This document shows, piece after piece, positions 1 to 64,000 of a stretch of 64,000 nt of DNA. Both the position numbers and the translations under genes were made by a program. The notes under the pieces were generated by a model. The model had not been told where the DNA came from. It made no database searches and saw only the letters and a program-made list of their open reading frames with translations. How positions within the stretch are numbered: the first letter of the stretch is position 1; the number at the start of each line of letters is the position of its first letter. Source of the stretch: Promicromonospora sp. AC04 (GTDB lineage: Bacteria; Actinomycetota; Actinomycetes; Actinomycetales; Cellulomonadaceae); contig NZ_QBUG01000001.1 in the NCBI RefSeq assembly GCF_003058225.1, forward strand, positions 558,001 through 622,000, in the 5' to 3' direction.

Positions 1-263
1 ACGCCGCGAGTACGGCAGCGATGACCACGGCGCTGGTGGTGCTCGTGTGGCCGTCGCTCAGATCGCGGGTCCTGCGGGTCGCTGCGGTGGCGGGGGCGGC
101 GGTGCTCACTGCCGCCACAGCGGTCGACCGGGTCATGCTCGGCGTCCACTACCCCTCCGACGTGCTGGCCGGCATTCTCTTCGGGGTCGGTTTCGTGCTG
201 GCGTCGTACCTCGCCTACCGGCACTGGTCGACGCCGCGCCGCGAGCGCGGTACGGCGTCCTGA
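1..263 (+). CDS. PAP2-family phosphatase, C-terminal part (cut by window edge)
   Basis: The frame is open to the left edge and ends in TGA at 261-263. The visible part begins with an A-A-S-T-A-A-M stretch, which is what normally follows the PSGH motif of type 2 phosphatidic acid phosphatases, and carries the third family motif as HYPSDVLAG near residues 47-55 of the visible part. Two hydrophobic helices surround it. Such enzymes are integral membrane phosphatases acting on lipid phosphates or undecaprenyl pyrophosphate. The catalytic motifs 1 and 2 lie outside the window. The stop overlaps the start of a second PAP2 gene (TGATG), so the two are probably translationally coupled. Confidence 0.8.
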   Translation, partial: AASTAAMTTALVVLVWPSLRSRVLRVAAVAGAAVLTAATAVDRVMLGVHYPSDVLAGILFGVGFVLASYLAYRHWSTPRRERGTAS

Positions 264-970
264 TGCTCGACCTCGATCGGTGGGCGGACGACACGTCGGC
301 ACCTGGAGGGCGCGAGGTGCGGCGCGACCTCGGCCTGCGTGTCGGGGTCCCGGCAGCGGTGTGGTGGGCGGTCGTCGTCGGGCTCGGGCTCCTGCTCACC
401 GGCCCGCTGGCAGGGCTCAGAGAGCGGGAGACCGCGGTCAGCGAATGGTTCGTCCAGCAGCGCACGGCGGCCCTCGACACCCTCACGGAGGTGTGGAGCG
501 TGTTGGGGACCACCGAGACGATCATCGGGATCTGCGTCGTCGTGTCCGGCGTCGTCTGGTGGCGAACCAGGCAGTGGTGGTACGCGGTGGTCCCGGCTAT
601 CGCGGTCGCCGTCCAGGCGGCGGTCTTCATGCTGGCGGCGCTTGTCGTGAGCGCCGAACGCCCCGAGGTGGAGCAGCTCGACCCGGCGCCGCCTACCTCG
701 AGCTTCCCAAGCGGCCACTCCGGCGCCTCGATAGCGCTCTACGTCTCGCTGGCGCTGATGGCCCAGCGGATCGGGCAACCGTGGCTGCGCGTGAGCGTGA
801 CCATCGTGCTGTCCGTGCTGCCCCTGCTCGTCGTCTACTCCCGGCTGTACCGGGGGATGCACTATCCGAGCGACGTCGTCGTCGGGGTGCTCAACGGCCT
901 CGTGTGCGTCGTGCTCGGGTGGTACTGGCTGCGGCGGACGCCCCGTCGTGTCGAGGACGGCGGCGTCTGA
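263..970 (+). CDS. PAP2-family membrane phosphatase
   Basis: 235 residues with five to six hydrophobic helices. Motif 2 is SFPSGHS (about 147-153, general acid His152) and motif 3 is S-R-L-Y-R-G-M-H-Y-P-S-D (about 193-204, nucleophile His200). Motif 1 is reduced to E-R-P at 132-134; the lysine seven residues before the Arg is not there, a known variation. The family removes terminal phosphate from membrane lipid phosphates at the outer face. The ATG at 263 was chosen because it overlaps the stop of the preceding PAP2 gene. Two PAP2 genes in tandem suggest related but distinct substrates; the substrate cannot be read from the sequence. Confidence 0.85.
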   Translation: MLDLDRWADDTSAPGGREVRRDLGLRVGVPAAVWWAVVVGLGLLLTGPLAGLRERETAVSEWFVQQRTAALDTLTEVWSVLGTTETIIGICVVVSGVVWWRTRQWWYAVVPAIAVAVQAAVFMLAALVVSAERPEVEQLDPAPPTSSFPSGHSGASIALYVSLALMAQRIGQPWLRVSVTIVLSVLPLLVVYSRLYRGMHYPSDVVVGVLNGLVCVVLGWYWLRRTPRRVEDGGV

Positions 971-1041
971 ATACCCGTCCCCGGCGAGCTCTGCTGCCGA
1001 CGCTGTGCCGACTCATCGGGACGCTCCCGCGCAGGTCAGCC

Positions 1042-2331
1042 TCACCGGCGACGCTTCTTCAGATAAACAGCGAGCTCGTCGTACGCACCGGCGTCGTTGC
1101 CGTACATCGCGTAGTTCTTGGCGGTCTCCATCCACTCTCCGATGCTCGGCCGCACGGACTTCGCCGCCTCCTGCAGGTGACGCTGCGTGATCGGAACTAC
1201 CCGGCCTGCGGCCATCGACTCCTCCATCGCGGTCTCCGTCGCCTGCTCGCACACCAGCGCGAGGTCGGCCCCCGACATGCCATCCGACGCCCGCGCGATC
1301 TTCGCGAGGTCGAGCCGCTCGACAGGGCGGCCACGCAGGTGCAGTCGCAGGATCGCCTCGCGGCTCTCGACGTCCGGCGGCAGCACCAGCACGGTCCGGT
1401 CGAACCGTCCCGGCCGGAGCAGCGCTGAGTCGATGTCCCACGGGTGGTTGCTCGCACCGAGGACGAAGAGCCCTTCGTTCTCCGTGCTCGCACCGTCCAG
1501 CTCGGACAGCATCTGGTTCACGACGCCGCGCATGGCCGACCCTCCACCGCGGAGGTTCGACCGCTTCTGGCCCAGCGCGTCCATCTCGTCGAAGAACAGG
1601 ACACACGGCCGGTTCCGGCGGGCTGTGTCGAAGATGTCGCGCAGGTTGCGTTCGCTGCTGCCGATCCACATGTCGAGGACGTCACTCAGGCCGATCTCGT
1701 AGAAGCTCGCACCGAGCTCGCCCGCGAGCGCGCGGGCAATGAACGTCTTGCCGCACCCGGGCGGTCCCCACAGCAGGAGCCCGCCCCGCAGCGACTTGCC
1801 GAACTCCCTGCTCAGCTCCGGGTTGCGCAGCGGCGTGAGGAACGACTGATCGAGGCGCTTCTTCACGCTCGCGAGGCCACCGACGTCCGCCAGCGTGACC
1901 CCTGCCTGCCCTAGGGTGCCGATGGCGGGCTCCGCGACAGGCTCGCTGCCGGACCACTGTTCGAGGATCTCGTCAGCGGTGTCCGGGACGGCGGCCGCAG
2001 CCGTGTGCGGTGCGCCCGCAAGAGGGGTCCGGGATGGCGGCGCCGCTGCGCCGGCCGGGGTGATCGGCGGGTCCACCGGTGCGAGCGCGTCAGCAAGGCG
2101 GCCGTAGGACGCCGCCTTCGCCTCGTCGCCGAGCGCCCGTGCGGCGCCGGCTGCGGTGCGCAGCGCCTCGACGTGATCTGGTACTGCTGCCAGCACGGTG
2201 GTGGCGTGCGTGAGCGCCTTGTCCGGCCGGCCGGCCTCCGCGAACAGTCTCGCGACGTGTGCCCGCACCGCGTGATTGGCGGGATCTGCGGTCAGCGCGA
2301 CGAGCAGTGCGTCGATCACCGGATGCGTCAT
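1042..2331 (-). CDS. AAA+ ATPase with N-terminal TPR-like region (CDC48/SpoVK-like)
   Basis: 429 residues. Residues 10-85 are Ala/Leu-rich helical pairs resembling two TPR units, 86-140 is a Pro/Ala linker, and 145-400 is one AAA module. Visible motifs are Walker A GPPGCGKT (189-196), Walker B LFFDEMD (245-251), sensor-1 Asn295 and the arginine-finger segment RPGRFD (306-311). The pore-loop position reads M-W-I-G-S-S (221-226) with an aromatic residue as in protein-threading AAA ATPases. No protease domain is attached, so it probably remodels protein or acts with a partner. The divergent neighbour is a TPR membrane protein. The ATG at 2331 is preferred; an upstream in-frame ATG at 2376 is possible. 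Confidence 0.85.
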   Translation of the reverse strand: MTHPVIDALLVALTADPANHAVRAHVARLFAEAGRPDKALTHATTVLAAVPDHVEALRTAAGAARALGDEAKAASYGRLADALAPVDPPITPAGAAAPPSRTPLAGAPHTAAAAVPDTADEILEQWSGSEPVAEPAIGTLGQAGVTLADVGGLASVKKRLDQSFLTPLRNPELSREFGKSLRGGLLLWGPPGCGKTFIARALAGELGASFYEIGLSDVLDMWIGSSERNLRDIFDTARRNRPCVLFFDEMDALGQKRSNLRGGGSAMRGVVNQMLSELDGASTENEGLFVLGASNHPWDIDSALLRPGRFDRTVLVLPPDVESREAILRLHLRGRPVERLDLAKIARASDGMSGADLALVCEQATETAMEESMAAGRVVPITQRHLQEAAKSVRPSIGEWMETAKNYAMYGNDAGAYDELAVYLKKRRR

Positions 2332-2444
2332 TCGCCGAACGGTACCGGATTGCTTTCGGCGACTTTGACCCGTCATGTCGGAACCTCTACCGTGTGCCTG
2401 ATTCGTGCTCGAACCCGAGCCGCGACCTGTGTGCCGGGGTGGGT

Positions 2445-3671
2445 ATGAACGAGACTGCAGCTGCCGCAGAGCGACGCGGCCAGGCTTTGCTAGACCTTGG
2501 CCGTGGCCGGGAGGCGGAGGAACAGTTCCGTATCGCGCTGGCCGCGACCCCTGATGATCCGGACCTTCTGACCCAGCTGGCACAGGCGCTCCTGGAGCAG
2601 GACCGTCACCAGGAGGCGCACGACGTCAGTCGCGCGGCCGTGGGCGCAGCCCCTGAGCACGTGATGGCCTACTCGATCCTCTCCGCGTCCCTCGCTGGGC
2701 TCGAACGCCTGCCCGAAGCGCGCGAGGCTGTCCGTCGAGCTCTCGGACTGGCCCCGCACTTCGCCGGGCTGCACGTCCAGGAGGCCCGCGTTCTGCTGGC
2801 CCAGAACCTGCCCGCCGAGGCACTGGCGAGCGTCGCACGGGCACGCGCTCTCCACCCGGAGGACGCAGACGCCGCGGCGGTGCAGGCCGCCGCGCTGTAC
2901 GACATGAACCGGTTCGGCGAGGCTCAGGCTGCGGTCCACGAGGCCTTGCGCCTGGACCCGGAGAGTGTCGTCGCGCACCGCGTCCAGGGCCTGCTGGCAC
3001 TGCGTCGTGGCGGCGGTGCGCCCGCTATTCAGGCGCACCGGACCGCACTGCGCCTCTCCCCCACGGACTCCGGCGCCCGCGACGGGCTCGCCGTCTCCCT
3101 CAAGTCACGTAACCCGCTCTACGGCCTCCTGCTGCGGTACAGCATGTGGTTGCAGGCGCAACCGAAGGCGCTGCGGCTGGGGATGGTCATCTTGCCGCTG
3201 GTCCTAACCCGACTGCTGCGCCCCTTCGACGACCAGCCGTGGGCGACCGCCCTGCTCGTCCTCGTGCTCGCGTATGTCGTGCTCAGCTGGAGCCTCGAGC
3301 CGCTGATGAACACCGTCCTGCTCCTCAGCCGCGACCGGCACGTCCTGGGCCGTCCGGAGCGGTTGGCGACCTATGCCTTCCTCGGTTTCGCCGGGGCGGG
3401 CCTCGCAGTGCTCACCGTGGGCCTGGCAGGGGGCTTTTCCCTCTTCCAGACCCTTGCTCTCGGGCTGGGCCTGTGGGCGATGTCCATCGGCTCCGCCCAT
3501 ACGGTCCGAGCCGGACGTGTCAAGGTGCTGACTATCGGGGCCGGGGTGGCCGCGGTCCTCGCCACGGTGGCGTTCGCCGGCACCCTGGCCGGGGTCGGCG
3601 GCCTGGGCGTCGCGGTGATGACAGTGCTGCTGGGTGGCATCGCTTCCCTCTGGTTCACCGCCTTCGCCTGA
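2445..3671 (+). CDS. TPR-repeat protein with C-terminal multispan membrane domain
   Basis: 408 residues. The first about 210 residues are consecutive 34-residue TPR units with typical Ala/Leu/Pro spacing (each ending near a 'hP' step, for example D-P-E-S and S-P-T-D). From about residue 235 to the end there are about six hydrophobic helices, so the TPR domain is anchored in the membrane, probably facing the cytoplasm. No catalytic motif is seen. It starts 113 bp from the divergent AAA+ gene, which itself has a TPR-like N-terminus; the pairing suggests a membrane-recruited ATPase complex (inference). The ATG at 2445 is chosen at the first TPR helix. Confidence 0.75.
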   Translation: MNETAAAAERRGQALLDLGRGREAEEQFRIALAATPDDPDLLTQLAQALLEQDRHQEAHDVSRAAVGAAPEHVMAYSILSASLAGLERLPEAREAVRRALGLAPHFAGLHVQEARVLLAQNLPAEALASVARARALHPEDADAAAVQAAALYDMNRFGEAQAAVHEALRLDPESVVAHRVQGLLALRRGGGAPAIQAHRTALRLSPTDSGARDGLAVSLKSRNPLYGLLLRYSMWLQAQPKALRLGMVILPLVLTRLLRPFDDQPWATALLVLVLAYVVLSWSLEPLMNTVLLLSRDRHVLGRPERLATYAFLGFAGAGLAVLTVGLAGGFSLFQTLALGLGLWAMSIGSAHTVRAGRVKVLTIGAGVAAVLATVAFAGTLAGVGGLGVAVMTVLLGGIASLWFTAFA

Positions 3672-3685
3672 GGAACGCGGTGATC

Positions 3686-3709
3686 GAACCTGCCGGTCTC
3701 GACAGGTTC
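3686..3709. terminator. Possible weak terminator between convergent genes
   Basis: A 7-bp inverted repeat, GAACCTG / CAGGTTC, with a 10-nt loop lies 15 bp after the stop of the TPR gene and before the end of the convergent hydrolase gene. There is no T-tract, so this is only a candidate. Confidence 0.3.
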
Positions 3710-3835
3710 AGTCACCCGGGGGGCCGATGGCGAGGCGTTGGTCGCAAGCTCGATATGTGTGCGCGCATGACTCCGCGCCATGCACTGACAAGCTACTGCG
3801 GCCACCAACGCGGCGACAGTTCCGGCGAAATGATG

Positions 3836-4657
3836 TCAGGACCCCGGCGCGACCCACCCGGTGATCGCCTCGATGACCTCGCCTTGCCAGGCCAAGGTCT
3901 GCGGCTGCCGATAGGCCTTGTCCCCAGCGACAGCGAACCCATGCCCCGCACCCTCGATCACGAGGAGTCGCGACCGGTCGTTGAGCTGTTCCATCGCCTC
4001 GTACGACGGCCCGATCGGCACCTGGGTATCCGCGTCCCCATGCACGATCAGGACCGGCGCAACGATCTCGCCGAGCGCAGTGTGCGGCTGCAGCCAGAAC
4101 ACCTCGTTGAGAAAAGCCCGCCCGTGCCGAAAAGAGGCCGAGTACTGCACGAACCCGTCCCGGGTCAGCTTGTCGCCGTGCTCGTCGTCGAGACGGTCGT
4201 CCACCCAGTACGGGCGCGAGTCGATCGTGCGCTTCTTGTAGTCGATCCGCGGGCACAGCATCACCAGCCGCTGCACCTGCGCCGGGCGCTTGGCGGCGTA
4301 GTACGCGCAGATCCCGCCGGCGAACGACTGGCCCACCAGCGACGTCGTCGTCACGCCCGTCTGGGCGCTCAGCACCTCGAACCCTGCCCGCATGTCGTTG
4401 AGCAACCCGGCCAGGGTGACGTCTTCCTGCGTGCCCTCGGACTCCCCGTGACCGCGCAGGTCGAACCGCAACGAAGCGATCCCGGCGGCAGCAAGCCCTT
4501 CGGCAATTCGGTCGAAGAAGCCCGACTCGTGCCGGGTCACCCCTCGCCCATGCACGAGCAGCACGCCAAGACTTGCCGGCTCGTCGGGGACGACGACATC
4601 ACCGAAGAGCCGCAGGCCGTCCAGGGACTTGAACTCCACTCGCGACTCATCAGGCAC
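3836..4657 (-). CDS. Alpha/beta hydrolase (esterase/acyl-hydrolase type)
   Basis: 273 residues starting at a GTG preceded by GGGAGG five bases upstream. The catalytic triad is visible: nucleophile Ser111 in GQSFAGG, an acid in HGDADTQVP (about 207-214) and His239 in GAGHGF. An oxyanion H-G-R-G segment is at 37-40 and the strand R-F-D-L-R-G-H-G at 64-71 is typical of dienelactone-hydrolase/BAAT-like serine hydrolases. No signal peptide, so cytoplasmic. The substrate is unknown. It is divergent from a luciferase-like oxidoreductase 243 bp away. Confidence 0.85.
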   Translation of the reverse strand: MPDESRVEFKSLDGLRLFGDVVVPDEPASLGVLLVHGRGVTRHESGFFDRIAEGLAAAGIASLRFDLRGHGESEGTQEDVTLAGLLNDMRAGFEVLSAQTGVTTTSLVGQSFAGGICAYYAAKRPAQVQRLVMLCPRIDYKKRTIDSRPYWVDDRLDDEHGDKLTRDGFVQYSASFRHGRAFLNEVFWLQPHTALGEIVAPVLIVHGDADTQVPIGPSYEAMEQLNDRSRLLVIEGAGHGFAVAGDKAYRQPQTLAWQGEVIEAITGWVAPGS

Positions 4658-4900
4658 GACGACCTCCCAAGAAACGGGACCAGCACGAACATCATCAGTC
4701 TGCCCCCGCAACGTCGAGGTGGGATGCGAGCGGGCGGCGGGAGTTGGGCTGAGCAGGCCGTGGCGGAGAGACGCGAGGGTCAGTACCTCCCCACGGTCCG
4801 CCGACCGAGCCCATGCCCAAGGCCTTGCCTGCAGCGGACCTCCTGGCTCACCCTGGCCGTACCGAGGCGTCCCGTCGGAATCGGACAAAGGAGTCCAGGC

Positions 4901-5707
4901 ATGACCAGACCGTTCCGGTTCGGAGTCGTGACCCCGCTGCTGACTGACCTGCCCTCGTGGCGCGACCGGGTGCGCCGGATCGCCGACAGCGGCTACTCGA
5001 CGCTGCTGATGCCCGACGTCCCGCACTGGCAGCCCGCACCCGCACCGACGCTCGCCTTCGCAGCGGCACAGACGGACCTGCGTGTCGGCACCTGGGTGTA
5101 CGCCTCCCCGCTGCGCCCGGCCTGGAGCACCGCATGGGAGGCGCACTCCCTGTCAGTACTCACCGAGGGCCGCTTCGAGATGGGCATCGGCACCGGCCGG
5201 CCGGGGATCGAGAACGAGCTCCGCGACCTCGGGATGCCCGAGGTCCCGCCGCGAGAGCGGTTGGCCCAGGTACAGCAGACGGTGGCGACGCTGCGAGACC
5301 TGGACGGTCCCGACCTGCACACGCCGGTAGTGATGGCCGTTCGCGGACCGAAGGCCCAAGCCCTGGCCGCCGACGTCGCCGACACCGTCACCTTCGCGGC
5401 GATGCCCAGTGACACCCGTGCCGAGGTCACGGCGATGGCACGCGGGTTCCACGCCACACGGGACATCGAGCTCGCGCTCCACGTGCCCGTCGTCGGCGAC
5501 GCCGTCGCGCCGTTCATGGCACCCCCGGACATCGACACGGCTGCGCTGCGCGAGGCGGACTCGCTGGCCATCCTCCCCGATGACCCGGACGCGGCCGCCG
5601 AGGAGATCCAGCGGCGGCGAGAGGAGATCGGCTACTCCTACTTCGTCTTCGGCGCCGACTTCGCCGAACGGCTCGCACCGGTCGTCGCTGAGCTCTCCGG
5701 ACGGTAG
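4901..5707 (+). CDS. LLM-class (luciferase-like) flavin/F420 oxidoreductase
   Basis: 268 residues, ATG at 4901 with AAAGGAG ten bases upstream. The N-terminal strand F-R-F-G-V-V-T-P, the segment S-G-Y-S-T-L-L-M-P-D near 23-32, and the G-R-F-E-M-G-I-G-T-G-R block at about 90-100 are the (beta/alpha)8 barrel signatures of bacterial luciferase-like monooxygenases and F420-dependent reductases. In actinobacteria most members use F420 or FMN. The family name is secure; the cofactor and substrate are inferred. The protein is shorter than the 330-residue luciferase subunits but within the range of the F420 group. Confidence 0.85.
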   Translation: MTRPFRFGVVTPLLTDLPSWRDRVRRIADSGYSTLLMPDVPHWQPAPAPTLAFAAAQTDLRVGTWVYASPLRPAWSTAWEAHSLSVLTEGRFEMGIGTGRPGIENELRDLGMPEVPPRERLAQVQQTVATLRDLDGPDLHTPVVMAVRGPKAQALAADVADTVTFAAMPSDTRAEVTAMARGFHATRDIELALHVPVVGDAVAPFMAPPDIDTAALREADSLAILPDDPDAAAEEIQRRREEIGYSYFVFGADFAERLAPVVAELSGR

Positions 5708-5815
5708 CCAAGCCGGGCAAGCAGCGGTGAACCTGGCGACGGTCTGGTGCAGCACCTGGCCACCCGCCCGCCGACGCGCAATCATGGCCAGTAGCACCCA
5801 CCGGCGGGAGGCCTC

Positions 5816-7921
5816 ATGGACGCGGCAGCAACAACCACCCACCGGACCGTCGCGATCGTAGGTGCCTCCGGCGCGGGCAAGACGACGCTCACCGAGGCGC
5901 TGCTGCACCGCGCCGGCGCGATCCCCCGCGCGGGCCGGGTGGAGGACGGCAGCACGGTGAGCGATCACGAGCCCGAGGAGATCGCCCGAGGCATCTCGCT
6001 CGGCCTCGCGCTCGGGACGCTCACCTGGACGTGTCCCGACGGCGCCGTGAACACCCTGACCCTGGCCGACGCGCCGGGCCACCCGGACTTCGCGGGCGCC
6101 GCGGACACGGCCCTGTCGGTCGCGGACCTCGCGCTCGTCGTCGTCAGCGCGGTGGACGGCGTGCAGCCCGGCACCCGGAGCGCGTGGGCGGTCGCCGAGG
6201 CGCTCGGCGTGCCGCGCCTCGTCGTCGTGACCCAGGAGGACCGGGCCCGCGCCGACTTCCGGCGCGTGCTCGCCGAGCTGCGCGAGGCCTTCGGCGAGCA
6301 TCTCTGGCCCGTCGAGCTGCCGCTCGGCGAGGAGCAGTCCTTCAGCTCCATCGCGGACGTGCTCGGCGAGCACGCCCTCGTCTACGACGACGCCGGGCGA
6401 CACCACGACGAGGACCTGCCGGCCGGCGTCGTCGACGAGGAGCACCGGATGCACGTCGACGTGACCGAGGAGCTCGTGTCGCACGACGACGAGCAGCTCG
6501 ACGCATACCTGTCGGGACAGGAGCCGGCCGCGGCCGACCTCGAGCGCACCCTCGCGCGCGAGGTCGCCGCGGGCAGGGCCGTGCCCGTGGTGGTTGCCTC
6601 CGGCGTGACCGCCACCGGCGTCGACCGCCTTGCCGACCTGCTGTGCGAGCTGGCGCCCGCGCCGACCGAGCGCGACAGCCGCGTCGTCGTCGGCTCGGGC
6701 GACGACGGCGACAGCGCCGCCGACGACGACGGCGCCCCGGGGAGCTCCGTCGCGGTGGCCGCCGACCCGTCCGGCGAGCCGCTCGTGCACGTCTTCCGTA
6801 CCGTGGCCGACGTCTACGTGGGCCAGGTCTCGATGCTCAAGGTGCTCTCGGGCATCGTGCGCACCTCCGACCGGTTGCGCAACGCGACCACCGGCGCCGA
6901 CGAGCGCATCCACGGCCTGTTCCGGCTGCAGGGCAAGGAGCACCTCCCGGTCGATCACCTGTCCGCGGGCGAGGTGGGTGCCGCCGCGAAGCTGGGCGGC
7001 TCGCCGTCGGGCACGCTGCTCTGGTCGCGGCCCTCGGGCCGCGCCCGGCCCGCCCTGCCGCCGCGGCGGCAGCCGGTGTACGCCGCGACGCTCGTGCCGG
7101 CGTCGCAGTCGGACGACGAGCGGATGTCGACGGCGCTGGCCCGGCTCGTCGCCGAGGACCTGACGCTCGTCGTCGACCGCGTGGGTGACGCGACAGTGCT
7201 GCGCGGCCTCGGGGACACGCACCTCACCGTCGCGGTCGACCGGCTCGCGCGCGTGTTCGGCGTCCACGTCGAGACCGCGCCCGTGCCCGTCGCCTACCGG
7301 GAGACGATCGCGCGGGCCACGCAGGCGGAGGGCAAGGTCAAGAAGCAGTCCGGCGGGCACGGCCAGTTCGCCGTCGTACAGCTGCGGGTGACGCCGCTGC
7401 GCGAGGGCAGCTTCGAGTTCGTCGACTCGGTGGTGGGGGGCTCGGTGCCCCGGCAGTACATCTCGGCCGTCGAGAAGGGGGCGCACGACGCCATGGCCGC
7501 CGGAGGGCCACAGGGCTACCCCGTCGTGGACCTGCGCGTCGAGGTGTACGACGGCAAGTCGCACTCGGTGGACTCGTCCGACATGGCGTTCCGCACCGCG
7601 GCGGCCGCGGGCATCAGGACGGCGCTGGCCGAGGCCGGGACGGTGCTGCTCGAGCCCGTGTCGACCGTGACCGTGACCGTCCAGCCCGAGCACCAGGGCG
7701 CCGTCCTCACCGACCTGTCGGGGCGGCGCGGACGTGTCTCCGCTACCGAGCTGGCCGACGACGGCCGGGCGCGCGTCGTCGCGACCGTGCCGGAGGCGGA
7801 GCTCGGCCGGTACGTCCTCGACCTGCGATCCCTGACCGGCGGCCGAGCCGAGCTCACTGTCGAGCACGCCGGCTACGAACGGGCGCCGAGCGCCGCACGG
7901 GCGGACTCGCCGACGAGGTAG
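5816..7921 (+). CDS. EF-G-like translational GTPase (EF-G2 / FusA2 type)
   Basis: 701 residues, the usual EF-G length. P-loop GASGAGKT is at 16-23, the switch I R-G-I-S near 61-64 and switch II DAPGHPDF around 84-91. The G4 guanine-specificity motif, normally NKxD, reads T-Q-E-D at the expected place (after L-V-V-V). Domains II to V follow, including the domain IV segment K-K-Q-S-G-G-H-G-Q-F-A-V. This layout matches the second, non-essential EF-G of actinobacteria rather than FusA itself: no str operon partners are nearby. The exact role of EF-G2 is not settled. ATG at 5816 follows GGGAGG. Confidence 0.85.
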   Translation: MDAAATTTHRTVAIVGASGAGKTTLTEALLHRAGAIPRAGRVEDGSTVSDHEPEEIARGISLGLALGTLTWTCPDGAVNTLTLADAPGHPDFAGAADTALSVADLALVVVSAVDGVQPGTRSAWAVAEALGVPRLVVVTQEDRARADFRRVLAELREAFGEHLWPVELPLGEEQSFSSIADVLGEHALVYDDAGRHHDEDLPAGVVDEEHRMHVDVTEELVSHDDEQLDAYLSGQEPAAADLERTLAREVAAGRAVPVVVASGVTATGVDRLADLLCELAPAPTERDSRVVVGSGDDGDSAADDDGAPGSSVAVAADPSGEPLVHVFRTVADVYVGQVSMLKVLSGIVRTSDRLRNATTGADERIHGLFRLQGKEHLPVDHLSAGEVGAAAKLGGSPSGTLLWSRPSGRARPALPPRRQPVYAATLVPASQSDDERMSTALARLVAEDLTLVVDRVGDATVLRGLGDTHLTVAVDRLARVFGVHVETAPVPVAYRETIARATQAEGKVKKQSGGHGQFAVVQLRVTPLREGSFEFVDSVVGGSVPRQYISAVEKGAHDAMAAGGPQGYPVVDLRVEVYDGKSHSVDSSDMAFRTAAAAGIRTALAEAGTVLLEPVSTVTVTVQPEHQGAVLTDLSGRRGRVSATELADDGRARVVATVPEAELGRYVLDLRSLTGGRAELTVEHAGYERAPSAARADSPTR

Positions 7922-8094
7922 GCACCGACGGCCGTCTCGCGGGCCGACCACCGGGCGCGGGCCGACGTCGCGGCGTCACCACGGCCGCCGTCGGGCACGC
8001 TCGCAGGGATGGTGATCGTGGTGCGACGGGGCGCGGTCGCGTCCAGGCCTCGCGTTCCCCCTTACGGAGCCGAGCCGTGACCTGGCGAGCCTGT

Positions 8095-8112
8095 GATCGG
8101 GAGGTCCTGGAT
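8095..8112 (+). promoter_or_regulatory. Shared upstream element, copy 1
   Basis: GATCGGGAGGTCCTGGAT matches the element at 12389-12406 at 16 of 18 positions. The core AGGTCCT is itself a short dyad (AGG-T-CCT). One copy precedes the SDR-MFS-ALDH genes and the other precedes the PaoABC-type genes, so it may be a binding site of a common regulator not encoded next to either. Confidence 0.45.
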
Positions 8113-8202
8113 AGGTCTGCGCCGTCCGCCAAGGATCGATGCCATGGCCACCAACCGAGTGGCTGGCCCCGGGCAGAAGCCCGATCGCACAGGGAGCAGG
8201 GT

Positions 8203-8222
8203 CCGTCCGCGATCGCGGACGG
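8203..8222. promoter_or_regulatory. Perfect 20-bp palindrome, candidate operator
   Basis: CCGTCCGCGATCGCGGACGG is identical on both strands and ends 35 bp before the SDR start. Its size fits a dimeric helix-turn-helix repressor. No regulator gene is adjacent. Confidence 0.45.
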
Positions 8223-8257
8223 CCCACCCCAAGACCACGACCTCAAGGAGCAGAACG

Positions 8258-9202
8258 ATGCCACGTACACCGATCGACATCACCATCCCCGATCTGTCCG
8301 GTAAGCGCGCGCTGGTCACCGGCGCCAGCGACGGCATGGGCCTGGGCATGGCCGCGCGCCTGGCCGCGGCCGGCGCAGAGGTCGTCATGCCCGTGCGCAA
8401 CCCGGCCAAGGGCGAGGCCGCGATCAGCAGGATCAACCGAGTCGCACCCGGCGCGAAGGTCTCGCTGCGCAGCCTCGACCTGGCGTCGCTGGAGTCGGTG
8501 GAGGCCTTGGGCGACACGCTGCGCGCGGAGGGCGACCCGATCCACCTCCTGATCAACAACGCGGGCGTCATGCGGCCGCCGCAGCGGCAGACCACCGTCG
8601 ACGGGTTCGAGGTGCAGCTCGGCACCAACCACCTGGGCCACTTCGCCCTGGTCGCCCAGCTGCTGCCGCTCCTGCGCGACGGCCGCGCCCGGGTGACCTC
8701 CCAGGTCAGCGTCGCCTCGGCCAGCGGCTCCATCAACTGGGCCGACCTGAACTGGGAGCGCTCGTACGACGTCATGCGCGCCTACCGTCAGTCCAAGATC
8801 GCGTTCGGGCTGTTCGGCCTCGAGCTGGAGCGCCGCAGCAAGGCCCGTGGGTGGGGCATCACCAGCAACCTCTCCCACCCCGGCGTCGCGCCCACCAGCC
8901 TGCTGGCCGCCCGCCCCGAACTCGGCCGCAGCGACGACACACCCCACATCCGCCGCATCCGCTGGCTCTCCGAGCACGGCATCCTGATGGGCACCGCCGA
9001 GACCGCGGGGCTGCCCGCCCTCATGGCCGCGACCGACCCCGCAGCCAAGCCCGGCACGCTGTACGGCCCGAGCGGCCCCGGCACCCTGGGCGGTGCGCCG
9101 GCCGAGCAGCGCATGCACCGGCCGCTGCGCAGCCTCACCGAGGCCGCGCACATCTGGCAGGTCTCCGAGGAGCTGACCAAGACCGCCTTCCCGACCACGT
9201 GA
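8258..9202 (+). CDS. Short-chain dehydrogenase/reductase (extended, retinol-dehydrogenase-like)
   Basis: 314 residues; ATG at 8258 after AAGGAG. The cofactor motif TGASDGMG is at 21-28, NNAG at 100-103 and the active-site Y-R-Q-S-K at 176-180; the catalytic Ser lies in the S-V-A-S-A-S-G strand near 151. This arrangement matches retinol dehydrogenase/protochlorophyllide-reductase-like SDRs using NADP(H). It is the first gene of a run with an MFS transporter and an aldehyde dehydrogenase, so a role in interconverting an alcohol or aldehyde taken up by the transporter is likely (inference). Confidence 0.85.
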
Positions 9203-9254
9203 CCGCGCAGCCGAGAACCGCGAGCCCCACGAACCGAGCCGCAGGAGCAGCCAG

Positions 9255-10610
9255 ATGAGTTCTGTCCCCCAGCCCGCCGTCCGACGACGAAGCCCGTGGT
9301 GGGTGGTCGTCGGCGCGGGCACGGCGAACGCCGTCGGCCCGCAGATGTACCTGGCGACCACCGGTCTGTTCGTGCTGCCGATCGTCGAGGACACCGGCTT
9401 CAGCCGCACGACCGTCACAGGCGCCTACTCGGTCGCCGCCGTCGGGATGGTCATCGGCCTGGTCATCGTCAGCCGGCTCGTGGACCGGTACGCCGCCCGC
9501 TACATCCTCGTACCGGGGTTCGTGCTGTTCGCCGCCTCGATGGCCACGATCGGCCTGGTCCCGCCCGTCGAGGCCATCTACTTCATCCCGTGCTTCTTCG
9601 TCGGGCTCTTCGGGGGCGCGACGGCGGTCCCCGCCACCCGCGCCGTCGTGAGCTGGTTCGACAACAACCGCGCGCTGGCCGTCGGCGTCGTCACGGGCAT
9701 CATCGGTCTTGGCGCGGCACTGGGTCCGGTGCTGGCCGGTGCGCTCATCAACGGCGTCGGGTGGCGGCAGGCGTACGGCTACCTGGCGCTGATCGCCGCC
9801 CTGGTCTCCGTCACGATGGTCACCCGGTTCGTGCGGGCCCGCGCCGAGCAGCACGTGCGCGGACGACTCGTCCAGGAGACCCACGTCGGGGACCGGGACG
9901 TCAGCCTCCAGCTCCCGGGCCTGACCTTCGGCGAGGCGCTGCGCACCCGCCAGTTCTGGGGCATCGCGCTCGGGCTGGGCATGGTCGGCGTCGTCGTTGT
10001 CGGCCTGCAGGTCCACCTCGTGCCGATGATGACCGACCGCGGGCTGAGCAGCGACCAGGCAGGGCAGCTGCTGGTCATCTTCGGCCTCGCATCGCTCGTG
10101 GGCCGGGTCGTCGGCGGCCTCATCATCGATCGCGTCCACGGCTCGGTCGTCGGACCGATAGTGATGCTCGCCCCGATCGCGGGCATGTTCTTCCTGGAGC
10201 CGCCGTTCTCCACCGCCGCCGTCGCGGTCGGATTCATCGGCATCGCGTTCGGCATCGAGGGTGACCTGCTCGCGCTGCTCGTCACGCGGTACCTCGGCAC
10301 CCGCAGCTTCGGCCAGATCATCGGCCCGGTCCAGGCCATGTTCATCCTCGGCAGTGCCTTCGGGCCGCTGCTGCTCGGCCTGAGCTACGACGAGCTGGGC
10401 TCCTACGACCCGGTCATCCCCGTACTGATGGGCGTTCTCGTGGTCGGCGCGGTCCTCATCGCGACGCTGGGCCGCTACGTCTATCCCGCGATCAACGGGT
10501 TCGACCAGCTCGCCGCTCGCGACGAGCTCGCCGCCGCCGAGGTGCTGAGCGGCGTCGCCGAGGGCCACGACACCCCCGCCCCGTCGGACCGCCTGCTCGG
10601 CCGACCCTGA
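9255..10610 (+). CDS. MFS transporter, OFA (oxalate/formate antiporter-like) family
   Basis: 451 residues with twelve hydrophobic helices. The N-terminal W-W-V-V-V-G-A-G-T and the conserved loop around S-R-L-V-D-R-Y between helices 2 and 3 resemble OFA-type monocarboxylate transporters; the central charged loop sits near residues 185-225. Members carry small carboxylates. ATG at 9255 follows GCAGGAG. It lies 52 bp after the SDR gene and before an aldehyde dehydrogenase, which suggests import or export of the acid side of an aldehyde-oxidising pathway. Confidence 0.8.
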   Translation: MSSVPQPAVRRRSPWWVVVGAGTANAVGPQMYLATTGLFVLPIVEDTGFSRTTVTGAYSVAAVGMVIGLVIVSRLVDRYAARYILVPGFVLFAASMATIGLVPPVEAIYFIPCFFVGLFGGATAVPATRAVVSWFDNNRALAVGVVTGIIGLGAALGPVLAGALINGVGWRQAYGYLALIAALVSVTMVTRFVRARAEQHVRGRLVQETHVGDRDVSLQLPGLTFGEALRTRQFWGIALGLGMVGVVVVGLQVHLVPMMTDRGLSSDQAGQLLVIFGLASLVGRVVGGLIIDRVHGSVVGPIVMLAPIAGMFFLEPPFSTAAVAVGFIGIAFGIEGDLLALLVTRYLGTRSFGQIIGPVQAMFILGSAFGPLLLGLSYDELGSYDPVIPVLMGVLVVGAVLIATLGRYVYPAINGFDQLAARDELAAAEVLSGVAEGHDTPAPSDRLLGRP

Positions 10611-10625
10611 CCACCGGAGAGACCA

Positions 10626-10727
10626 GTGCCCACCAGCCCCCTCGGTCGCGCGTTGCGCAACCGGCGCGCCGGACACCACACGCTCGTCCGGGCGCGGCCC
10701 AGCCTGCAAGCGGAAGCGAGAACATGA
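10626..10727 (+). CDS. Possible 33-residue leader ORF before the aldehyde dehydrogenase
   Basis: GTG at 10626 is preceded by GGAGAG at good spacing, runs 33 codons and stops at TGA 10725-10727, overlapping the ATG at 10724 of the next gene. The product is Arg-rich and unlike any family I recognise. It may be a coupled leader peptide or simply chance. Confidence 0.3.
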   Translation: MPTSPLGRALRNRRAGHHTLVRARPSLQAEART

Positions 10728-12232
10728 TGCAGACGAACGAGCACGACACGGGCACCGACCACAACGGCACGGTCCACAGCAGCACGGTCCACAGCAGCAC
10801 GGTCCACAGGGACACGTTCTACGTGGACGGACGCTGGGTGCGCTCGCACAGCACTCAGCAGGTAGTGGTGACCAACCCGGCCACCGAGGGGAGCCTGGCG
10901 CTGGTCACGCTGGGTGACGTCACCGACGTCGAGGCCGCGGTCGACGCCGCGCGCCTGGCCGCACCGGGCTGGGCCCGGACGCCAGTGTCCGAGCGCGCGG
11001 CTCTGCTGCGTGCCATTGCGGCCGAGCTGACCGCCCGGCACGAGGAGATCGCGCAGCTCGAGACGGCGGAGGTCGGCTCTCCGATCGGCCTGTCCCGCCG
11101 AGCGCACGCCGGCAGCCCGATCTACTTCTTCACCTCCGCCGCCGACCTGATCGAGCAGTCCGAGCCGGACGAGACGATCCTGGGCGCGACGGTCCTGCGC
11201 GAGCCGTACGGCGTGGTCGGCGCGATCACACCGTGGAACTGCCCGCTGCACCAGAGCGCGGCCAAGATCGCGCCGGCGCTGGCCGCCGGGAACACCGTCG
11301 TCTACAAGCCCAGCGAGGTCACGCCGCTCGGGGCCTACGCCCTGACCGAGGCGATCGACGCCGCCGGCCTGCCGCCCGGTGTGTTCAACATGGTCATGGG
11401 CGACGGGGCGGCCGTCGGCGCGCGAATCGCCGGTCATCCGGACGTCGACCTGGTGTCGTTCACCGGTTCCACCCGAGCCGGTATCCAGGTCGCGACCGCG
11501 GCGGCGGCCACCGTCAAGAAGGTGTCCCTGGAGCTGGGCGGCAAGAGTCCCGCCGTGATCCTGCCGGACGCCGTGCTGCAACCGGCCCTGGAGCAGGCCC
11601 TGCGCTCGGGCTTCCTGAATTCCGGGCAGACCTGCATGGCCCTGACCCGGATCCTGGTGGACCGCACCCGCCTGGCCGAGGCCGAGGCCGTCGTCCGGGA
11701 GGCGGTGGCCGCCTTCGTCGTGGGCGATCCCACCGACCCGCACACCGACTACGGGCCGCTGGTGTCCAAGGCGCAGCAGGAGCACGTGGAGGCCTACATC
11801 CGTCAGGGGCAGCAGGAAGGGCTGCGACTGCTGACCGGCGGTCCGGACCGCCCGGCGGCGCTGAGCCGCGGCTACTACCTGCCGCTGACGGTCTTCTCCG
11901 ACGTCCCGCCCCACTCGGCCCTGGTGACCGAGGAGATCTTCGGGCCGGTGCTGGTGATCCAGGCCTACGACACCGTCCAGGACGCCGTCGACCTGGCGAA
12001 CCGGACGCCCTACGGGCTGTGCGCCGGGGTGTGGGGGGCCACCCGCTCCGAAGCCGTGGAGGTGGCCCGGCAGCTCCAGGCCGGCCAGGTCTTCGTCAAC
12101 GGCGCCGGGTTCAACCCCGACGTCCCGTTCGGCGGATACAAGCGATCGGGCATCGGCCGAGAGCACGGACGTTACGGCCTGGAGGAGTTCCAGCAGGTCA
12201 AGGGCCTCGTCTTCGCCGACGACGGCGCGTGA
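10724..12232 (+). CDS. NAD(P)-dependent aldehyde dehydrogenase
   Basis: 502 residues of the ALDH superfamily. Catalytic Cys304 is in N-S-G-Q-T-C-M, general base Glu270 in L-E-L-G-G-K, Asn172 in T-P-W-N-C-P, Lys195 in Y-K-P-S-E and the cofactor loop F-T-G-S-T at 246-250. It oxidises an aldehyde to the acid in the cytoplasm. The first 30 residues are a polar extension with a threefold T-V-H-S-S repeat before the normal start of the fold (F-Y-V-D-G-R-W). A start at 10727 is equally possible. Its neighbours (SDR, MFS, Mo hydroxylase) support a shared aldehyde pathway. Confidence 0.9.
10769..10809 (+). repeat. 15-bp tandem repeat in the ALDH N-terminus
   Basis: ACGGTCCACAGCAGC occurs twice perfectly (10769-10783, 10784-10798) and a third partial copy follows to 10809. 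It is in frame and encodes the T-V-H-S-S extension, so changes in copy number would leave the enzyme core intact. Confidence 0.8.
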
Positions 12233-12284
12233 CCCCAGGCCCGTCGACCAGCCCAGCAGACACCTCGAAAGGGTTCCGCTCGTC

Positions 12285-12356
12285 ATGCCCAGCGATCACG
12301 TGACCACCGCCATCGACTTCTCCGCCCAGACCCCGATCGCCGTCTGCCCGCCCTGA
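12285..12356 (+). CDS. Possible 23-residue ORF
   Basis: ATG at 12285, preceded by GAAAGG, runs 23 codons to TGA at 12354-12356 and ends in I-A-V-C-P-P. It may be a short peptide or the remains of a gene; no family is recognised. It lies between the aldehyde dehydrogenase and the shared regulatory element. Confidence 0.25.
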   Translation: MPSDHVTTAIDFSAQTPIAVCPP

Positions 12357-12388
12357 GGCGTCGCCGCCCGGGCAAGGCCTCAGCCTCG

Positions 12389-12406
12389 GATCGACAGGTC
12401 CTGGAT
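12389..12406 (+). promoter_or_regulatory. Shared upstream element, copy 2
   Basis: GATCGACAGGTCCTGGAT, 16 of 18 identical to the element at 8095-8112. It lies 110 bp before the start of the Fe-S subunit gene, a reasonable position for a promoter-proximal operator. Confidence 0.45.
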
Positions 12407-12516
12407 GTCCCCCGCCCCAGTGTCCAACCTGGGACCAGCACGAGCCCGGAGACCACACGGATGGTCGCGGCGCTGTCCTTCCCTGCCCGAAGTTGCGACC
12501 AGCCAGGAGAGACTCG

Positions 12517-13137
12517 ATGAACCAAGAACACGATGCGGGACCCGGCCGTTCGGGTGTGTCCCGACGGAACTTCCTGGGCGGTGGCCTGGTCGCCGCCGCC
12601 GTGACGCCGCTGCTGACCGGGCAGGCCGAGGCGAAAGCCGCCGCGGCGCCCACCGTGGACGGCGTGGCCCAGGTGACGGTGCGCGCCGCCGTCAACGGCA
12701 GCCCCGTCACGGTGCGGGTGGACCCGCGCGCGACCCTGCTGGACACGCTGCGCGAGCGGCTGGACCTCAAGGGCACCAAGAAGGGCTGCGACCGGGGACA
12801 GTGCGGGGCCTGCACCGTCCACGTCGACGGCCGGCGCGTGCTGTCCTGCCTCACCCTGGCCGCCACCACGACCGGCCGGGAGGTCACCACTATCGAGGGC
12901 CTCGCCGACGGTGACCGGCTGCACCCGATGCAGCAGGCGTTCGTCGAGCACGACGGCCTGCAGTGCGGCTTCTGCACGCCGGGGCAGATCATGTCCGCGG
13001 TCGCCATGGTCGACGACGAGGGCGGAGCCGACTCGGACGACGAGATCCGCGAGCGCATGTCCGGCAACATCTGCCGGTGCAGCGCCTACCCCCGCATCGT
13101 CGACGCGATCCGTGACGCGCAGCAGGTGATGCGCTGA
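12517..13137 (+). CDS. paoA: Tat-exported 2Fe-2S subunit of aldehyde/xanthine dehydrogenase (PaoA/YagT-like)
   Basis: 206 residues. The N-terminus carries a Tat signal (S-R-R-N-F-L at 15-20, then a hydrophobic stretch and an Ala-rich cleavage region). Eight cysteines bind two [2Fe-2S] clusters: C91, C96, C99 and C111 in the ferredoxin-like half and C150, C153, C186 and C188 in the helical half. A Tat signal on the small subunit is the hallmark of the periplasmic PaoABC aldehyde oxidoreductase, in contrast to cytoplasmic xanthine dehydrogenases. In Gram-positive cells the complex would face outside the membrane. The stop overlaps the next start (TGATG). The symbol follows the E. coli homologue and is an inference. 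Confidence 0.85.
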   Translation: MNQEHDAGPGRSGVSRRNFLGGGLVAAAVTPLLTGQAEAKAAAAPTVDGVAQVTVRAAVNGSPVTVRVDPRATLLDTLRERLDLKGTKKGCDRGQCGACTVHVDGRRVLSCLTLAATTTGREVTTIEGLADGDRLHPMQQAFVEHDGLQCGFCTPGQIMSAVAMVDDEGGADSDDEIRERMSGNICRCSAYPRIVDAIRDAQQVMR

Positions 13138-14114
13138 TGCGGCCCTACACCTACGCCCAGGCCCGCTCCGTCCGCGAGGCCCTGCGGGGCGCCGGACCGG
13201 ACACCGCGTTCCTGGCCGGCGGCACCACACTGGTCGACCTGATGAAGCTCGAGGTGGTCACCCCGGAACGGGTCGTGGACATCAACCGGCTCCCGCTGGA
13301 CGGCGTCACCCTGGACCACAAGGGCCTGCACATCGGCGCGCTCGAACGAATGAGCGACGTGGCCGCCCATCCCGCCGTGCGGCAGCACTACCCGATGATC
13401 GCGCAGGCCCTGGAGCTGAGCGCCTCGGCCCAGCTGCGCAACATGGCGAGCATCGGCGGCAACCTCCTGCAGCGCACCCGCTGCGGGTACTTCCGCGACG
13501 TCACGACCCCGTGCAACAAGCGCGAGCCGGGCTCCGGCTGCTCCGCTCTGGACGGCATCAACCGCGGCCACGCCGTCCTCGGCACGAGCGACGCCTGCAT
13601 CGCCACCCACCCCAGCGACCTCGCCGTCCCGCTCGTGGCGCTGAGCACGACGGTGCACCTCGCCTCCCCACGGGGCACTCGTAGCGTGCCGCTGGACACC
13701 TTCTACACCCTGCCGGGCAGCACGCCCGACGTCGAGAACGTCCTGCGACCGGACGAGCTCATCACCGGCATCACCGTCCCCCGCTCCCCCTGGGCAGCGC
13801 GCTCCCTCTACCTCAAGGTGCGCGACCGGCAGTCGTACGAGTTCGCGCTCACCTCGGCGGCCGTCGCCCTCGAGCTGCAGGGCCGCACCATCACGAACGC
13901 CAGGATCGCCGCGGGCGGCGTCGGGACCAGGCCCTGGCGGCTGACGGCCGTCGAACGCGCCCTGACCGGCCGGCCCGCCACCCCCGCCACGTTCGAGGCC
14001 GCCGTCACGCACGCGGCGGACGGCGCCCAGCCGCGCGAGCACAACGCGTTCAAGCCCGCCCTGCTGCGCCGCACCCTGGTCCGGGCCCTGACCGAGCTGC
14101 AGGAGAGCCGATGA
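13137..14114 (+). CDS. paoB: FAD-binding subunit with 4Fe-4S insertion (PaoB/YagS-like)
   Basis: 325 residues of the molybdopterin-dehydrogenase FAD-binding family. The FAD signature A-G-G-T-T is at 27-31 and the S-I-G-G-N-L segment at 105-110. Cysteines 116, 126, 135 and 154 lie in an insertion between R-T-R-C-G-Y-F and S-D-A-C-I-A-T-H-P-S-D, which is the extra [4Fe-4S] cluster loop known in PaoB and 4-hydroxybenzoyl-CoA reductase-like proteins. It passes electrons from the Fe-S subunit to FAD. Translationally coupled on both sides (1-bp overlap upstream, ATGA overlap with a short ORF downstream). Confidence 0.88.
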   Translation: MRPYTYAQARSVREALRGAGPDTAFLAGGTTLVDLMKLEVVTPERVVDINRLPLDGVTLDHKGLHIGALERMSDVAAHPAVRQHYPMIAQALELSASAQLRNMASIGGNLLQRTRCGYFRDVTTPCNKREPGSGCSALDGINRGHAVLGTSDACIATHPSDLAVPLVALSTTVHLASPRGTRSVPLDTFYTLPGSTPDVENVLRPDELITGITVPRSPWAARSLYLKVRDRQSYEFALTSAAVALELQGRTITNARIAAGGVGTRPWRLTAVERALTGRPATPATFEAAVTHAADGAQPREHNAFKPALLRRTLVRALTELQESR

Positions 14115-14188
14115 GCGACCGGGCCGACGGCGTCGAGTCAGGCGGCGCCGAGTCACACGGCGTCAAGTCAGGCGGCGCCCATGCTTGA
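14111..14188 (+). CDS. Possible 25-residue ORF linking paoB and xdhC
   Basis: ATG at 14111 forms an ATGA overlap with the paoB stop; the frame runs 25 codons to TGA at 14186-14188 and overlaps the xdhC start at 14181. It is almost all Gly/Ser/Ala/Glu because it is built from two near-identical 21-bp units (beginning at 14130 and 14157). It could keep ribosomes moving from paoB to xdhC. No independent function is suggested. Confidence 0.35.
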   Translation: MSDRADGVESGGAESHGVKSGGAHA

Positions 14189-15356
14189 GCTCGCCGCTGA
14201 CCTGCTCGAACGCACCCGCAGCCGCACCCCGTTCGTGGTCGCCACCGTCACGGGCGTGGCCGGCAGCGCGCCCCGACAGCCCGGCTCGTCGCTCGTCGTC
14301 GACGCCGACGGCGCGGTGCTGGGCAACGTGTCCGGCGGCTGCGTCGACGCCGCCGTCCACGAGGCGTGCCAGGAGATGCTGGCCGGAGACCGTCAACCCC
14401 AGGCGCTGCGGTTCGGCTACTCCGACGCCGACGCGATCGGCGTGGGCCTGACCTGTGGCGGGACCATCGAGCTGCTGCTACGTCACCACGACCCGGACGC
14501 CGAGCCGGAGCTGGAACCGGCCCTGGCCGACGCCGCGAGCGGCCAGGCGGTGGCCGTGGCCACGGTAGTGCGCGGCCCGGACGCCCACCTCGGGCGGGCC
14601 GTCGTCGTGCGCCCGGGCCGGCCGCCGCAGGGGTCCCTCGGCGACGAGCTGCTCGACCGGGTGGCCGAGGCGCACACGATCGACCTGCTGCACGCGGGGA
14701 AGACGGGCACCGTCGAGATCGGGGTGGCCGACAGCTACTGCCGGGAGCCCATGACGCTGCTGGTGGAGTCCAGCACACCGCCCCCACGGATGCTCGTCTT
14801 CGGCGCCATCGACCACGCCGCCGCGCTTGCTCGGCTCGGCACCTTCCTCGGGTACCGGGTGACCGTCTGCGACGCCCGAGCCACGTTCGCCACCCCCGAC
14901 CGGTTCCCCGGCACCGAGGTCGTCGTCGACTGGCCCCACCGCTACCTTCAGGCCCAGGCCGACGCCGGGTCGCTGGACGGCCGCGCCGTCGTGTGCGTGC
15001 TCACCCACGACCCCAAGTTCGATCTCCCGCTCCTGACCGCCGCCCTGCGCATGCCAGTGGCCTACGTCGGAGCCATGGGCTCACGCCGCACCCACGAAGA
15101 ACGCCTGACCCGGCTCCGCGACGCAGGCCTGGCCGACCACGAGCTGGCTCGGCTGCACTCCCCGATCGGGCTCGACCTCGGCGCCCGCACCCCACAGGAG
15201 ACAGCCCTGTCGATCGCCGCGGAGATCGTCGCCCACCGGCACGGCGGCACCGGCGCACCACTGAGCACCGGGGTCCCCATCCACCACAGCGTCACCCACC
15301 ACGCCGTCATCCACCGCAGCGTCCCGTCGCCGCGCCCCCTCACGTACAGCAGCTAG
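14181..15356 (+). CDS. XdhC/CoxF-family molybdenum-cofactor insertion chaperone
   Basis: 391 residues. The N-terminal XdhC domain has the conserved S-G-G-C-V-D segment at about 52-57 and T-C-G-G near 95; the C-terminal Rossmann-like domain begins M-L-V-F-G-A near residue 204 and contains Y-V-G-A-M-G-S-R-R at about 294-302. Such proteins bind and sulfurate Mo cofactor and insert it into the large subunit; PaoD is the cognate of PaoABC. Its place between the FAD and Mo subunit genes is unusual, since it commonly follows the structural genes. The last 30 residues are a His/Ser-rich tail. Confidence 0.85.
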   Translation: MLELAADLLERTRSRTPFVVATVTGVAGSAPRQPGSSLVVDADGAVLGNVSGGCVDAAVHEACQEMLAGDRQPQALRFGYSDADAIGVGLTCGGTIELLLRHHDPDAEPELEPALADAASGQAVAVATVVRGPDAHLGRAVVVRPGRPPQGSLGDELLDRVAEAHTIDLLHAGKTGTVEIGVADSYCREPMTLLVESSTPPPRMLVFGAIDHAAALARLGTFLGYRVTVCDARATFATPDRFPGTEVVVDWPHRYLQAQADAGSLDGRAVVCVLTHDPKFDLPLLTAALRMPVAYVGAMGSRRTHEERLTRLRDAGLADHELARLHSPIGLDLGARTPQETALSIAAEIVAHRHGGTGAPLSTGVPIHHSVTHHAVIHRSVPSPRPLTYSS

Positions 15357-15367
15357 AAGGAGTCACG

Positions 15368-17632
15368 ATGCCCCGTTCCCAGGTAGGACGCGACACCGAC
15401 CGCGTCGACGGCAGACTGAAGGTCACCGGTGCGGCCGAGTACTCCGGTGACTACCGCGCCGCCGACCTCGCCCACGCCCACCTCGTCACCAGCACCATCG
15501 CGCGAGGCACCATCACCAGTATCGACCCGGCGGCCGCTCTGGCCTCCCCCGGTGTCCTGCGCGTGTACGCGGCGCCGGAGAGCCGCCTGGCACTGTACGA
15601 GGTCACCGGACAGGCCGCCGGCTTCACCGAGAACTACCTCCCGTTGAAGAGCGACGTGGTCCGCTTTCACGGCCAGGCCGTAGCCATGGTCGTCGCCGAG
15701 ACCCCCGAGCAGGCACGCGACGCCGCGGCGCTGGTCACCGTGACCTACGACGCACAGCCGCCGCGCACCTCGATCGCGGACGAGCCGCACGTGCCGGCCG
15801 GCCCCACCATCAGCGGCGCGCCGAGCAGCCTCGAGATCCTGGCTCCCGGCGTCGGGTCGATCGACGCGGCGCTGGCCGCAAGCGACGTCGTCGTGGAGGC
15901 CGAGTTCCACCAGAACGTGCAGCACCACGTCGGGATGGAGCCCCACGCGATCCTCGCTGTCTGGGACGGCGACCAGGTGACCATCCACGCCGGCGCACAG
16001 ATCCCCGGGCCGTACGCGCTCGCGATGGCCCAACGCCTCGGCATCCTGCCGCAGAGCGTCCGGCTGATCACGAGGTATGTGGGCGGCGGCTTCGGCGCCC
16101 GCGTCGTCCTGTGGAGCGACACTCCGCTCGCCGCCGCGGCGGCCCGCGAGCTCGGCCGACCGGTCAGGCTGGTCCTGACCCGCGAGCAGATGTTCACCCT
16201 GACCGGCCACCGTTCGCACCTCACGCAGACTGTCCGGCTGGGCGCCTCCCGGCAGGGAGTGCTCAACGCGGTCAGCCACCGAAGCGTCGCCGAGCGGCCG
16301 ACCACAATCGCCTTCACCATGACTCCGGCCCACTCCACGTCGGACGCGCTCTACCGCACGCCGAACCTGCACGTCGACGCACAGGTAGCCGTCCTCGACA
16401 TCCCCGGGAGCCGGGCGATGCGTGGCCCCAACGAGGCCCCCGGGGCCTTCGCCCTGGAGACGGCGATGGACGAGCTGGCCGTCGCCACCGGCGTCGACCC
16501 GGTGACGCTGCGCCTGCGCAACCAGGCCACCGCCCACCCCGCCACGGGCCTGCCCTGGTCGAGCAAGCATCTGGACGAGTGCTACCGCCTCGGAGCGGAA
16601 CGCTTCGGCTGGGCCGGCCGCAGCGCCACGCCCCGCACCCGCGTCGACGGGCAATGGCTGTACGGCACCGGCATGGCCACCGCCATCTACCCGGCACACC
16701 GCCGGGCCGGGGTCGTCGCCCGGGTCCGGCTGCTCGACGACGACACCGCCGTGGTGTCCACCGCGACGTCGGACCTCGGCACCGGCTCTGCGACCATGGT
16801 CGCGATCTCCGGCGCCGACGCTCTCGGCATCCCCGTACAGCGGGTCACCCCGGAGATCGGTGACACGCTCCTGCCCCCAGGCGCACCCGCGGTCGGCTCC
16901 AGCGGCACGCATGCCACCGTGCCGATGGTCGTGGACGCCGCCCGGAACGTCATCGCCGAGCTCAAGCGACTCGCCGTCACCGCGGACCGGTCGCCCTGGC
17001 ACGGAGCGGCGGTCGAGGACCTCCGCTACGAGCGCGGCATCCTCCACGGGCTCGGCCACTCACTGACCTTCGGCCGCCTGCTGACCACCATCGGGTCACC
17101 CGGTATCTACAAGGAGTCCGCGCCGGGCGGCCAGCCCGTCCCCGGGTACGTGCACCACAGCTTCGGCGCCCACTTCTGCGAGGTACGGGTCAATCGGTTC
17201 ACCGGCGAGACCCGCGTCACCCGGTTCACCACGGTCGCCGACGTCGGCCGGGTCATCAACGCCAAGGCCGCTCGCAGCCAGCTGGTCGGCGGCGTCATCT
17301 TCGGCATCGGCCACGCCCTGCTCGAGGAGAACCACCTGGAGCTCGACACCGGGCGCCTGGCGAGCAGCACGCTGGCCGACTACCTCGTGCCCGTGAACGC
17401 CGACGTCCCCGACATCGACGTGGTCATGCTCGACCGGCCCGACCCCGTCCTCACCGGGCCCCTGGGCGACGGAAGCGAGGACGTCGGGACCGGAAGCCTC
17501 GGCGCCCGCGGCCTCGGCGAGATCGGCACGGTGGGCTCGGCGGCCGCGATCGGGAACGCCGTCTACAACGCCACCGGCATCCGCGTACGCGACGTGCCCA
17601 TCACCCTCGACAAGCTGATCGATCATCTGTAG
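15368..17632 (+). CDS. paoC: Molybdenum-binding catalytic subunit of aldehyde/xanthine dehydrogenase (PaoC/YagR-like)
   Basis: 754 residues; ATG at 15368 preceded by GAAGGAG. The segment G-G-G-F-G-A-R at 239-245 and A-M-R-G-P-N-E-A-P near 356-364 contact the molybdopterin cytosine dinucleotide cofactor, and the catalytic Glu is in G-L-G-E-I-G at about 718. It hydroxylates an aldehyde (aromatic aldehydes in PaoABC) at the Mo centre. No own signal peptide; export would be by co-transport with the Tat-bearing small subunit. The gene is followed 6 bp later by a strong hairpin terminator. Confidence 0.9.
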   Translation: MPRSQVGRDTDRVDGRLKVTGAAEYSGDYRAADLAHAHLVTSTIARGTITSIDPAAALASPGVLRVYAAPESRLALYEVTGQAAGFTENYLPLKSDVVRFHGQAVAMVVAETPEQARDAAALVTVTYDAQPPRTSIADEPHVPAGPTISGAPSSLEILAPGVGSIDAALAASDVVVEAEFHQNVQHHVGMEPHAILAVWDGDQVTIHAGAQIPGPYALAMAQRLGILPQSVRLITRYVGGGFGARVVLWSDTPLAAAAARELGRPVRLVLTREQMFTLTGHRSHLTQTVRLGASRQGVLNAVSHRSVAERPTTIAFTMTPAHSTSDALYRTPNLHVDAQVAVLDIPGSRAMRGPNEAPGAFALETAMDELAVATGVDPVTLRLRNQATAHPATGLPWSSKHLDECYRLGAERFGWAGRSATPRTRVDGQWLYGTGMATAIYPAHRRAGVVARVRLLDDDTAVVSTATSDLGTGSATMVAISGADALGIPVQRVTPEIGDTLLPPGAPAVGSSGTHATVPMVVDAARNVIAELKRLAVTADRSPWHGAAVEDLRYERGILHGLGHSLTFGRLLTTIGSPGIYKESAPGGQPVPGYVHHSFGAHFCEVRVNRFTGETRVTRFTTVADVGRVINAKAARSQLVGGVIFGIGHALLEENHLELDTGRLASSTLADYLVPVNADVPDIDVVMLDRPDPVLTGPLGDGSEDVGTGSLGARGLGEIGTVGSAAAIGNAVYNATGIRVRDVPITLDKLIDHL

Positions 17633-17638
17633 GAATCC

Positions 17639-17675
17639 GGAGGGGCACCCGATCATCACGATCGGGTGCCCCTCC
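17639..17675 (+). terminator. Strong hairpin terminator after the molybdenum hydroxylase operon
   Basis: A perfect 16-bp inverted repeat (17639-17654 and 17660-17675) with a 5-nt loop starts 6 bp after the stop. The arm begins GGAGGGGCACCC. No T-tract, as is common in high-GC actinobacteria. It also faces the convergent MpaB-type gene. Confidence 0.8.
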
Positions 17676-17739
17676 TCGGTGGTGCGGGACGCGCGCGGCC
17701 CGAGGCGCTGCACCGCCCGGACTCACCTGCACGGCCGGC

Positions 17740-18921
17740 TCACCGAGCGGCGGCGTGGTCCTGGTAGGCGGCGCTGCCATCGCCGAGGGCCGCGATGATG
17801 CCGCGGAAGGCGCGGGCGCCCTCCCCTACGGCCTCTTGCACGGCTCCGGGAACCTGCAGCTGGTAGCGACGCGCCTTCGCCTCCGCTGCCGCCAGCAGCG
17901 GCAGCACGGGCGTGACGGGTGACTCCGGGATGCCGAGGCCTGGCGCGGCCTCGCCGTGGTACCGGCCGGCCAGGGCGTTCAGCAGGTCGCGCCAGCCCGC
18001 CGCGTCCATCGGCGACTGCGGCACGGACGCGAGGTTGGCCGTCGCAGCATCGAACAGGGCCCCGACCAGCGCCCGGCTGTTCTCGTCCGGTGCGGCGGAC
18101 GTCGAGTCGAGCAGGTCGAGCAGCTCGCCGGCCCGCGCATGGTCCTCGATGCCGAGGAAGAGCTCCTCGTCGAGGCCCAGCAGGTGACCGACGTACCACC
18201 AGTACCGGTACAGGCGGGACTGCTCCTGGTCGGTGAGCCGGTAGCCGACGCCCTCCAGGAACGTGAACGGCACCACGGTGAAGTCGAGCCAGGTGCGGGC
18301 GATGTCGGCCTGGTTGATCGGGATCCCCCACCGGTCGGCGTCCCAACCGTGCGACATCGCCGAGGCCCGCACGCGCGCGTGCAGCAACCGGACCTGCACG
18401 GTCTGCACGTAGCCGGGAGCGCCGTGGCGCAGGCCGCCAGGCAGGACCACCGAGGCGTTCCACAGCCCGGTCTCGGCCAGGCGGCGCGGCGCCGTCGACG
18501 TCAGCCGACCGGTTCCCACGAGCAGTCTGGCGATCGCCGGAGACCGGTAGGTGTGCGCCAGCGAGCCGCCGGCGAACGCCAGGCCGCGCCAGTGCGGCGG
18601 AACGGCCAGCGCCGTCCGGTCGCCCTCGTCCAGGAGATCCGCCGAGACCCAGCCGGGCACGGTCTCGGTGTGTGCGAGCAGCGCGTCGACGGCGGGCGGG
18701 GCGTCCGGCACGCTCGCCCGGCCCTCGACGAGACCGCGCTGGAGCGCGGCCCGGGCGGGCCTGCCGAGCTCGTCGAACTCCACGATCACCGCGTCGGCGA
18801 GCGGGTCCCCCGTCTGCAGCATCCGCAGCAGGAGGTCGACACGGTCGCCGTGGCGGGTCCGGGCCGCAGCAAGGTTGACGGCCCGCTCGGGCGCCGACGA
18901 GACACTGTTTGAGGTGGTCAT
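17740..18921 (-). CDS. MpaB-type oxygenase domain protein (DUF2236)
   Basis: 393 residues. The body shows the ER-bound oxygenase MpaB/MpaB'/latex-clearing-protein pattern: helical, with H-T-Y-R-S-P near 141, G-T-G-R-L-T-S-T-A near 154, the conserved R-L-L-H-A-R-V-R near 201-208 and W-G-I-P-I-N-Q at 221-227. In related Lcp proteins two histidines bind heme and the enzyme cleaves C-C double bonds with O2. The function here is not established. ATG at 18921 is chosen because upstream in-frame sequence is not protein-like. It converges on the Mo hydroxylase operon. Confidence 0.75.
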   Translation of the reverse strand: MTTSNSVSSAPERAVNLAAARTRHGDRVDLLLRMLQTGDPLADAVIVEFDELGRPARAALQRGLVEGRASVPDAPPAVDALLAHTETVPGWVSADLLDEGDRTALAVPPHWRGLAFAGGSLAHTYRSPAIARLLVGTGRLTSTAPRRLAETGLWNASVVLPGGLRHGAPGYVQTVQVRLLHARVRASAMSHGWDADRWGIPINQADIARTWLDFTVVPFTFLEGVGYRLTDQEQSRLYRYWWYVGHLLGLDEELFLGIEDHARAGELLDLLDSTSAAPDENSRALVGALFDAATANLASVPQSPMDAAGWRDLLNALAGRYHGEAAPGLGIPESPVTPVLPLLAAAEAKARRYQLQVPGAVQEAVGEGARAFRGIIAALGDGSAAYQDHAAAR

Positions 18922-19036
18922 GCCGCCATCCAAGCCGCCGCACAGGGCGGTAGCCACGGCCTGCCGATCCCCCCTTGCGCTCCAGCTCCTTGCCGGCAAC
19001 TGCCAGCTGCTGCCGGGCTCCTGCCGTTTCTGCCGC

Positions 19037-20020
19037 CTACTCGGCCGGCACCAGCAGCCGGTTCACGTCGACCGGCTTGTCGAACATGCCGTACTCCAGG
19101 CCGAGGTCGGCCAGCACCTGGAACGACGACGCCTCCAGGGCCGGCGCGAAGCGCGGCATCACCATGACCTCCCGGATGACCGGGTCGATCTCGGTGTAGG
19201 TGTCCAGGACCGCCCGGGTCTCGGCCGGGTTTGCCGCGGCGTACGTCAGGGACTCGTCCATGGCCGCGGTGAACGCCTCGACCGTCTCGGGGTCGTCGGC
19301 GATCTCCTTGTCCGACGTGAAGTAGGCAGCGACGAGCAGGTCGTGGTCGGTCTCGACGAAGTTGGAGCTGACGATCTTGGCCCCCTGCTCCACCGCCAGG
19401 GTCAGGTGCGGCTCCACGAGCCACGCGGCGTCGACCTGGCCCCCGGTGACGGCGGCGGGCATGTCGGGGAACGCCATCTCGACGAACTCCACCGCGGCCG
19501 GGTCGCCGCCACCGGACTGAACCGCGTAGCGGATAGTGGTGTCACCGATGTTGTTGAGGGTGTTGACGGCGACCGTCCGGCCGGCCAGGTCCACCGCGCT
19601 CGCGATGTCGGAGTTTGCGGGCGCGACCACCGCGCCGAAGTCCGCACCCGCCTTACCCGTCGAGAAGTTCCCGGGCGCTACCGCCTTCACCGGCAGGCCC
19701 TGCGACAACCCGACCAGCAGGGAGGTCACGTTGCTGAAGCCGAACTGGTACTCGCCGCTGACCACGGCAGGCACGATCGCGGCCCCGCCCTGCGCGGGCT
19801 CGAGCGTGACGTCCAGCCCGTGGTCCTCGAAGAAGCCCTTCTGGACACCCAGGTAGATCGGGGCGACGTCGACGATCGGGATGACGCCGACCTTGACGGG
19901 GGTGAGCTCGCCGTCGGCTGACGCGCCCCCATCGGACTCGGCGCCGGAAGGGCTGCCGCAGGCGGCCAGGAGCACGGCCGCAGCCGTGGCTGCCACCGTG
20001 AGAGGGAACAGGCGTCGCAC
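19037..20020 (-). CDS. NMT1/SsuA-like ABC transporter solute-binding lipoprotein (orphan)
   Basis: 327 residues starting at GTG with AAGGAG upstream. Lipobox L-L-A-A-C gives the lipidated Cys21. The mature part has the V-G-V-I-P-I-V-D-V-A-P-I-Y strand and G-F-F-E-D-H-G-L-D-V segment of the NMT1/THI5 and taurine/nitrate-binding family, with S-A-V-D-L-A-G-R-T-V-A-V-N mid-way. Substrates in the family are sulfonates, nitrate or pyrimidine precursors. No permease or ATPase gene is adjacent, so it must share a transporter encoded elsewhere or act alone. Confidence 0.85.
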   Translation of the reverse strand: MRRLFPLTVAATAAAVLLAACGSPSGAESDGGASADGELTPVKVGVIPIVDVAPIYLGVQKGFFEDHGLDVTLEPAQGGAAIVPAVVSGEYQFGFSNVTSLLVGLSQGLPVKAVAPGNFSTGKAGADFGAVVAPANSDIASAVDLAGRTVAVNTLNNIGDTTIRYAVQSGGGDPAAVEFVEMAFPDMPAAVTGGQVDAAWLVEPHLTLAVEQGAKIVSSNFVETDHDLLVAAYFTSDKEIADDPETVEAFTAAMDESLTYAAANPAETRAVLDTYTEIDPVIREVMVMPRFAPALEASSFQVLADLGLEYGMFDKPVDVNRLLVPAE

Positions 20021-20295
20021 TGGGGTGCTCCTTCGAACGTAGTACGTGCGGTGATGTTCGGGGCGCCCCCAAGGCGGCACACACAACGCCGGCATGCGGC
20101 GTCCGAACAGATGTGCCCACCGAGGAACGTGCCAGGACGCCCCGACGTGGTCAATACCCGTATGGTCACGATCGGGTCAATTCACCCGCGGACGGTATCG
20201 TCCGGGCGGTCGCGTGCACCATGGGGAGGACAACCCGTTGCTCGACATGCTGGACGACGCCTACGGAGACCGCAGCACGCCCTAGGCTGAGCCCG

Positions 20296-21861
20296 ATGCT
20301 CGAACGTCCAGTCCTGCCCCTGTGGGCAGCAGTCGCCGCGGCCGCAGCCGGAGGTTTCGCCCTCGATGCCGCCTTCCCCTCGCTCGGTTGGTGGCCGCTC
20401 GCGTTCGTCGCGGTGACACTCTCCCTGCTCTCGCTCATCGGGAGAAGCCTCTGGGGTGCGGTGCTCGTCGGCGCCGCGTTCGGTGCGGCGTTCCTCTTTC
20501 CGCACCTGTCCTGGGCGTCGCAGTTCCTCGGCGACACGCCCGGCGCCTGGGTGCCGTGGGTCGCGCTGGCTAGCGTCGAGACCCTCGTCATGGCCGCCCT
20601 CACACCACTGATCGTGCTCGCCTACCGGTGGCTGCCGCGCTGGCGCGATACCCGCCCGGTGAGACTCGTGGCGCTCCCGGCGCTCGTGGCCGGAACCTGG
20701 TTGGCGCGGGAGCTCGTCATGGGCTCCTGGCCCTACGGCGGATTCCCCTGGGGGCGTCTTGGTCTGAGCCAGTCGGAGAGCCCGATCGCGCCCGTCGCCT
20801 CCTGGGTGGGCGTGTCCGGGCTCGGGTTCCTCATGGTGGCGCTGTGTGCCGCGATGATCGAGGCGGTGCGGTGGTCACGCCGCGAACCACTGCGCGATAC
20901 CAGCGGGCGGGCACGATGGCGCGCCCGGTGGGTGCCGGTATTCCCCGTGTCCGTGCTCGCCGTGGTCCTGCTCGCCGTTCCCCAGTTCCCGACCGCGGAC
21001 GCCGGCACGATGCGAGTCGGCGTCGCTCAGGGCAACGGCCCGGCCGCCTACGTCGACCAGCGCGAGCCGGATGAGATCCTCGACTCCCAGCTCGACGCCT
21101 CCGCGCCGCTGGAGGACGAGCAGACCGACCTCGTGCTGTGGCCCGAGGGCGGCGTCGACAGCGACCCGGCCAACGATGTGACGACCTCGCGGATCCTCGA
21201 CGAGGCCGCCGCCCGGTACGGCTCCCCGATCCTGCTGAACGCGGCGTCGGAAGACGGCGGTCTCCGGTACAACACGTCGTTCCTCTGGACGCGGGACGGC
21301 GCCGTGGCGACGCACGCGAAGCGCCACCCCGTCCCCTTCGGCGAGTACGTGCCCGACCGGTGGCTGTACGGCGCGATAGTCCCGGACCTCGTGAACCTCC
21401 TCCAGCGCGAGTACACGCCCGGCGACGACGCACCGGTCGTCGACACGGGCGACGTCCGGATCGGCCTCGCGATCTGCTTCGACGTCGCCTTCGACGACGT
21501 GATCCGGGAGGGCGTGCTCGACGGCGGCCAGGTGCTCATGTTCCAGACGAACAACGCCGACTTCCGCGGTACCGACGAGAACCTGCAGCAGCTCGCCATC
21601 GCCCGGATGCGCGCGATCGAGACCGGCCGGACCGTCATCAACCTGTCCACCACCGGCACGAGCCAGGCGCTCGCCCCCGACGGCACCACGCTCGACGCCC
21701 TGCCGATCGACGGGGCCGGGCTCATGGTCGTCGATGCCGAGCTGCGCGACGGCGTCACCGCCGGCATCCTGCTGGGTCCGTCACTGCAGGCGCTGATGCT
21801 GTGGGGATCACTCGCCGCTCTCGCCGTCCTCGGCGTCGCCGGCACCCGCCGTCGGACGTAG
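20296..21861 (+). CDS. lnt: Apolipoprotein N-acyltransferase
   Basis: 521 residues. About six N-terminal membrane helices (to residue 220) are followed by an extracytoplasmic nitrilase-like domain. The catalytic triad is visible: Glu284 in L-W-P-E-G-G, Lys342 in H-A-K-R-H-P-V-P-F-G-E and Cys394 in A-I-C-F-D. It adds the third acyl chain to lipoprotein N-terminal Cys. It has no Shine-Dalgarno-like sequence at good spacing, only weak purines before ATG 20296. The window itself has at least three lipoproteins that could be substrates. No ppm1-like partner is adjacent. Confidence 0.88.
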   Translation: MLERPVLPLWAAVAAAAAGGFALDAAFPSLGWWPLAFVAVTLSLLSLIGRSLWGAVLVGAAFGAAFLFPHLSWASQFLGDTPGAWVPWVALASVETLVMAALTPLIVLAYRWLPRWRDTRPVRLVALPALVAGTWLARELVMGSWPYGGFPWGRLGLSQSESPIAPVASWVGVSGLGFLMVALCAAMIEAVRWSRREPLRDTSGRARWRARWVPVFPVSVLAVVLLAVPQFPTADAGTMRVGVAQGNGPAAYVDQREPDEILDSQLDASAPLEDEQTDLVLWPEGGVDSDPANDVTTSRILDEAAARYGSPILLNAASEDGGLRYNTSFLWTRDGAVATHAKRHPVPFGEYVPDRWLYGAIVPDLVNLLQREYTPGDDAPVVDTGDVRIGLAICFDVAFDDVIREGVLDGGQVLMFQTNNADFRGTDENLQQLAIARMRAIETGRTVINLSTTGTSQALAPDGTTLDALPIDGAGLMVVDAELRDGVTAGILLGPSLQALMLWGSLAALAVLGVAGTRRRT

Positions 21862-21890
21862 GCCGACCCGATCCGGTGACCCGGGCTCGA

Positions 21891-21953
21891 TCCCGATGAG
21901 TTCGCCGGTGCCCGCAGGTCTACCTCCTGACCGACACAGCAAACTCATCGGGA
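21891..21953 (+). promoter_or_regulatory. Inverted repeat that can mask a ribosome binding site
   Basis: TCCCGATGAGTT (21891-21902) and AACTCATCGGGA (21942-21953) are perfect 12-bp complements, 39 nt apart. The right arm covers the GGGAG before the ATG at 21963, so folding in mRNA would hide the start of the DHFR-like gene. It could instead end lnt transcription. Confidence 0.4.
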
Positions 21954-21962
21954 GCAGACACC

Positions 21963-22607
21963 ATGGGCCTCATCGACCTCGAGCTCTTCGCAACCCTCGA
22001 CCTCGTCGCGCAGGCGCCCGGCGGCCCCGACGAGGACCCGGCAGGGTTCCCGTTCGGCGGCTGGCAGGCGCCCCTGATCGACGAGGTCGCCGGGGAGCAG
22101 ATAGTCGCCGCGTACGAGGGCACGGACGCCCTCCTGCTCGGCCGGCGTACTTACGACATCTTCGCCGCCTACTGGCCGCACCAGGAGGGCGGCGAGGACA
22201 ACGAGATCGCGACGCTCTTCAACCGCGTCCCCAAGTACGTCGCCTCCCGCGGCACACCCGACCTCTCGTGGGCCGGGTCCACGCACCTCGGCCCGGACCT
22301 GCCCGCCGCGGTGCGCGAGATCCGCGACCGGCACGAGCTCATCAAGGTCGTCGGGAGCTTGGACCTGGTCCAGACCCTCCTGCGCGAGAAGCTCTTCGAC
22401 CGCCTCGACCTCTGGGTGCACCCGATAGTGCTCGGCGTCGGCAAGAGCGTGTTCGACGGCGGCGCGGTGCCCACGAACGTCACCCTCCTCGATCCCCCGG
22501 TAGCCAGCCCGAACGGCACGGTCTACCTCCGCTACGGCCTCGCCGAGGGCATACCGGCAACAGGAGACATGGCCGCCCCCGACCGCGGCGTCGAGCGCAC
22601 CGACTGA
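21963..22607 (+). CDS. Dihydrofolate-reductase-like / RibD C-terminal domain protein
   Basis: 214 residues. The RibD_C fold signatures are visible: an N-terminal strand with S/T-L-D, L-L-L-G-R-R-T-Y-D near residues 59-67, K-V-V-G-S near 134-138 and the P-I-V-L-G-V-G-K-S-V-F pattern at about 158-168. Members are NADPH-dependent reductases of unknown substrate, widespread in actinobacteria, and not true folate reductases. ATG at 21963 follows CGGGAG. It ends at a long bidirectional hairpin. Confidence 0.85.
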   Translation: MGLIDLELFATLDLVAQAPGGPDEDPAGFPFGGWQAPLIDEVAGEQIVAAYEGTDALLLGRRTYDIFAAYWPHQEGGEDNEIATLFNRVPKYVASRGTPDLSWAGSTHLGPDLPAAVREIRDRHELIKVVGSLDLVQTLLREKLFDRLDLWVHPIVLGVGKSVFDGGAVPTNVTLLDPPVASPNGTVYLRYGLAEGIPATGDMAAPDRGVERTD

Positions 22608-22650
22608 GGCCCCTGATCTCGGGTCGAGCTCCCACCGAAGCTGACTTCCG

Positions 22651-22709
22651 TTCAGCAGGCTCAGGAGTGCCGTATTCACTGCGATTACGGCACTCCTGAG
22701 CCTGCTGAA
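22651..22709. terminator. Bidirectional terminator, 24-bp perfect hairpin
   Basis: Two perfectly complementary 24-base arms (22651-22674 and 22686-22709) flank an 11-nt loop between convergent genes. Arm starts TTCAGCAGGCTCAGG. It ends 6 bp before the stop of the small membrane protein gene, so it should serve both directions. Confidence 0.8.
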
Positions 22710-22715
22710 CCAACC

Positions 22716-22913
22716 TCAGGAGTGGCCGGACCGGCCCGTTCGCGCGGCCAGGACGATCAGCGCGATCCCGCCGACGGCGAGGATCGGCCCGATGACCGCC
22801 CACAGCGTCACGCCGGTCATCGCGCTGCCGGCAAGGTAACCGAGTCCCTGCAGCGTGAACACGGAACCCATGACGACGAGGATGGCGCCGAGCACGATCA
22901 GGACCGACTTCAT
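22716..22913 (-). CDS. Small two-helix membrane protein
   Basis: 65 residues; ATG at 22913 after CGGAGG. Helix 1 spans about residues 4-24 and helix 2 about 36-57, with a short Gly-rich loop carrying A-M-T-G between them, and a basic tail. Small proteins with a similar first helix, an L-Q-G-x-G-x-L loop and M-T-G are common in actinobacteria, but their function is unknown. Confidence 0.7.
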   Translation of the reverse strand: MKSVLIVLGAILVVMGSVFTLQGLGYLAGSAMTGVTLWAVIGPILAVGGIALIVLAARTGRSGHS

Positions 22914-22988
22914 GGTTGCCTCCGAGGACGGACGATCACTCGTCTGGACGGTACACCCGCCAGGCCCCCCGGAACTCATCGCACTTGC

Positions 22989-22998
22989 AACAATTGTT
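22989..22998. promoter_or_regulatory. Short palindrome in a divergent promoter region
   Basis: AACAATTGTT is a perfect 10-bp palindrome inside TTGCAACAATTGTTACA, an AT-rich island in GC-rich DNA between the small membrane protein and the DAACS symporter. The setting suits a MarR/TetR-type operator over a divergent promoter. No regulator is adjacent. Confidence 0.4.
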
Positions 22999-23116
22999 AC
23001 ACCCGCGCCAGGGGATGAAACACGGCGGAATCGCCCTCGCCTCACCCGCATAACGATGCCCTTCTACGCTCCCAGCCAGCGCGGCCCGAAGGCCGCCCGT
23101 GACCTCGGGAGAACAT

Positions 23117-24415
23117 ATGAAGGCGCTCAAGCATCCGGCACTCCAGATCGGGATCGCCGCGGTGGCCGGCATCGCGTTCGGCCTCCTGGTCGGCGACTGG
23201 GCCGCAAACGTGAAGTTCGTCGGCGACCTCTTCATCCGGCTCATCCAGATGTCGATAGTCCCCCTCGTCATGGCGTCGGTGATCAGCGCCACCGCCTCCA
23301 TCTCCGGGAAGGGCGCCGGCACGCTCGCCGGGCGCACGTTCGCGTGGATGATCGGGTTCTCCCTCGTCGCGGCCGTGCTCGCGTGGGGCCTGAGCACGCT
23401 GTTCCAGCCGGGCTCCGGCATGGTGTTCGACGGCGAGCTCGACCCGACGCTGGAGGAGTCCGCCGCGCAGGCGACGGGGTGGCAGGACACGATCCTCGGG
23501 TTCGTCTCGACCAACATCTTCGACGCCATGTCGACGGCGACCATGGTCCCGATCATCATCTTCGCGCTCCTGTTCGGCGCCGCGCTCAACGCCTACATCG
23601 CGAACACGGGCAACCGCCAGCTCCTCGACGTCGTCGAGCAGGTTCAGCAGGTGGTGCTCACGATGGTCCGGTACGTCATGTACGCCGCGCCCGTTGGCGT
23701 GTTCTGCCTGCTCGCCGCCCTGGCGGGCGACGTAGGGTTCGCGGTCGTGACGACGGCGCTCGCCTACCTCGGGACGACCCTCCTCGGCGTCGTGATCCTC
23801 TTCGCCCTGTTCGTGACCGTGGTGGCGCTGCGCACGCGGCTCAGCCCGTGGAAGCTCCCCCGCAAGCTCGCGGAGCAGACCGCCATCGCCGTGACGACGA
23901 CAAGCTCCGCGGTGACGTTCCCGACGGTCCTGCGCAACGCCGTCGAGAAGGTGGGCATCAGCGAGCGTGTCGCGAACTTCACGCTCTCCGTCGGGCTGAC
24001 CATGGGCTCCTACGGCGCGGTGCTCAACTACATGATCGTCGTCATGTTCCTCGCGCAGGCGGGCGACGTCGACCTCACGATCGGGCAGATCGTCATGGGG
24101 ATGGTCCTGGCCGTGCTCCTCAACATGGGGACGATCACGGTGCCCGGTGGCTTCCCGGTGGTCGCCATGTTCCTGGCGACGTCGCTCGGGCTGCCCTTCG
24201 AAGCGGTCGGCCTGCTCATCGCCGTCGACTGGTTCACCGGCATCTTCCGCACGTTCCTCAACGTCAACGGCGACACGTTCGTCGCCATGCTCGTCGCGAG
24301 CGCGAGCGGGGAGATCGACCGTGACGTCTACGAGGGGCGCGAGCCGGTGCCGGCCGAGGACGTCGACACCGCTGAGCTCGACGACCGACTCGAGCCGGCG
24401 GAGAACGCGGGCTGA
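23117..24415 (+). CDS. Dicarboxylate/amino acid:cation symporter (DAACS)
   Basis: 432 residues with eight helices and two hairpin loops typical of GltP/DctA. The serine-rich hairpin is T-T-T-S-S-A-V-T-F-P near residues 258-267; the final-helix substrate motif D-W-F-T-G-I-F-R-T-F-L-N-V-N-G-D lies near 371-386, including the conserved Asp, Arg and Asn. It imports acidic amino acids or C4-dicarboxylates with Na+ or H+. ATG at 23117 has CGGGAG upstream. The C-terminal 40 residues are acidic and disordered. Confidence 0.9.
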   Translation: MKALKHPALQIGIAAVAGIAFGLLVGDWAANVKFVGDLFIRLIQMSIVPLVMASVISATASISGKGAGTLAGRTFAWMIGFSLVAAVLAWGLSTLFQPGSGMVFDGELDPTLEESAAQATGWQDTILGFVSTNIFDAMSTATMVPIIIFALLFGAALNAYIANTGNRQLLDVVEQVQQVVLTMVRYVMYAAPVGVFCLLAALAGDVGFAVVTTALAYLGTTLLGVVILFALFVTVVALRTRLSPWKLPRKLAEQTAIAVTTTSSAVTFPTVLRNAVEKVGISERVANFTLSVGLTMGSYGAVLNYMIVVMFLAQAGDVDLTIGQIVMGMVLAVLLNMGTITVPGGFPVVAMFLATSLGLPFEAVGLLIAVDWFTGIFRTFLNVNGDTFVAMLVASASGEIDRDVYEGREPVPAEDVDTAELDDRLEPAENAG

Positions 24416-24619
24416 GGTCCCGGGCCCTGGACTGACCCACGGACCACACGGAACACACGGACGAGCCACGGGCCGGGAGGCGCCTCAGGCCGGTCCCCGC
24501 GGGTGATCTCTGCGCCCCGGACTGTGCCTGCGGCGGCCCCGGCATACGTTGGAAGCTCCGAGAGTGGACCGGGTTCGCCCAACCTACCCGGACGCCCTCC
24601 ACCACAAGGAGGTGGTGAC

Positions 24620-24928
24620 ATGAAGCGCGTCATCATGACGGGTGTCGTCGCAGCCGGACTGTTCCTGGGTGGTGCCGCATCGGCACACGCAGGTGAGACC
24701 AACGGAAACGGCGATCCGATCCCAGGTGCGCACAACGCCAGCTCGGCGTGTGCGTTCTCGGGTCAGGACCTTCCTGACGCACAGGAGAACCAGCCGCCCG
24801 AGTTCAACGACGACTTCGTCACGGACGGGCATGTCCAGAGCTACGGCAAGTACGTGAGCCATGGCTTCAAGGAGTTCGTGCCGAGCCCCGGCCAGGCCTG
24901 CCGCGGCAACGTCGAGTTCGAGGAATAG
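24620..24928 (+). CDS. Small secreted protein of unknown function
   Basis: 102 residues; a very strong AAGGAGGTGG precedes ATG 24620. A classical signal peptide (M-K-R-V, hydrophobic core, A-H-A/G-E cleavage after about residue 24) leaves about 78 residues rich in Asn, Gly, Asp and Gln, with two cysteines (in S-A-C-A-F and Q-A-C-R-G) that may form a disulfide. No family recognised. Clear RBS and signal peptide make expression and export likely. Confidence 0.7.
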   Translation: MKRVIMTGVVAAGLFLGGAASAHAGETNGNGDPIPGAHNASSACAFSGQDLPDAQENQPPEFNDDFVTDGHVQSYGKYVSHGFKEFVPSPGQACRGNVEFEE

Positions 24929-24936
24929 CACCCCGG

Positions 24937-24985
24937 AGGTGCCCGGCACCCGGCGGCACCCTGCCGACCCGGGCGTCGGGCACCT
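24937..24985. terminator. Possible bidirectional terminator
   Basis: AGGTGCCCG (24937-24945) pairs with CGGGCACCT (24977-24985) across a GC-rich spacer between convergent genes. The long spacer makes it weaker than the other hairpins in the window. Confidence 0.35.
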
Positions 24986-25002
24986 GCGGCGCCGGAGCCG
25001 AG

Positions 25003-25599
25003 TCAGGCCCGGGGCAGGGCGCCGGCCAGCGCCGTCGTCACCAGCCGGTTGACCGCGGCCTCGGACGGCGGGCCGGGGGCGCGGTCCGCCGAGAGCAGGT
25101 GGCCGCCGCCGACCAGGGAGAGGGTGACCGACTCGAGGTCGGCGTCGGACGCGATGCGGCCGAGGTCGCGCTCGTCGGCCAGGTACGCGGAGATCGCGGT
25201 GGTGACGTGGCCGAGGATCGCCACGCCGCCTCCGGGAGTGGTCTGCCGCAGCCGCTTGCGCAGCTCGTCGCGGAAGGTGATCAGCGGGATGATCGCCACC
25301 GGCACCGGCCCGAACAGGGCGGTCAGCGCCGCAGTCAGGTTGCCGGCGACCGTGCCGGTCCCGGCGGACTCGCGCAGCGCAGTCGCCTGCTCCTCGAGCC
25401 GTGCGGCGCTGTCGAGCACCAGGTCGGCGAGGAATGCGTCGAAGTCGACGAAGTGGCGGTGGAGCACACCCTTGGCGCAGCCTGCCTCGTCGGTGACGGC
25501 GCGGCTGGTGAGGGCGATCGGGCCGTCCCGGAGCAGGAGCCGCTCAGCGGCGTCGAACAGCTGCCTGCGCGGATCGTGCAGGTGCACTCCGGTGGGCAT
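25003..25599 (-). CDS. TetR-family transcriptional regulator
   Basis: 198 residues. The helix-turn-helix lies around residues 29-62 (L-T-S-R-A-V-T-D-E-A-G then G-V-L-H-R-H-F), the usual TetR layout with His/Phe at the end of the recognition helix. The rest is the ligand-binding helical domain. It is divergent from a methyltransferase gene with 72 bp between starts, and a perfect TetR-style dyad lies in that gap, so it probably represses itself and the methyltransferase. Confidence 0.88.
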   Translation of the reverse strand: MPTGVHLHDPRRQLFDAAERLLLRDGPIALTSRAVTDEAGCAKGVLHRHFVDFDAFLADLVLDSAARLEEQATALRESAGTGTVAGNLTAALTALFGPVPVAIIPLITFRDELRKRLRQTTPGGGVAILGHVTTAISAYLADERDLGRIASDADLESVTLSLVGGGHLLSADRAPGPPSEAAVNRLVTTALAGALPRA

Positions 25600-25642
25600 T
25601 CATGGGTCCTCTCGTGCGTCGTTCTCGGCCCGTTCCTTGGCA

Positions 25643-25660
25643 AGTGGGCATGTGCCCACT
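25643..25660. promoter_or_regulatory. TetR operator candidate
   Basis: AGTGGGCA-TG-TGCCCACT, 8-bp perfect arms with a 2-bp centre, midway between the divergent TetR and methyltransferase starts. A half site (GCATGCCCACT) recurs at 25670-25680 over the methyltransferase start codon. Confidence 0.65.
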
Positions 25661-25671
25661 AAGGTGACCGC

Positions 25672-26490
25672 ATGCCCACTTTACCGCGCGAGACCCCTGG
25701 ACCACCGGCCCCCGAGGCACACAAGGCACGGCGCATGGCCGAGTCGTTCGGCGCCGACGCCGCAGGCTACGACCGGGCACGGCCGCGCTACCCCAATGCG
25801 CTGCTGGCGCGGATCGTCGAAGAGAGCCCGGGGCTCGACGTGCTCGACGTCGGCTGCGGGACCGGCATCGCCGCCCGCCAGCTTCAGGCCGCCGGCTGCA
25901 CGGTGCTCGGCGTCGAGCCCGACGCGCGGATGGCCGACTTCGCACGGGCGCACGGGGTGCCGGTCGAGGTGGCGACCTTCGAGGAGTGGAAGCCCGAGGG
26001 CCGGGCCTTCGACGCCGTCGTCGCCGCCCAGTCGTGGCACTGGGTCGATCCCGTGGCCGGGCCGGCGAAGGCCGCCGATGTGCTGCGGCCGTCGGGGCGG
26101 CTCGCGATCTTCGGGCACATGTTCGAGCCGCCCGCTCCGGTCGCTGAGGCCCTCGCCGCCGCCCTGCGGCAAGTGCTGCCGGACTCGCCCTTCGGCGACC
26201 TGCCGGCCCGTCGCCCGGTCGAGTTCTACCAGGCGGGATACGCCAGGATCGCCGACGGGCTCCGGGCGTCCGGGCGGTTCGGCGAGCCCGAGCAGTGGCA
26301 GTTCGAGTGGGAGCAGCCGTTCACGCGCGAGGAGTGGCTGGCGCTGCTCCCCACGACCGGCGGGCTCACGCGGCTCGACGCCGAGCAGCTCACCACGATC
26401 CTGGATGCGGTCGGTTCTGCCATCGACGGACTCGGCGGGAGCTTCACGATGCAGTGGGTGACGCTGGCCGCGACGGCGGTGCGGAGCTGA
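25672..26490 (+). CDS. SAM-dependent methyltransferase
   Basis: 272 residues. The class I SAM-binding motif V-L-D-V-G-C-G-T-G is at 57-65, the acidic end of strand 2 at G-V-E-P-D near 77-81, and A-Q-S-W-H-W-V-D near 119-126 corresponds to motif IV/post-I of the UbiE/Coq5 type-11 group. Substrate unknown. The start ATG overlaps a half operator, consistent with TetR control. The start codon is preceded by AAGGTG. Confidence 0.85.
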   Translation: MPTLPRETPGPPAPEAHKARRMAESFGADAAGYDRARPRYPNALLARIVEESPGLDVLDVGCGTGIAARQLQAAGCTVLGVEPDARMADFARAHGVPVEVATFEEWKPEGRAFDAVVAAQSWHWVDPVAGPAKAADVLRPSGRLAIFGHMFEPPAPVAEALAAALRQVLPDSPFGDLPARRPVEFYQAGYARIADGLRASGRFGEPEQWQFEWEQPFTREEWLALLPTTGGLTRLDAEQLTTILDAVGSAIDGLGGSFTMQWVTLAATAVRS

Positions 26491-26515
26491 TCGGGCGCCG
26501 CCGCGGCTTCCGGAG

Positions 26516-27313
26516 CTACCGGAGTCGTGTCGCGGTGATGCCGCCGTCGACGTCGACGACGGTGCCGTGCAGGAAGACGCCCTCGGCCGAGGCCAGGTAG
26601 CGGACGGCCCACGCGATGTCGATCGGGCGCACCGGCACACCTGCGGGCGTGCCGGCCGTCGCCGCAGCGAGCAGCTCCGCGGAGGCCGCGTTCCCCGGGG
26701 TAGCGGTTGCTCCCGGCGCGACGCCGGTCACCCGGACGCCCCTGGGCCCGTACTCGGCGGCCCACGCGCGCGTGAGCTGCTCGATCGCAGCCTTGGTCGC
26801 GGGGTAGAGCGCCGAGAACGACACCCCAACGCGGGCCATCCACGAGCCGATGTTGACGATGACGCCGTCACCGCGCTCCGCCATGCCGGGCGCGAGCTGC
26901 GCGACGAGCACGTGCGGCGCGCGGACGTTCGTCGCGAGCACGGTGTCGAGCACGTCGTCGGACACGCTCTCGGTCGGTCCCGACGGGTAGACGGCGGCGT
27001 TGTTCACCAGGATGTCCACCCGGCCGCCGAGCGCGTCGGACGCGCGCCGCGCGAAGTCGCGCACCTCGTCCGGGGCCGCCGCGAGGTCGGCCGTCACCGC
27101 CGTCGCCTGACCGCCCTGAGCGGCGATGGCCGCCACCACCCGCTGCGCCTTCTCCGCGTCCCGGCCGCTGACCACTACGTGCGCGCCCGATGCGGCCAGC
27201 ACGCGGGCGATCGCCTCGCCGATCCCGCTGGAGGATCCGGTGACGACGGCGGTCCGGCCGGCGAGGCGGTCGGTGATGGGGAGCGCTGACAGCAGGTTCT
27301 CGTTCGATTCCAT
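26516..27313 (-). CDS. Short-chain dehydrogenase (classical SDR)
   Basis: 265 residues. Cofactor motif TGSSSGIG at 25-32, N-N-A-A near 104-107, catalytic Ser in N-I-G-S-W near 153 and Y-P-A-T-K near 167-171; the C-terminal D-G-G-I-T segment closes the fold. NAD(P)-dependent; substrate not evident. Divergent from an AraC regulator with 96 bp between starts, a common regulator-target layout. Confidence 0.87.
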   Translation of the reverse strand: MESNENLLSALPITDRLAGRTAVVTGSSSGIGEAIARVLAASGAHVVVSGRDAEKAQRVVAAIAAQGGQATAVTADLAAAPDEVRDFARRASDALGGRVDILVNNAAVYPSGPTESVSDDVLDTVLATNVRAPHVLVAQLAPGMAERGDGVIVNIGSWMARVGVSFSALYPATKAAIEQLTRAWAAEYGPRGVRVTGVAPGATATPGNAASAELLAAATAGTPAGVPVRPIDIAWAVRYLASAEGVFLHGTVVDVDGGITATRLR

Positions 27314-27409
27314 GCCCCCACCGTGGCAGCGGCGCGGCGCGTCCGATTGCCTGATCGCGTCGGATCCTTGCCACCTCGGCCACCCGCCGGGTCGACACCC
27401 GGCGCCGAC

Positions 27410-28324
27410 ATGGCGTTGAATCCTGAGGTGGTAGACGTCGTGAGTGCGAGCCTGGGCCGAGCCGCCGAGAGTGTGCGCAGGCACGCGGACAACGGCGCAC
27501 GGGCCGAGACGCTGGGTCTCCGGCTCGGCCACGTCGACCGGCCGACCGGGCTCAACTACCAGCGCTACACGCCGTCGCTGGCGATGGTGCTCAGCGGGCG
27601 CAAGCGGTCGATCATCGGCGAGCACGACCAGCGCTGGGGGCGCGAGCGCTTCCTGATCACTCCGGTCGACCTGCCGGTCATGGCGGGGGTGGTCGAGCTC
27701 GACGCGCGCGGCGACTTCCTCTCCGCGATCTGGCGGCTCGATCCGGTGATCGTGGCCGAGGTCGCCGGCACGATGGCCCGCCCGGCCACGACGTCGGACG
27801 CCGAACCCGCCCGCCTGGGGACCTGGACCCCGCAGCTCGCCGACGCCGTCGCGCGGCTCGTCGGCCTCCTCGACACCCCCGAGGACATCCCGGTGCTCGG
27901 CCCGCTCGTGACCCGCGAGATCGTGCTCCGGCTGCTGCAGACAGACCAGGCCCCGCGGCTGCTGGCCGCGGTGGAGACCACGCACAGCGCGGTCGTCGTC
28001 CACGCGATCGAGCTGCTCAACGAGTCGCTGCCCAAGCCGTGGACGCTCGCACGCCTCGCGGCGGCCGTGGGGTCGAGCCCGTCCACGCTGACCCGACGCT
28101 TCAAGCAGATCACCGGCATGTCCCCACTGCACTACCTCAAGCGCCTCCGGCTCGGAGAGGCACGACGTCGGATGGTCCTGCTCGACGAGTCCGCGGCGCA
28201 GGCCGCCCGCGCCGTCGGCTACGTGAGCCCCTCGCACTTCTCGCGCGACTACCGCGCCGCCTACGACACGACGCCGGCAGCGGACGCCACCGAGGTGCGC
28301 GCCCTCATGCGCGCCGCGGGCTGA
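27410..28324 (+). CDS. AraC-family regulator with cupin-like N-terminal domain
   Basis: 304 residues. The N-terminal 190 residues resemble the AraC_N ligand domain (L-N-Y-Q-R-Y-T-P-S-L near 46-55). The double helix-turn-helix occupies about 207-295, with W-T-L-A-R-L-A-A-A-V-G near 206 and Y-V-S-P-S-H-F-S-R-D-Y-R near 263-274. This subgroup normally controls a divergent SDR or aldo/keto reductase, as here. The start is uncertain: ATG 27410 has no clear RBS, while a GTG 24 bp downstream has GAGGTGG before it. Confidence 0.82.
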   Translation: MALNPEVVDVVSASLGRAAESVRRHADNGARAETLGLRLGHVDRPTGLNYQRYTPSLAMVLSGRKRSIIGEHDQRWGRERFLITPVDLPVMAGVVELDARGDFLSAIWRLDPVIVAEVAGTMARPATTSDAEPARLGTWTPQLADAVARLVGLLDTPEDIPVLGPLVTREIVLRLLQTDQAPRLLAAVETTHSAVVVHAIELLNESLPKPWTLARLAAAVGSSPSTLTRRFKQITGMSPLHYLKRLRLGEARRRMVLLDESAAQAARAVGYVSPSHFSRDYRAAYDTTPAADATEVRALMRAAG

Positions 28325-28346
28325 ACCACCCCGGCCGGCGGAGCGC

Positions 28347-28394
28347 TGGAGCCCTGGAGCCCTGGAGCCCTGGAGCCCTGGAGCCCTGGAGCCC
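28347..28394 (+). repeat. 8-bp microsatellite, six perfect copies
   Basis: TGGAGCCC is repeated six times without interruption, 22 bp after the AraC stop. Outside coding sequence; likely variable between strains by slippage. Confidence 0.9.
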
Positions 28395-28513
28395 CTGCTT
28401 ACTGCCACTTGCGCGCCAAGGGCCGGCGGGCGGCCGGGTGTGTGATGCTGGGCGGAGCCCGTACGCGAGGCCGAGCGCCTGGCGCCGTCGTCAGCAATGG
28501 AGGAAATAGTTCG

Positions 28514-29341
28514 ATGCCGTGGCTTCCCGAGCTGTTCTCCGCGAAGTACGTCGCGGAGCTGTCCCAGCACCGTCCCTCACCGCTGGCCGCGGTCCCGTTC
28601 TTCGACGGCGTGATGTCGGGCCAGGTGGATGCCCTGGTGGGGTCCTTCGCCGGCGAGCCCGAGCTCCATCACCCGGTACGCGGCAGGATCAAGGGACGCG
28701 AGGCGTTCCGGCGGTTCGTCGAGGCGATGAGCGAGGAGCTGCGCGCGGGAGCTTTCGCCGTCGAGGACGTCGACCTGATCGTCACCGAGCACCGCACGGT
28801 AGAAGAGGTGGTGCTGCGGTACGACGTCGGCCCGGGGCGGGTCGAGCTTCCGATAGCGATCGTCACCGAGCGGTCGAGCGCCGGCCTGCACGAGCTGCGG
28901 ATGTACTTCAGCACCTGGCCGATCACCGGGTCGCACGCCAACCGGCCGCCGCTGCTGCAGCCCCACGGGAACGTGACGGAGCCGGACACCGTGGGCGACT
29001 ACCAGCGGGCACTGGCCGCCGGCGACGTCGAGGCCACGGTCGCAGCCTTCGAGCCGGACGCGACGGTGCGCGAGCCGGCCGGCGGGCAGTACGTGCACCG
29101 CGGCGAGCAGGGGCTGCGCGCGCTGTTCACGTCGTTCTTCTCCAACGGCGGCGGCATCCCGCTCGAGCACTGCACGGTGACCGACGACGGGCGGGCCTGC
29201 GCGCTGGAGTACAACGTGGTGCGCTGGGGCGTAACGGACCTGCCGCCCGAGGCGGGGGTCGCGGTGTACGTACGGGGCGAGTCGGGACTGCTGACCGCGG
29301 CCCGGATCTACGACGACTCGAACCCGCCGCTGTCCGCCTGA
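28514..29341 (+). CDS. Protein with two NTF2/SnoaL-like domains
   Basis: 275 residues; ATG at 28514 after GGAGGA. Two similar halves of the cone-shaped NTF2 fold: residues about 25-140 (F-F-D-G-V-M-S-G-Q-V-D-A-L) and about 155-270 (D-Y-Q-R-A-L-A-A-G-D-V-E-A-T-V-A-A-F). Each has the helix with Asp followed by the P-x-R-x-x-x-x-G loop (for example E-P-A-G-G). Members are isomerases, cyclases or non-catalytic binding proteins. Internal duplication is the notable feature; the specific function is unknown. Confidence 0.75.
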   Translation: MPWLPELFSAKYVAELSQHRPSPLAAVPFFDGVMSGQVDALVGSFAGEPELHHPVRGRIKGREAFRRFVEAMSEELRAGAFAVEDVDLIVTEHRTVEEVVLRYDVGPGRVELPIAIVTERSSAGLHELRMYFSTWPITGSHANRPPLLQPHGNVTEPDTVGDYQRALAAGDVEATVAAFEPDATVREPAGGQYVHRGEQGLRALFTSFFSNGGGIPLEHCTVTDDGRACALEYNVVRWGVTDLPPEAGVAVYVRGESGLLTAARIYDDSNPPLSA

Positions 29342-29366
29342 CGGCCGCCGCCCGGTCATTCCGCTG

Positions 29367-29434
29367 TCCGGTCAGTCCGCTGCCCGCCTGACCGCTCCCG
29401 CCCGGTCAGTCCGCTGCCCGCCTGCCGGATGCCG
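29367..29434 (+). repeat. 34-bp tandem repeat, two full copies with flanking partial copies
   Basis: Units 29367-29400 and 29401-29434 share their first 24 bases but for one (CCGGTCAGTCCGCTGCCCGC); partial copies precede (from 29351) and follow (to about 29444). It lies in non-coding DNA after the NTF2-like gene and runs into the end of a gene remnant. Confidence 0.8.
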
Positions 29435-29590
29435 CCCGGTCAAGCCTCAGGTCGCGAATGGTGGCCCACAGCGGGCGACCGGCCTGGTCGCGCAGGTCGA
29501 CGCGGAGCTGCCCGGAGGCGCCGTCGACGTTGACCTCGCCCAAGTACCGGAAGCCTTTCACCGGTGAGGTATGACGCACCGTCCAGACCT
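29406..29590 (-). pseudogene. C-terminal remnant of an unidentified gene
   Basis: The reverse strand encodes about 60 residues with alternating strands (R-Y-L-G-E-V-N-V-D-G, L-R-V-D-L-R-D-Q-A-G-R-P-L-W) that read like the beta-rich tail of a larger enzyme, but no start or RBS exists. Upstream of it, near 29590, the reading becomes the palindromic repeat at 29608. The parent family was not identified. It appears truncated by the repeat or by a deletion. Confidence 0.4.
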
Positions 29591-29607
29591 GCCCGGCCCA
29601 ATCACTC

Positions 29608-29730
29608 GGCGAGTGCAGACTTCGCCGCACCCGTGATCCGCGAGTGCAGACTTTACTGCGGATAGCCACCCTGTATCCGCAACAGAGTCTGCACTCGCCA
29701 AGACGGACCGCGACAAGGTCTGCACTCGCC
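29608..29730. repeat. Palindromic repeat element (two direct and two inverted GCGAGTGCAGACTT units)
   Basis: The 14-mer GCGAGTGCAGACTT lies at 29609-29622 and 29640-29653; inverted copies are at 29686-29699 and 29716-29730 (one or two changes). Between the inner pair, TGCGGATA and TATCCGCA extend the stem, so 29640-29699 can fold into a hairpin of about 25 bp with a small internal loop. The structure is like REP/BIME elements. It sits in a 604-bp stretch with no intact gene before the GH43 gene; 29731-29945 shows nothing else clear. Confidence 0.75.
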
Positions 29731-29945
29731 GGCATAGACCCGGCTGCAACACTGCAGGCACGCCGACAAGGGTCGCCAGGTCAGCGGGATCCACTCCACC
29801 GCCGAAGCTGTGTCCAGCTTCTGATGCTGCGGGAGCTGGCGAGCGCTGTAGACGGGAACCTGATGCAACGTTTACCCTCCGGTGCGGGGTGGTCGGAGCG
29901 CGACCGCCCCGGTCGCCCCGTTCGGCACTGACCTGAGGAGGCGCA

Positions 29946-32375
29946 ATGACGCGTCACGACCGACCACGCAGACTCTTCGTAGCCACGCTCGCCCTGATCC
30001 TGGGTTTCACCGCCCTGTCCGACGGCGGCGGCGGTGCACCTCCCGCTGCGGCCGCGCCACCGCCGTCCGGCAGCACACCGCCGTCGACCAGCACCGCGCC
30101 GTCGACCAGCACACCGCCGTCGACCAGCACACCGCCGTCCGGCAGCACCCCGACGTCCGGCACCACCCCGACGTCAGGCACCACCTACAGCAACCCGATC
30201 ACCGAACCGTTCGCCGACACCTACGCCGACCCCGCGGTGATCCGCGGGAAGGACGGCTGGTGGTACCTGTACGCGACGAGCGACCCGCTGGTGTCGGGCG
30301 GACCGTTCGGGATCATGCACGTGGCGAAGTCCCGCGACCTGGCGTCGTGGGAGTACGCGGGCACGATCTTCGACGAGGAGAACCGGCCGTCCTGGGCCGC
30401 AAGCGGCTCGTTCTTCTGGGCCCCCGACATCCGGTACGTGGACGGCCAGTACGTCATGTACTACACGGTCACGGACACCGCGACGAACCCCGACGCCTGG
30501 GACTACACAATCGGCGTGGCCACGGCGCCCACCCCCACCGGGCCGTGGACCGACTCCGGCGGGCCAGTCCTGGACCCCCGTCCCGCACCCGGCGGCGGAT
30601 ATCTCAACACCATCGACCCGGGCCTGTTCACCGACGACGACGGGTCGCGCTACCTCTACTTCGGCGGCTTCAACGGGGGCCTGTGGGTCACGCGGCTGGA
30701 CGAGACGGGGACCCGCGCGGTGGGCGAGCCCACCCGGGTGACCGTCGCCGACCGCTACGAGGGCGCCTTCGTGGTCAAGCGCGACGGCTGGTACTACCTC
30801 ATGGGGTCGTCGGCCAACTGCTGCTCCGGCCCCGTGACCGGGTACAGCGTGTACACGGGACGGTCGCGCTCGCCGCTGGGCCCGTTCACCGACCACGAGA
30901 GCGTGAGCCTGAACGAGTCGCGCGTGGGCGGCACGCAGGTCGTGGCGCAGAACGGCAACCGGTGGATCGGGGTGGGGCACCACGCGGTGCTCACCGACGT
31001 CTCCGGGCAGGACTGGATGCTCTACCACGCCATCGACAAGGACAACGCCTGGCTCGACGAACCCGGCGGGATCAACCGGCGGCCCACCCTGCTGGACCGG
31101 CTCGACTGGATCGACGGGTGGCCCGTGGTCAACGCCGGCGCGGGCCCCAGCGAGGGCCCGCAGGCCGCGCCCGTGGCCGCGAGCGAGCTGGGCATCGTGA
31201 GCGCCGACCCCGCGTCCGGGCCCGGCCTGCGGCGCGTCGCCGGCACGCTCGCCCGGGGTTCGGACGGCTCGGGCGACGCCGGGGCGATCGCGCGGCTGGT
31301 ACCGGACCGGCGGCACGCCGCCGTCGTGCGGACGGCGCCCGCCCCGCGCGACGTGCGCATCGAGACCGACGTGCGCCTGCCCGACGCCGACGGGTCGTTC
31401 ACGGTGACCGTGGGCGGGACCGGCCCGACCGGGGTGTTGGTGCGGTTGGACGCGGAGGCGCGGGAGCTCGTCGTCGGGCAGGGACGGCGCGAGCGGCGGG
31501 CCGCGCTGCCTGCCGGTACCGACCTGACCACCTGGCGCGTCCTGACCGTCGAGGTGCGGGACGGGGCGGTCGCTGCCCGGCTGTCGTCGAGCGGCCTGGG
31601 CGACGTGGACGCCGAGGTGCGCTTCGAGCCGCGCGTCCCGCTGCCCCGGCTGGCGCCCGTGCACCTGACGGCCGACGGCGCGGAGGCGCAGCTCGACAAC
31701 CTGACCGTCGTCGCGGCGCACGACCCGGTGACCCGGCGCGTCGCGGAGCCGCGGGCCGGCGCCGTCACCTTCGCCGAGGAGTTCGACGGCGCGGACGGCG
31801 CGCTCGAACCGGGCTGGCGGTGGCTGCACGCGCCGGCCGACGTCGAGGTCGCCGACGGCGCGCTGTCGTGGCCGCTGACCGGCCACGACCTGGTCGGCGG
31901 GGCCAACAACGCGCCGGTGCTGCTGCGCGACGCGCCGGACGGCGACTTCGTGCTGGAGGCCACCGTGACCCTGCCGCTGGGCGAGAACACGGTGCGCAAC
32001 TACCAGCAGGCGGGCCTGCTGGTGCACGCGGGCGACGACGACTTCCTCAGGCTCGGGGCGGTGTCGATCTGGCAGACCCGCCAGGTCGAGTTCGGCAAGG
32101 AGCTCGCCACCGACGGCCGCACCTGGTTCGGCGGCCACGTCTCGGGGCCGGTCGCCGACACGATGCACCTGCGCCTGTTCCACACCGTCGACCCCGCGAC
32201 CGGCGAGCACCGGTACCGGTCGGCCAGCTCGCGCGACGGCCGCGCGTGGCGGTTCGGCGCCACCTGGACGCTCCCGGCCGACGCCGACCCGGAGGTGGGC
32301 ATCTACGCCGGCGGCGCGGCGTCGCCCGCGGTGACGGCGGTGTTCGAGAACGTCCTGATCCGCGACCTGGGCTGA
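29946..32375 (+). CDS. Secreted glycoside hydrolase family 43 enzyme with C-terminal beta-sandwich modules
   Basis: 809 residues; ATG at 29946 after GAGGAGG. Signal peptide about 1-37, then a Ser/Thr/Pro linker (38-80) of repeated S-T-P-P-S-T units. The five-blade GH43 domain follows: base Asp95 in Y-A-D-P-A, pKa modulator Asp224 in T-I-D-P-G-L-F and acid Glu272 in Y-E-G-A-F. Two beta-sandwich regions lie at about 410-590 and 595-809, the last beginning F-A-E-E-F-D-G. GH43 covers arabinanases, arabinofuranosidases and xylosidases; exact specificity is unclear. It is convergent with a sugar ABC operon that probably imports its products. Confidence 0.85.
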   Translation: MTRHDRPRRLFVATLALILGFTALSDGGGGAPPAAAAPPPSGSTPPSTSTAPSTSTPPSTSTPPSGSTPTSGTTPTSGTTYSNPITEPFADTYADPAVIRGKDGWWYLYATSDPLVSGGPFGIMHVAKSRDLASWEYAGTIFDEENRPSWAASGSFFWAPDIRYVDGQYVMYYTVTDTATNPDAWDYTIGVATAPTPTGPWTDSGGPVLDPRPAPGGGYLNTIDPGLFTDDDGSRYLYFGGFNGGLWVTRLDETGTRAVGEPTRVTVADRYEGAFVVKRDGWYYLMGSSANCCSGPVTGYSVYTGRSRSPLGPFTDHESVSLNESRVGGTQVVAQNGNRWIGVGHHAVLTDVSGQDWMLYHAIDKDNAWLDEPGGINRRPTLLDRLDWIDGWPVVNAGAGPSEGPQAAPVAASELGIVSADPASGPGLRRVAGTLARGSDGSGDAGAIARLVPDRRHAAVVRTAPAPRDVRIETDVRLPDADGSFTVTVGGTGPTGVLVRLDAEARELVVGQGRRERRAALPAGTDLTTWRVLTVEVRDGAVAARLSSSGLGDVDAEVRFEPRVPLPRLAPVHLTADGAEAQLDNLTVVAAHDPVTRRVAEPRAGAVTFAEEFDGADGALEPGWRWLHAPADVEVADGALSWPLTGHDLVGGANNAPVLLRDAPDGDFVLEATVTLPLGENTVRNYQQAGLLVHAGDDDFLRLGAVSIWQTRQVEFGKELATDGRTWFGGHVSGPVADTMHLRLFHTVDPATGEHRYRSASSRDGRAWRFGATWTLPADADPEVGIYAGGAASPAVTAVFENVLIRDLG

Positions 32376-32383
32376 CTCCCCTT

Positions 32384-32428
32384 GGCTGTGGGCGCGATCG
32401 TCCGGTCACGACGGTCACGCCCACAGCC
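32384..32428. terminator. Bidirectional terminator between GH43 and the ABC operon
   Basis: GGCTGTGGGCG (32384-32394) and CGCCCACAGCC (32418-32428) are perfect 11-bp complements between the two convergent stops; the 23-nt interior can pair further (CGTCC/GACG). Confidence 0.65.
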
Positions 32429-32438
32429 GGCGGAGGGC

Positions 32439-33413
32439 TCAGCCCTTGATCCCCGTCTGGGCCAGGCCCTGGACGAACTGCTTCTGCGCCACCAGGAACA
32501 CGGCGAGCACCGGCAGCACCGTCAGCGTGGTCGCCGCGAGCTGCACGTTCCACATCGGCCCGCCGTAGGCGTCGACGTACTGGGTGAGCGCCTGCGGGAG
32601 CGTGAAGCTCTCCTTCGTGGACAGGTACACCACCGGCTCCAGGTACAGGTTCCACGACTTCAGGAACGTGAAGATGGCGACGGCGGCCAGCGCCGACCGG
32701 GACAGGGGAAACGCGATGTGCCAGAAGATGCCCCAGCGGCCCAGCCCGTCGACGCGTCCGGCGTCCTCCAGCTCGCCGGGCAGGCCAAGGAAGAACTGCC
32801 GCATGATGAACGTGGCCAGCACGCTGGGCGCGCCGAGGATCGGGATGACCACGAGCGGCCAGTGCGTGTCGATGAGCCCGAGGGTGTTGACGATCCGGAA
32901 GAGCGGGACGATCGTCACCTCCGACGGCACGAGCAGACCGGCGAGCACGAGCAGGAACAGCGCGTTCGCGCCCGGGAAGCGGATGCGCGCGAACGCGTAG
33001 CCTGCCATCGCGGACACGAGCATGGTCCCCGCGGTGACGACCGCCGCGATGTACAGGGAGTTCCAGTATTGCTGGGCGAACGGCTGCAGCGCGAAGACGT
33101 CCTGGTAGGCCGCGAGCGACGGGTCCTGCGGCCAGATCGTCGGTACGGCGCGGAGGATCTCGCTCATGGGTTTCAGGCTCGACGTCGCCATCCACCACGT
33201 CGGGAACACGAACGGCACGCTCAGGACCACCAGCAGCAGGACGAGCCCGCCCCGGCCCCAGGCCCGCCGGGCGCGCGCCCTGCGGCGCGAGACGGCGGCG
33301 GGTCCGGGCTCCGGTTCCGCCGGCGGTCCCGACGACGGCGCTGTGCCCGGCCGCTCGCTCGGCTCGGCCGAACCGGCCGGCTCGGCCGGATCGACCGCGA
33401 TGTCAGACCTCAT
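32439..33413 (-). CDS. Carbohydrate ABC transporter permease, MalG type
   Basis: 324 residues with six membrane helices. The EAA loop that contacts the ATPase reads E-D-A-G-R-V-D-G-L-G near residues 216-225. The N-terminal 50 residues are an unusual Pro/Glu/Ser-rich cytoplasmic tail with repeated P-A-E-P units before the first helix. ATG at 33413 has AGGAGGTGGG upstream and overlaps the preceding permease by 11 bp. Third component of system 1; the ATPase (MsiK-like) is not encoded here, as is usual in actinobacteria. Confidence 0.88.
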   Translation of the reverse strand: MRSDIAVDPAEPAGSAEPSERPGTAPSSGPPAEPEPGPAAVSRRRARARRAWGRGGLVLLLVVLSVPFVFPTWWMATSSLKPMSEILRAVPTIWPQDPSLAAYQDVFALQPFAQQYWNSLYIAAVVTAGTMLVSAMAGYAFARIRFPGANALFLLVLAGLLVPSEVTIVPLFRIVNTLGLIDTHWPLVVIPILGAPSVLATFIMRQFFLGLPGELEDAGRVDGLGRWGIFWHIAFPLSRSALAAVAIFTFLKSWNLYLEPVVYLSTKESFTLPQALTQYVDAYGGPMWNVQLAATTLTVLPVLAVFLVAQKQFVQGLAQTGIKG

Positions 33414-34308
33414 GGAAGACCCACCTCCTGCGTGACTGCCACTGCAGGAGCGTCAGGGCGAGCACGATGACGAACAGCAGCACCGAGATGGCGCTGGCGT
33501 AGCCGAACTCGTTGAACCGGAACGCCTGCTGGAACAGGTAGTAGACGAGCACCGTCGTCGAGCTGCCCGGGCCGCCGCCGGTCAGGACGTCGATCTGCGC
33601 GAAGACCTCGAGCGAGCCGACGACGGTGATGATCGAGACGAGCAGGATGGTCGGGCTGATCAGGGGCAGCGTGATCGACCGGAACCGGCGCCACGCGCCG
33701 GCCCCGTCGAGGCGGGCGGCCTCGTGCAGCTCCTCGGGCACGCCCTGGAGCGCGGCGAGGAACAGAATCATGTTGAGCCCGACGTTCTTGAAGACCTGGA
33801 CCACGATCAGGGCGATCATGGCCGTGGCCTCGCCGCGCAGCCAGTTCGGGCCGGCGACGCCGACCTGCGCGAGGAACCCGTTGATGCCGCCCTCCGGCTG
33901 GAGCAGGAAGCTCCAGACGATGGTCCACGCGACGAGCGAGACGATCACCGGCGAGAAGAAGAAGGTGCGGAACGTGGTGGTGCCGGGCAGGCGCTGGTCG
34001 AGCAGGACGGCCAGGACGAGCGCCAGCGAGATGTTCAGCACGACCAGGCCGATCGAGAACCAGAGGCTGGCCAGGAGCGCGTCGCGCAGGCCGGGGTCGG
34101 CCGCCATCCGCGCGTAGTTCTCGCCGCCGACGAACGTGAAGGTGCCCGCGAGCACGTTCCACTCGTGCAACGAGTACCAGGCCACCATCACGAGCGGCAC
34201 GACCACGAAGACGACGGCGCCCAGCACCACGGGGGCGACCATCGTGTAGCCCACCGCCCAGTCGCGCCGCGCTGCGACACTGCTCCGCCGCGCTGCGACA
34301 GTGCTCAC
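33403..34308 (-). CDS. Carbohydrate ABC transporter permease, MalF type
   Basis: 301 residues, six helices. EAA loop E-A-A-R-L-D-G-A-G-A near residues 204-213, followed by R-F-R-S-I-T-L-P-L. GTG at 34308 is chosen because GGAGG lies 7 bases upstream; a second GTG at 34314 would be too close. It begins 2 bp after the stop of the binding-protein gene and overlaps the next permease, so the three are translationally coupled. Confidence 0.88.
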   Translation of the reverse strand: MSTVAARRSSVAARRDWAVGYTMVAPVVLGAVVFVVVPLVMVAWYSLHEWNVLAGTFTFVGGENYARMAADPGLRDALLASLWFSIGLVVLNISLALVLAVLLDQRLPGTTTFRTFFFSPVIVSLVAWTIVWSFLLQPEGGINGFLAQVGVAGPNWLRGEATAMIALIVVQVFKNVGLNMILFLAALQGVPEELHEAARLDGAGAWRRFRSITLPLISPTILLVSIITVVGSLEVFAQIDVLTGGGPGSSTTVLVYYLFQQAFRFNEFGYASAISVLLFVIVLALTLLQWQSRRRWVFHEV

Positions 34309-34310
34309 GG

Positions 34311-35621
34311 TCACTCCTCCAGCAAGGGCTGGGCGGCGGCGCAGGTGTCGGCGAGCACCGCCTCGACGTCGGCGTCCTCGCGCCACAGCGCGTCGAGCTC
34401 GGCCCGTACGGTCTGCGCGAGCTGAGCGAAGTTGCGGTGCGCGGGCTTGGTCACCGAGTCCTGGACCCCGTCGACGACCACCTCCTGCAGCTGGTCGGCG
34501 TCGAGCTTCGGGTTCGCCGCGGCCAGGGTCTCGGCGGTCAGCAGCGACTCGCGCGGCGGCGGGAAGTAGGCGGCCAGCTTCGCCGCGTTCTCCGGGTTGG
34601 TGAACCAGGCGAGGAAGTCCGCTGCGACGTCGGGGTTCTCACCGGCGGTGAAGACGCCGATGCCGCCCTGCCCGATGACGTTCTGCTGCCCCGCGGGACC
34701 GGCGGGCAGCGGCACGACGTCCCACTCGAACGAGTCGTCGAGCGAGGAGGCGCGGCTGATCTGGGTGATCGTCATCGCGGCGTCGCCGGCGAAGAAGTCG
34801 GCGGTCGTCCCGGGACCGGGGATCGCGCCGTCGTCGAACACCGCGTCGTGGAACCACGTCATGGCGTCGACCATCTCGGGCTCGGTGAACGTGCACTGCG
34901 TGCCGTCCTCGTTCCACGGCGTGGCGCCCCAGCCGCCCCAGACCGTGGCCAGGTTCTCCCAGATCTGGTAGTCGAAGTCGCGGACGACGAGCCCCTCCTT
35001 GCCGGAGTCGGCGGCGGTCGCCGCGGCGATGTCCCGGGCCGCGTCGTACGTCCACTCGTCGGACGCGACGAGCTCGGCCGGGTCGGACTGCTCGGCCGCG
35101 GAGATCTGGTCGGTGTTGACGAACATCGCGAACGGGCTGTTGGAGAACGGGTACGCGTACAGGCCCTCGCCGTCCTCCCACAGGGCGGTCGAGGCGGGCA
35201 GGAGGTCGTCGAGCGCGTAGCCCTCGGTGTCCGCGAGCACCGGCCGCAGGTCGGCGAGCGCACCGCTGTTGACGAACTCGGGGGCGTAGCTCTCCAGGAT
35301 CCACGCCAGGTCCGGCGCGTTCCCGCCGGCGAGCTGCGTGGTCAGCGACGTGGTGTAGTCCTCGAACGGGATGGTCTCGAACGTCACGCCGGAGACCAGC
35401 TCCGGGTTCTCGGCCACGTAGGCGTCGGCGATCTCCTGGAACATCGCGAGCTGGGTCTCGTCCGCCGTCCAGACGGTCATCCGGAGGTCGACGGGGTCGG
35501 AGGGGGTCTCCGGCTCGCCGACCGCCGAGCCACCGCCGGACGCGCATGCGGTAAGGGCCAGTGCCGTCCCGAGGACGGCCGCGATGCCCGCCGTGCGGCG
35601 AGGCGTGTGCTGTGGGTGCAT
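34311..35621 (-). CDS. Extracellular solute-binding lipoprotein of a sugar ABC transporter (system 1)
   Basis: 436 residues. Signal with lipobox L-T-A-C (lipid Cys at about 26) and a Gly/Ser-rich spacer. The mature part follows the family 1 binding-protein pattern: L-R-M-T-V-W-T-A-D first strand, A-P-D-L-A-W near 103, and F-A-M-F-V-N-T-D-Q hinge near 163. Trp-rich segments (V-W-G-G-W-G) suit stacking on sugar rings. ATG at 35621 follows AAGGAG. Probably binds oligosaccharides released by the secreted GH43 enzyme. Confidence 0.88.
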   Translation of the reverse strand: MHPQHTPRRTAGIAAVLGTALALTACASGGGSAVGEPETPSDPVDLRMTVWTADETQLAMFQEIADAYVAENPELVSGVTFETIPFEDYTTSLTTQLAGGNAPDLAWILESYAPEFVNSGALADLRPVLADTEGYALDDLLPASTALWEDGEGLYAYPFSNSPFAMFVNTDQISAAEQSDPAELVASDEWTYDAARDIAAATAADSGKEGLVVRDFDYQIWENLATVWGGWGATPWNEDGTQCTFTEPEMVDAMTWFHDAVFDDGAIPGPGTTADFFAGDAAMTITQISRASSLDDSFEWDVVPLPAGPAGQQNVIGQGGIGVFTAGENPDVAADFLAWFTNPENAAKLAAYFPPPRESLLTAETLAAANPKLDADQLQEVVVDGVQDSVTKPAHRNFAQLAQTVRAELDALWREDADVEAVLADTCAAAQPLLEE

Positions 35622-35687
35622 CAGTGCTCCTTCGAACCGAGTGTCAGGTGCGGGTCACGGCCGTGCGGGTGGTCGGCCGCTGGGTTG

Positions 35688-37322
35688 TCAGTAGGGGTGG
35701 ACGCCGTCCGGCCAGCGCAGCTCGACGCCGGTGGCGACGAGCTCGGCCTGGTAGTCGGCGAGCAGGTCGGGCTTGCTCCGGACCTCGTGCGGCACGCGCC
35801 CGGTGGCCAGGCAGTGGGCGGCCAGGTGGCCGGCGGCCTCGCCGACGTTCCACTCGACGGGGTGCAGGCGGTAGCAGCCGTTGGTGATGTGCGTCGTGCC
35901 GATGTTCTTGCCTGCGGCCAGCAGGTTCGTCGTGCGCCGCGGCAGCAGCGCGCCGAGCGGGATCTCGAACGGCGTCGAGGCCACGTCGATGTAGGTGTCG
36001 CCGCCGGTCGAGGGGTGCAGGTCGATGCGGTACATGCCGACGCCCACCGAGTCCGCGTACCGGGTGGCGCCCCGGTCGCCGCGCACCGCGTGGGAGACGT
36101 CGTTCTCGGTGACCGTGGTGACGGCCCGGATGCGCCGCGACTCCCGGTGGTACGGCGCCTGGGCGAGCCCGTCGGCGTGCCCGACGACGTCGGGCCGCAG
36201 CCGCAGGCCGGGGAACCCGGTCCCGCCGTCGGGCCGCGGGGCCTCGGTCTGCATCCAGTAGAGCATCGAGAGGCTGAGCTGCCGGGCGTCGGCGATGCGG
36301 GCCTGCTCGACCTCCCGTGGCACGTCGAGCACCGGCGCCAGGAAGTAGTCGATGCTCGGCCAGTTCACCAGGCACAGGTCGCTGCCGTAGTGCCCCGGGG
36401 TGAACAGGTCGCGCGCGGCGATGCGACGGAACGTCCACAGGTTGCCGTCCCCGGCGTTCTTCGACTGGTCGGCGTCGACGGCGCGGGCGTCGTCGCCCGG
36501 GTTCGGGGTGAACGAACGCTGCTCCATCGCGAGGGTCCGCGGGTTCGGGGCGCGCCAGGAGAGCATCCGCTCGCCGTTCCACGCGTCCGGGGTGTACGTG
36601 CTCCAGAAGTCGTACCGCTCCGGCCGGTCGATCGTGTGGTCGCCGTCGGCGTGCTCCACGACGAAGCAGACGCTCAGCGCCTGGACGTTGCCGGGCTGCG
36701 CCTCGGCGGGCGCGCTGGGCTCGCCCGTCTCGGCCTGCGACTCGAACCCGGTGACGTACTCGGTGCCGGTCAGGGGCAGCAGCTCCCCCGTCTCGGTCCC
36801 GTCGATCACGTACGACGCCGCCACGGTCACGTCGGGCCCGCCGCCTGGGGAAGTCAGCGTGGAGGACAGCGTGACCGAGGTGACGCGGTCGCCGTCGGTG
36901 GTGGCGCTCACGGGGCGGACGCGCTCGATCAGGCGCAGGCGGCCGGTGGAACGCCACGGCGCGAGCATCTCCTCCAGCACGCCCACTGCGACCCGCGGCT
37001 CGTGGCACAGCTTGGAGACCCAGCCGGCGCCCGGGTTCAGCGCGTCCCACGACCGCGCGGCGTCCGTGAGCGGGTACCGCCTGCGGTAGACGTCCCGGAT
37101 GCCCTCTCGCAGCGCCCGGTAGCGGGCGGTCACGCCGAAGCGCTCCACCCAGGGGTGCTCGTCCGGCGGCACCGCCTGGGACGTGAGCTGTCCCCCGATC
37201 CAGGGGTACTCCTCGGTGAGCACGACGCGGGCGCCACGCTCGACGGCGGCGAGCGCCGCGGCGATGCCGCCGAGCCCGGCGCCGACGACGAGCACGTCGG
37301 TCTGCAGGTCCTGATGGGTCAC
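35688..37322 (-). CDS. FAD-dependent oxidoreductase (FAD_oxidored family)
   Basis: 544 residues from a GTG start that overlaps the LacI stop by 4 bp (GTGA). The Rossmann FAD motif V-L-V-V-G-A-G-L-G-G-I-A-A-A-L is at about 10-24, followed by the acidic ribose-binding residue in L-T-E-E-Y. P-W-I-G-G-Q-L-T-S-Q and the C-terminal L-L-A-A-G-K-N-I-G-T-T-H-I are typical of this family, often found in polysaccharide-use loci. No signal peptide. It may oxidise an imported sugar; the substrate is not known. Confidence 0.82.
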   Translation of the reverse strand: MTHQDLQTDVLVVGAGLGGIAAALAAVERGARVVLTEEYPWIGGQLTSQAVPPDEHPWVERFGVTARYRALREGIRDVYRRRYPLTDAARSWDALNPGAGWVSKLCHEPRVAVGVLEEMLAPWRSTGRLRLIERVRPVSATTDGDRVTSVTLSSTLTSPGGGPDVTVAASYVIDGTETGELLPLTGTEYVTGFESQAETGEPSAPAEAQPGNVQALSVCFVVEHADGDHTIDRPERYDFWSTYTPDAWNGERMLSWRAPNPRTLAMEQRSFTPNPGDDARAVDADQSKNAGDGNLWTFRRIAARDLFTPGHYGSDLCLVNWPSIDYFLAPVLDVPREVEQARIADARQLSLSMLYWMQTEAPRPDGGTGFPGLRLRPDVVGHADGLAQAPYHRESRRIRAVTTVTENDVSHAVRGDRGATRYADSVGVGMYRIDLHPSTGGDTYIDVASTPFEIPLGALLPRRTTNLLAAGKNIGTTHITNGCYRLHPVEWNVGEAAGHLAAHCLATGRVPHEVRSKPDLLADYQAELVATGVELRWPDGVHPY

Positions 37323-38554
37323 GCGGATTCCGTCCTGTCTTCGGTGGTGCGGTCGGTGCGGCTGGTGCGGTCGGTGCGATCGGTGCGGTCCGTGCGGTCC
37401 GTGCGGTCCGTGCGGTCCCTGCGGTCCGTGCGGCTGGTGTCGGCGTGGGGCTGCGCGAGAGTCTCGGCACGCGGCGCCGCCAGGGTGTCGGCCTGCGGCC
37501 GTGCGAGGGTGGCGCCCTCGACGTCCGGGCACGCGAGGATCTGGTGCAGCTCGGCGTCCGGCACTCCCGGCGTGCGGCGTCCCTCGCGGTCGCTCCGCCC
37601 GCCGTCGGCGGCGACGAGGCGCGAGAGGAGGTGCAGGGCGCGTACGCCCATCTCCTCGCGCGGCACGCAGAAGCCGGACCAGCGCCGCCCACCCCGCCGG
37701 GGGTGGTGCGGCTGGCCGAGCAGCAGGACCGACACGTCGTCCGGGACCCGCGCGCCGCGCAGCTCGAGCTCGTCGGCCAGCTCCTCGGGATAGTTCTCGG
37801 GCGCGACGACGACGGCGGTGAGCCGCTGGGCGAGGATCTCGGCGGCGGCGTCGGCCAGGTCGTCGAGCTCGACGAACCGCGCGGTCAGGCCCCGGGCCCT
37901 CATCGCCGCGCGGTAGCCCTCGACGCGGTCGAGGGTCGGCTGGTCGGTGCCGCGCATGCCCATGTACCCGATCCGCCGATGCCCGAGCGCGGCGAGGCGG
38001 TCGACCTGCCGCATCGTGGCCCCGACGTAGTCGGCGCCGACGTACGGGAGCCGGTTCCCGTCGCTGCCGCGCTTGCCGATGAACACGAACGGGTAGTTGG
38101 TGTCCAGGAGGTGCTGCAGCTCGCCGCGGTCCTCGTGCTGCCCGAGCAGCAGGCAGCCGTCGGCGACGCCGAGCCGCTGCCAGCCGTCCCGGGTGAGCCG
38201 GCGGCGCCCGTCCACCACGCGAGCGCTCGTGAAGAGCAGGATGTCGACGCCGAGCCGCTCCGCCGCGTGCTCGATCCCGACCAGGAACGGGCCGTAGAAG
38301 TCCTGGCTGACCCGCGGGAACGTCGCCTCGTAGGTGAACACGCCGAGGATCTGCGTGAGGCCGCCCGCGAGCCGCTGTGCCGCCGGGTTGGCCGCGTACC
38401 CGGTGATGCGGATCGCGTCCAGGACGCGCTGGCGGGTCTCCTCGCTGATCCGCACGCCGCTCGGTGTGCTGCCGTTGAGCACGAAGGAGACGGTGGCCTG
38501 GCTGACGCCGGCCATGGCGGCGACGTCGGTCTGGGTGATGCGGTGACGCGGCAC
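37319..38554 (-). CDS. LacI-family regulator with repetitive C-terminal tail (system 1)
   Basis: 411 residues, about 65 longer than usual. The DNA-binding domain is at 7-60: T-Q-T-D-V-A-A-M-A-G-V-S-Q-A-T-V-S-F-V-L-N, then the hinge A-Q-R-L-A. The sugar-binding core runs to about 345, with D-G-C-L-L-L-G near 131 and G-H-R-R-I-G-Y-M-G near 188. The extra tail contains T-L-A-x-P repeats followed by a T-D-R tripeptide run. As first gene of the operon with the FAD enzyme and ABC genes it probably autoregulates. ATG at 38554 with GAGGAAC upstream. Confidence 0.85.
   Translation of the reverse strand: MPRHRITQTDVAAMAGVSQATVSFVLNGSTPSGVRISEETRQRVLDAIRITGYAANPAAQRLAGGLTQILGVFTYEATFPRVSQDFYGPFLVGIEHAAERLGVDILLFTSARVVDGRRRLTRDGWQRLGVADGCLLLGQHEDRGELQHLLDTNYPFVFIGKRGSDGNRLPYVGADYVGATMRQVDRLAALGHRRIGYMGMRGTDQPTLDRVEGYRAAMRARGLTARFVELDDLADAAAEILAQRLTAVVVAPENYPEELADELELRGARVPDDVSVLLLGQPHHPRRGGRRWSGFCVPREEMGVRALHLLSRLVAADGGRSDREGRRTPGVPDAELHQILACPDVEGATLARPQADTLAAPRAETLAQPHADTSRTDRRDRTDRTDRTDRTDRTDRTSRTDRTTEDRTESA
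37348..37437. repeat. 9-bp tandem repeat, ten copies, inside the LacI tail
   Basis: Ten consecutive 9-bp units of consensus TGCGGTCCG (top strand), in frame with the regulator and encoding T-D-R / T-S-R tripeptides on the reverse strand. Units vary by one or two bases. Copy-number change would not shift the frame. Confidence 0.85.
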
Positions 38555-38889
38555 GGTTCCTCCTCGAACAGCTCGTCAGGTCGCCGATGAAGACCTGGAG
38601 TCTGGCGGGGAGCCGAATGCACGGTCAACGTGATGATGCGCATTATTAACGCGGGGCGCGAAGCGCTCGGTGCCCCGGGAACTCCGCCGTGTGCGGCGGC
38701 CCGCCGGGGGTGAGGCGCATCATCACCGCCCGGTGGCGAGCTTCTTCGCTGAACACGACCCGGCGCCGTCCGCCGAACCGCAACCTACGGTTGGTCGGCG
38801 CCGCCGAGCCGAAGGTTGATGGTCAATCCGGCAAGCGGTGGACTCGTGCCTTGCGGTTCGGCACCGGTGTTGGCGGGAGAGGGCGGCCC
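38555..38889. promoter_or_regulatory. 335-bp intergenic region with two inverted dyads
   Basis: GTGATGATGCGC (38630-38641) recurs inverted as GCGCATCATCAC (38715-38726); the first overlaps an ATGCGCAT palindrome in an AT-richer patch and may be the operator/promoter of the LacI-first operon (reverse strand). GCCGAACCGCAA (38772-38783) pairs with TTGCGGTTCGGC (38851-38862), a possible terminator for the GH5-like gene that ends at 38890. No gene seen. Confidence 0.45.
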
Positions 38890-40221
38890 TCAGCGCGGGT
38901 CGATGCGGACCAGATCGTGGATGCCGCGCGCTTCGAGCGCTACCGAGTTCGCGGCCGTCGCGCTCGTCACGACGGCCACCGGGACGCCGTCCTCGCGCAG
39001 CGCGTGCCAGCGCTCGAAGATCGCCCCGCCTGGCCCGAGGGCGGCACGGGACAGGGGCACGTCGTCGGCGTCGACGTCGACAACCACCGCGACGGACCGC
39101 CTTGCCGTCGCCGGGGTGTTCGCACGGCCCGAAGCCCCCGACGCGCTCGCAGCGCCAGCCACGCCCGAACCGGCCACGCCCGAGCCGCCCGCGCTCCCGC
39201 CTGCGCGGCGCGCCTCCGCGACGACCTCGGCGAAGCGCCGGCCCAGCGGCTTGACCCGGTTGTCGACGTCGAGCAGGCCCAGCGAGTACTCCAGGTCCTT
39301 GTAGTCGCCGAGCTCGCGCGTCACGTCGTGCGAGCACCACCAGGTGATCGCGAACAGGTCGTCAGTGGTGAGCGCCGCCTCGATGGTCCGCGCGCAGAAC
39401 TCGGGCATCTCCGACTCCGCGAGGTTCATCGAGGGCGCCCCGACCTCCTGCAGCCAGACGGGCCGCCCGTCGTCCGCCGCGAACGCCTTGGACAGCTCGA
39501 TCATCCATTCCGCGTGCCGCACGGACTGCGGCGACAGCGCGCCGTAGGTGGCCGCGGTGCCGTTGAAGATCCAGGAGTGCACGGTGGTCAGGTCGCCGAG
39601 CCGCGAAGCGTGGGCCGGCACGAACGGGTGCTCGTCGCGGTACCAGAGGTGGTCGTTCTCGCTGTGCACGACGACGTGGCGCGGGTCGCGGTCGCGCGGG
39701 GCGTCGAGCAGCGAGCTCAGCCAGTGCGTCACCTCGTCGCGCTTGGCGGGCATCGCCGCCGGGTTCGGCCGCTGGAACTGGTTGAGCTCGTTGCCGAGGG
39801 TCAGGCCCAGGAAGTTCGGCCGGTCGCGCACGGCGTCGTAGACCGCCGAGACGAGCGCCGCCTGCGCGTCGATGGCGGGCTGGTCGGTGAACATGTTCCC
39901 GGCGTGCCAGTTCACGAGCCAGGCGGGCACGAAGTCGAAGCCAGACATGTGCCCCTGGATGACGTCGACAGCGACGTCGAGCCCGAACTCGGCGGCGATG
40001 TCGGTCACCAGCGCGATGTCGTCGAGGGCCCGACGCCGGATGAGCGTGCGGTTCGGCTGCAGGACCGGCCAGAGCGGGAAGACGCGGACGTGGTCGACGC
40101 CGAGCCCGGCGATCGCCTCGAAGTCGGCTCGGACGACGTCGGGGTCGATCGCCATCCACTGGAACATCCAGTCGGTCGACGGGGTGTAGTTGACGCCGAA
40201 GCGCGGCACGTTCGTGGTCAA
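38890..40221 (-). CDS. Intracellular GH5-like glycoside hydrolase with C-terminal extension
   Basis: 443 residues. The (beta/alpha)8 barrel has acid/base Glu145 in G-N-E-L-N and nucleophile Glu259 in W-L-Q-E-V, the spacing of clan A families such as GH5. N-terminal F-G-V-N-Y-T-P-S and W-W-C-S-H-D near 294-299 support mannanase/mannosidase-like members. No signal peptide. After residue 340 a Gly/Ala/Ser linker leads to about 70 residues not part of the barrel. A TTG start at 40221 is proposed: it overlaps the LacI stop (TTGA) and has GAAGAAGG upstream. It is co-transcribed with the LacI regulator. Confidence 0.72.
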   Translation of the reverse strand: MTTNVPRFGVNYTPSTDWMFQWMAIDPDVVRADFEAIAGLGVDHVRVFPLWPVLQPNRTLIRRRALDDIALVTDIAAEFGLDVAVDVIQGHMSGFDFVPAWLVNWHAGNMFTDQPAIDAQAALVSAVYDAVRDRPNFLGLTLGNELNQFQRPNPAAMPAKRDEVTHWLSSLLDAPRDRDPRHVVVHSENDHLWYRDEHPFVPAHASRLGDLTTVHSWIFNGTAATYGALSPQSVRHAEWMIELSKAFAADDGRPVWLQEVGAPSMNLAESEMPEFCARTIEAALTTDDLFAITWWCSHDVTRELGDYKDLEYSLGLLDVDNRVKPLGRRFAEVVAEARRAGGSAGGSGVAGSGVAGAASASGASGRANTPATARRSVAVVVDVDADDVPLSRAALGPGGAIFERWHALREDGVPVAVVTSATAANSVALEARGIHDLVRIDPR

Positions 40222-41312
40222 GAGCCTTCTTCCTCGTGTGTCTGGGAGCTGCGTGTCCGGGAGGTCCGGGCGGCCTTCGGGGCCGACGCCGATCGAGCCG
40301 GTGCCGGGGCCGGCCCCGTAGAGTCGCGCACGACGAGGCGGCGACCGGAGACGGTCCGCGACCCGGCGTCCTCGCCACGGACGAGGCGTTCGAGCAGCGC
40401 GACGGCGGTGCGCGCGCTCTCCTCGACCGGGGCGTCGAGGGCCGTGAGCCGCGGCCGCACGAGCGTCGAGACCCAGGAGTCCTCCCAGGCGACGACGGAG
40501 AGCTGCTCGGGCACCTCGACGCCGACCTCCGGCGCGTGCGCGACGATCTCCGCGGCGATCGACTCGTTGTCGACGACTATCGCGGTCGCTGCGCCGAGCC
40601 GGCCGAGGAGCTCGGCGACCGGGTCGTCCGCCGTCGGGTCCCATGCGACGAACGAGGCGTTGATGCCCTGCTCCGCCGCGGCGCGCGAGAAGCGCTGGTC
40701 GCGGGCTCGCGTGTGGGCGAGGCCCGGCGCGTCGGCGACGCGGGCGACGCTGACGTGGCCGAGCTCGCCGAGATGCCCGAGCACCGTGGCGAAGGCCGTG
40801 TCGTCCTGCACGGTGACCGCGGGCACGCCGTCGTCGATCGGTGCGCCGAGCAGGACCGCGGGGGCGCCGAGCTGCTCGACGAGCGCGAGCCGCGGGTCGT
40901 CCGTGCGCACGTCGACGAGCAGGAACGCGTCGACCCGCTGCTCGCCCCACCACTGGCGGTAGACCCGCTCCTCCTCGTCGGCCTGCACGAGGGTGAGCGA
41001 GAGCGACCAGCCGATGTCGGCGAGCGGCTCGGTGAGCCCGGCGATCAGGCGCATGAAGAAGGGGTCGCGACCGAAGGTGTCGCTCGCGCGGGCGATCACC
41101 AGGCCGAGGCTGCGCCCGCCGCCGCCCGAGACCTTGCGGCTCGCGTAGTTCGGGCGCCAGTTCAGCTCGTCGGCCGCCTGCCGGATGCGCTCGGCGGTGG
41201 CCGCGGAGACGTTCGGCCGGCCGTTGAAGACGTGAGACACCGCCGACGGCGATACGCCGGCACGGCGAGCGACGGCGGCGATCGTTGCTCGTTTCGGGGA
41301 TGTTTCAGTCAC
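40218..41312 (-). CDS. LacI-family regulator (system 2)
   Basis: 364 residues from GTG 41312. DNA-binding domain at 7-60: T-I-A-A-V-A-R-R-A-G-V-S-P-S-A-V-S-H-V-F-N-G-R; the hinge region is altered to Y-A-S-R-K. The effector domain has S-L-G-L-V-I-A-R near 71-78 and D-A-F-L-L-V-D near 128-134. It is divergent from the sugar ABC/GH operon, and the 153-bp gap contains two LacI-type half operators. It likely represses both directions until an oligosaccharide is bound. Confidence 0.88.
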   Translation of the reverse strand: MTETSPKRATIAAVARRAGVSPSAVSHVFNGRPNVSAATAERIRQAADELNWRPNYASRKVSGGGGRSLGLVIARASDTFGRDPFFMRLIAGLTEPLADIGWSLSLTLVQADEEERVYRQWWGEQRVDAFLLVDVRTDDPRLALVEQLGAPAVLLGAPIDDGVPAVTVQDDTAFATVLGHLGELGHVSVARVADAPGLAHTRARDQRFSRAAAEQGINASFVAWDPTADDPVAELLGRLGAATAIVVDNESIAAEIVAHAPEVGVEVPEQLSVVAWEDSWVSTLVRPRLTALDAPVEESARTAVALLERLVRGEDAGSRTVSGRRLVVRDSTGPAPAPARSASAPKAARTSRTRSSQTHEEEGS

Positions 41313-41330
41313 GGCCCCGAGACTAGGGGG

Positions 41331-41390
41331 TTGACCCTCCAAAGTAAAGCGGTATACATTCACCGCCAGCCGCATTGTGTACCGCTTTAC
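41331..41390 (+). promoter_or_regulatory. Promoter and paired LacI operators of the mannoside operon
   Basis: TTGACC at 41331-41336 and TATACA at 41353-41358 (16-bp spacing) form a good -35/-10 pair reading toward the binding-protein gene. Operator A GTAAAGCGGTATAC (41344-41357) overlaps the -10; operator B GTGTACCGCTTTAC (41377-41390) is its inverted match with one difference. Binding of a LacI dimer at A would block the promoter; two sites could support looping. Confidence 0.65.
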
Positions 41391-41465
41391 AAGCTCTTCC
41401 GCGGACACGTTCCGCGGCATCGATCGACACACCGACGTTCCAGATCGACAGCTCCAGGAGGTCCC

Positions 41466-42749
41466 GTGACACAGGGCATCAGCAGGCGCACGTTGCTGGG
41501 CGCGGCGCTCAGCGGCGGGCTCATCACGCCCTTTCTCGCCGGGTGCGGCGCGCTCGTCCCCGCGTCCAGCGGGCCGCGATCGATCTCCGTGCACACCCAG
41601 CTCAGCGGGGCCGTCGCCGGGGCCCAGGTGTTCTCGGACGTCGTCGCCGACTACCAGCGGCGCTCCGGTCGCACCGTCGCCCTGCTCAAGAACGGGTCCG
41701 ACCTCCCCATCGTCTTCGAGACGAGCACGCTGGCCGGCAAGGCCGCCGACGTCGCGGTGGTCAACATGATGGGCCGCACGCTCTCGTGGACGGGCGCCGG
41801 GGCGACGATCCCCGTAACCGACCTGCTCGACGAGTGGGACCTGCGCGACAAGATCCTCCCCCAGGCGATCAAGGAGTGGACCGACGACGAGGGCCGCCTG
41901 CGCGCGTTCCCGTTCACGCGCACGAACTGGCCCGTGTCGTTCAACACCGGCCTGCTCGAGGAGGCCGGCGTCGAGATCCCCACGACGTCGGACGAGCTCA
42001 TCGCCGTCGCCGACGCGCTGCGGTCGAAGGGCATCGGTCCCGTCACGGTCGGCGGGTCCGACTGGAGCGGCCAGAAGATGTTCCTGCAGATCATCCAGGG
42101 CTTCATCACCGAGGACGAGGCCCGGACCGTCTTCTCGACCGGCAAGCTCTCCGAGAGCGCCGGCGCCCTCGCGGGCGTCGAGCACTTCGTCGAGCTGCGC
42201 GACGCCGGCGTCTTCGTCGACAACGTGCAGGGCTACACCTCGGACTCCGAGCTCACGCAGTTCAACACCCGAAAGGCCGCCATCGTGCCCGCGATGTCCT
42301 CCGCGCTCGCGCTCGTGCCCGCCGAGCGAGCCAAGGAGGTCACGGTCGGCGGGTGGCCCAAGCCGTCCAGCGGCGGCGTGCTCGCCCACCCCAGCGTCAT
42401 CAAGAGCTACAACGGACACGGCATCTGGATCAGCGAGAACGGCCGCGAGAAGCTCGACCTGATCAAGCCGTTCGTGCAGAACCTCTACACCGAGCGGGTG
42501 ACGGACGAGTTCATCCTCGGCTCCGGCCGGGACATGAACCGCGTCACCGACACGGTCAGCAAGGACTTCCCGCTGGTCGCGCAGGGCTCCCGCCTCACGG
42601 ACGACGACGTCACCCCCGTCATGCTGCCCGACCTGCTCATCCCCGACTCCGTCTTCGAACCGATGGTCAAGGTGACCGCCATGGCCTACGGCTCGGCGTC
42701 CGCCGAACGGATCGTCGACTCGTTCGAGAAGGCCTACGACGCGGCCTGA
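41466..42749 (+). CDS. Extracellular solute-binding lipoprotein of a sugar ABC transporter (system 2)
   Basis: 427 residues; GTG at 41466 preceded by AGGAGG. Signal region S-R-R-T-L-L-G with lipobox L-A-G-C near residue 27. Mature domain follows the family 1 fold: A-A-D-V-A-V-V-N near 92-99, F-P-F-T-R-T-N-W-P-V-S-F-N-T near 147-160, and N-R-V-T-D-T near 358. First gene of an operon with two permeases, GH3 and GH125 enzymes, so it probably binds mannose-containing oligosaccharides. Confidence 0.88.
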   Translation: MTQGISRRTLLGAALSGGLITPFLAGCGALVPASSGPRSISVHTQLSGAVAGAQVFSDVVADYQRRSGRTVALLKNGSDLPIVFETSTLAGKAADVAVVNMMGRTLSWTGAGATIPVTDLLDEWDLRDKILPQAIKEWTDDEGRLRAFPFTRTNWPVSFNTGLLEEAGVEIPTTSDELIAVADALRSKGIGPVTVGGSDWSGQKMFLQIIQGFITEDEARTVFSTGKLSESAGALAGVEHFVELRDAGVFVDNVQGYTSDSELTQFNTRKAAIVPAMSSALALVPAERAKEVTVGGWPKPSSGGVLAHPSVIKSYNGHGIWISENGREKLDLIKPFVQNLYTERVTDEFILGSGRDMNRVTDTVSKDFPLVAQGSRLTDDDVTPVMLPDLLIPDSVFEPMVKVTAMAYGSASAERIVDSFEKAYDAA

Positions 42750-42775
42750 CCCGCCCGCGCCAGGAAAGGACTCCC

Positions 42776-43711
42776 ATGACCGCGCTCGTCGAAGCAGGCC
42801 CGGACGCCGCCGTCCGCCCCGCGCTGCCCGGCGGCCCCGCCGGGCCCCGCCGCGGGTCGCTCCGCGACCGTTTCCCCGGCCTGGCCCTGCCCGCGCTCGT
42901 CTGGTACGCGGTGTTCATGATCGGCCCCGTGGTGGCGATGTTCGTGATCGCCTTCCTCTCGTGGCCGGGCATGCTCGAGACCCCCGAGCCCACGGGCCTC
43001 GGCAACTTCGCCCGGGTCTTCGCGGACGAGACCTTCTGGGCGGCCGTGGCGAACTCGGCGATCCAGATAGTCGTCGGGCTGCCGGTCATGATCGTGCTCG
43101 CGTTCCTGCTCGCGTTCTACGTGGTGCAGAAGCCGCGCGGCCACCGTGTGCTGCGGTACCTCCTGTTCATCCCGGCGCTCATCTCGGCGCCGGCCACGGC
43201 AATGGTGTTCTACGCGATGCTCAACCCGGACGGCCTCGTCAACGGCGTCCTGCGCCCGCTCGGGTCCGAGGGCACCGCGTGGCTCGCCGACCCCGGCACG
43301 GCGCTCGGCGCGATCATCGCCGTCGAGCTGTGGAGCGGCATCGGCTACTCGGCAGTGCTGATCGCCTCGCGCCTGGACGGCGTCGACGTCGAGATCGTGC
43401 AGGCCGCACGGATCGACGGCGCCGGCGACTGGCGCCTCGCCTGGCGGATGTACTGGCCGATCGCCCGGGACTTCATCGGCGTCGTAGCGATGCTGCAGTT
43501 CCTGTCGATGCTCTTCAACTCGGCGCAGAGCGTGCTCCTGCTCACCCAGGGCGGCCCGGGCACCTCGACGACGACGCTCGCCTACCTCATCTACCAGAAG
43601 GCGTTCGTCGAGGCCGACCTCGGCTACAGCCAGGCCGTCGGCGTCATCCTCTTCGTGATCGGGCTGCTGGGCATGGGGACGATCCACCGCCTGCTCCGCG
43701 CGACCCACTGA
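42776..43711 (+). CDS. Carbohydrate ABC transporter permease, MalF type (system 2)
   Basis: 311 residues, six helices after a Pro/Gly-rich N-terminus. EAA loop Q-A-A-R-I-D-G-A-G near residues 206-214, then M-Y-W-P-I. L-T-Q-G-G-P-G-T-S-T near 255-264 is the conserved loop before the fifth helix. AGGAAAGGA precedes ATG 42776, 26 bp after the binding-protein stop. Confidence 0.88.
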   Translation: MTALVEAGPDAAVRPALPGGPAGPRRGSLRDRFPGLALPALVWYAVFMIGPVVAMFVIAFLSWPGMLETPEPTGLGNFARVFADETFWAAVANSAIQIVVGLPVMIVLAFLLAFYVVQKPRGHRVLRYLLFIPALISAPATAMVFYAMLNPDGLVNGVLRPLGSEGTAWLADPGTALGAIIAVELWSGIGYSAVLIASRLDGVDVEIVQAARIDGAGDWRLAWRMYWPIARDFIGVVAMLQFLSMLFNSAQSVLLLTQGGPGTSTTTLAYLIYQKAFVEADLGYSQAVGVILFVIGLLGMGTIHRLLRATH

Positions 43712-43737
43712 TCCCCGACCTGCCCAAGGAGACCGCC

Positions 43738-44592
43738 ATGGCCCAGCGCATCGCCGCCCTTCCCTTGCGCGACCGCATCGGCTCGATCACGAGCGGCACG
43801 CTCGCCTGGATCTACGCCGCCCTGCTCCTCGTGCCCTTCTACTACTTCATCGTCTCGTCGTTCAAGACGAACGAGCAGATCTTCGAGTCGCCGCTCGCGC
43901 TGCCGGCCACGTGGGACCTCTCGAACTTCGCCACCGCGATCCAGCAGGCGGAGCTCGGGCTCGCGGTGGCGAACTCCGCGCTCACCACCGTCGCCGCCCT
44001 CGTCCTGACCCTGCTGCTCGCGCTGCCCGCGTCGTTCGCGCTCGCCCGGGCCACCGGACGGGCCGGGAAGATCGTCGAGAGCGTCTTCGCGCTCGGCTTC
44101 CTCATCCCGTCGTTCGCCGCGCTCTTCCCGACGTTCCTGCTCGCCGCGGCGCTCGGCCTCTTCCACACCCGCACGTTCGTGGTGTTCCTCCTGCCGGCGA
44201 CGGCGCTGCCGCTCTCGATAGTCATCCTCACGTCGTTCATGCGCACTATCCCGCGTGAGCTCGAGGAGGCGGCTTCGATGGACGGCGCCTCCTCGCTGCA
44301 GGTGCTGCGCCAGGTCTACCTGCCGATCTGCATCCCCGGCATCGCGACGGTCCTGCTGCTGAACTTTCTGTCGTTCTGGAACGCCTACCTGTACCCGCTG
44401 ATCCTCATCGGCCCCGACACGGCGCAGCGCACCATCCAGGTCGCCCTGCCGACCCTCAAGGTCGACGCAGGCACCGACTACGGCGTGCTCATGGCGGGCA
44501 CCCTGTTCACGCTGCTGCCCGTCTACCTCGTCTACACCGTCCTGCAGCGCCAGATGCAGCGCGCGCTGCTCTCGGGAGCGGTCAAGGGATGA
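43738..44592 (+). CDS. Carbohydrate ABC transporter permease, MalG type (system 2)
   Basis: 284 residues, six helices. EAA loop E-E-A-A-S-M-D-G-A-S near residues 177-186, followed by Y-L-P-I. F-K-T-N-E-Q-I-F near 41-48 and the C-terminal ending are standard for the group. AAGGAG precedes ATG 43738. Its stop overlaps the GH3 start (ATGA), so enzyme and transporter are translationally coupled; again no ATPase gene is present. Confidence 0.88.
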   Translation: MAQRIAALPLRDRIGSITSGTLAWIYAALLLVPFYYFIVSSFKTNEQIFESPLALPATWDLSNFATAIQQAELGLAVANSALTTVAALVLTLLLALPASFALARATGRAGKIVESVFALGFLIPSFAALFPTFLLAAALGLFHTRTFVVFLLPATALPLSIVILTSFMRTIPRELEEAASMDGASSLQVLRQVYLPICIPGIATVLLLNFLSFWNAYLYPLILIGPDTAQRTIQVALPTLKVDAGTDYGVLMAGTLFTLLPVYLVYTVLQRQMQRALLSGAVKG

Positions 44593-47078
44593 CTGTCGCG
44601 ACACCGGTCGCAACGTCCTCGCTGCCGCTGCGGACCCGCATCGGCCAGGTCAACCAGCGCCTCAAGGGCTGGGAGGCGGTGCGCTGGGTCGACGGCGCTC
44701 CGCGGATCACCGACGTGCTGCGCCGGGAGGTCGACCGCTGGGGCGGCCTCGGCGCGATCTACGGCGTGCTCCGCGCGGATCCGTGGTCCGCGGTGCGCTG
44801 GGTCGACGGCATCCCGCCGGAGCGCAGCGCCGAGGCCTACGCCGCCGTCCAGGACCACGTGACGACGTACGGCGACGGGATCCCCGTGCTGTTCGTGGAG
44901 GAGGCGCCGCACGGGCTCATGGCGCTCGGCGGCACGACGCTGCCCGTGAACCTCGCGCTCGGCGCTGGCATGGACGCGGCCCTCACCGAGGAGCTGGGCG
45001 CTGCGGTCGCCGCGGAGGCCCGCGCCCGCGGGACCCACGTCGCGCTCGTCTCCGGCCTCGACGTGCTGCGCGACCCGCGCTGGGGCCGGGCCGAGGAGTG
45101 CTTCTCGGAGGACCCGGCGCTCGCCGCGCTGCTCGTCGCCGCGACGGTGCGGGGCATGCAGGGCACCACGTCTCCTGGCGAGCCGATCGACACGCGGCAC
45201 GTCGCCGTCGTCGCCAAGCACCTCGCCGCCCAGGGGGCGGGCATCGGCGGCCGCAACGGCTCGGGGGCGCCGATCGGGCGCCGAGAGCTCGGGGAGATCC
45301 ACCTGCGCCCGGCCCACGCCGCCGCCCGCGCGGGCGTCGCGGGCTTCATGGCCGCGTACAACGACATCGACGGCGTGCCGTGCAGCGCGAACGAGGAGCT
45401 GCTCACGGGTACTGTCCGCGAGCAGTGGGGCTGGGACGGCGTGGTCATGGCCGACGGCACCGCCATCGACCGGCTCCGCGACAGCTCGCCCGATCCCGCC
45501 TCCGCCGCTGCGCTCGCCCTGCGGGCCGGCGTCGACCTCAGTCTCTGGGACGAGGCGTTCACGCACCTCGAAGCGGCGATCGGGCGGGGGCTCGTCGCGG
45601 AGGCCGTGCTCGATCGCGCCGTCGACCGGGTGCTGGCCCTCAAGCGGCGGCTCGGCCTGTTTGGCGGCGCGGCCGAGGGGGGCGCGGCCGAGGGCGGCGC
45701 GGCAGAGGGCGGCGCGGCAGAGGGCGGCGCGGCAGAGGCCGTCACCGTCAAGCACGACCTCCCGGCGCTCGTAGAGCGGGCCGCCCGGCAGTCGGTGGTC
45801 GTCGTGGACGACGGCGGGCTGCTGCCCCTGCGCGCCGGCGCGACGATCGCGATCGTCGGCCCGAATGCCGACGACCTCGAAGCCCAGCTGGGCGACTACA
45901 CGCCCCCGCGGCCTGTCCCGGACCCTGCCGCCTCGACCGTGCGCTCAGCGCTTGCCGCGCGATTCGGTGACGAACGCGTGCGGTACGCCGAGGGCAGTCG
46001 GCTGCGCGGCCCGCTCGACGACCCCAGCACGCTCCGTGAAGCCAACACATTCCACGAACCCAGCGCCCTCCACGGGCCCAGCGCACCCGGGCCCAGCCCG
46101 CTAGACGAGGTGCAGACCGCGAGCGCCGGCGCTGACGTCGTCGTCGCCGTGCTCGGCGGGTCCAGCCGCCGCGCCTACGACGACGAGTTCGCCGACAACG
46201 GCGCGATCGACGGCCCCGCACGCGACACGACGAACGGCGAGGGCGTGGACCTGTCGTCGATCGAGATCCCCGAGGCGCAGCTCGCGGTGGTGCGGGCCGC
46301 GCGGCAGGCGGGTACGCCCGTGATCGGCGTGGTGATCGACGGTCGCCCGCGCGCGCTCACCGAGCTCCGCTCGCTCGTCGACGCGCTGCTGGTCGCCCCG
46401 TTCCCCGGGCCGACCGGCGGCGCGGCGATCGCCGCGGCCCTCTGTGACGGCACGGCGTCCGGGCGGCTCCCCGCGACGTTCCCTGCGTCGGACGGCACCA
46501 TGCCTGCCGCGCACGACGAGCGGATGGAGACGGCGCGCGGCTACGCCGACACCGACGTGCGGCAGGCGCTCCTGTTCGGCACCGCACACTTTCCCGGCGT
46601 CACCCTGAGCCTGCGCGGCGAGGCGCCGCCCGTCGCCGCTCCCGAGCGACCCGACGGCGGCGTCCCACGCCTGACTGTCACCGCTCCCGATCTACCTGAA
46701 GGCGGCGTCGCGCGGCTGGCCGTCGCCACTTCCGCGCTGGCCGACGGCGGCGTCGCCGGCCTGGCCGTCGAGGTCACCAACGCGAGCGCCGGCGCGGTCT
46801 CCCTCTCCGTGCCGCTCTACGGCCGGCGCCACGAACCGGGGGTCCGGCCGCGCCGGCGTCAGCTGCTCGCGGTGGGAAGGGCGACGGTCGCGGCGGGCGG
46901 TACCGCTACGGTGGCGTTCGAGCTCGGCGTCGACGAGCTCGGGTCGTGGGCGAGCGGCGAGCCGGTCGCCGCGCCCGTCGTGGTCAGCGTCTGGTGCACA
47001 CCGGAGCCGGACCCGCCCGCCGACGCCCTGCAGGTTCGAGTCACCGATGAGAAGGGCACCACCCCATGGGAGCGATGA
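44589..47078 (+). CDS. Glycoside hydrolase family 3 enzyme (intracellular, repeat-bearing)
   Basis: 829 residues. The (beta/alpha)8 domain shows D-P-R-W-G-R near 160-165, K-H-L near 210 and nucleophile Asp289 in V-M-A-D-G, where most family members have S-D-W. The second domain carries N-G-E-G-V-D-L-S-S near 551-559, the acid/base loop position, and a C-terminal FnIII-like domain. The two catalytic domains are joined by a G-G-A-A-E pentapeptide repeat (359-383). The FnIII part contains three successive D/E-G-G-V units. No signal peptide. Likely a beta-glycosidase acting on imported oligosaccharides; sugar specificity unknown. Confidence 0.85.
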   Translation: MTVATPVATSSLPLRTRIGQVNQRLKGWEAVRWVDGAPRITDVLRREVDRWGGLGAIYGVLRADPWSAVRWVDGIPPERSAEAYAAVQDHVTTYGDGIPVLFVEEAPHGLMALGGTTLPVNLALGAGMDAALTEELGAAVAAEARARGTHVALVSGLDVLRDPRWGRAEECFSEDPALAALLVAATVRGMQGTTSPGEPIDTRHVAVVAKHLAAQGAGIGGRNGSGAPIGRRELGEIHLRPAHAAARAGVAGFMAAYNDIDGVPCSANEELLTGTVREQWGWDGVVMADGTAIDRLRDSSPDPASAAALALRAGVDLSLWDEAFTHLEAAIGRGLVAEAVLDRAVDRVLALKRRLGLFGGAAEGGAAEGGAAEGGAAEGGAAEAVTVKHDLPALVERAARQSVVVVDDGGLLPLRAGATIAIVGPNADDLEAQLGDYTPPRPVPDPAASTVRSALAARFGDERVRYAEGSRLRGPLDDPSTLREANTFHEPSALHGPSAPGPSPLDEVQTASAGADVVVAVLGGSSRRAYDDEFADNGAIDGPARDTTNGEGVDLSSIEIPEAQLAVVRAARQAGTPVIGVVIDGRPRALTELRSLVDALLVAPFPGPTGGAAIAAALCDGTASGRLPATFPASDGTMPAAHDERMETARGYADTDVRQALLFGTAHFPGVTLSLRGEAPPVAAPERPDGGVPRLTVTAPDLPEGGVARLAVATSALADGGVAGLAVEVTNASAGAVSLSVPLYGRRHEPGVRPRRRQLLAVGRATVAAGGTATVAFELGVDELGSWASGEPVAAPVVVSVWCTPEPDPPADALQVRVTDEKGTTPWER
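45663..45737 (+). repeat. 15-bp tandem repeat, five copies, in the GH3 linker
   Basis: Five consecutive units of consensus GGCGGCGCGGCAGAG encode G-G-A-A-E at the junction of the barrel and second domain. The last three are identical; the first two differ at one or two bases. Confidence 0.9.
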
Positions 47079-48445
47079 CGCACACGCGCCTGGACCCCGA
47101 GATCACCACGACGCTCCGAGAGGCCGCCGACCTTGTGCGCGCCACGTCCGGCGCGCGCGTCGGCGACATGGTCGAGGCGGCGCTGCTGCGCACCCTCACC
47201 GACACCGTCACCATGGGCGAGGACGGCACGGCGTTCGTCATCACCGGCGACATCCCCGCCATGTGGATGCGCGACTCGACGACGCAGCTGACGCCCTACC
47301 TGCGGTTCCTCGGCTCGTGCCCGCCGCTCGCGGACCTGGTCGCCGCGATCGTGCGCCGCCAGCTCGCCTGCCTGGACCACGACCCGTACGCGAACGCCTT
47401 CAACGACGGGCCGACGGGCGCCCACTACGAACCCGACGATGTCTGCGACGACCCGCACGTCTGGGAGCAGAAGTACGAGATCGACAGCCTCGCCTACCCC
47501 GTCACGCTCGCGCACACGCTGTGGCGCGCGACGGGCCGCACCGACGTCTTCGACAAGCGCGCGCACCGGGTGCTCCGGAAGATCACGCGGCAGCTGCGGA
47601 TCGAGCAGGACCACGACACGTCCGCCTACCGGTTCCAGCGGGACACCGACATCCAGACAGAGACGCTCGCGCGCGACGGCCGCGGCACCGCCGTCGGCCG
47701 CACGGGCATGACGTGGAGCGGGTTCCGCCCCTCGGACGACGCGTGCACCTACGGCTACAACATCCCCGCGAACCTCTTCGCGGCGCAGGCGCTGCTCGCG
47801 ATCGGCGAGATCGCGGAGGAGGTGCTCGACGACGCGGCCCTGGCGGCCGACGCGCGGGCGCTCTCCCGCGAGCTGGTCGCGGGCGTCGCGGAGTTCGGCG
47901 TGGTCGATGCAGTCGACGCGGCAGCCGACGCGGCAGCCGACGCGGCAGCCGACGCCGTCGCCGACGCGGTCGCCGGCGGACGCCGGATCTACGCCTACGA
48001 GGTCGACGGGCTCGGCGGCGTGCTCCGCATGGACGACGCCAACACCCCGTCGCTGCTCTCGCTCCCACTCATCGCGCCCGACGTGTTCGACGAGGACGTC
48101 TGGCGGGCCACGCGCGAGTTCGTGCTGAGCCCCACCAACCCGTACTACTTCACCGGCACGGCGACGAGCGGCATCGGCAGCCCGCACACGGAGCCCGGCC
48201 GGGTCTGGCCGATCGCGCTCGCGATCGAGGCGCTCACGGGCACTCCCGAGGACCGCGTCAGCGTCCTGGACCTCCTCGCCCGGACGGACGGCGGCACCGG
48301 CCGCATGCACGAGTCGTTCGACGCCTCGGACCCGACCGCGTTCTCGCGACCTTGGTTCTCGTGGGCGGACTCGATGTTCTGCGAGCTGGCCCTCGTGGTC
48401 GCGGACGAGGTGACCGCCGGCGTCCTGGAGCCCGACGACGCCTGA
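47066..48445 (+). CDS. Glycoside hydrolase family 125, exo-alpha-1,6-mannosidase
   Basis: 459 residues with strong GH125 signatures in order: T-G-D-I-P-A-M-W-M-R-D-S (about 65-76), Y-E-I-D-S-L-A-Y-P (about 135-143), M-T-W-S-G-F-R-P-S-D-D (215-225), M-D-D-A-N-T-P-S-L-L (about 321-330), Y-F-T-G-T-A-T-S-G-I-G-S-P-H-T (about 361-375) and M-H-E-S-F. The family removes terminal alpha-1,6-mannose with inversion. No signal peptide, so cytoplasmic. The start is either ATG 47066 or ATG 47075, which forms an ATGA overlap with GH3. Its presence is the best clue to the operon's substrate: alpha-mannosides from mannan or N-glycans. Confidence 0.9.
   Translation: MGAMTHTRLDPEITTTLREAADLVRATSGARVGDMVEAALLRTLTDTVTMGEDGTAFVITGDIPAMWMRDSTTQLTPYLRFLGSCPPLADLVAAIVRRQLACLDHDPYANAFNDGPTGAHYEPDDVCDDPHVWEQKYEIDSLAYPVTLAHTLWRATGRTDVFDKRAHRVLRKITRQLRIEQDHDTSAYRFQRDTDIQTETLARDGRGTAVGRTGMTWSGFRPSDDACTYGYNIPANLFAAQALLAIGEIAEEVLDDAALAADARALSRELVAGVAEFGVVDAVDAAADAAADAAADAVADAVAGGRRIYAYEVDGLGGVLRMDDANTPSLLSLPLIAPDVFDEDVWRATREFVLSPTNPYYFTGTATSGIGSPHTEPGRVWPIALAIEALTGTPEDRVSVLDLLARTDGGTGRMHESFDASDPTAFSRPWFSWADSMFCELALVVADEVTAGVLEPDDA
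47915..47974 (+). repeat. 12-bp tandem repeat, five units, inside the GH125 gene
   Basis: Three identical GACGCGGCAGCC units (47915-47950) and two diverged ones encode a D-A-A-A / D-A-V-A run in a surface loop before R-R-I-Y-A-Y-E-V. In frame. Confidence 0.85.
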
Positions 48446-48544
48446 GGTCACGGCGCCGCCAGAGCCCGGCCGGCTGCGACGTCACGGGCGCGTCATCGGT
48501 CGATCGGCGAGAGCGCAGAGCTGCAGGAAGACGCGGTGCGTTTC

Positions 48545-48916
48545 TCAGCGAGGCCAGATGCGGACGGATGCGGACCTGGGGCCCGCCCCCTGCATGATCG
48601 GGACGGCGGAGCTGCCGGGATACTTCGCCTCGTAGGCGGCGTCGATCGCGGCCTCGTCGTCGGTGCCGGCGGCCTCGAACGTCACCTCGATATCGGTGCC
48701 CGCGACCCGGACCTTTCCAGCCTTCTGCGCGACGGCGGCCTGGTACCAGCGGGAGGCCTGCCCGTTGGCGGCGCGGACGTACACCTTGCCGTCGACGACC
48801 AGCGCCCACGTCTGGGTCAGGGTGCCGTAAGTGGTTCCGTCCTCGCGGAACGGGGCCAGGTACAGGTCGGTGTTCGCGGTGATCGCCGCGAGCTGGTCAG
48901 TCGTCCATGCGGCCAT
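48545..48916 (-). CDS. DUF2255-family protein
   Basis: 123 residues; AAGGAGAG precedes ATG 48916. Single small domain: W-T-T-D-Q-L-A-A-I near the start, V-D-G-K-V-Y-V-R-A near 42-50, A-S-R-W-Y-Q-A-A near 54-61 and Y-E-A-K-Y-P-G-S near 95-102, the pattern of DUF2255 proteins, which often resemble nitroreductase/F420-binding split-barrel folds. Function unknown. Last gene of a run with two SDRs; a 91-bp gap separates it from the nearer one. Confidence 0.78.
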   Translation of the reverse strand: MAAWTTDQLAAITANTDLYLAPFREDGTTYGTLTQTWALVVDGKVYVRAANGQASRWYQAAVAQKAGKVRVAGTDIEVTFEAAGTDDEAAIDAAYEAKYPGSSAVPIMQGAGPRSASVRIWPR

Positions 48917-49007
48917 GATGTCTCTCCTTGAGGTGCGTACGGAATGAGGTGCGTGCGGAACAGGGTGCGCCGGGCGGCCCGGCGCACCCCGGGGATGCTT
49001 GGATGCG

Positions 49008-49775
49008 TCAGGCCTGGTCGGTGGGCATGACCCACAGCTCGGCGATGGACGCGTGCCGGGGGCGCGTGACCATGTAGGCGATACCGTCGGCGATGTCCTG
49101 CGGCGCGAGCGTCTCGGTGCTCTCGTAGAAGGCGTCGATGTCGTCGCGCATCGCGCCGCTGTTGTGCGAGCCGAGCTCGGTGGCAACGCCGCCGGGCTCC
49201 AGCACGCCGACCCGGACGTGCTTCTTGGTGACCTCCTGGCGCAGCGACTCGGTGAAGCCGTTCACGCCGAACTTGGTGAGGTTGTAGACGCCGTAGTTCG
49301 CCCAGGCCACCCGGCCTGCGATCGAGCTGATGTTCACGACGTCGGCCACCCGCCGCACGTCGTCCTCGGCGGCCTTCAGGAGGTGGGGCAGGGCCGCGTT
49401 GGTCGTGTACAGCAGGCCCCGCACGTTGATCGCGAGCATCCGCTCCCACTCCTCGACGTCAGCGCCGACGACCGGGCCGAGGAGCATCAGGCCCGCGTTG
49501 TTGACCAGCACGTCGAGGCGACCGAACCGGTCGGCCACGGTCTGGACGGCTGCCTCGGCCTGGGTGCGGTCGGTGATGTCGGCCTCGATGGCCAGGGCCG
49601 TGCCGCCGTCCTCCTCGATCTGCGCGGCGAGGGTGTCGAGCCGGTCGGCCCGGCGAGCCACGAGCGCGACGGACGCGCCCTCCTCGGCCAGACGGCGAGC
49701 CGTCGCCTCACCGATGCCACTGCTGGCACCCGTGACGAGGGCGACCGTGCCGGCAAGAGGGGATGTCGATGTCAT
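49008..49775 (-). CDS. Short-chain dehydrogenase
   Basis: 255 residues. TGASSGIG at 15-22, N-N-A-G near 91-94, catalytic Ser in N-I-S-S near 147-150 and Y-N-L-T-K near 163-167 (Tyr163, Lys167). Cofactor residues A-R-R after strand 2 favour NADP. Substrate unknown. It follows a second SDR by 24 bp in the same orientation and probably shares its promoter and the dyad at 50728-50771. Confidence 0.87.
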   Translation of the reverse strand: MTSTSPLAGTVALVTGASSGIGEATARRLAEEGASVALVARRADRLDTLAAQIEEDGGTALAIEADITDRTQAEAAVQTVADRFGRLDVLVNNAGLMLLGPVVGADVEEWERMLAINVRGLLYTTNAALPHLLKAAEDDVRRVADVVNISSIAGRVAWANYGVYNLTKFGVNGFTESLRQEVTKKHVRVGVLEPGGVATELGSHNSGAMRDDIDAFYESTETLAPQDIADGIAYMVTRPRHASIAELWVMPTDQA

Positions 49776-49799
49776 GAGAATGCTCTCTGTCGAGGGGGA

Positions 49800-50645
49800 T
49801 CAGGCGTCGTAGGTCAGGGAGGCGGACAGCTCGCGGTTCGCGTCGAGCTGCCCCTGGATGGTGGCGAGGTTCTGCTCGACCCCGGCCGTCGCGTCCGCGC
49901 CGGCCACGAACCGCAGCGGCAGCTCCGCGGAGTCGGAGAGGGTGACCAGGGCCTGGGCGAGCTTCTTGGGGTCGCCGCCCTGCTGGCCGTGCATGCCCTT
50001 CCAGGCCGCGATGGTCTGGGCGGTGCGCTCGGCGTAGTCCTCGACGTCCAGCTCGGGCCAGATGGTCGAGGAACCCTCCACGAGCAGCTCGGTGCGGAAG
50101 AAGCCGGGCTCCACGGCCATCGTCGAGATGCCGAACGGCGCGAGGTCGAACCGCAGGGACTCCATCCACCCTTCGAGCGCGAACTTGGAGGCGGCGTACG
50201 CGGCGGTGAACTCCCCGCCGATCAGGCCCGCGGAGGAGGTGATCGTGATGACCTGGCCGGACCGCTGGGCGCGCATGACCGGCAGGATCGCGCGGGTCAC
50301 GTTCAGCGGACCGAAGAAGTTGGTCTCCATCTGCGCGCGGAACTGCTCGGGGCTGATGTTCTCGAAGTAGCCGGCATAGAAGTTGCCGGCGTTGTTGACG
50401 AGAACGTCGATGCGGCCGAAGCGCTCGACGGCCGCCTCGGCGGCAGCGGTCGCCGCGCCGGGGTCGGTGATGTCGAGGGAGACGGCGAGCAGGTTCTCGT
50501 GCTCGCCGAGCGCGGCGAGCACACGCTCGGCGCTGCGGCCCGTGGCGACCACGGAGTGCCCCGCGGCGAGAGCGGCGTGGGCTATATCGATGCCCATGCC
50601 CCGGCCGGCGCCGGTGATGAACCAGACCTTGCTGTTGTCAACCAT
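49800..50645 (-). CDS. Short-chain dehydrogenase
   Basis: 281 residues. TGAGRGMG at 11-18, N-N-A-G near 84-87, Ser in I-T-S-S-A-G near 137 and Y-A-A-S-K near 149-153. The longer C-terminus (I-W-P-E-L-D then a helical tail) resembles the subgroup that includes 3-ketosteroid and retinol-like oxidoreductases. First gene of a transcript with the next SDR and the DUF2255 gene; a TATAAA lies about 95 bp upstream inside a nested dyad. Confidence 0.87.
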   Translation of the reverse strand: MVDNSKVWFITGAGRGMGIDIAHAALAAGHSVVATGRSAERVLAALGEHENLLAVSLDITDPGAATAAAEAAVERFGRIDVLVNNAGNFYAGYFENISPEQFRAQMETNFFGPLNVTRAILPVMRAQRSGQVITITSSAGLIGGEFTAAYAASKFALEGWMESLRFDLAPFGISTMAVEPGFFRTELLVEGSSTIWPELDVEDYAERTAQTIAAWKGMHGQQGGDPKKLAQALVTLSDSAELPLRFVAGADATAGVEQNLATIQGQLDANRELSASLTYDA

Positions 50646-50727
50646 GTGCTTTCCTCTGTCTGTTCACCGGGCCCGTCCGGCCGGTGATGTTGTGCGGATG
50701 CCTCCAGTCAAGGTCGCTCTCAGGCGC

Positions 50728-50771
50728 GGAGGGAGACCCTGTTTATAGGGTCACTGCCAGTGACTCCCTCC
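50728..50771 (-). promoter_or_regulatory. Nested dyad over the SDR operon promoter
   Basis: Outer arms GGAGGGAG (50728-50735) and CTCCCTCC (50764-50771) enclose GACCCT-6-AGGGTC (50735-50752) and CACTG-C-CAGTG (50752-50762). The centre of the inner dyad reads TATAAA on the reverse strand, a -10-like box toward the SDR genes. This is a good operator for the MmyB-type regulator encoded upstream at 50992-51933. The remainder of the 346-bp gap (50646-50991) shows no gene. Confidence 0.55.
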
Positions 50772-50991
50772 GTTCAGGAGGGGGCTCGACGACGCCGAAC
50801 GCACTCATCTGTGCGACGTCGTGCGCACCACGAACGACGGCGCCGATCCCCGTCGCCGCGCTACGTACGGAGATCGACTACGCACCCCAGCCCCACCACC
50901 GGGCACCGATCGCTAGGTGAGCAGCCCGCCGTCGTGCCTCAGCACGCCGAGGTCCGGCCGTCTTCTGTTTCGGGTTTGGCCCGTTCGTTGA

Positions 50992-51933
50992 TCAGCTGGC
51001 CGGCTCGGCGTCGTCGGGCGATGCGTGCCGCTCGACGTCGTTGCCGGTCGCGGACCAGCTGGCCAGCAGGCTCAGGGCCTCTTGCGAGGGCGATCCGGGC
51101 TCTGGGGTGTAGGTGAGGAGGCTATGGCTCGTGTCCGTTCCCAGCGGGAAGGTCTCGAACGGCAGGTCGAGGTCTCCGACGACTGGGTGGTGCAGGAGCT
51201 TGATGCCGGTGGTGTGGATCCGGACGTTGTGGGCGGCCCAGCGGCGGCGGAACTCCCCGCTGCGGGTGGACAGCTCTCCGATCAGGTCCGAGAGCCGCCG
51301 GTCGTAGGGATCGCGGCCGCGCTCGGCGTGCAGTATGGCGACTGTGTCGCCTGCGACATGGTCCCAGTCGCGGAAGAACTCGGTCGCGTGTGGGTCGAGG
51401 AAGATGAACCGGGCGTTGTTGGGCGGGCGCGCCGGATCGGCGTAGACCGGCGAGAACAGTGCGCGCCCGAGATGGTTCGCGGCCAGGATGTCCAGGCGCC
51501 CGCTGAGCACGAAAGCGGGCGTGCCGATCATGGAGTCGAGAACACGCTGCACGGTGGGCCGGACATGCTGCTGCGCCGGGCTGCGACGCACTGGACGGGT
51601 CGCACCGGCGCCGCGCAGGAGGTCGAGCAGGTGGGCGCGCTCGGCCTCGTCGAGCTGCAGTACCTTCGCGATGCCCTCGATGACGCTCTCGGAGACACCG
51701 GTGGCGTTGCCGCGCTCGAGCCGGGTGTAGTACTCGTTCGAGATCCCTGCCAGGAGTGCGACCTCCTCCCGCCGCAGCCCGGTGACCCGTCGGCGCTCTC
51801 CGCCGTACAGGGGCAGGCCGACCTGGTCCGGAGTGACCCGTGCCCGTCGCGTGCCCAGGAATTCCCGGATCTCCGCACGGAAATCACCACGGAAATCGCG
51901 GTCAGCGTCGTGAGCGTCGTTTCTGCCTGCCAT
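50992..51933 (-). CDS. XRE/MmyB-type transcriptional regulator
   Basis: 313 residues. The N-terminal Xre helix-turn-helix includes L-R-R-E-E-V-A-L-L-A-G-I-S-x-E-Y-Y-T-R-L-E-R-G (about 52-74). The C-terminal half is the MmyB-like ligand-binding (PAS-like) domain with L-A-A-N-x-L-G-R-A-L near 152 and P-x-N-x-A-R-F-I-F-L-D near 170. Such regulators sense small molecules or fatty acids and commonly control adjacent SDR genes, as here. Paralogous to the gene at 58314. Confidence 0.85.
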   Translation of the reverse strand: MAGRNDAHDADRDFRGDFRAEIREFLGTRRARVTPDQVGLPLYGGERRRVTGLRREEVALLAGISNEYYTRLERGNATGVSESVIEGIAKVLQLDEAERAHLLDLLRGAGATRPVRRSPAQQHVRPTVQRVLDSMIGTPAFVLSGRLDILAANHLGRALFSPVYADPARPPNNARFIFLDPHATEFFRDWDHVAGDTVAILHAERGRDPYDRRLSDLIGELSTRSGEFRRRWAAHNVRIHTTGIKLLHHPVVGDLDLPFETFPLGTDTSHSLLTYTPEPGSPSQEALSLLASWSATGNDVERHASPDDAEPAS

Positions 51934-52083
51934 GTTTTCCACACTACGAGCGCGCCCAACTGGCTGGGAGTCCCTTGCAGTACCACCCCTCACCCGGGTC
52001 TCCCGCGGCCCTGTCGCGGCTGGTTCTGTGAGTGGTGCACCGCCCTCAGCGGTGTGAGATCCACCGAAACAAAAGGAAAGACA

Positions 52084-52653
52084 ATGTCTCGATTCACCAA
52101 GCCGGCAGTCGTGCTCACAACTCTGGCAACGCTCACCCTCTCGGCTCTGGTGCCGGGTGTCGCAGGCGCGGCCGGCACGGCCGACGCCGGCACCACCTCG
52201 GAGACGACGTCCCGCGTCGTCGAGAAGTCCGACGCCCGGGACCTGCGGACCGCGCAGGAGAACAAGCGCATCATGGAGCGCTTCACCAGCGAGTTCCTGA
52301 CCACCGGCGACCCCGCGCTGGCCGAGGAGCTCGTCAGCGAGGACATCGTCATGCACTTCGCCGGCACGACACAGCAGGGCCGGGACACCTACCTCGGCAT
52401 CGTCAACGCGAACATGGCGGCCTTCCCCGACCTCAAGTGGACCGTGGAGGACATGCGGGCCGAAGGCGACACGGTGGCCATCCGCTACACCATGACCGGC
52501 ACCCACGAAGGAACCTTCGCCGGGGTCGAAGGCACCGGTGCGGCCATCCACGCCGAGAGCATGGCCTTCTACCGCCTGGTCGACGGCAAGATCGTCGAGG
52601 AGCGCGCGCAGCTCGACATGCTCACCATCCTCCAGCAGATGGGCGCCATCTGA
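52084..52653 (+). CDS. Secreted SnoaL-like (ester cyclase/NTF2) protein
   Basis: 189 residues; AAAGGAAAG precedes ATG 52084. Signal peptide 1-30 (V-A-G-A-A-G) with no lipobox. The mature domain from about 60 has M-E-R-F-T-S-E-F, D-P-A-L-A-E-E-L-V-S-E-D-I-V-M-H and E-E-R-A-Q-L-D, the SnoaL-like ester-cyclase pattern. Export of this family is unusual. Divergent from the MmyB regulator by 150 bp, so a likely target of it. Confidence 0.8.
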   Translation: MSRFTKPAVVLTTLATLTLSALVPGVAGAAGTADAGTTSETTSRVVEKSDARDLRTAQENKRIMERFTSEFLTTGDPALAEELVSEDIVMHFAGTTQQGRDTYLGIVNANMAAFPDLKWTVEDMRAEGDTVAIRYTMTGTHEGTFAGVEGTGAAIHAESMAFYRLVDGKIVEERAQLDMLTILQQMGAI

Positions 52654-52742
52654 TGAGCACCCGGTCGGACAAGAAGGTCGTGGAGCGCTTCACCAGCGAT
52701 CACCCCGAGCGGATGCTCGACTGGCTCAACCCTCGCGGGTGA
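52653..52742 (+). CDS. Possible 29-residue ORF derived from the NTF2-like gene
   Basis: ATG 52653 overlaps the preceding TGA (TGATG) and runs 29 codons to TGA at 52740. The phrase V-V-E-R-F-T-S-D-H copies M-E-R-F-T-S-E-F of the upstream gene, and 19 bases (TGGAGCGCTTCACCAGCGA) are identical to those at about 52275-52293. It looks like the scar of a partial duplication rather than a functional gene, but it is coupled and could be translated. Confidence 0.4.
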   Translation: MSTRSDKKVVERFTSDHPERMLDWLNPRG

Positions 52743-52863
52743 CGGCTTCCGGCGCCGCCCCGGCCGGGCCCCAGAGATCCCGTCCGGGCGGCGTCGGCGA
52801 AGCGTGGCGAACGAGGCGACGGCTACGCTCGACCGGTAGGACGCCGGGCCGAGAGGAACAACC

Positions 52864-53547
52864 ATGCCTGACACCATGCCGCTCGACGAGGTCATGCGGG
52901 AGCTCGCCGGACTCGAGAACCCGAAGTTCCGCGCGGTCAACGAGCGCAACGGCGACGACCACGGCGTCAACCTCTCGCAGCTGCGCGCCGTCGCGAAGCG
53001 CCTGAAGAAGCAGCACGAGCTGGCCGTCGAGCTGTGGGCGACCGGCGACACCGCCGCGCGCCTCCTGGCGACGCTCGTCTGCCGTCCCCGGTCCTTCACG
53101 CCGGCCGAGATCGACACGATGGTCCGCGACATCACCTCCCCCAAGCTGCTGGACTGGTTCGTCGTCAACGTCGTGAAGCCGGGCCGGTTCGGCGACGAGT
53201 TCCGGGAGCGCTGGGCCGACGACGACGCCGACCTGGTCGGCCGGGCCGGCTGGACGCTGCAGGGCGACAAGGTCGTCAAGGCGCCCGACGACGTCGACGT
53301 CGACGCGCTGCTCGACACGATCGAGCGGGAGATGGAGGACGCGCCCGAGAACAAGCAGTGGGCGATGAACACCTGCCTCGCGTTCATCGGGATCAACCAC
53401 CCGGACCGTCGCGCACGGGCGATCGGCATCGGCGAGGACCTGCAGGTGCTCGCCGACTACCCCGCGTCGCCGGGCTGCACGCCGCCGTTCGCGCCCCTGT
53501 GGATCGCCGAGATGGTCGGCCGCCAGGCGGTCGCGTCGTCGTCCTGA
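52864..53547 (+). CDS. AlkD-like HEAT-repeat protein (DNA alkylation repair family)
   Basis: 227 residues; GAGGAACAACC precedes ATG 52864. All-helical with HEAT-like repeats: N-L-S-Q-L-R-A-V-A-K-R-L-K, H-E-L-A-V-E-L-W-A-T-G, and A-R-L-L-A-T-L near 58-75, then W-F-V-V-N-V-V and W-A-M-N-T-C-L-A-F near 160-168. These match AlkD-type DNA glycosylase relatives; whether it removes alkylated bases here is unproved. Its last 91 bp overlap the 3' end of the convergent LysR gene. Confidence 0.75.
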   Translation: MPDTMPLDEVMRELAGLENPKFRAVNERNGDDHGVNLSQLRAVAKRLKKQHELAVELWATGDTAARLLATLVCRPRSFTPAEIDTMVRDITSPKLLDWFVVNVVKPGRFGDEFRERWADDDADLVGRAGWTLQGDKVVKAPDDVDVDALLDTIEREMEDAPENKQWAMNTCLAFIGINHPDRRARAIGIGEDLQVLADYPASPGCTPPFAPLWIAEMVGRQAVASSS

Positions 53548-54494
53548 CGGCGTGACCCCCGCGCGGATCCCTGCTGGGCGGGCACCATGGCGCCCGCGAA
53601 CCGGCGGAACTCGCTGACCAGCGCGTTCCGGTCGTTGGCGCGGGTCACGACCACTACCTGGCACGGGTCGATCCCGTCGACGGGGATGCTGGCGAGGTCC
53701 GCGCGCAACGTGCTGCGGCGGTCGCCGGCGGGCAGGATCAGCAGGCCGTGGCCGGCGGCGACAAGCTCGATCTTGTCCTCAAGGCTGTCCTCGACGGTGG
53801 GGCCGGACTCCATGGTGAGGCCGTCGAGGGGCCCGCCGGCGGAGTGCGCGATGCTCCAGATCGCCGCGGAGCTGGTGCAGGAGACGAGCTCCTCGTGGTC
53901 GAGGTCGCCGAGGGTGACGCGCTCCTTGCCCGCCAGGCGGTGGGACGCCGGCGCGACGAGCGTCCACGGCTCCTCGTAGAGGACCGTCACGTCGAGCCGG
54001 TCCGCCGCCAGCGGGAGGGGCAGCCGGGTGACCAGCGCGTCGACCCGGCGTTCCGGGAGCGCGTGGGCGTCCTGCCAGCTCAGGTGCCGCGTGCGGACCT
54101 GCGCCTCGGGGTGTCGGCGGCGGAGGTTGCGGACCGCCGGGGTGACGACCAGGTCCTCGACGTACCCCACGGTGATCGCGCCCGGGGGCGCTGCCGCGCG
54201 CGCGGCGAGCACCGCCCCGGAGGCCGAGTGCAGCAGCGCCTCGGCCTGCGGCAGGAAGGCCCGGCCGGCCTCGGTGAGGCTGCTGCCCTGCGGCGTGCGG
54301 TCGAACAGGCGCACGCCGAGCTGACTCTCCAGGCGCTGGATCTGGCGGCTGAGCGACGGCTGGGCAAGGCGCAGCGCGGTCGCCGCCCGGCCGAAGTTCA
54401 GGTGCTCCGCCACCACCACGAAGTACCGCACCAGCCGGAGGTCGAGGTCCAGGCCGAACGCTGCCGAGGAGACGGGCGAAGACAGTTCGGTCAC
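53457..54494 (-). CDS. LysR-family transcriptional regulator
   Basis: 345 residues, about 40 longer than typical. The helix-turn-helix is at 20-80: Y-F-V-V-V-A-E-H-L-N-F-G-R-A-A, A-L-R-L-A-Q-P-S-L-S-R-Q-I and L-F-D-R-T. The substrate-binding domain follows from about 105. The last 40 residues are a polar tail encoded opposite the end of the AlkD-like gene. It is divergent from an SDR 298 bp away, its probable target. Confidence 0.87.
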   Translation of the reverse strand: MTELSSPVSSAAFGLDLDLRLVRYFVVVAEHLNFGRAATALRLAQPSLSRQIQRLESQLGVRLFDRTPQGSSLTEAGRAFLPQAEALLHSASGAVLAARAAAPPGAITVGYVEDLVVTPAVRNLRRRHPEAQVRTRHLSWQDAHALPERRVDALVTRLPLPLAADRLDVTVLYEEPWTLVAPASHRLAGKERVTLGDLDHEELVSCTSSAAIWSIAHSAGGPLDGLTMESGPTVEDSLEDKIELVAAGHGLLILPAGDRRSTLRADLASIPVDGIDPCQVVVVTRANDRNALVSEFRRFAGAMVPAQQGSARGSRRQDDDATAWRPTISAIHRGANGGVQPGDAG

Positions 54495-54591
54495 CGCTCA
54501 AGGCTACGTCGCCTCACCTCCGACGTCGGGCCGCGCGCAACGCCGCACGTCCGACGTCGGGCCGCCCCCGACGCCGCCGCGCGCTGACGTC

Positions 54592-54643
54592 CCGCGCCGT
54601 CGTCCCGCGCCGTCGTCCCGCGCCGTCGTCATGCGCCGTCGTC
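54592..54643. repeat. 13-bp tandem repeat upstream of LysR/SDR
   Basis: CCGCGCCGTCGTC three times perfectly (54592-54630), a fourth with two changes (54631-54643) and a partial fifth. It lies in the 298-bp divergent gap; CCGACGTCGGGCCGC-like direct repeats sit next to it near 54520 and 54551. Confidence 0.8.
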
Positions 54644-54792
54644 ATGCGCGTGCCGCATGACGACCTGCAAAACAGGTCTTGGACGCCCGGCCCCGGGCCG
54701 ATCTTTACTCGAGGTGTTGCTCCTCCGGCGGCGTAGCGCCGCCGGATCCGGAGCAGCTACACACGTGCGAGATCGAACAGAGGAAGTCCACG

Positions 54793-55536
54793 ATGGGCAA
54801 GTACGACGGCAAGAGTGTCGTGATCACGGGCGGCAGCAGCGGGCTCGGGTTCGCGACGGCAAGGCTCCTGGCGGACGGCGGAGCAAAGGTGCTGATCACC
54901 GGGCGTACCCGAGCCACCCTCGACGCCGCCCGGGAGCGGCTCGGGAACGGTGTGCTCACGGTGGTCAGCGACGCGGCGTCGATGACCGACGTGAACGACC
55001 TGGCCGACCAGGTGAAGACCGAGCTCGGCCAGGTCGACGCGCTCTTCGTCAACGCGGGCGTGACCCGGACCGTGCCCTTCGAGTCGATGACCGAGGACGT
55101 GTACGACGAGCTGCTCACCGTGAACGCCAAGGGGCCGTACTTCACCGTGCAGAAGCTCGCCCCGCTCCTGAGCAGCGGGAGCAGCGTGGTCCTGACCACC
55201 TCGGTGGTGAACGTACTGGGCATGCCCGCGCTCAGCGCCTACGCGGCCAGCAAGGCGGCGCTGCGGTCGATGACCCGTGGTCTCGCGCGTGAGCTGCTGC
55301 CGCGGAACGTCCGCGTCAACGCGATCAGCCCTGGCCCCATCGACACGGGCATCCTCGCCCGGTCCATGCCCGCGGAGGCCGCGCAGCAAATGGTGGACGA
55401 GCTGACGGCGGGCAGCCCGATGCTCCGGATGGGCGAACCCGACGAGGTGGCCAAGGCCGTCGCGTTCCTGGCGTTCGAGGCGACCTACACCACCGGCGCG
55501 GAGTTCCCGATAGACGGCGGCGCCTCCCAGCTCTGA
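54793..55536 (+). CDS. Short-chain dehydrogenase
   Basis: 247 residues; ATG at 54793 with GAGGAAG upstream. TGGSSGLG at 12-19, V-N-A-G near 86-89 (N-N-A-G altered to V-N-A-G), Ser in T-T-S-V near 136-139 and Y-A-A-S-K near 152-156; P-G-P-I-D-T near 179 binds the cofactor. Likely NADPH-dependent, judging by Arg after strand 2 (T-G-R-T-R). The divergent LysR gene is the candidate regulator. Confidence 0.87.
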   Translation: MGKYDGKSVVITGGSSGLGFATARLLADGGAKVLITGRTRATLDAARERLGNGVLTVVSDAASMTDVNDLADQVKTELGQVDALFVNAGVTRTVPFESMTEDVYDELLTVNAKGPYFTVQKLAPLLSSGSSVVLTTSVVNVLGMPALSAYAASKAALRSMTRGLARELLPRNVRVNAISPGPIDTGILARSMPAEAAQQMVDELTAGSPMLRMGEPDEVAKAVAFLAFEATYTTGAEFPIDGGASQL

Positions 55537-55544
55537 CGCCCGAC

Positions 55545-55634
55545 GTCGAGCGTGGGCCAGGTCGCTCCACGGGCACTGATCGGGCGACCGGGCCTACGTT
55601 CAGCGCCCTCGGGGCGACCAGGCCTGCGTCCGGC
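55545..55634. repeat. Palindromic repeat family 2, three degenerate copies
   Basis: A 21-bp unit, GCGACCAGGCCTACGTTCGA plus one base, occurs inverted and degenerate at 55545-55565, and in direct orientation at 55584-55604 and 55614-55634. It lies between the SDR and the AI-2E-family gene. Perfect copies of the same unit lie on the other side of that gene. Confidence 0.75.
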
Positions 55635-55642
55635 GGCTCCGG

Positions 55643-56830
55643 TCAGCGCGCTTCCTGGAGCGGGAGGACCACCCGGTTGATGATGAGCAGGCCCGCCGCC
55701 GCGACCGGGACGGCGACGAGGGCACCGAGCACACCACCGAGCGCCGCCCCGGCCAGGGCCGCGACGATGACGAGCACACCGGGCATCGCCACGGCGCGGC
55801 TCATCACCCGGGGCGACAGGACGTAGGCCTCGACCTGCATGTACACGAGCAGGAGCACGGCAACGACCAACGCCGCGACCGGGCTCACCGTCAGCGTGGC
55901 GAGCACCACCAGCACGGAGCCGATCACCGTACCGACGACGGGGATCAGCGCCGCGACGAACGCGATGACGGCGAGCAGGATCGGGGCCGGGCTGCCCGCG
56001 AAGGTCGTCAGCAGCAGGGTGAACGTGGCGTTGATGGTCGCCAGGATCAGCTGCCCGGAGACGTACCGGCCGACGGAGTCCAGCACCTCGTCCAGGAGCG
56101 ACCTGGTCATCGGCCGCCGGGACCGCGGCACGAGCCGCAGGACGGCGGAGATCATGCTCGGCAGCGTGACGGCGAAGTAGATGGTCAGGGCCGCGACGAT
56201 GACGACCGCCGTCACGCCGTTGATCAGCCCGGTACCGACCTGCAGCACACCGCCCGCGATCGCCGAGAGCTGTCGGGGGTCGGTGAGCAGCTCCGTCAGC
56301 GACGACAGCAACCCGTTCAGGTCTAGGGCGACCAGGTTCTCGGACGTCCAGATGTACCAGGCCTGATCGGGCAGGCCGCGCAGCGTCTCGACGAGCTGCG
56401 CGATGAAGATCCCGACCTGCTGGACCGCCAGCGGCAGCACCGCGACGACAAAGAGGGCGATCACCAGCGCGAATCCGACGATCGCCACCGTCGCGGCCGC
56501 CCACCGGGGCAGCCCTCGCGAGGTGAGGAACCGGATCGCGGGCTCCAGGGCCAGCGCCAGGAACAGCGCCACCCCGACGTACACGAGGACCGTCGCGACC
56601 GCCGAGAGGGCGCCCAGCACCGCAAGCCCGGCGCCGACACCCAGGGTCGCGAGCATGGCGTAACCGAACGGGTGCGCAGGGAGGCCGACCACCGGGTCCC
56701 TCCCGCCCGCGGCACGAGCGCGAGCAGTCGGCTGCGACCTCGTGGGCGCTACCAGGTCGTCCGCCGCACGCGGCTTCCGCGCTCTTGACGGTCGCGGCAG
56801 GACGCCGGGGCGTTGCGGCAAGCGGGCCAT
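55643..56830 (-). CDS. AI-2E transporter family membrane protein
   Basis: 395 residues with a Pro/Arg-rich N-terminal tail (1-55) and eight hydrophobic segments. Family features are visible: L-A-L-A-L-E-P-A-I-R-F-L near 92-103, a long extracytoplasmic loop, and Y-V-S-G-Q-L-I-L-A-T near 238-247, then I-P-V-V-G-T-V-I-G near 281-289. Related proteins include the autoinducer-2 exporter TqsA and Na+/H+ antiporters, so the real substrate is open. ATG 56830 is chosen for its GGAG six bases upstream. Confidence 0.85.
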   Translation of the reverse strand: MARLPQRPGVLPRPSRARKPRAADDLVAPTRSQPTARARAAGGRDPVVGLPAHPFGYAMLATLGVGAGLAVLGALSAVATVLVYVGVALFLALALEPAIRFLTSRGLPRWAAATVAIVGFALVIALFVVAVLPLAVQQVGIFIAQLVETLRGLPDQAWYIWTSENLVALDLNGLLSSLTELLTDPRQLSAIAGGVLQVGTGLINGVTAVVIVAALTIYFAVTLPSMISAVLRLVPRSRRPMTRSLLDEVLDSVGRYVSGQLILATINATFTLLLTTFAGSPAPILLAVIAFVAALIPVVGTVIGSVLVVLATLTVSPVAALVVAVLLLVYMQVEAYVLSPRVMSRAVAMPGVLVIVAALAGAALGGVLGALVAVPVAAAGLLIINRVVLPLQEAR

Positions 56831-56931
56831 AGCTCTCCATCTTGATCTCACAGGTGCGCGGCGAACACCGGGCGGGTCCCAGCCTCCCGGAAACCGGCCC
56901 GCTTGTCGCCGTCGCGGCCCAGAACCGACTC

Positions 56932-56991
56932 GTCGAACGTAGGCCTGGTCGCACGATGAGCGCTGAGAGAGCGACCAGGCCTACGTTCGAC
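56932..56991. repeat. Palindromic repeat family 2, perfect inverted pair
   Basis: Two perfect 21-bp arms, 56932-56952 and 56971-56991 (right arm starts GCGACCAGGCCTACGTTCGA), 18 nt apart, form a long hairpin in the 365-bp gap 56831-57195. The rest of the gap shows no gene. Confidence 0.85.
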
Positions 56992-57195
56992 GCCCATCCG
57001 GGGTGTTCTTGTTTCGCCACGGTGCGCGGGGCTGGTTCCTTCGGGGCCTGCCTGGTGTTCCCCCTGGTCGACCTGTGAGGGGTTCTGGCCGGGCCTCCCA
57101 CCCCGCAGGCGCGCGAGCGTTGGATGAGATGCGATGGAGGCACCGAGGCCGTGCCGCTCAGTCCGGCGCGGCGCACCGAGCAAGGAGAGGCACCC

Positions 57196-58221
57196 ATGCG
57201 TGGAGTGTTGATGTACGCCCCCGGCGACGTCCGCGTCGAGGAGCGCGAGGACCCCAAGATCGTCGAGCCGACCGACGCGGTGATCCGCGTGTCCGCGACC
57301 TGTATCTGCGGGTCCGACCTGTGGCCGTACCGCGGGATCGAGCCCCTGTACACCCAGCCGCAGGTCATGGGGCACGAGTACATCGGCGTCGTCGAGCAGG
57401 TCGGCGACGAGGTGCGGAACATCAAGGTCGGCGACTTCGTCGTCGGCTCGTTCGTCGCCTCCGACAACACCTGCGAGATCTGCCAGGCCGGCTACCAGTC
57501 CCGCTGCATCCACAACGTCATGGTGGGAGCGTCGGGCACCCAGGCCCAGCTCGCCCGCATCCCGCTGGCCGACGGCACCCTCGTCGCGACCCCCGGACAG
57601 CCCGACGAGGACCTGATCCCGTCGCTGCTCGCCGCGTCCGACGTGCTGGGCACCGGCTGGTTCGCCGCGGTGGCCGCCGAGGCAGGTCCCGGCAAGACCA
57701 TCGCGGTCGTCGGCGACGGCGCCGTCGGCCTCTCGGCGATCCTGGCCGCCAAGCAGCTCGGCGCGGAGCGCGTCATCGCGTTCAGCCGCCACCCCGAGCG
57801 GCAGGCCCTGGCCCGTGAGTTCGGCGCCACCGACATCATCGAGGAGCGGGGCGACGACGGCGCGGCGAAGGTCAAGGAGCTGACCGGCGGGTACGGCGCC
57901 CACGGCGTCGTCGAGGCAGTCGGCACCGAGGAGTCGATGTGGCAGGCCATCCACGCCACCCGGCCCGGCGGCTACGTGGGCTACGTCGGCGTCACGCACG
58001 GCGTCAAGCTCGACGGCCTGGAGCTGTTCTTCACTGGCGTGCATCTGCACGGCGGGCCCGCCCCTGTGCGCCGGTTCCTGCCTGAGCTGATCCAGCTCAT
58101 CTGGGACCGCAAGATCGACCCCGGCAAGGTCTTCGACCTCACCCTGCCGCTCGACCAGGCGGCCGAGGGCTACAAGGCGATGGACGAGCGTCGCGCCACG
58201 AAGGTGCTGCTCACCCCCTGA
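57196..58221 (+). CDS. Zinc-dependent alcohol dehydrogenase (MDR family)
   Basis: 341 residues; AAGGAGAGG precedes ATG 57196. The catalytic zinc ligands are Cys38 in C-I-C-G-S-D and His60-Glu61 in G-H-E; three structural-zinc cysteines appear in T-C-E-I-C-Q-A-G-Y-Q-S-R-C. The Rossmann motif V-G-D-G-A-V-G is near 172-178, followed by residues suited to NADP. Substrate unknown. It is followed by an MmyB regulator in the same direction. Confidence 0.88.
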   Translation: MRGVLMYAPGDVRVEEREDPKIVEPTDAVIRVSATCICGSDLWPYRGIEPLYTQPQVMGHEYIGVVEQVGDEVRNIKVGDFVVGSFVASDNTCEICQAGYQSRCIHNVMVGASGTQAQLARIPLADGTLVATPGQPDEDLIPSLLAASDVLGTGWFAAVAAEAGPGKTIAVVGDGAVGLSAILAAKQLGAERVIAFSRHPERQALAREFGATDIIEERGDDGAAKVKELTGGYGAHGVVEAVGTEESMWQAIHATRPGGYVGYVGVTHGVKLDGLELFFTGVHLHGGPAPVRRFLPELIQLIWDRKIDPGKVFDLTLPLDQAAEGYKAMDERRATKVLLTP

Positions 58222-58313
58222 GCCCGCTCGGTCCGGCGACTCACCGCCGATGCGGTTGGGGGGTTACGGCGGAACCTCCCACCAGCCGCGGAGGCGTACT
58301 TATCGTTGAGGCC

Positions 58314-59234
58314 ATGAGCACCAAGGACGAGGTGCGGGAGTTCCTGGTCTCCCGCCGCGCGAACGTCACGCCGCAGCAGGCCGGGATCCCCAGCTTCGGG
58401 GAGCGGCGTGTGCCCGGGCTGCGGCGCGAGGAGGTCGCCCTGCTCGCCGGGGTCAGCCTCGACTACTACACCCGGCTGGAGCGCGGAAACATCCGCGGGG
58501 CGTCGGAGAGCGTGCTGGAGGCGATCGCGCGGGCCCTGCAGCTCAACGACGCCGAGCACGAGTACCTGTTCGACCTCGCCCGCACCGCTCCCGCCGCGGC
58601 GGCCGCGCGCAACCGGAAGCCCGCCGCACAGTCGGTGCGTACCTCGGTGCAGCGCGTGCTCGACAACATGACCCTGCCCGCGATCGTGCACAACGCCAAC
58701 CAGGATCTTGTCGCCGCGAACCTCATGGGCCGGGCCCTGTACGCCCCGATGTTCGACACCGAGGGCACACCCAACCTGGCCCGGTTCATCTTCCTCGACG
58801 CCCGCGCACAGGACTACTACGTCGACTGGGCCCTGGCCCGTCGCACCACCGCGGCGATCATGCGCCTGGAGGCCGGACGCGACCCGCTCAACAAGGAGCT
58901 CACGGCGCTCATCGGCGAGCTCTCGACACGCAGCCCGCAGTTCCGCGCGGACTGGGCAGGGCACGACGTCCACGAGCACCGCACGGGTGTCAAGTCGTTC
59001 CGACACCCCGTGGTCGGCCCGATCGCCGTCGCGTTCGACGTGTTCGGGATGCCCGGCGAGGCAGGGCTGCAGATCGTCACCTACAGCCCGCCGCCGAACA
59101 CCGACTCCGCCGACAAGTTCGCGCTGCTGGCGAGCTGGGCCGCGACCCGGGAGTCCGAGAGCTCCCGCGACGTCGTCGGCACCAGCCGGCCGAACCAGTC
59201 CGAGGCCGCGCCGCCCGCAGCGGTGAACGACTGA
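58314..59234 (+). CDS. XRE/MmyB-type transcriptional regulator
   Basis: 306 residues. Helix-turn-helix L-R-R-E-E-V-A-L-L-A-G-V-S-L-D-Y-Y-T-R-L-E-R-G at about 36-58; MmyB-like domain from about 105 with L-V-A-A-N-L-M-G-R-A-L and A-R-F-I-F-L-D. It is a clear paralogue of the regulator at 50992 in the same window. It follows the zinc alcohol dehydrogenase by 92 bp and is the likely controller of neighbouring dehydrogenase genes. Confidence 0.87.
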   Translation: MSTKDEVREFLVSRRANVTPQQAGIPSFGERRVPGLRREEVALLAGVSLDYYTRLERGNIRGASESVLEAIARALQLNDAEHEYLFDLARTAPAAAAARNRKPAAQSVRTSVQRVLDNMTLPAIVHNANQDLVAANLMGRALYAPMFDTEGTPNLARFIFLDARAQDYYVDWALARRTTAAIMRLEAGRDPLNKELTALIGELSTRSPQFRADWAGHDVHEHRTGVKSFRHPVVGPIAVAFDVFGMPGEAGLQIVTYSPPPNTDSADKFALLASWAATRESESSRDVVGTSRPNQSEAAPPAAVND

Positions 59235-59262
59235 CCTACACACCATCAAGGAGCACCACGGC

Positions 59263-61281
59263 TCAGCCACGTGCCGGTGCGGGGACGACCGCGCCCTCGA
59301 CGAGCCACTGGCGCGTACCCGCGTTCTCGAGCCAGGCGGTGCGGTCGCCGGCCAGGCTCGCCGTCACCGACCCGCCCGGGAAGCGGGCGAGGTCAGGGCC
59401 GTCGTATCCGGACGCCGACGCCGTCGCGCGGTACAGGTACGACACGTCCGCCGGGTTCTGGGCGGAAGTGTCGGTACTGGTCCACGAGACCAGGCTGCCC
59501 GACGCGCGGAGGTCGTCGACGACGCCGTCGGGGAGCCGCACGACGCTGTCGCCGTCACCGACCCGGTCGAAGACGTAGAGGGCACCGGATCCACCGCCGA
59601 CGGGCACGACCGTCCACGCGATGACGTCGTCCGAGACGGCGACCTGGGTGACCTCGGCCGACGAGTCGTGCTCGATCTCGAAGAGCAGGGCGCTGCTGGG
59701 GACCCCGCCGGTCAGGTCGGCGAACAGCGAGAACGCCGTCGTGCTGGTCCCGTCGGCGCCGGGGGTCGGCACGGCGGCGATCGCCTCGTCGTCGTCCGCC
59801 CCGAGCGCGGTGACTCCGGCCGCGAGCTCCATCGGCGTGCCGTCGCCGTCGAGCGTCGTGGCGAACAAGCGGGTGTCGTCGTCCGTGGCTCCGGACGTCC
59901 ACAGGGCGCTGTCCTCAGTGGTGGCGAGCAGCCATAGGCGTTCCTGGGTACTGGTCAGGGGATCCATCACGCCGGAGAGCGTCTCGCCGGAGAGGGTGAG
60001 CGTACGGAGGAAGCTCATGTGGGGGGACAGGCCCGCTGCCGCGTACTCGCTCCAGATCACACGGTCTCCGGTGACGGCGAGGCCGACCGGGAACGTCCTG
60101 CTGCCCTCGTCCGACGTCAGGCTGGTCGAGGACCCTGACCCGTCCCCCGCCCAGGTGCTGGTCTGGATGTGCGCGTCGTCGGTCTCGTCACTGTCGTCGA
60201 AGAGCTCAGCGCTGTCGAAGTGCCAGATCTTGCCCGTGTCGGAGATCCCGCGGGGCTCGGGCAGCGGCTCCCCGTTGGCGGTGACCGGCAGTCCCGCATC
60301 GTCGAGGAAGCCGGGCGTGACCGCCTCGATGTCGACGTCGTAGCAGGTCAACGGCCGGGCGTCGGCGGCATCGACCACCACGGGGTTGTAGAGCACGCTG
60401 ATCTCCTCACCGGACTCCGGAGCACGGGCCGGGGTCGGCTCGGGGAGCTCATCGGGGCAGGCGACCGGCGTGTTGCCCGCCGGGCCCAGGTCGGGTCCCA
60501 GCCCGTCGGTGGGGCTCTCGTCGAACAGGGGCGCGATCAGCTGACCGCCGGGCAGCACCACCGGCCCGACGACGGGCAGCGGCACCGGGCCGCGCGTCAC
60601 CACGCCGAGCGCAAGCAGGAGCACAAGGCACGCGGCCCCTACCGCCTGCGTGGCCCGACGCCGCCGCAGCGCCGCCCGGCTCCGGTCCAGCACGGCCTGC
60701 TCGTCGAACGCCACCGGCTCGATCGCCTCGGCCCCCTCCACGAGCAGGTCCCGCAGCCGGGCCAGCCCGCGCGAGTTCGCCGCCTTGACCGTGCCGATGG
60801 AGATGCCGAGCTCGCGGGCGACCTCCGCCTCGGGCAGGTCCAGCAGGTGCCGCAGCACCACGACCCGCCGCTGGTTGACCGGCAGCTGCGACAGCCCGCG
60901 GACCAGCTCGTCCCGCAGCATCACGTGCCCGGCATGGTCCGACGCCGGCGCGACGGGGATCTTATCGTCGCCCGGGAACGACTCGCGACGCCCGTGCCGC
61001 CAGCCGTCGATCCGCAGGTTGACCAGGATCCGGCGCGCGTAGGCGCGCTGCGTGCCCGGCTTGACCTTGGCCCACGTGCGGTAGACCCGCTCGAACGTCG
61101 ACTGGACCAGCTCCTCCGCCCGGTGCGGGTCCCCGCACAGCAGGTATGCGGTGCGGTGGAGGTACACGCCGGAGTCCCGGACGAACGCGGTGAACTCCGC
61201 GTCACGGGAACGCGGCACCTCGACACGCACGTCGTGCGCCGCGCCGTCGTCCGACGGCATGCTCGTCCCGAAGTCGCTCAT
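59263..61281 (-). CDS. ECF sigma factor fused to a transmembrane helix and large extracytoplasmic domain
   Basis: 672 residues from ATG 61281 (GCGGGG upstream; ATG 61305 and GTG 61314 are alternatives). Residues 27-95 are sigma region 2 (L-H-R-T-A-Y-L-L-C-G, E-E-L-V-Q-S-T-F-E-R-V-Y) and 128-182 region 4 (L-P-V-N-Q-R-R-V-V-V-L-R, L-G-I-S-I-G-T-V-K), as in actinobacterial SigE-family ECFs. After an Arg-rich segment a single hydrophobic helix (211-229) crosses the membrane. The remaining 440 residues, outside the cell, contain recurring G-D-R-V-I-W-S / D-D-V-I-A-W-T-like blades suggesting a beta-propeller, and a few cysteines. A sigma factor tethered to its own sensor is inferred. Confidence 0.85.
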   Translation of the reverse strand: MSDFGTSMPSDDGAAHDVRVEVPRSRDAEFTAFVRDSGVYLHRTAYLLCGDPHRAEELVQSTFERVYRTWAKVKPGTQRAYARRILVNLRIDGWRHGRRESFPGDDKIPVAPASDHAGHVMLRDELVRGLSQLPVNQRRVVVLRHLLDLPEAEVARELGISIGTVKAANSRGLARLRDLLVEGAEAIEPVAFDEQAVLDRSRAALRRRRATQAVGAACLVLLLALGVVTRGPVPLPVVGPVVLPGGQLIAPLFDESPTDGLGPDLGPAGNTPVACPDELPEPTPARAPESGEEISVLYNPVVVDAADARPLTCYDVDIEAVTPGFLDDAGLPVTANGEPLPEPRGISDTGKIWHFDSAELFDDSDETDDAHIQTSTWAGDGSGSSTSLTSDEGSRTFPVGLAVTGDRVIWSEYAAAGLSPHMSFLRTLTLSGETLSGVMDPLTSTQERLWLLATTEDSALWTSGATDDDTRLFATTLDGDGTPMELAAGVTALGADDDEAIAAVPTPGADGTSTTAFSLFADLTGGVPSSALLFEIEHDSSAEVTQVAVSDDVIAWTVVPVGGGSGALYVFDRVGDGDSVVRLPDGVVDDLRASGSLVSWTSTDTSAQNPADVSYLYRATASASGYDGPDLARFPGGSVTASLAGDRTAWLENAGTRQWLVEGAVVPAPARG

Positions 61282-61547
61282 GGTCGCCCCGCTCTTCTGC
61301 CTCATGCCATCCACTACGGAGAGTGTCGGCCAAAGGTTGGCTCAGTGCCGTGACCAAGCACGGCGACGACCGCCTGCTCAGGGTCCCGCTGACCGAGCGG
61401 CCGGCGAAACCTGGGGGGTCCTGTCCGGCCCTCCCAGCCGAGCCTGTCGGTGACATTTGATAGAGACGTGAACCGCTGACGTCGCCGCGGACCCCAACTC
61501 GCGTGCCCCGCTGCCGCCAGCCCCCGCTTGACCACGAAGAGAGACCC

Positions 61548-62594
61548 ATGCCTACGACTGTCAACGCCTACGCCGCTCCGTCCGCCACCGAACCGCTGAT
61601 CGCCACCACGATCGAGCGGCGCGACACGGGCGAGAACGACGTGCTCATCGCCATCCGCTACGCCGGCATCTGCCACTCCGACATCCACCTGGTCCGCGGC
61701 GACTGGGGCCCGGTCACCTACCCGCAGGTGGTCGGCCACGAGATCGCCGGCGAGGTCGTCGAGGTCGGGTCCGCCGTGACGAAGTTCGCCGTCGGCGACC
61801 GCGTCGGCGTCGGCTGCATGGTGAACTCCTGCCGGGAGTGCGAGAACTGCCTCGCCGGCATGGAGAACTACTGCCTGAAGGGCAACACGCAGACCTACTC
61901 CTCGGTGGACCGCGACGGCACCATCACCCAGGGCGGGTACTCGACGCACGTCGTCGTCGACCAGGACTTCGTGCTGCGCATCCCGGAGGCGATCCCGTAC
62001 GAGGCCGCGGCCCCGCTGCTCTGCGCCGGCATCACCACGTACTCGCCGCTGGCGCACTGGAACGCCGGCCCCGGCAAGAAGGTCGCCGTCGTCGGCCTGG
62101 GCGGCCTCGGCCACCTGGCCGTCAAGATCGCCGCCGCAAAGGGCGCCGAGGTGACCGTGCTGTCGCAGTCGCTGTCCAAGCAGGCCGACGGCCTCGCGTT
62201 CGGCGCCAAGGACTACTACGCCACCAGCGACCCGGCCACCTTCACCGAGCTGGCGAACACGTTCGACCTGATCATCAACACGGTCTCCAGCGCCGACCTC
62301 GACCTGAACGCCTACCTGTCGCTGCTGCGCCTGGACGGCACCCTGGTGAACGTCGGAGCCCCGGCCCAGCCGCTGCCGGTCTCGGTGTTCGCCCTCTTCG
62401 GCAACCGGCGCTCGTTCGCCGGCTCCGGCATCGGCAGCATCGCGGAGACGCAGGAGATGCTCGACTTCTGCGCCGAGCACGGCGTCGCGCCCGAGATCGA
62501 GGTGATCGGCGCCGAGCAGATCAACGACGCCTACGAGCGCGTCCTGCGCTCGGACGTCCGGTACCGCTTCGTGATCGACGCCAAGACCTTCTGA
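61548..62594 (+). CDS. Zinc-dependent NAD(P) alcohol dehydrogenase (cinnamyl/YahK-like)
   Basis: 348 residues; AAGAGAG precedes ATG 61548. Catalytic zinc ligands Cys in G-I-C-H-S-D and His-Glu in G-H-E; the four-cysteine structural zinc loop is complete ([12 protein letters not shown], then C). The cofactor motif G-L-G-G-L-G-H-L is near 183-190. Such enzymes reduce aldehydes with NADPH. Divergent from the membrane-bound sigma factor, with 266 bp between starts. It ends at a 21-bp hairpin. Confidence 0.88.
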
Positions 62595-62656
62595 GGCCTC
62601 GCGGCAAGAGAACCGTCGTCGTGGCCTGAGCTCCACAAGGACGACGACGGCGAACG

Positions 62657-62702
62657 GCCCGGTCGGTCCCACGCCTGCTGCCAGGCGTGGGACCGACCGG
62701 GC
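62657..62702. terminator. Strong bidirectional terminator hairpin
   Basis: Perfect 21-bp arms (62657-62677, 62682-62702) with a 4-nt CTGC loop, 62 bp after the alcohol dehydrogenase stop and 48 bp before the convergent LysE stop. Arm starts GCCCGGTCGGTCCC. Confidence 0.85.
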
Positions 62703-62750
62703 TCACTCCTTGAGGCCGCCGGCGAGCAGGTCGGCGCACCTGGCCACGAA

Positions 62751-63365
62751 TCACCGCACACCCTGGACGACAAGGGTGAGGATCATGCCGAGACCGAGCA
62801 GGACGAGGAACGCACCGGCGATCCTGGTCAGCCACGGGAGGATGCGGGCGAGCTTGGCGGATGCTCGCTCGGAGCCCAGCATGATGGCGACGAAGAGATC
62901 CCACGCGAGCACGATCGTGACCATCCACGCCCCGAACAACACCAGCGAGCCCGGCGACGCGTCGGTGAGGGCGGCAGCGAAGCTGACGTAGGCCAGCGCG
63001 TTCTTCGGGTTGAGCAGGCCCGACGCCAGGCCTAGCCCCAGGTTCCTCACCCAGGTCGTGCGCACGACCCGCTGCTCGGCGAGCTCGGCGCTCGGCCGGG
63101 CGCGGAGGAACACGACCCCGACATAGGTCAGGAACACGCCACCTGCCGCCTGGACGACGTCCAGGATCACCGGACTGGAGATCAGCGACAGCCCGGTGAA
63201 CGCTGCCGCGATGATGATGCCGTTCGCGGACGCGATCCCGACGCAGACGCCGCTCGCGTTCCGCCAGCCGCTGGTCATCGCGGTACGGGCAACGAGGAAG
63301 AAGTCCACCCCCGGGATCAGCAGGGCGAGGAAGTGCGCAACCCCGACGGCAAGAAACTGCTCCAT
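62751..63365 (-). CDS. LysE/RhtB-family amino acid exporter
   Basis: 204 residues with six hydrophobic helices. The family motif in the first helix region, A-L-L-I-P-G-V-D-F-F-L-V, is near 14-25 with Pro-Gly, and N-P-K-N-A-L near 119-124. These proteins export amino acids such as lysine, homoserine or threonine. The start at ATG 63365 is the first residue of the first helix. The adjacent upstream AraC-type gene in the same direction may be its regulator. Confidence 0.87.
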   Translation of the reverse strand: MEQFLAVGVAHFLALLIPGVDFFLVARTAMTSGWRNASGVCVGIASANGIIIAAAFTGLSLISSPVILDVVQAAGGVFLTYVGVVFLRARPSAELAEQRVVRTTWVRNLGLGLASGLLNPKNALAYVSFAAALTDASPGSLVLFGAWMVTIVLAWDLFVAIMLGSERASAKLARILPWLTRIAGAFLVLLGLGMILTLVVQGVR

Positions 63366-63442
63366 GTCTCCCCAGAAGCGTCGACTGCAGGACGTCGGCA
63401 AGTCTGGGGCGGCGTCGCCCGCGGGTCTTGAACGAAATTGCG

Positions 63443-64000
63443 TCAGCGCCGGTACAAGCCCGGAGAAGCGGCGACATGGGCTCGGAAGACCCGGTGAAAG
63501 TGGCTCTGATCGGCGAAGCCGAGCGCGTGCGTGGTCTCCGTCAGAGATCGTCCGGCGCGGAGCATCGCGCGCGCGGTGATGACGCGGTCGTTCTGCCGCC
63601 ACGCCACCGGCGAGAACCCGGTGGCCCGCTTCATCGTCCGGATGAGCTGGTACCTGCCCATCCCGACCAGCTCCCCCAGCTCTTCGAGCAGCGGGTTCGA
63701 CTCGTCCTGGTGCAGCCGGTCGAGCACCGGGCGCAGTCGGGCCGCGAGAGCTGCGTCAGTGGTTGGCGCGATCCGACGGCGCGGCTCGAGCGTCGTGCAC
63801 TCGCGCAGGACGCCGCGGAACCCGGCCTCGACTCGTTCGATGCTCGTGTCAGCGAAGAGCAGGTCGTTGATCGCACTGAACCGACGGTGCAGGCCCGGGT
63901 GCCGGAGCACGGTGATGCCGGCCAGGAGGCTGCCTGACGCGACGGGAAGGAGCTGAGCGATCCACTGCTGGTCAGCCTGGATCATCTGGTACTGCCAGCG
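63443..64000 (-). CDS. AraC-family regulator, C-terminal part (cut by window edge)
   Basis: The reverse frame is open at the right edge; 185 residues are visible. The paired helix-turn-helix occupies the last 100: L-G-E-L-V-G-M-G-R-Y-Q-L-I-R-T-M-K-R-A-T-G and G-F-A-D-Q-S-H-F-H-R-V-F-R-A. Upstream residues match the tail of an AraC_binding cupin domain. It lies 77 bp before the LysE-family gene in the same direction, a common exporter-regulator pair. Confidence 0.85.
   Translation of the reverse strand, partial: RWQYQMIQADQQWIAQLLPVASGSLLAGITVLRHPGLHRRFSAINDLLFADTSIERVEAGFRGVLRECTTLEPRRRIAPTTDAALAARLRPVLDRLHQDESNPLLEELGELVGMGRYQLIRTMKRATGFSPVAWRQNDRVITARAMLRAGRSLTETTHALGFADQSHFHRVFRAHVAASPGLYRR

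Follow-up and report, generated by a model that had tools for sequence, protein, structure and literature searches.

The window analysed here, a stretch of 64,000 nucleotides from Promicromonospora sp. AC04, encodes a SigE-family ECF sigma factor, a transmembrane (TM) helix and a large outer domain in one polypeptide. With moderate confidence we read this protein as a single-chain transmembrane sigma factor, created when an overlapping downstream membrane partner was fused in frame, whose sigma domain would be released by cleavage upon an envelope or extracellular signal. The initial annotation of the gene had placed sigma factor and sensor in a single protein, and homologues, selection, cysteine parity and an unfused gene pair all support that view.

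Proteins of related design are already known. The literature describes fusions of sigma factor, TM helix and sensor (ECF52 and IutY) as well as WD40-extended ECF sigma factors (PMC8567305); according to PMC8999054, IutY is cleaved and proteolytic release is expected for ECF48, ECF52 and ECF53. In a full-text literature search, outside of which most subscription papers fall, we recognised no paper describing the fusion of a SigE-family sigma factor to a propeller.

Results

The fused gene

The gene is a single uninterrupted open reading frame (ORF) of 672 codons on the minus strand (59263-61281), as read from the sequence (Table 1). The single frame proposed in the initial annotation stands, but translation may begin at an in-frame ATG (61305-61303) located 8 codons upstream, immediately after the promoter. 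Sigma-2 and sigma-4 regions had been noted previously; both match Pfam above cut-off, and the sigma part also passes TIGR02983 with 156.2 bits against a curated cut-off of 141.55, covering positions 4-160 of the 162 in the model. In the PDB, the top match by sequence is a SigE chain (9.3e-17). An Arg-rich stretch followed by one hydrophobic helix had been noted as well, and corresponds to RRRR at 206-209 and, by hydropathy, to a helix at 210-228; a TM helix is found at the matching place in 30/30 fused proteins measured. The outer domain comprises about 440 residues and is acidic, with 69 D/E as opposed to 17 K/R in residues 232-672. A Pfam search up to E 1 assigned the outer part to no family, and the whole protein returned only sigma and HTH families plus SPDY (0.13). 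One flanking gene codes for an HTH regulator of the MmyB type and the other for a zinc-binding dehydrogenase, consistent with the earlier remark that no anti-sigma gene is adjacent.

Table 1. Positions of the features discussed, in window coordinates unless another locus is named.
Feature	Position	Strand	Remarks
Fused sigma factor-membrane sensor CDS	59263..61281	-	672 aa; 680 aa if the start is the ATG at 61305
SigE-family ECF sigma domain, residues 26-182	60736..61206	-	TIGR02983 6.5e-46; Pfam PF08281, PF04542
Juxtamembrane linker, residues 183-209 (27 residues), ending in RRRR at 206-209	60655..60735	-	alignable with partner tail
Sole transmembrane helix, residues 210-228	60598..60654	-	hydropathy mean 2.23
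Residues 229-295, GPVPLP...VVLPGG stretch plus linker of low complexity	60397..60597	-	low pLDDT
Cys275, first of 2 outer-domain cysteines	60457..60459	-	
Cys313, second of 2 outer-domain cysteines	60343..60345	-	
Propeller-like repeat region, residues 392-668	59278..60108	-	segment profile similarity; beta-rich low-confidence model
Similar repeat segments, residues 392-445, 445-490, 530-580, 578-630, 628-668			hhalign
ECF-type promoter AACCTTT-N13-CGTAG (AAC-N17-CGT)	61314..61338	-	kept in alignment of 11 close homologues
Candidate leaderless start codon, in frame	61303..61305	-	ATG 10 nt after CGT
C10 tandem fused genes	L046 2982-4919, 5026-6801, 6871-8673, 8938-10698		cluster C10:200098-206668

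Homologues and selection

The search for homologues with the same fusion, which the initial annotation had proposed, was conducted in a genus set of 13 Promicromonospora genomes that includes AC04. Sigma-plus-TM matches in long frames numbered 34 by hand count and came from 12/13 genomes, G012 being the one that lacked them; a TGA lies inside the aligned stretch of a single match (G010:C14). From the 12 genomes, 26 propeller-type fusions were read as ORFs and aligned. The window-type form makes up 12 of the 34 matches and is present at full length in 8/13 genomes, AC04 among them, and AC04 carries eight fused copies in total. A window-type sigma-TM gene with three stops (G009:C1:1875433-1876176) is probably a pseudogene, its genome having two intact copies besides, and was left out of the 34. 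Remnants of window-type genes in which mainly the C-terminal part is kept were seen at L015:6079-6495 (P. soli) and G002:C12:509352-509552, and a remnant fused sigma gene that retains its promoter and has lost part of the sigma2 region lies at L043:523-969 (C3:288522 of AC04). P. panici has a direct tandem of two fused sigma genes (L013:5320-7365 and 7410-9506).

Among 296 other genomes of the order and 393 of the class, no unbroken sigma-plus-TM match was found in the best 7-10 candidates per genome; because only these candidates were scored, more remote fusions in other genera may have gone undetected. When the linker, TM helix and outer domain served as query, matches were obtained in 11/200 family genomes, all of them Promicromonospora.

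Selection was gauged by simple Nei-Gojobori counts in 9 pairwise comparisons. The dN/dS ranged from 0.17 to 0.40 for the sigma part, from 0.16 to 0.46 for linker plus TM and from 0.47 to 0.72 for the outer domain; one outer sub-segment had 0.81, and every segment remained below 1 in all 9 comparisons. The dN of the outer domain was 2.7 to 7.9 times that of the sigma part. By these counts the reading frame is constrained across the sigma/TM joint and the outer part evolves fastest, as for a sensor. Given the 26 fusions from 12/13 genomes and the dN/dS below 1, the fusion is not due to a frameshift separating two genes at the helix, which the initial annotation had named as grounds for abandoning its reading.

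Topology and fold of the outer domain

The number of cysteines is even (0, 2 or 4) in 31/31 outer domains, and these fall into five patterns: none, columns 71+116, 71+101, 71+116+305+355 and 71+116+310+355. Since the 31 rows are related, they amount to five cysteine patterns and not to 31 independent tests. Even numbers were also found in 11/11 further outer domains. Sigma domains of 34 members contain 0 (18 members), 1 (14) or 2 (2) cysteines, and the cysteines of the whole window protein are at 49, 218, 275 and 313 only, with one (49) inside the sigma domain. The even counts argue for a C-terminal domain located outside, as expected of disulfides formed beyond the cytoplasm. Together, RRRR ahead of one TM helix and even cysteine numbers behind it constitute a sequence signature of N-in/C-out topology, and nothing in the homologues places the C-terminal part in the cytoplasm, a possibility that had been raised against the original reading. 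Just behind the helix, P3, V4, P7 and P15 of the GPVPLP...VVLPGG part are invariant across 31 outer domains.

The outer domain is quite probably a beta-propeller. Recurring D/G-D-R/V-V/I-x-W blades had been reported from inspection, and profile comparison confirms D-x-V-x-W repeats above chance. When 8 outer-domain segments were compared by hhalign (28 pairs), five segments between residues 392 and 668, of 41-54 residues each, gave probabilities of 48.9-85.5% in 5/10 pairs and 5.0-19.5% in the other five; segment 484-530 reached at most 3.7%, and two N-terminal segments at most 0.9%. An AlphaFold model (one run, 4 sequences) is beta-rich at a mean pLDDT of 43.7, with 485/672 residues below 50. 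Foldseek with this low-confidence model yielded query TM-scores up to 0.28, and SigE chains were matched too; by title or known fold, most of the 50 Foldseek matches listed are propellers, which weakly favours that fold. Profile searches with 31 outer domains gave sub-threshold matches throughout, namely BamB (0.068) in the PDB and, in Pfam, WD40_2 (in 2/31, best 0.015) and the COPA/B propeller (0.063); unrelated families surfaced as well. The repeats and the low-confidence model support the description 'propeller-like', and the HMM and profile matches to propeller families lie below threshold.

Unfused gene pairs and the origin of the fusion

The AC04 genome also contains an unfused sigma gene (C3:295821-296327), the stop of which overlaps the start of a membrane-protein gene. 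The partner has the tail VFDPDLVLAGSRRALRRRR, followed by a TM-like stretch below the calling threshold, and an outer domain that is homologous to the fused outer domain by iterated profile search; judged by eye, its tail is about 13 residues longer than the fused linker. A survey covered 59 unfused SigE-like sigma rows picked by likeness to the window protein, 21 of them from the genus, and 9 fragmentary or duplicate sigma rows were excluded from the sigma tree and the partner counts. At least L012, L053 and L054 among the 59 are distant ECFs by branch length, and the partner of L053 resembles, by eye, an ordinary zinc-finger anti-sigma factor. A downstream partner ORF was present in 55/59 rows and absent in 4/59. 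Sigma and partner genes overlap by 4 nt in 48/55 pairs, and a partner TM was called in 49/55 (6/55 without), with a median tail of 44 residues. Outside the genus, the corresponding values were 35/38 for the partner ORF, 28/35 for the 4-nt overlap, 34/35 for the TM and 42.5 for the median tail.

The fused linker can be aligned with the cytosolic tail that the partner carries where the two genes are unfused, and fused residues 183-228 correspond to the tail and TM of a SigE-family partner. The unfused C3 pair and the partner counts identify the C-terminal part as the membrane partner commonly found with such sigma factors, here joined in cis. On this sequence evidence, the fused chain does have its anti-sigma-like partner, in the form of its own C-terminal part. 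Another unfused SigE-family partner of AC04 (L050:3345-4478, on C3) has an outer part that ends in a PASTA domain (PF03793, 1.1e-8), hinting at cell-wall sensing.

A second type of fusion is found on contig C10 (L046, C10:197000-216000), where four fused SigE-like sigma-TM genes lie in tandem and are followed by unfused sigma/membrane-protein pairs. The sigma parts of the C10-type set score 96.6-113.4 bits, under the TIGR02983 cut-off, and the C10-type outer domain was not retrieved by the propeller-domain profile search. C10-type sigma-TM matches occur in 13/13 genus genomes (26 matches, hand count) and, with a threshold of 1e-30 and among the best 7-10 candidates per genome, in 0/395 further genomes from the phylum. 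The length from sigma4 to the TM hydropathy peak is 28-40 residues in the 26 fusions of propeller type and 29-32 in the four of C10 type, and the sigma extension plus tail of unfused pairs has a median of 56 and a minimum of 43 (n=49). The fused linkers are shorter than the unfused extension plus tail and hence lack a portion of the presumed anti-sigma segment, a point that counts against the favored mechanism. The starred branches of a quick sigma tree require at least two changes of fused/unfused state, and as far as the sequences tell, fusion arose at least twice, with both kinds ending with a similar shortened linker. A single fusion event for the propeller clade is compatible with the tree but unsupported (49/11).

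Promoters and start codons

In AC04 the window promoter motif occurs without mismatch only at the window gene and its fused paralogue on C3. An ECF-type site is present upstream of 31/31 family genes (26 fused, 5 unfused), once per 200-nt upstream stretch; its -35 element is AACC (AACT in one gene), and fused genes have the spacing AAC-N17-CGT, whereas the unfused clade has N18. With a distance of 10 nt imposed by the search pattern, an ATG follows CGT in 31/31 genes; when the distance is not imposed, 27/31 still have their first ATG there. This ATG is in frame with the sigma factor in 23/26 fused and 0/5 unfused genes, which makes a leaderless start possible in most fused genes, that of the window included, and not in all. 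At L005, L036, L060 and L080, in the unfused clade, the promoter ATG opens a short out-of-frame ORF overlapping the sigma start. Because the ECF-type promoter is conserved before family genes, we infer autoregulation, the pattern suggesting that the family sigma genes are their own targets.

A promoter-motif search in the host genome, also proposed at the outset, found the motif at family genes and at one ligase operon. The pattern AACCT-N15-CGT-N10-ATG had 11 sites versus 0 in the reversed control: 6 at family sigma genes (one a remnant, one an unfused pair on C8), one at the ligase gene, one at a remnant whose beginning looks, by eye, like that of the ligase gene, and 3 within other called genes. 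A related pattern had 7 sites versus 0 in the reversed control, with 5 at family genes.

A candidate target operon

The predicted D-Asp-ligase-like gene (C8:186024-187298) is followed, as also in two congeners scanned, by an Asp/Glu racemase gene (PF01177, 2.5e-37; operon L198:3154-5311). It has no Pfam match, its NCBIfam matches are to carbamoyl-phosphate-synthase-like proteins and below cut-off only, and two Lactobacillaceae plasmid relatives annotated 'carboxylate-amine ligase' share 27.4 and 31.9% identity with it (1e-46 and 3e-44). In Lactococcus, according to PMC4155827, an ATP-grasp D-Asp ligase and a racemase encoded in one operon make the D-Asp cross-bridge; by analogy, it is possible that the operon described here makes such a cross-bridge in peptidoglycan.

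A promoter of the same type is found at the same place in 11/11 ligase orthologues and in 0/12 scanned ligase paralogues (of 13; L187 left out). The ligase -10 element is CGTGT or CGTCT, as compared to CGTAG at the window gene. In G010 a single DUF2071 gene separates the ligase operon from a window-type fused sigma gene, the distance in G004 is equal, and in G007 the operon adjoins an unfused SigE-family pair. Fused sigma genes occur without a ligase orthologue in G001 and G011, and G012 has the ligase and no propeller-type match, which speaks against a strict pairing of the two. A ligase-like promoter and first codons, continuing into other frames, at C5:99305-99340 (L170) probably mark a truncated second copy. 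Sigma factors of this class may have the ligase operon among their targets, and its same-type promoter hints at a cell-wall regulon.

Discussion

Relation to known systems

ECF52 (SCO4117 of Streptomyces coelicolor) resembles the window protein in that an actinobacterial ECF sigma factor is fused via a TM helix to an outer domain. PMC5826349 proposes proteolytic release, suggests positive autoregulation and reports that SCO4117, when truncated, is expressed more strongly through its own action. A zinc finger, a Pro-rich extension and a carbohydrate-binding module characterise ECF52, whereas the window protein has a 27-residue linker, a sigma part of the TIGR02983 family and a domain resembling a propeller. 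Membership in ECF52 was rejected, as Pfam to E 1 gave neither a zinc-finger nor a carbohydrate-binding match. Separate actinobacterial SigE-family pairs share with the fusion a homologous sigma factor, a juxtamembrane segment that ends in Arg and a single TM helix, and the C3 pair shares the outer domain in addition; the pairs are two overlapping genes, whereas the window fusion carries the matching tail and TM in one chain. SigE-family partners also resemble class II (CnrY-like) anti-sigma factors in their short cytosolic anti-sigma segment. A survey of anti-sigma factors sets aside segments shorter than 50 aa as possibly class II (PMC7406223), and both the 27 residues of the fused protein and the median of 44 in separate partners lie below this length.

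IutY (ECF243, Pseudomonas putida) is cleaved by Prc and RseP (PMC8999054); it differs in serving Gram-negative iron-starvation cell-surface signalling, and no partner domain common to it and the window protein was found. ECF57 and the WD40-ECFs of Planctomycetes, a different phylum, join an ECF sigma factor to a WD40-like C-terminal extension (PMC8999054, PMC8567305). Two cysteines may link sigma2 and sigma4 in ECF57, whereas the window sigma domain has one; the window protein has repeats by profile and no WD40 Pfam match.

Mechanism and alternative explanations

In the mechanism we favor, the sigma domain would be held at the inner membrane face, where tether and juxtamembrane helix would keep it away from core RNA polymerase, and the outer domain would sense a cell-envelope or extracellular ligand. 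The signal would lead to cleavage near the membrane by regulated intramembrane proteolysis, and the freed sigma factor would transcribe its own gene and a few others, possibly including the predicted D-aspartate cross-bridge operon. We infer proteolytic release by analogy with IutY and ECF52. AC04 has two M50 (site-2 protease) loci, and since M50 proteases occur in 14/14 control genomes, their presence says little.

It is rather unlikely that cleavage is dispensed with and that the anchored, full-length sigma factor switches conformation and transcribes while tethered; sigma factors are not known to initiate transcription in the anchored state. Compared to separate partners, the fused protein has a trimmed juxtamembrane segment, and the dN/dS of linker plus TM overlaps that of the sigma part, as would fit a conformational coupler, whereas IutY, the one fusion of this type said to be characterised, is cleaved (PMC8999054). 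The fused proteins might also act in trans as anti-sigma factors or competitors of their paralogues, forming one network with the split pairs. Several fused copies coexist with split pairs in a genome, four fused genes lie in tandem, and paralogues of the propeller type have the same kind of promoter with its ATG at the same place; however, the short cis linker makes self-inhibition likelier, and we consider such cross-talk improbable.

Still harder to maintain is the notion that the outer domain is a decaying leftover on a sigma factor that is anchored and switched off. The elevated dN of the outer domain (2.7- to 7.9-fold over sigma) could be read in this way, as could the remnants in P. soli (L015), in G002 and at C3:288521 of AC04 and the G009 copy with three stops, but long frames in 12/13 genomes, dN/dS <1, even cysteine counts and conserved promoters are at odds with decay. 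An artefact in which a sequencing frameshift joined two genes, for which the additional unfused pair in AC04 might be cited, was rejected and has practically no chance of being correct, as separate assemblies share the fusion and the constraint spans the joint.

Implications

If the reading of a cleavable single-chain transmembrane sigma factor holds, the fused chain would let an outside signal switch genes via a single protein. Fused and unfused versions in one genome, a predicted promoter at a precise position and a candidate operon make the holding and release of the sigma factor directly testable in a soil actinobacterium. Moreover, a similarly short linker in two or more separate fusions suggests that little of the anti-sigma segment suffices in cis. 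Only tentatively do we extend this to a wider picture, in which Promicromonospora at least twice turned a two-gene switch into a single chain and diversified it into an eight-copy set, where propeller-lineage members would recognise their own, often leaderless promoters and the targets would include D-aspartate cross-bridge synthesis. If true, sigma factors themselves would form the basis of a repertoire of receptors.
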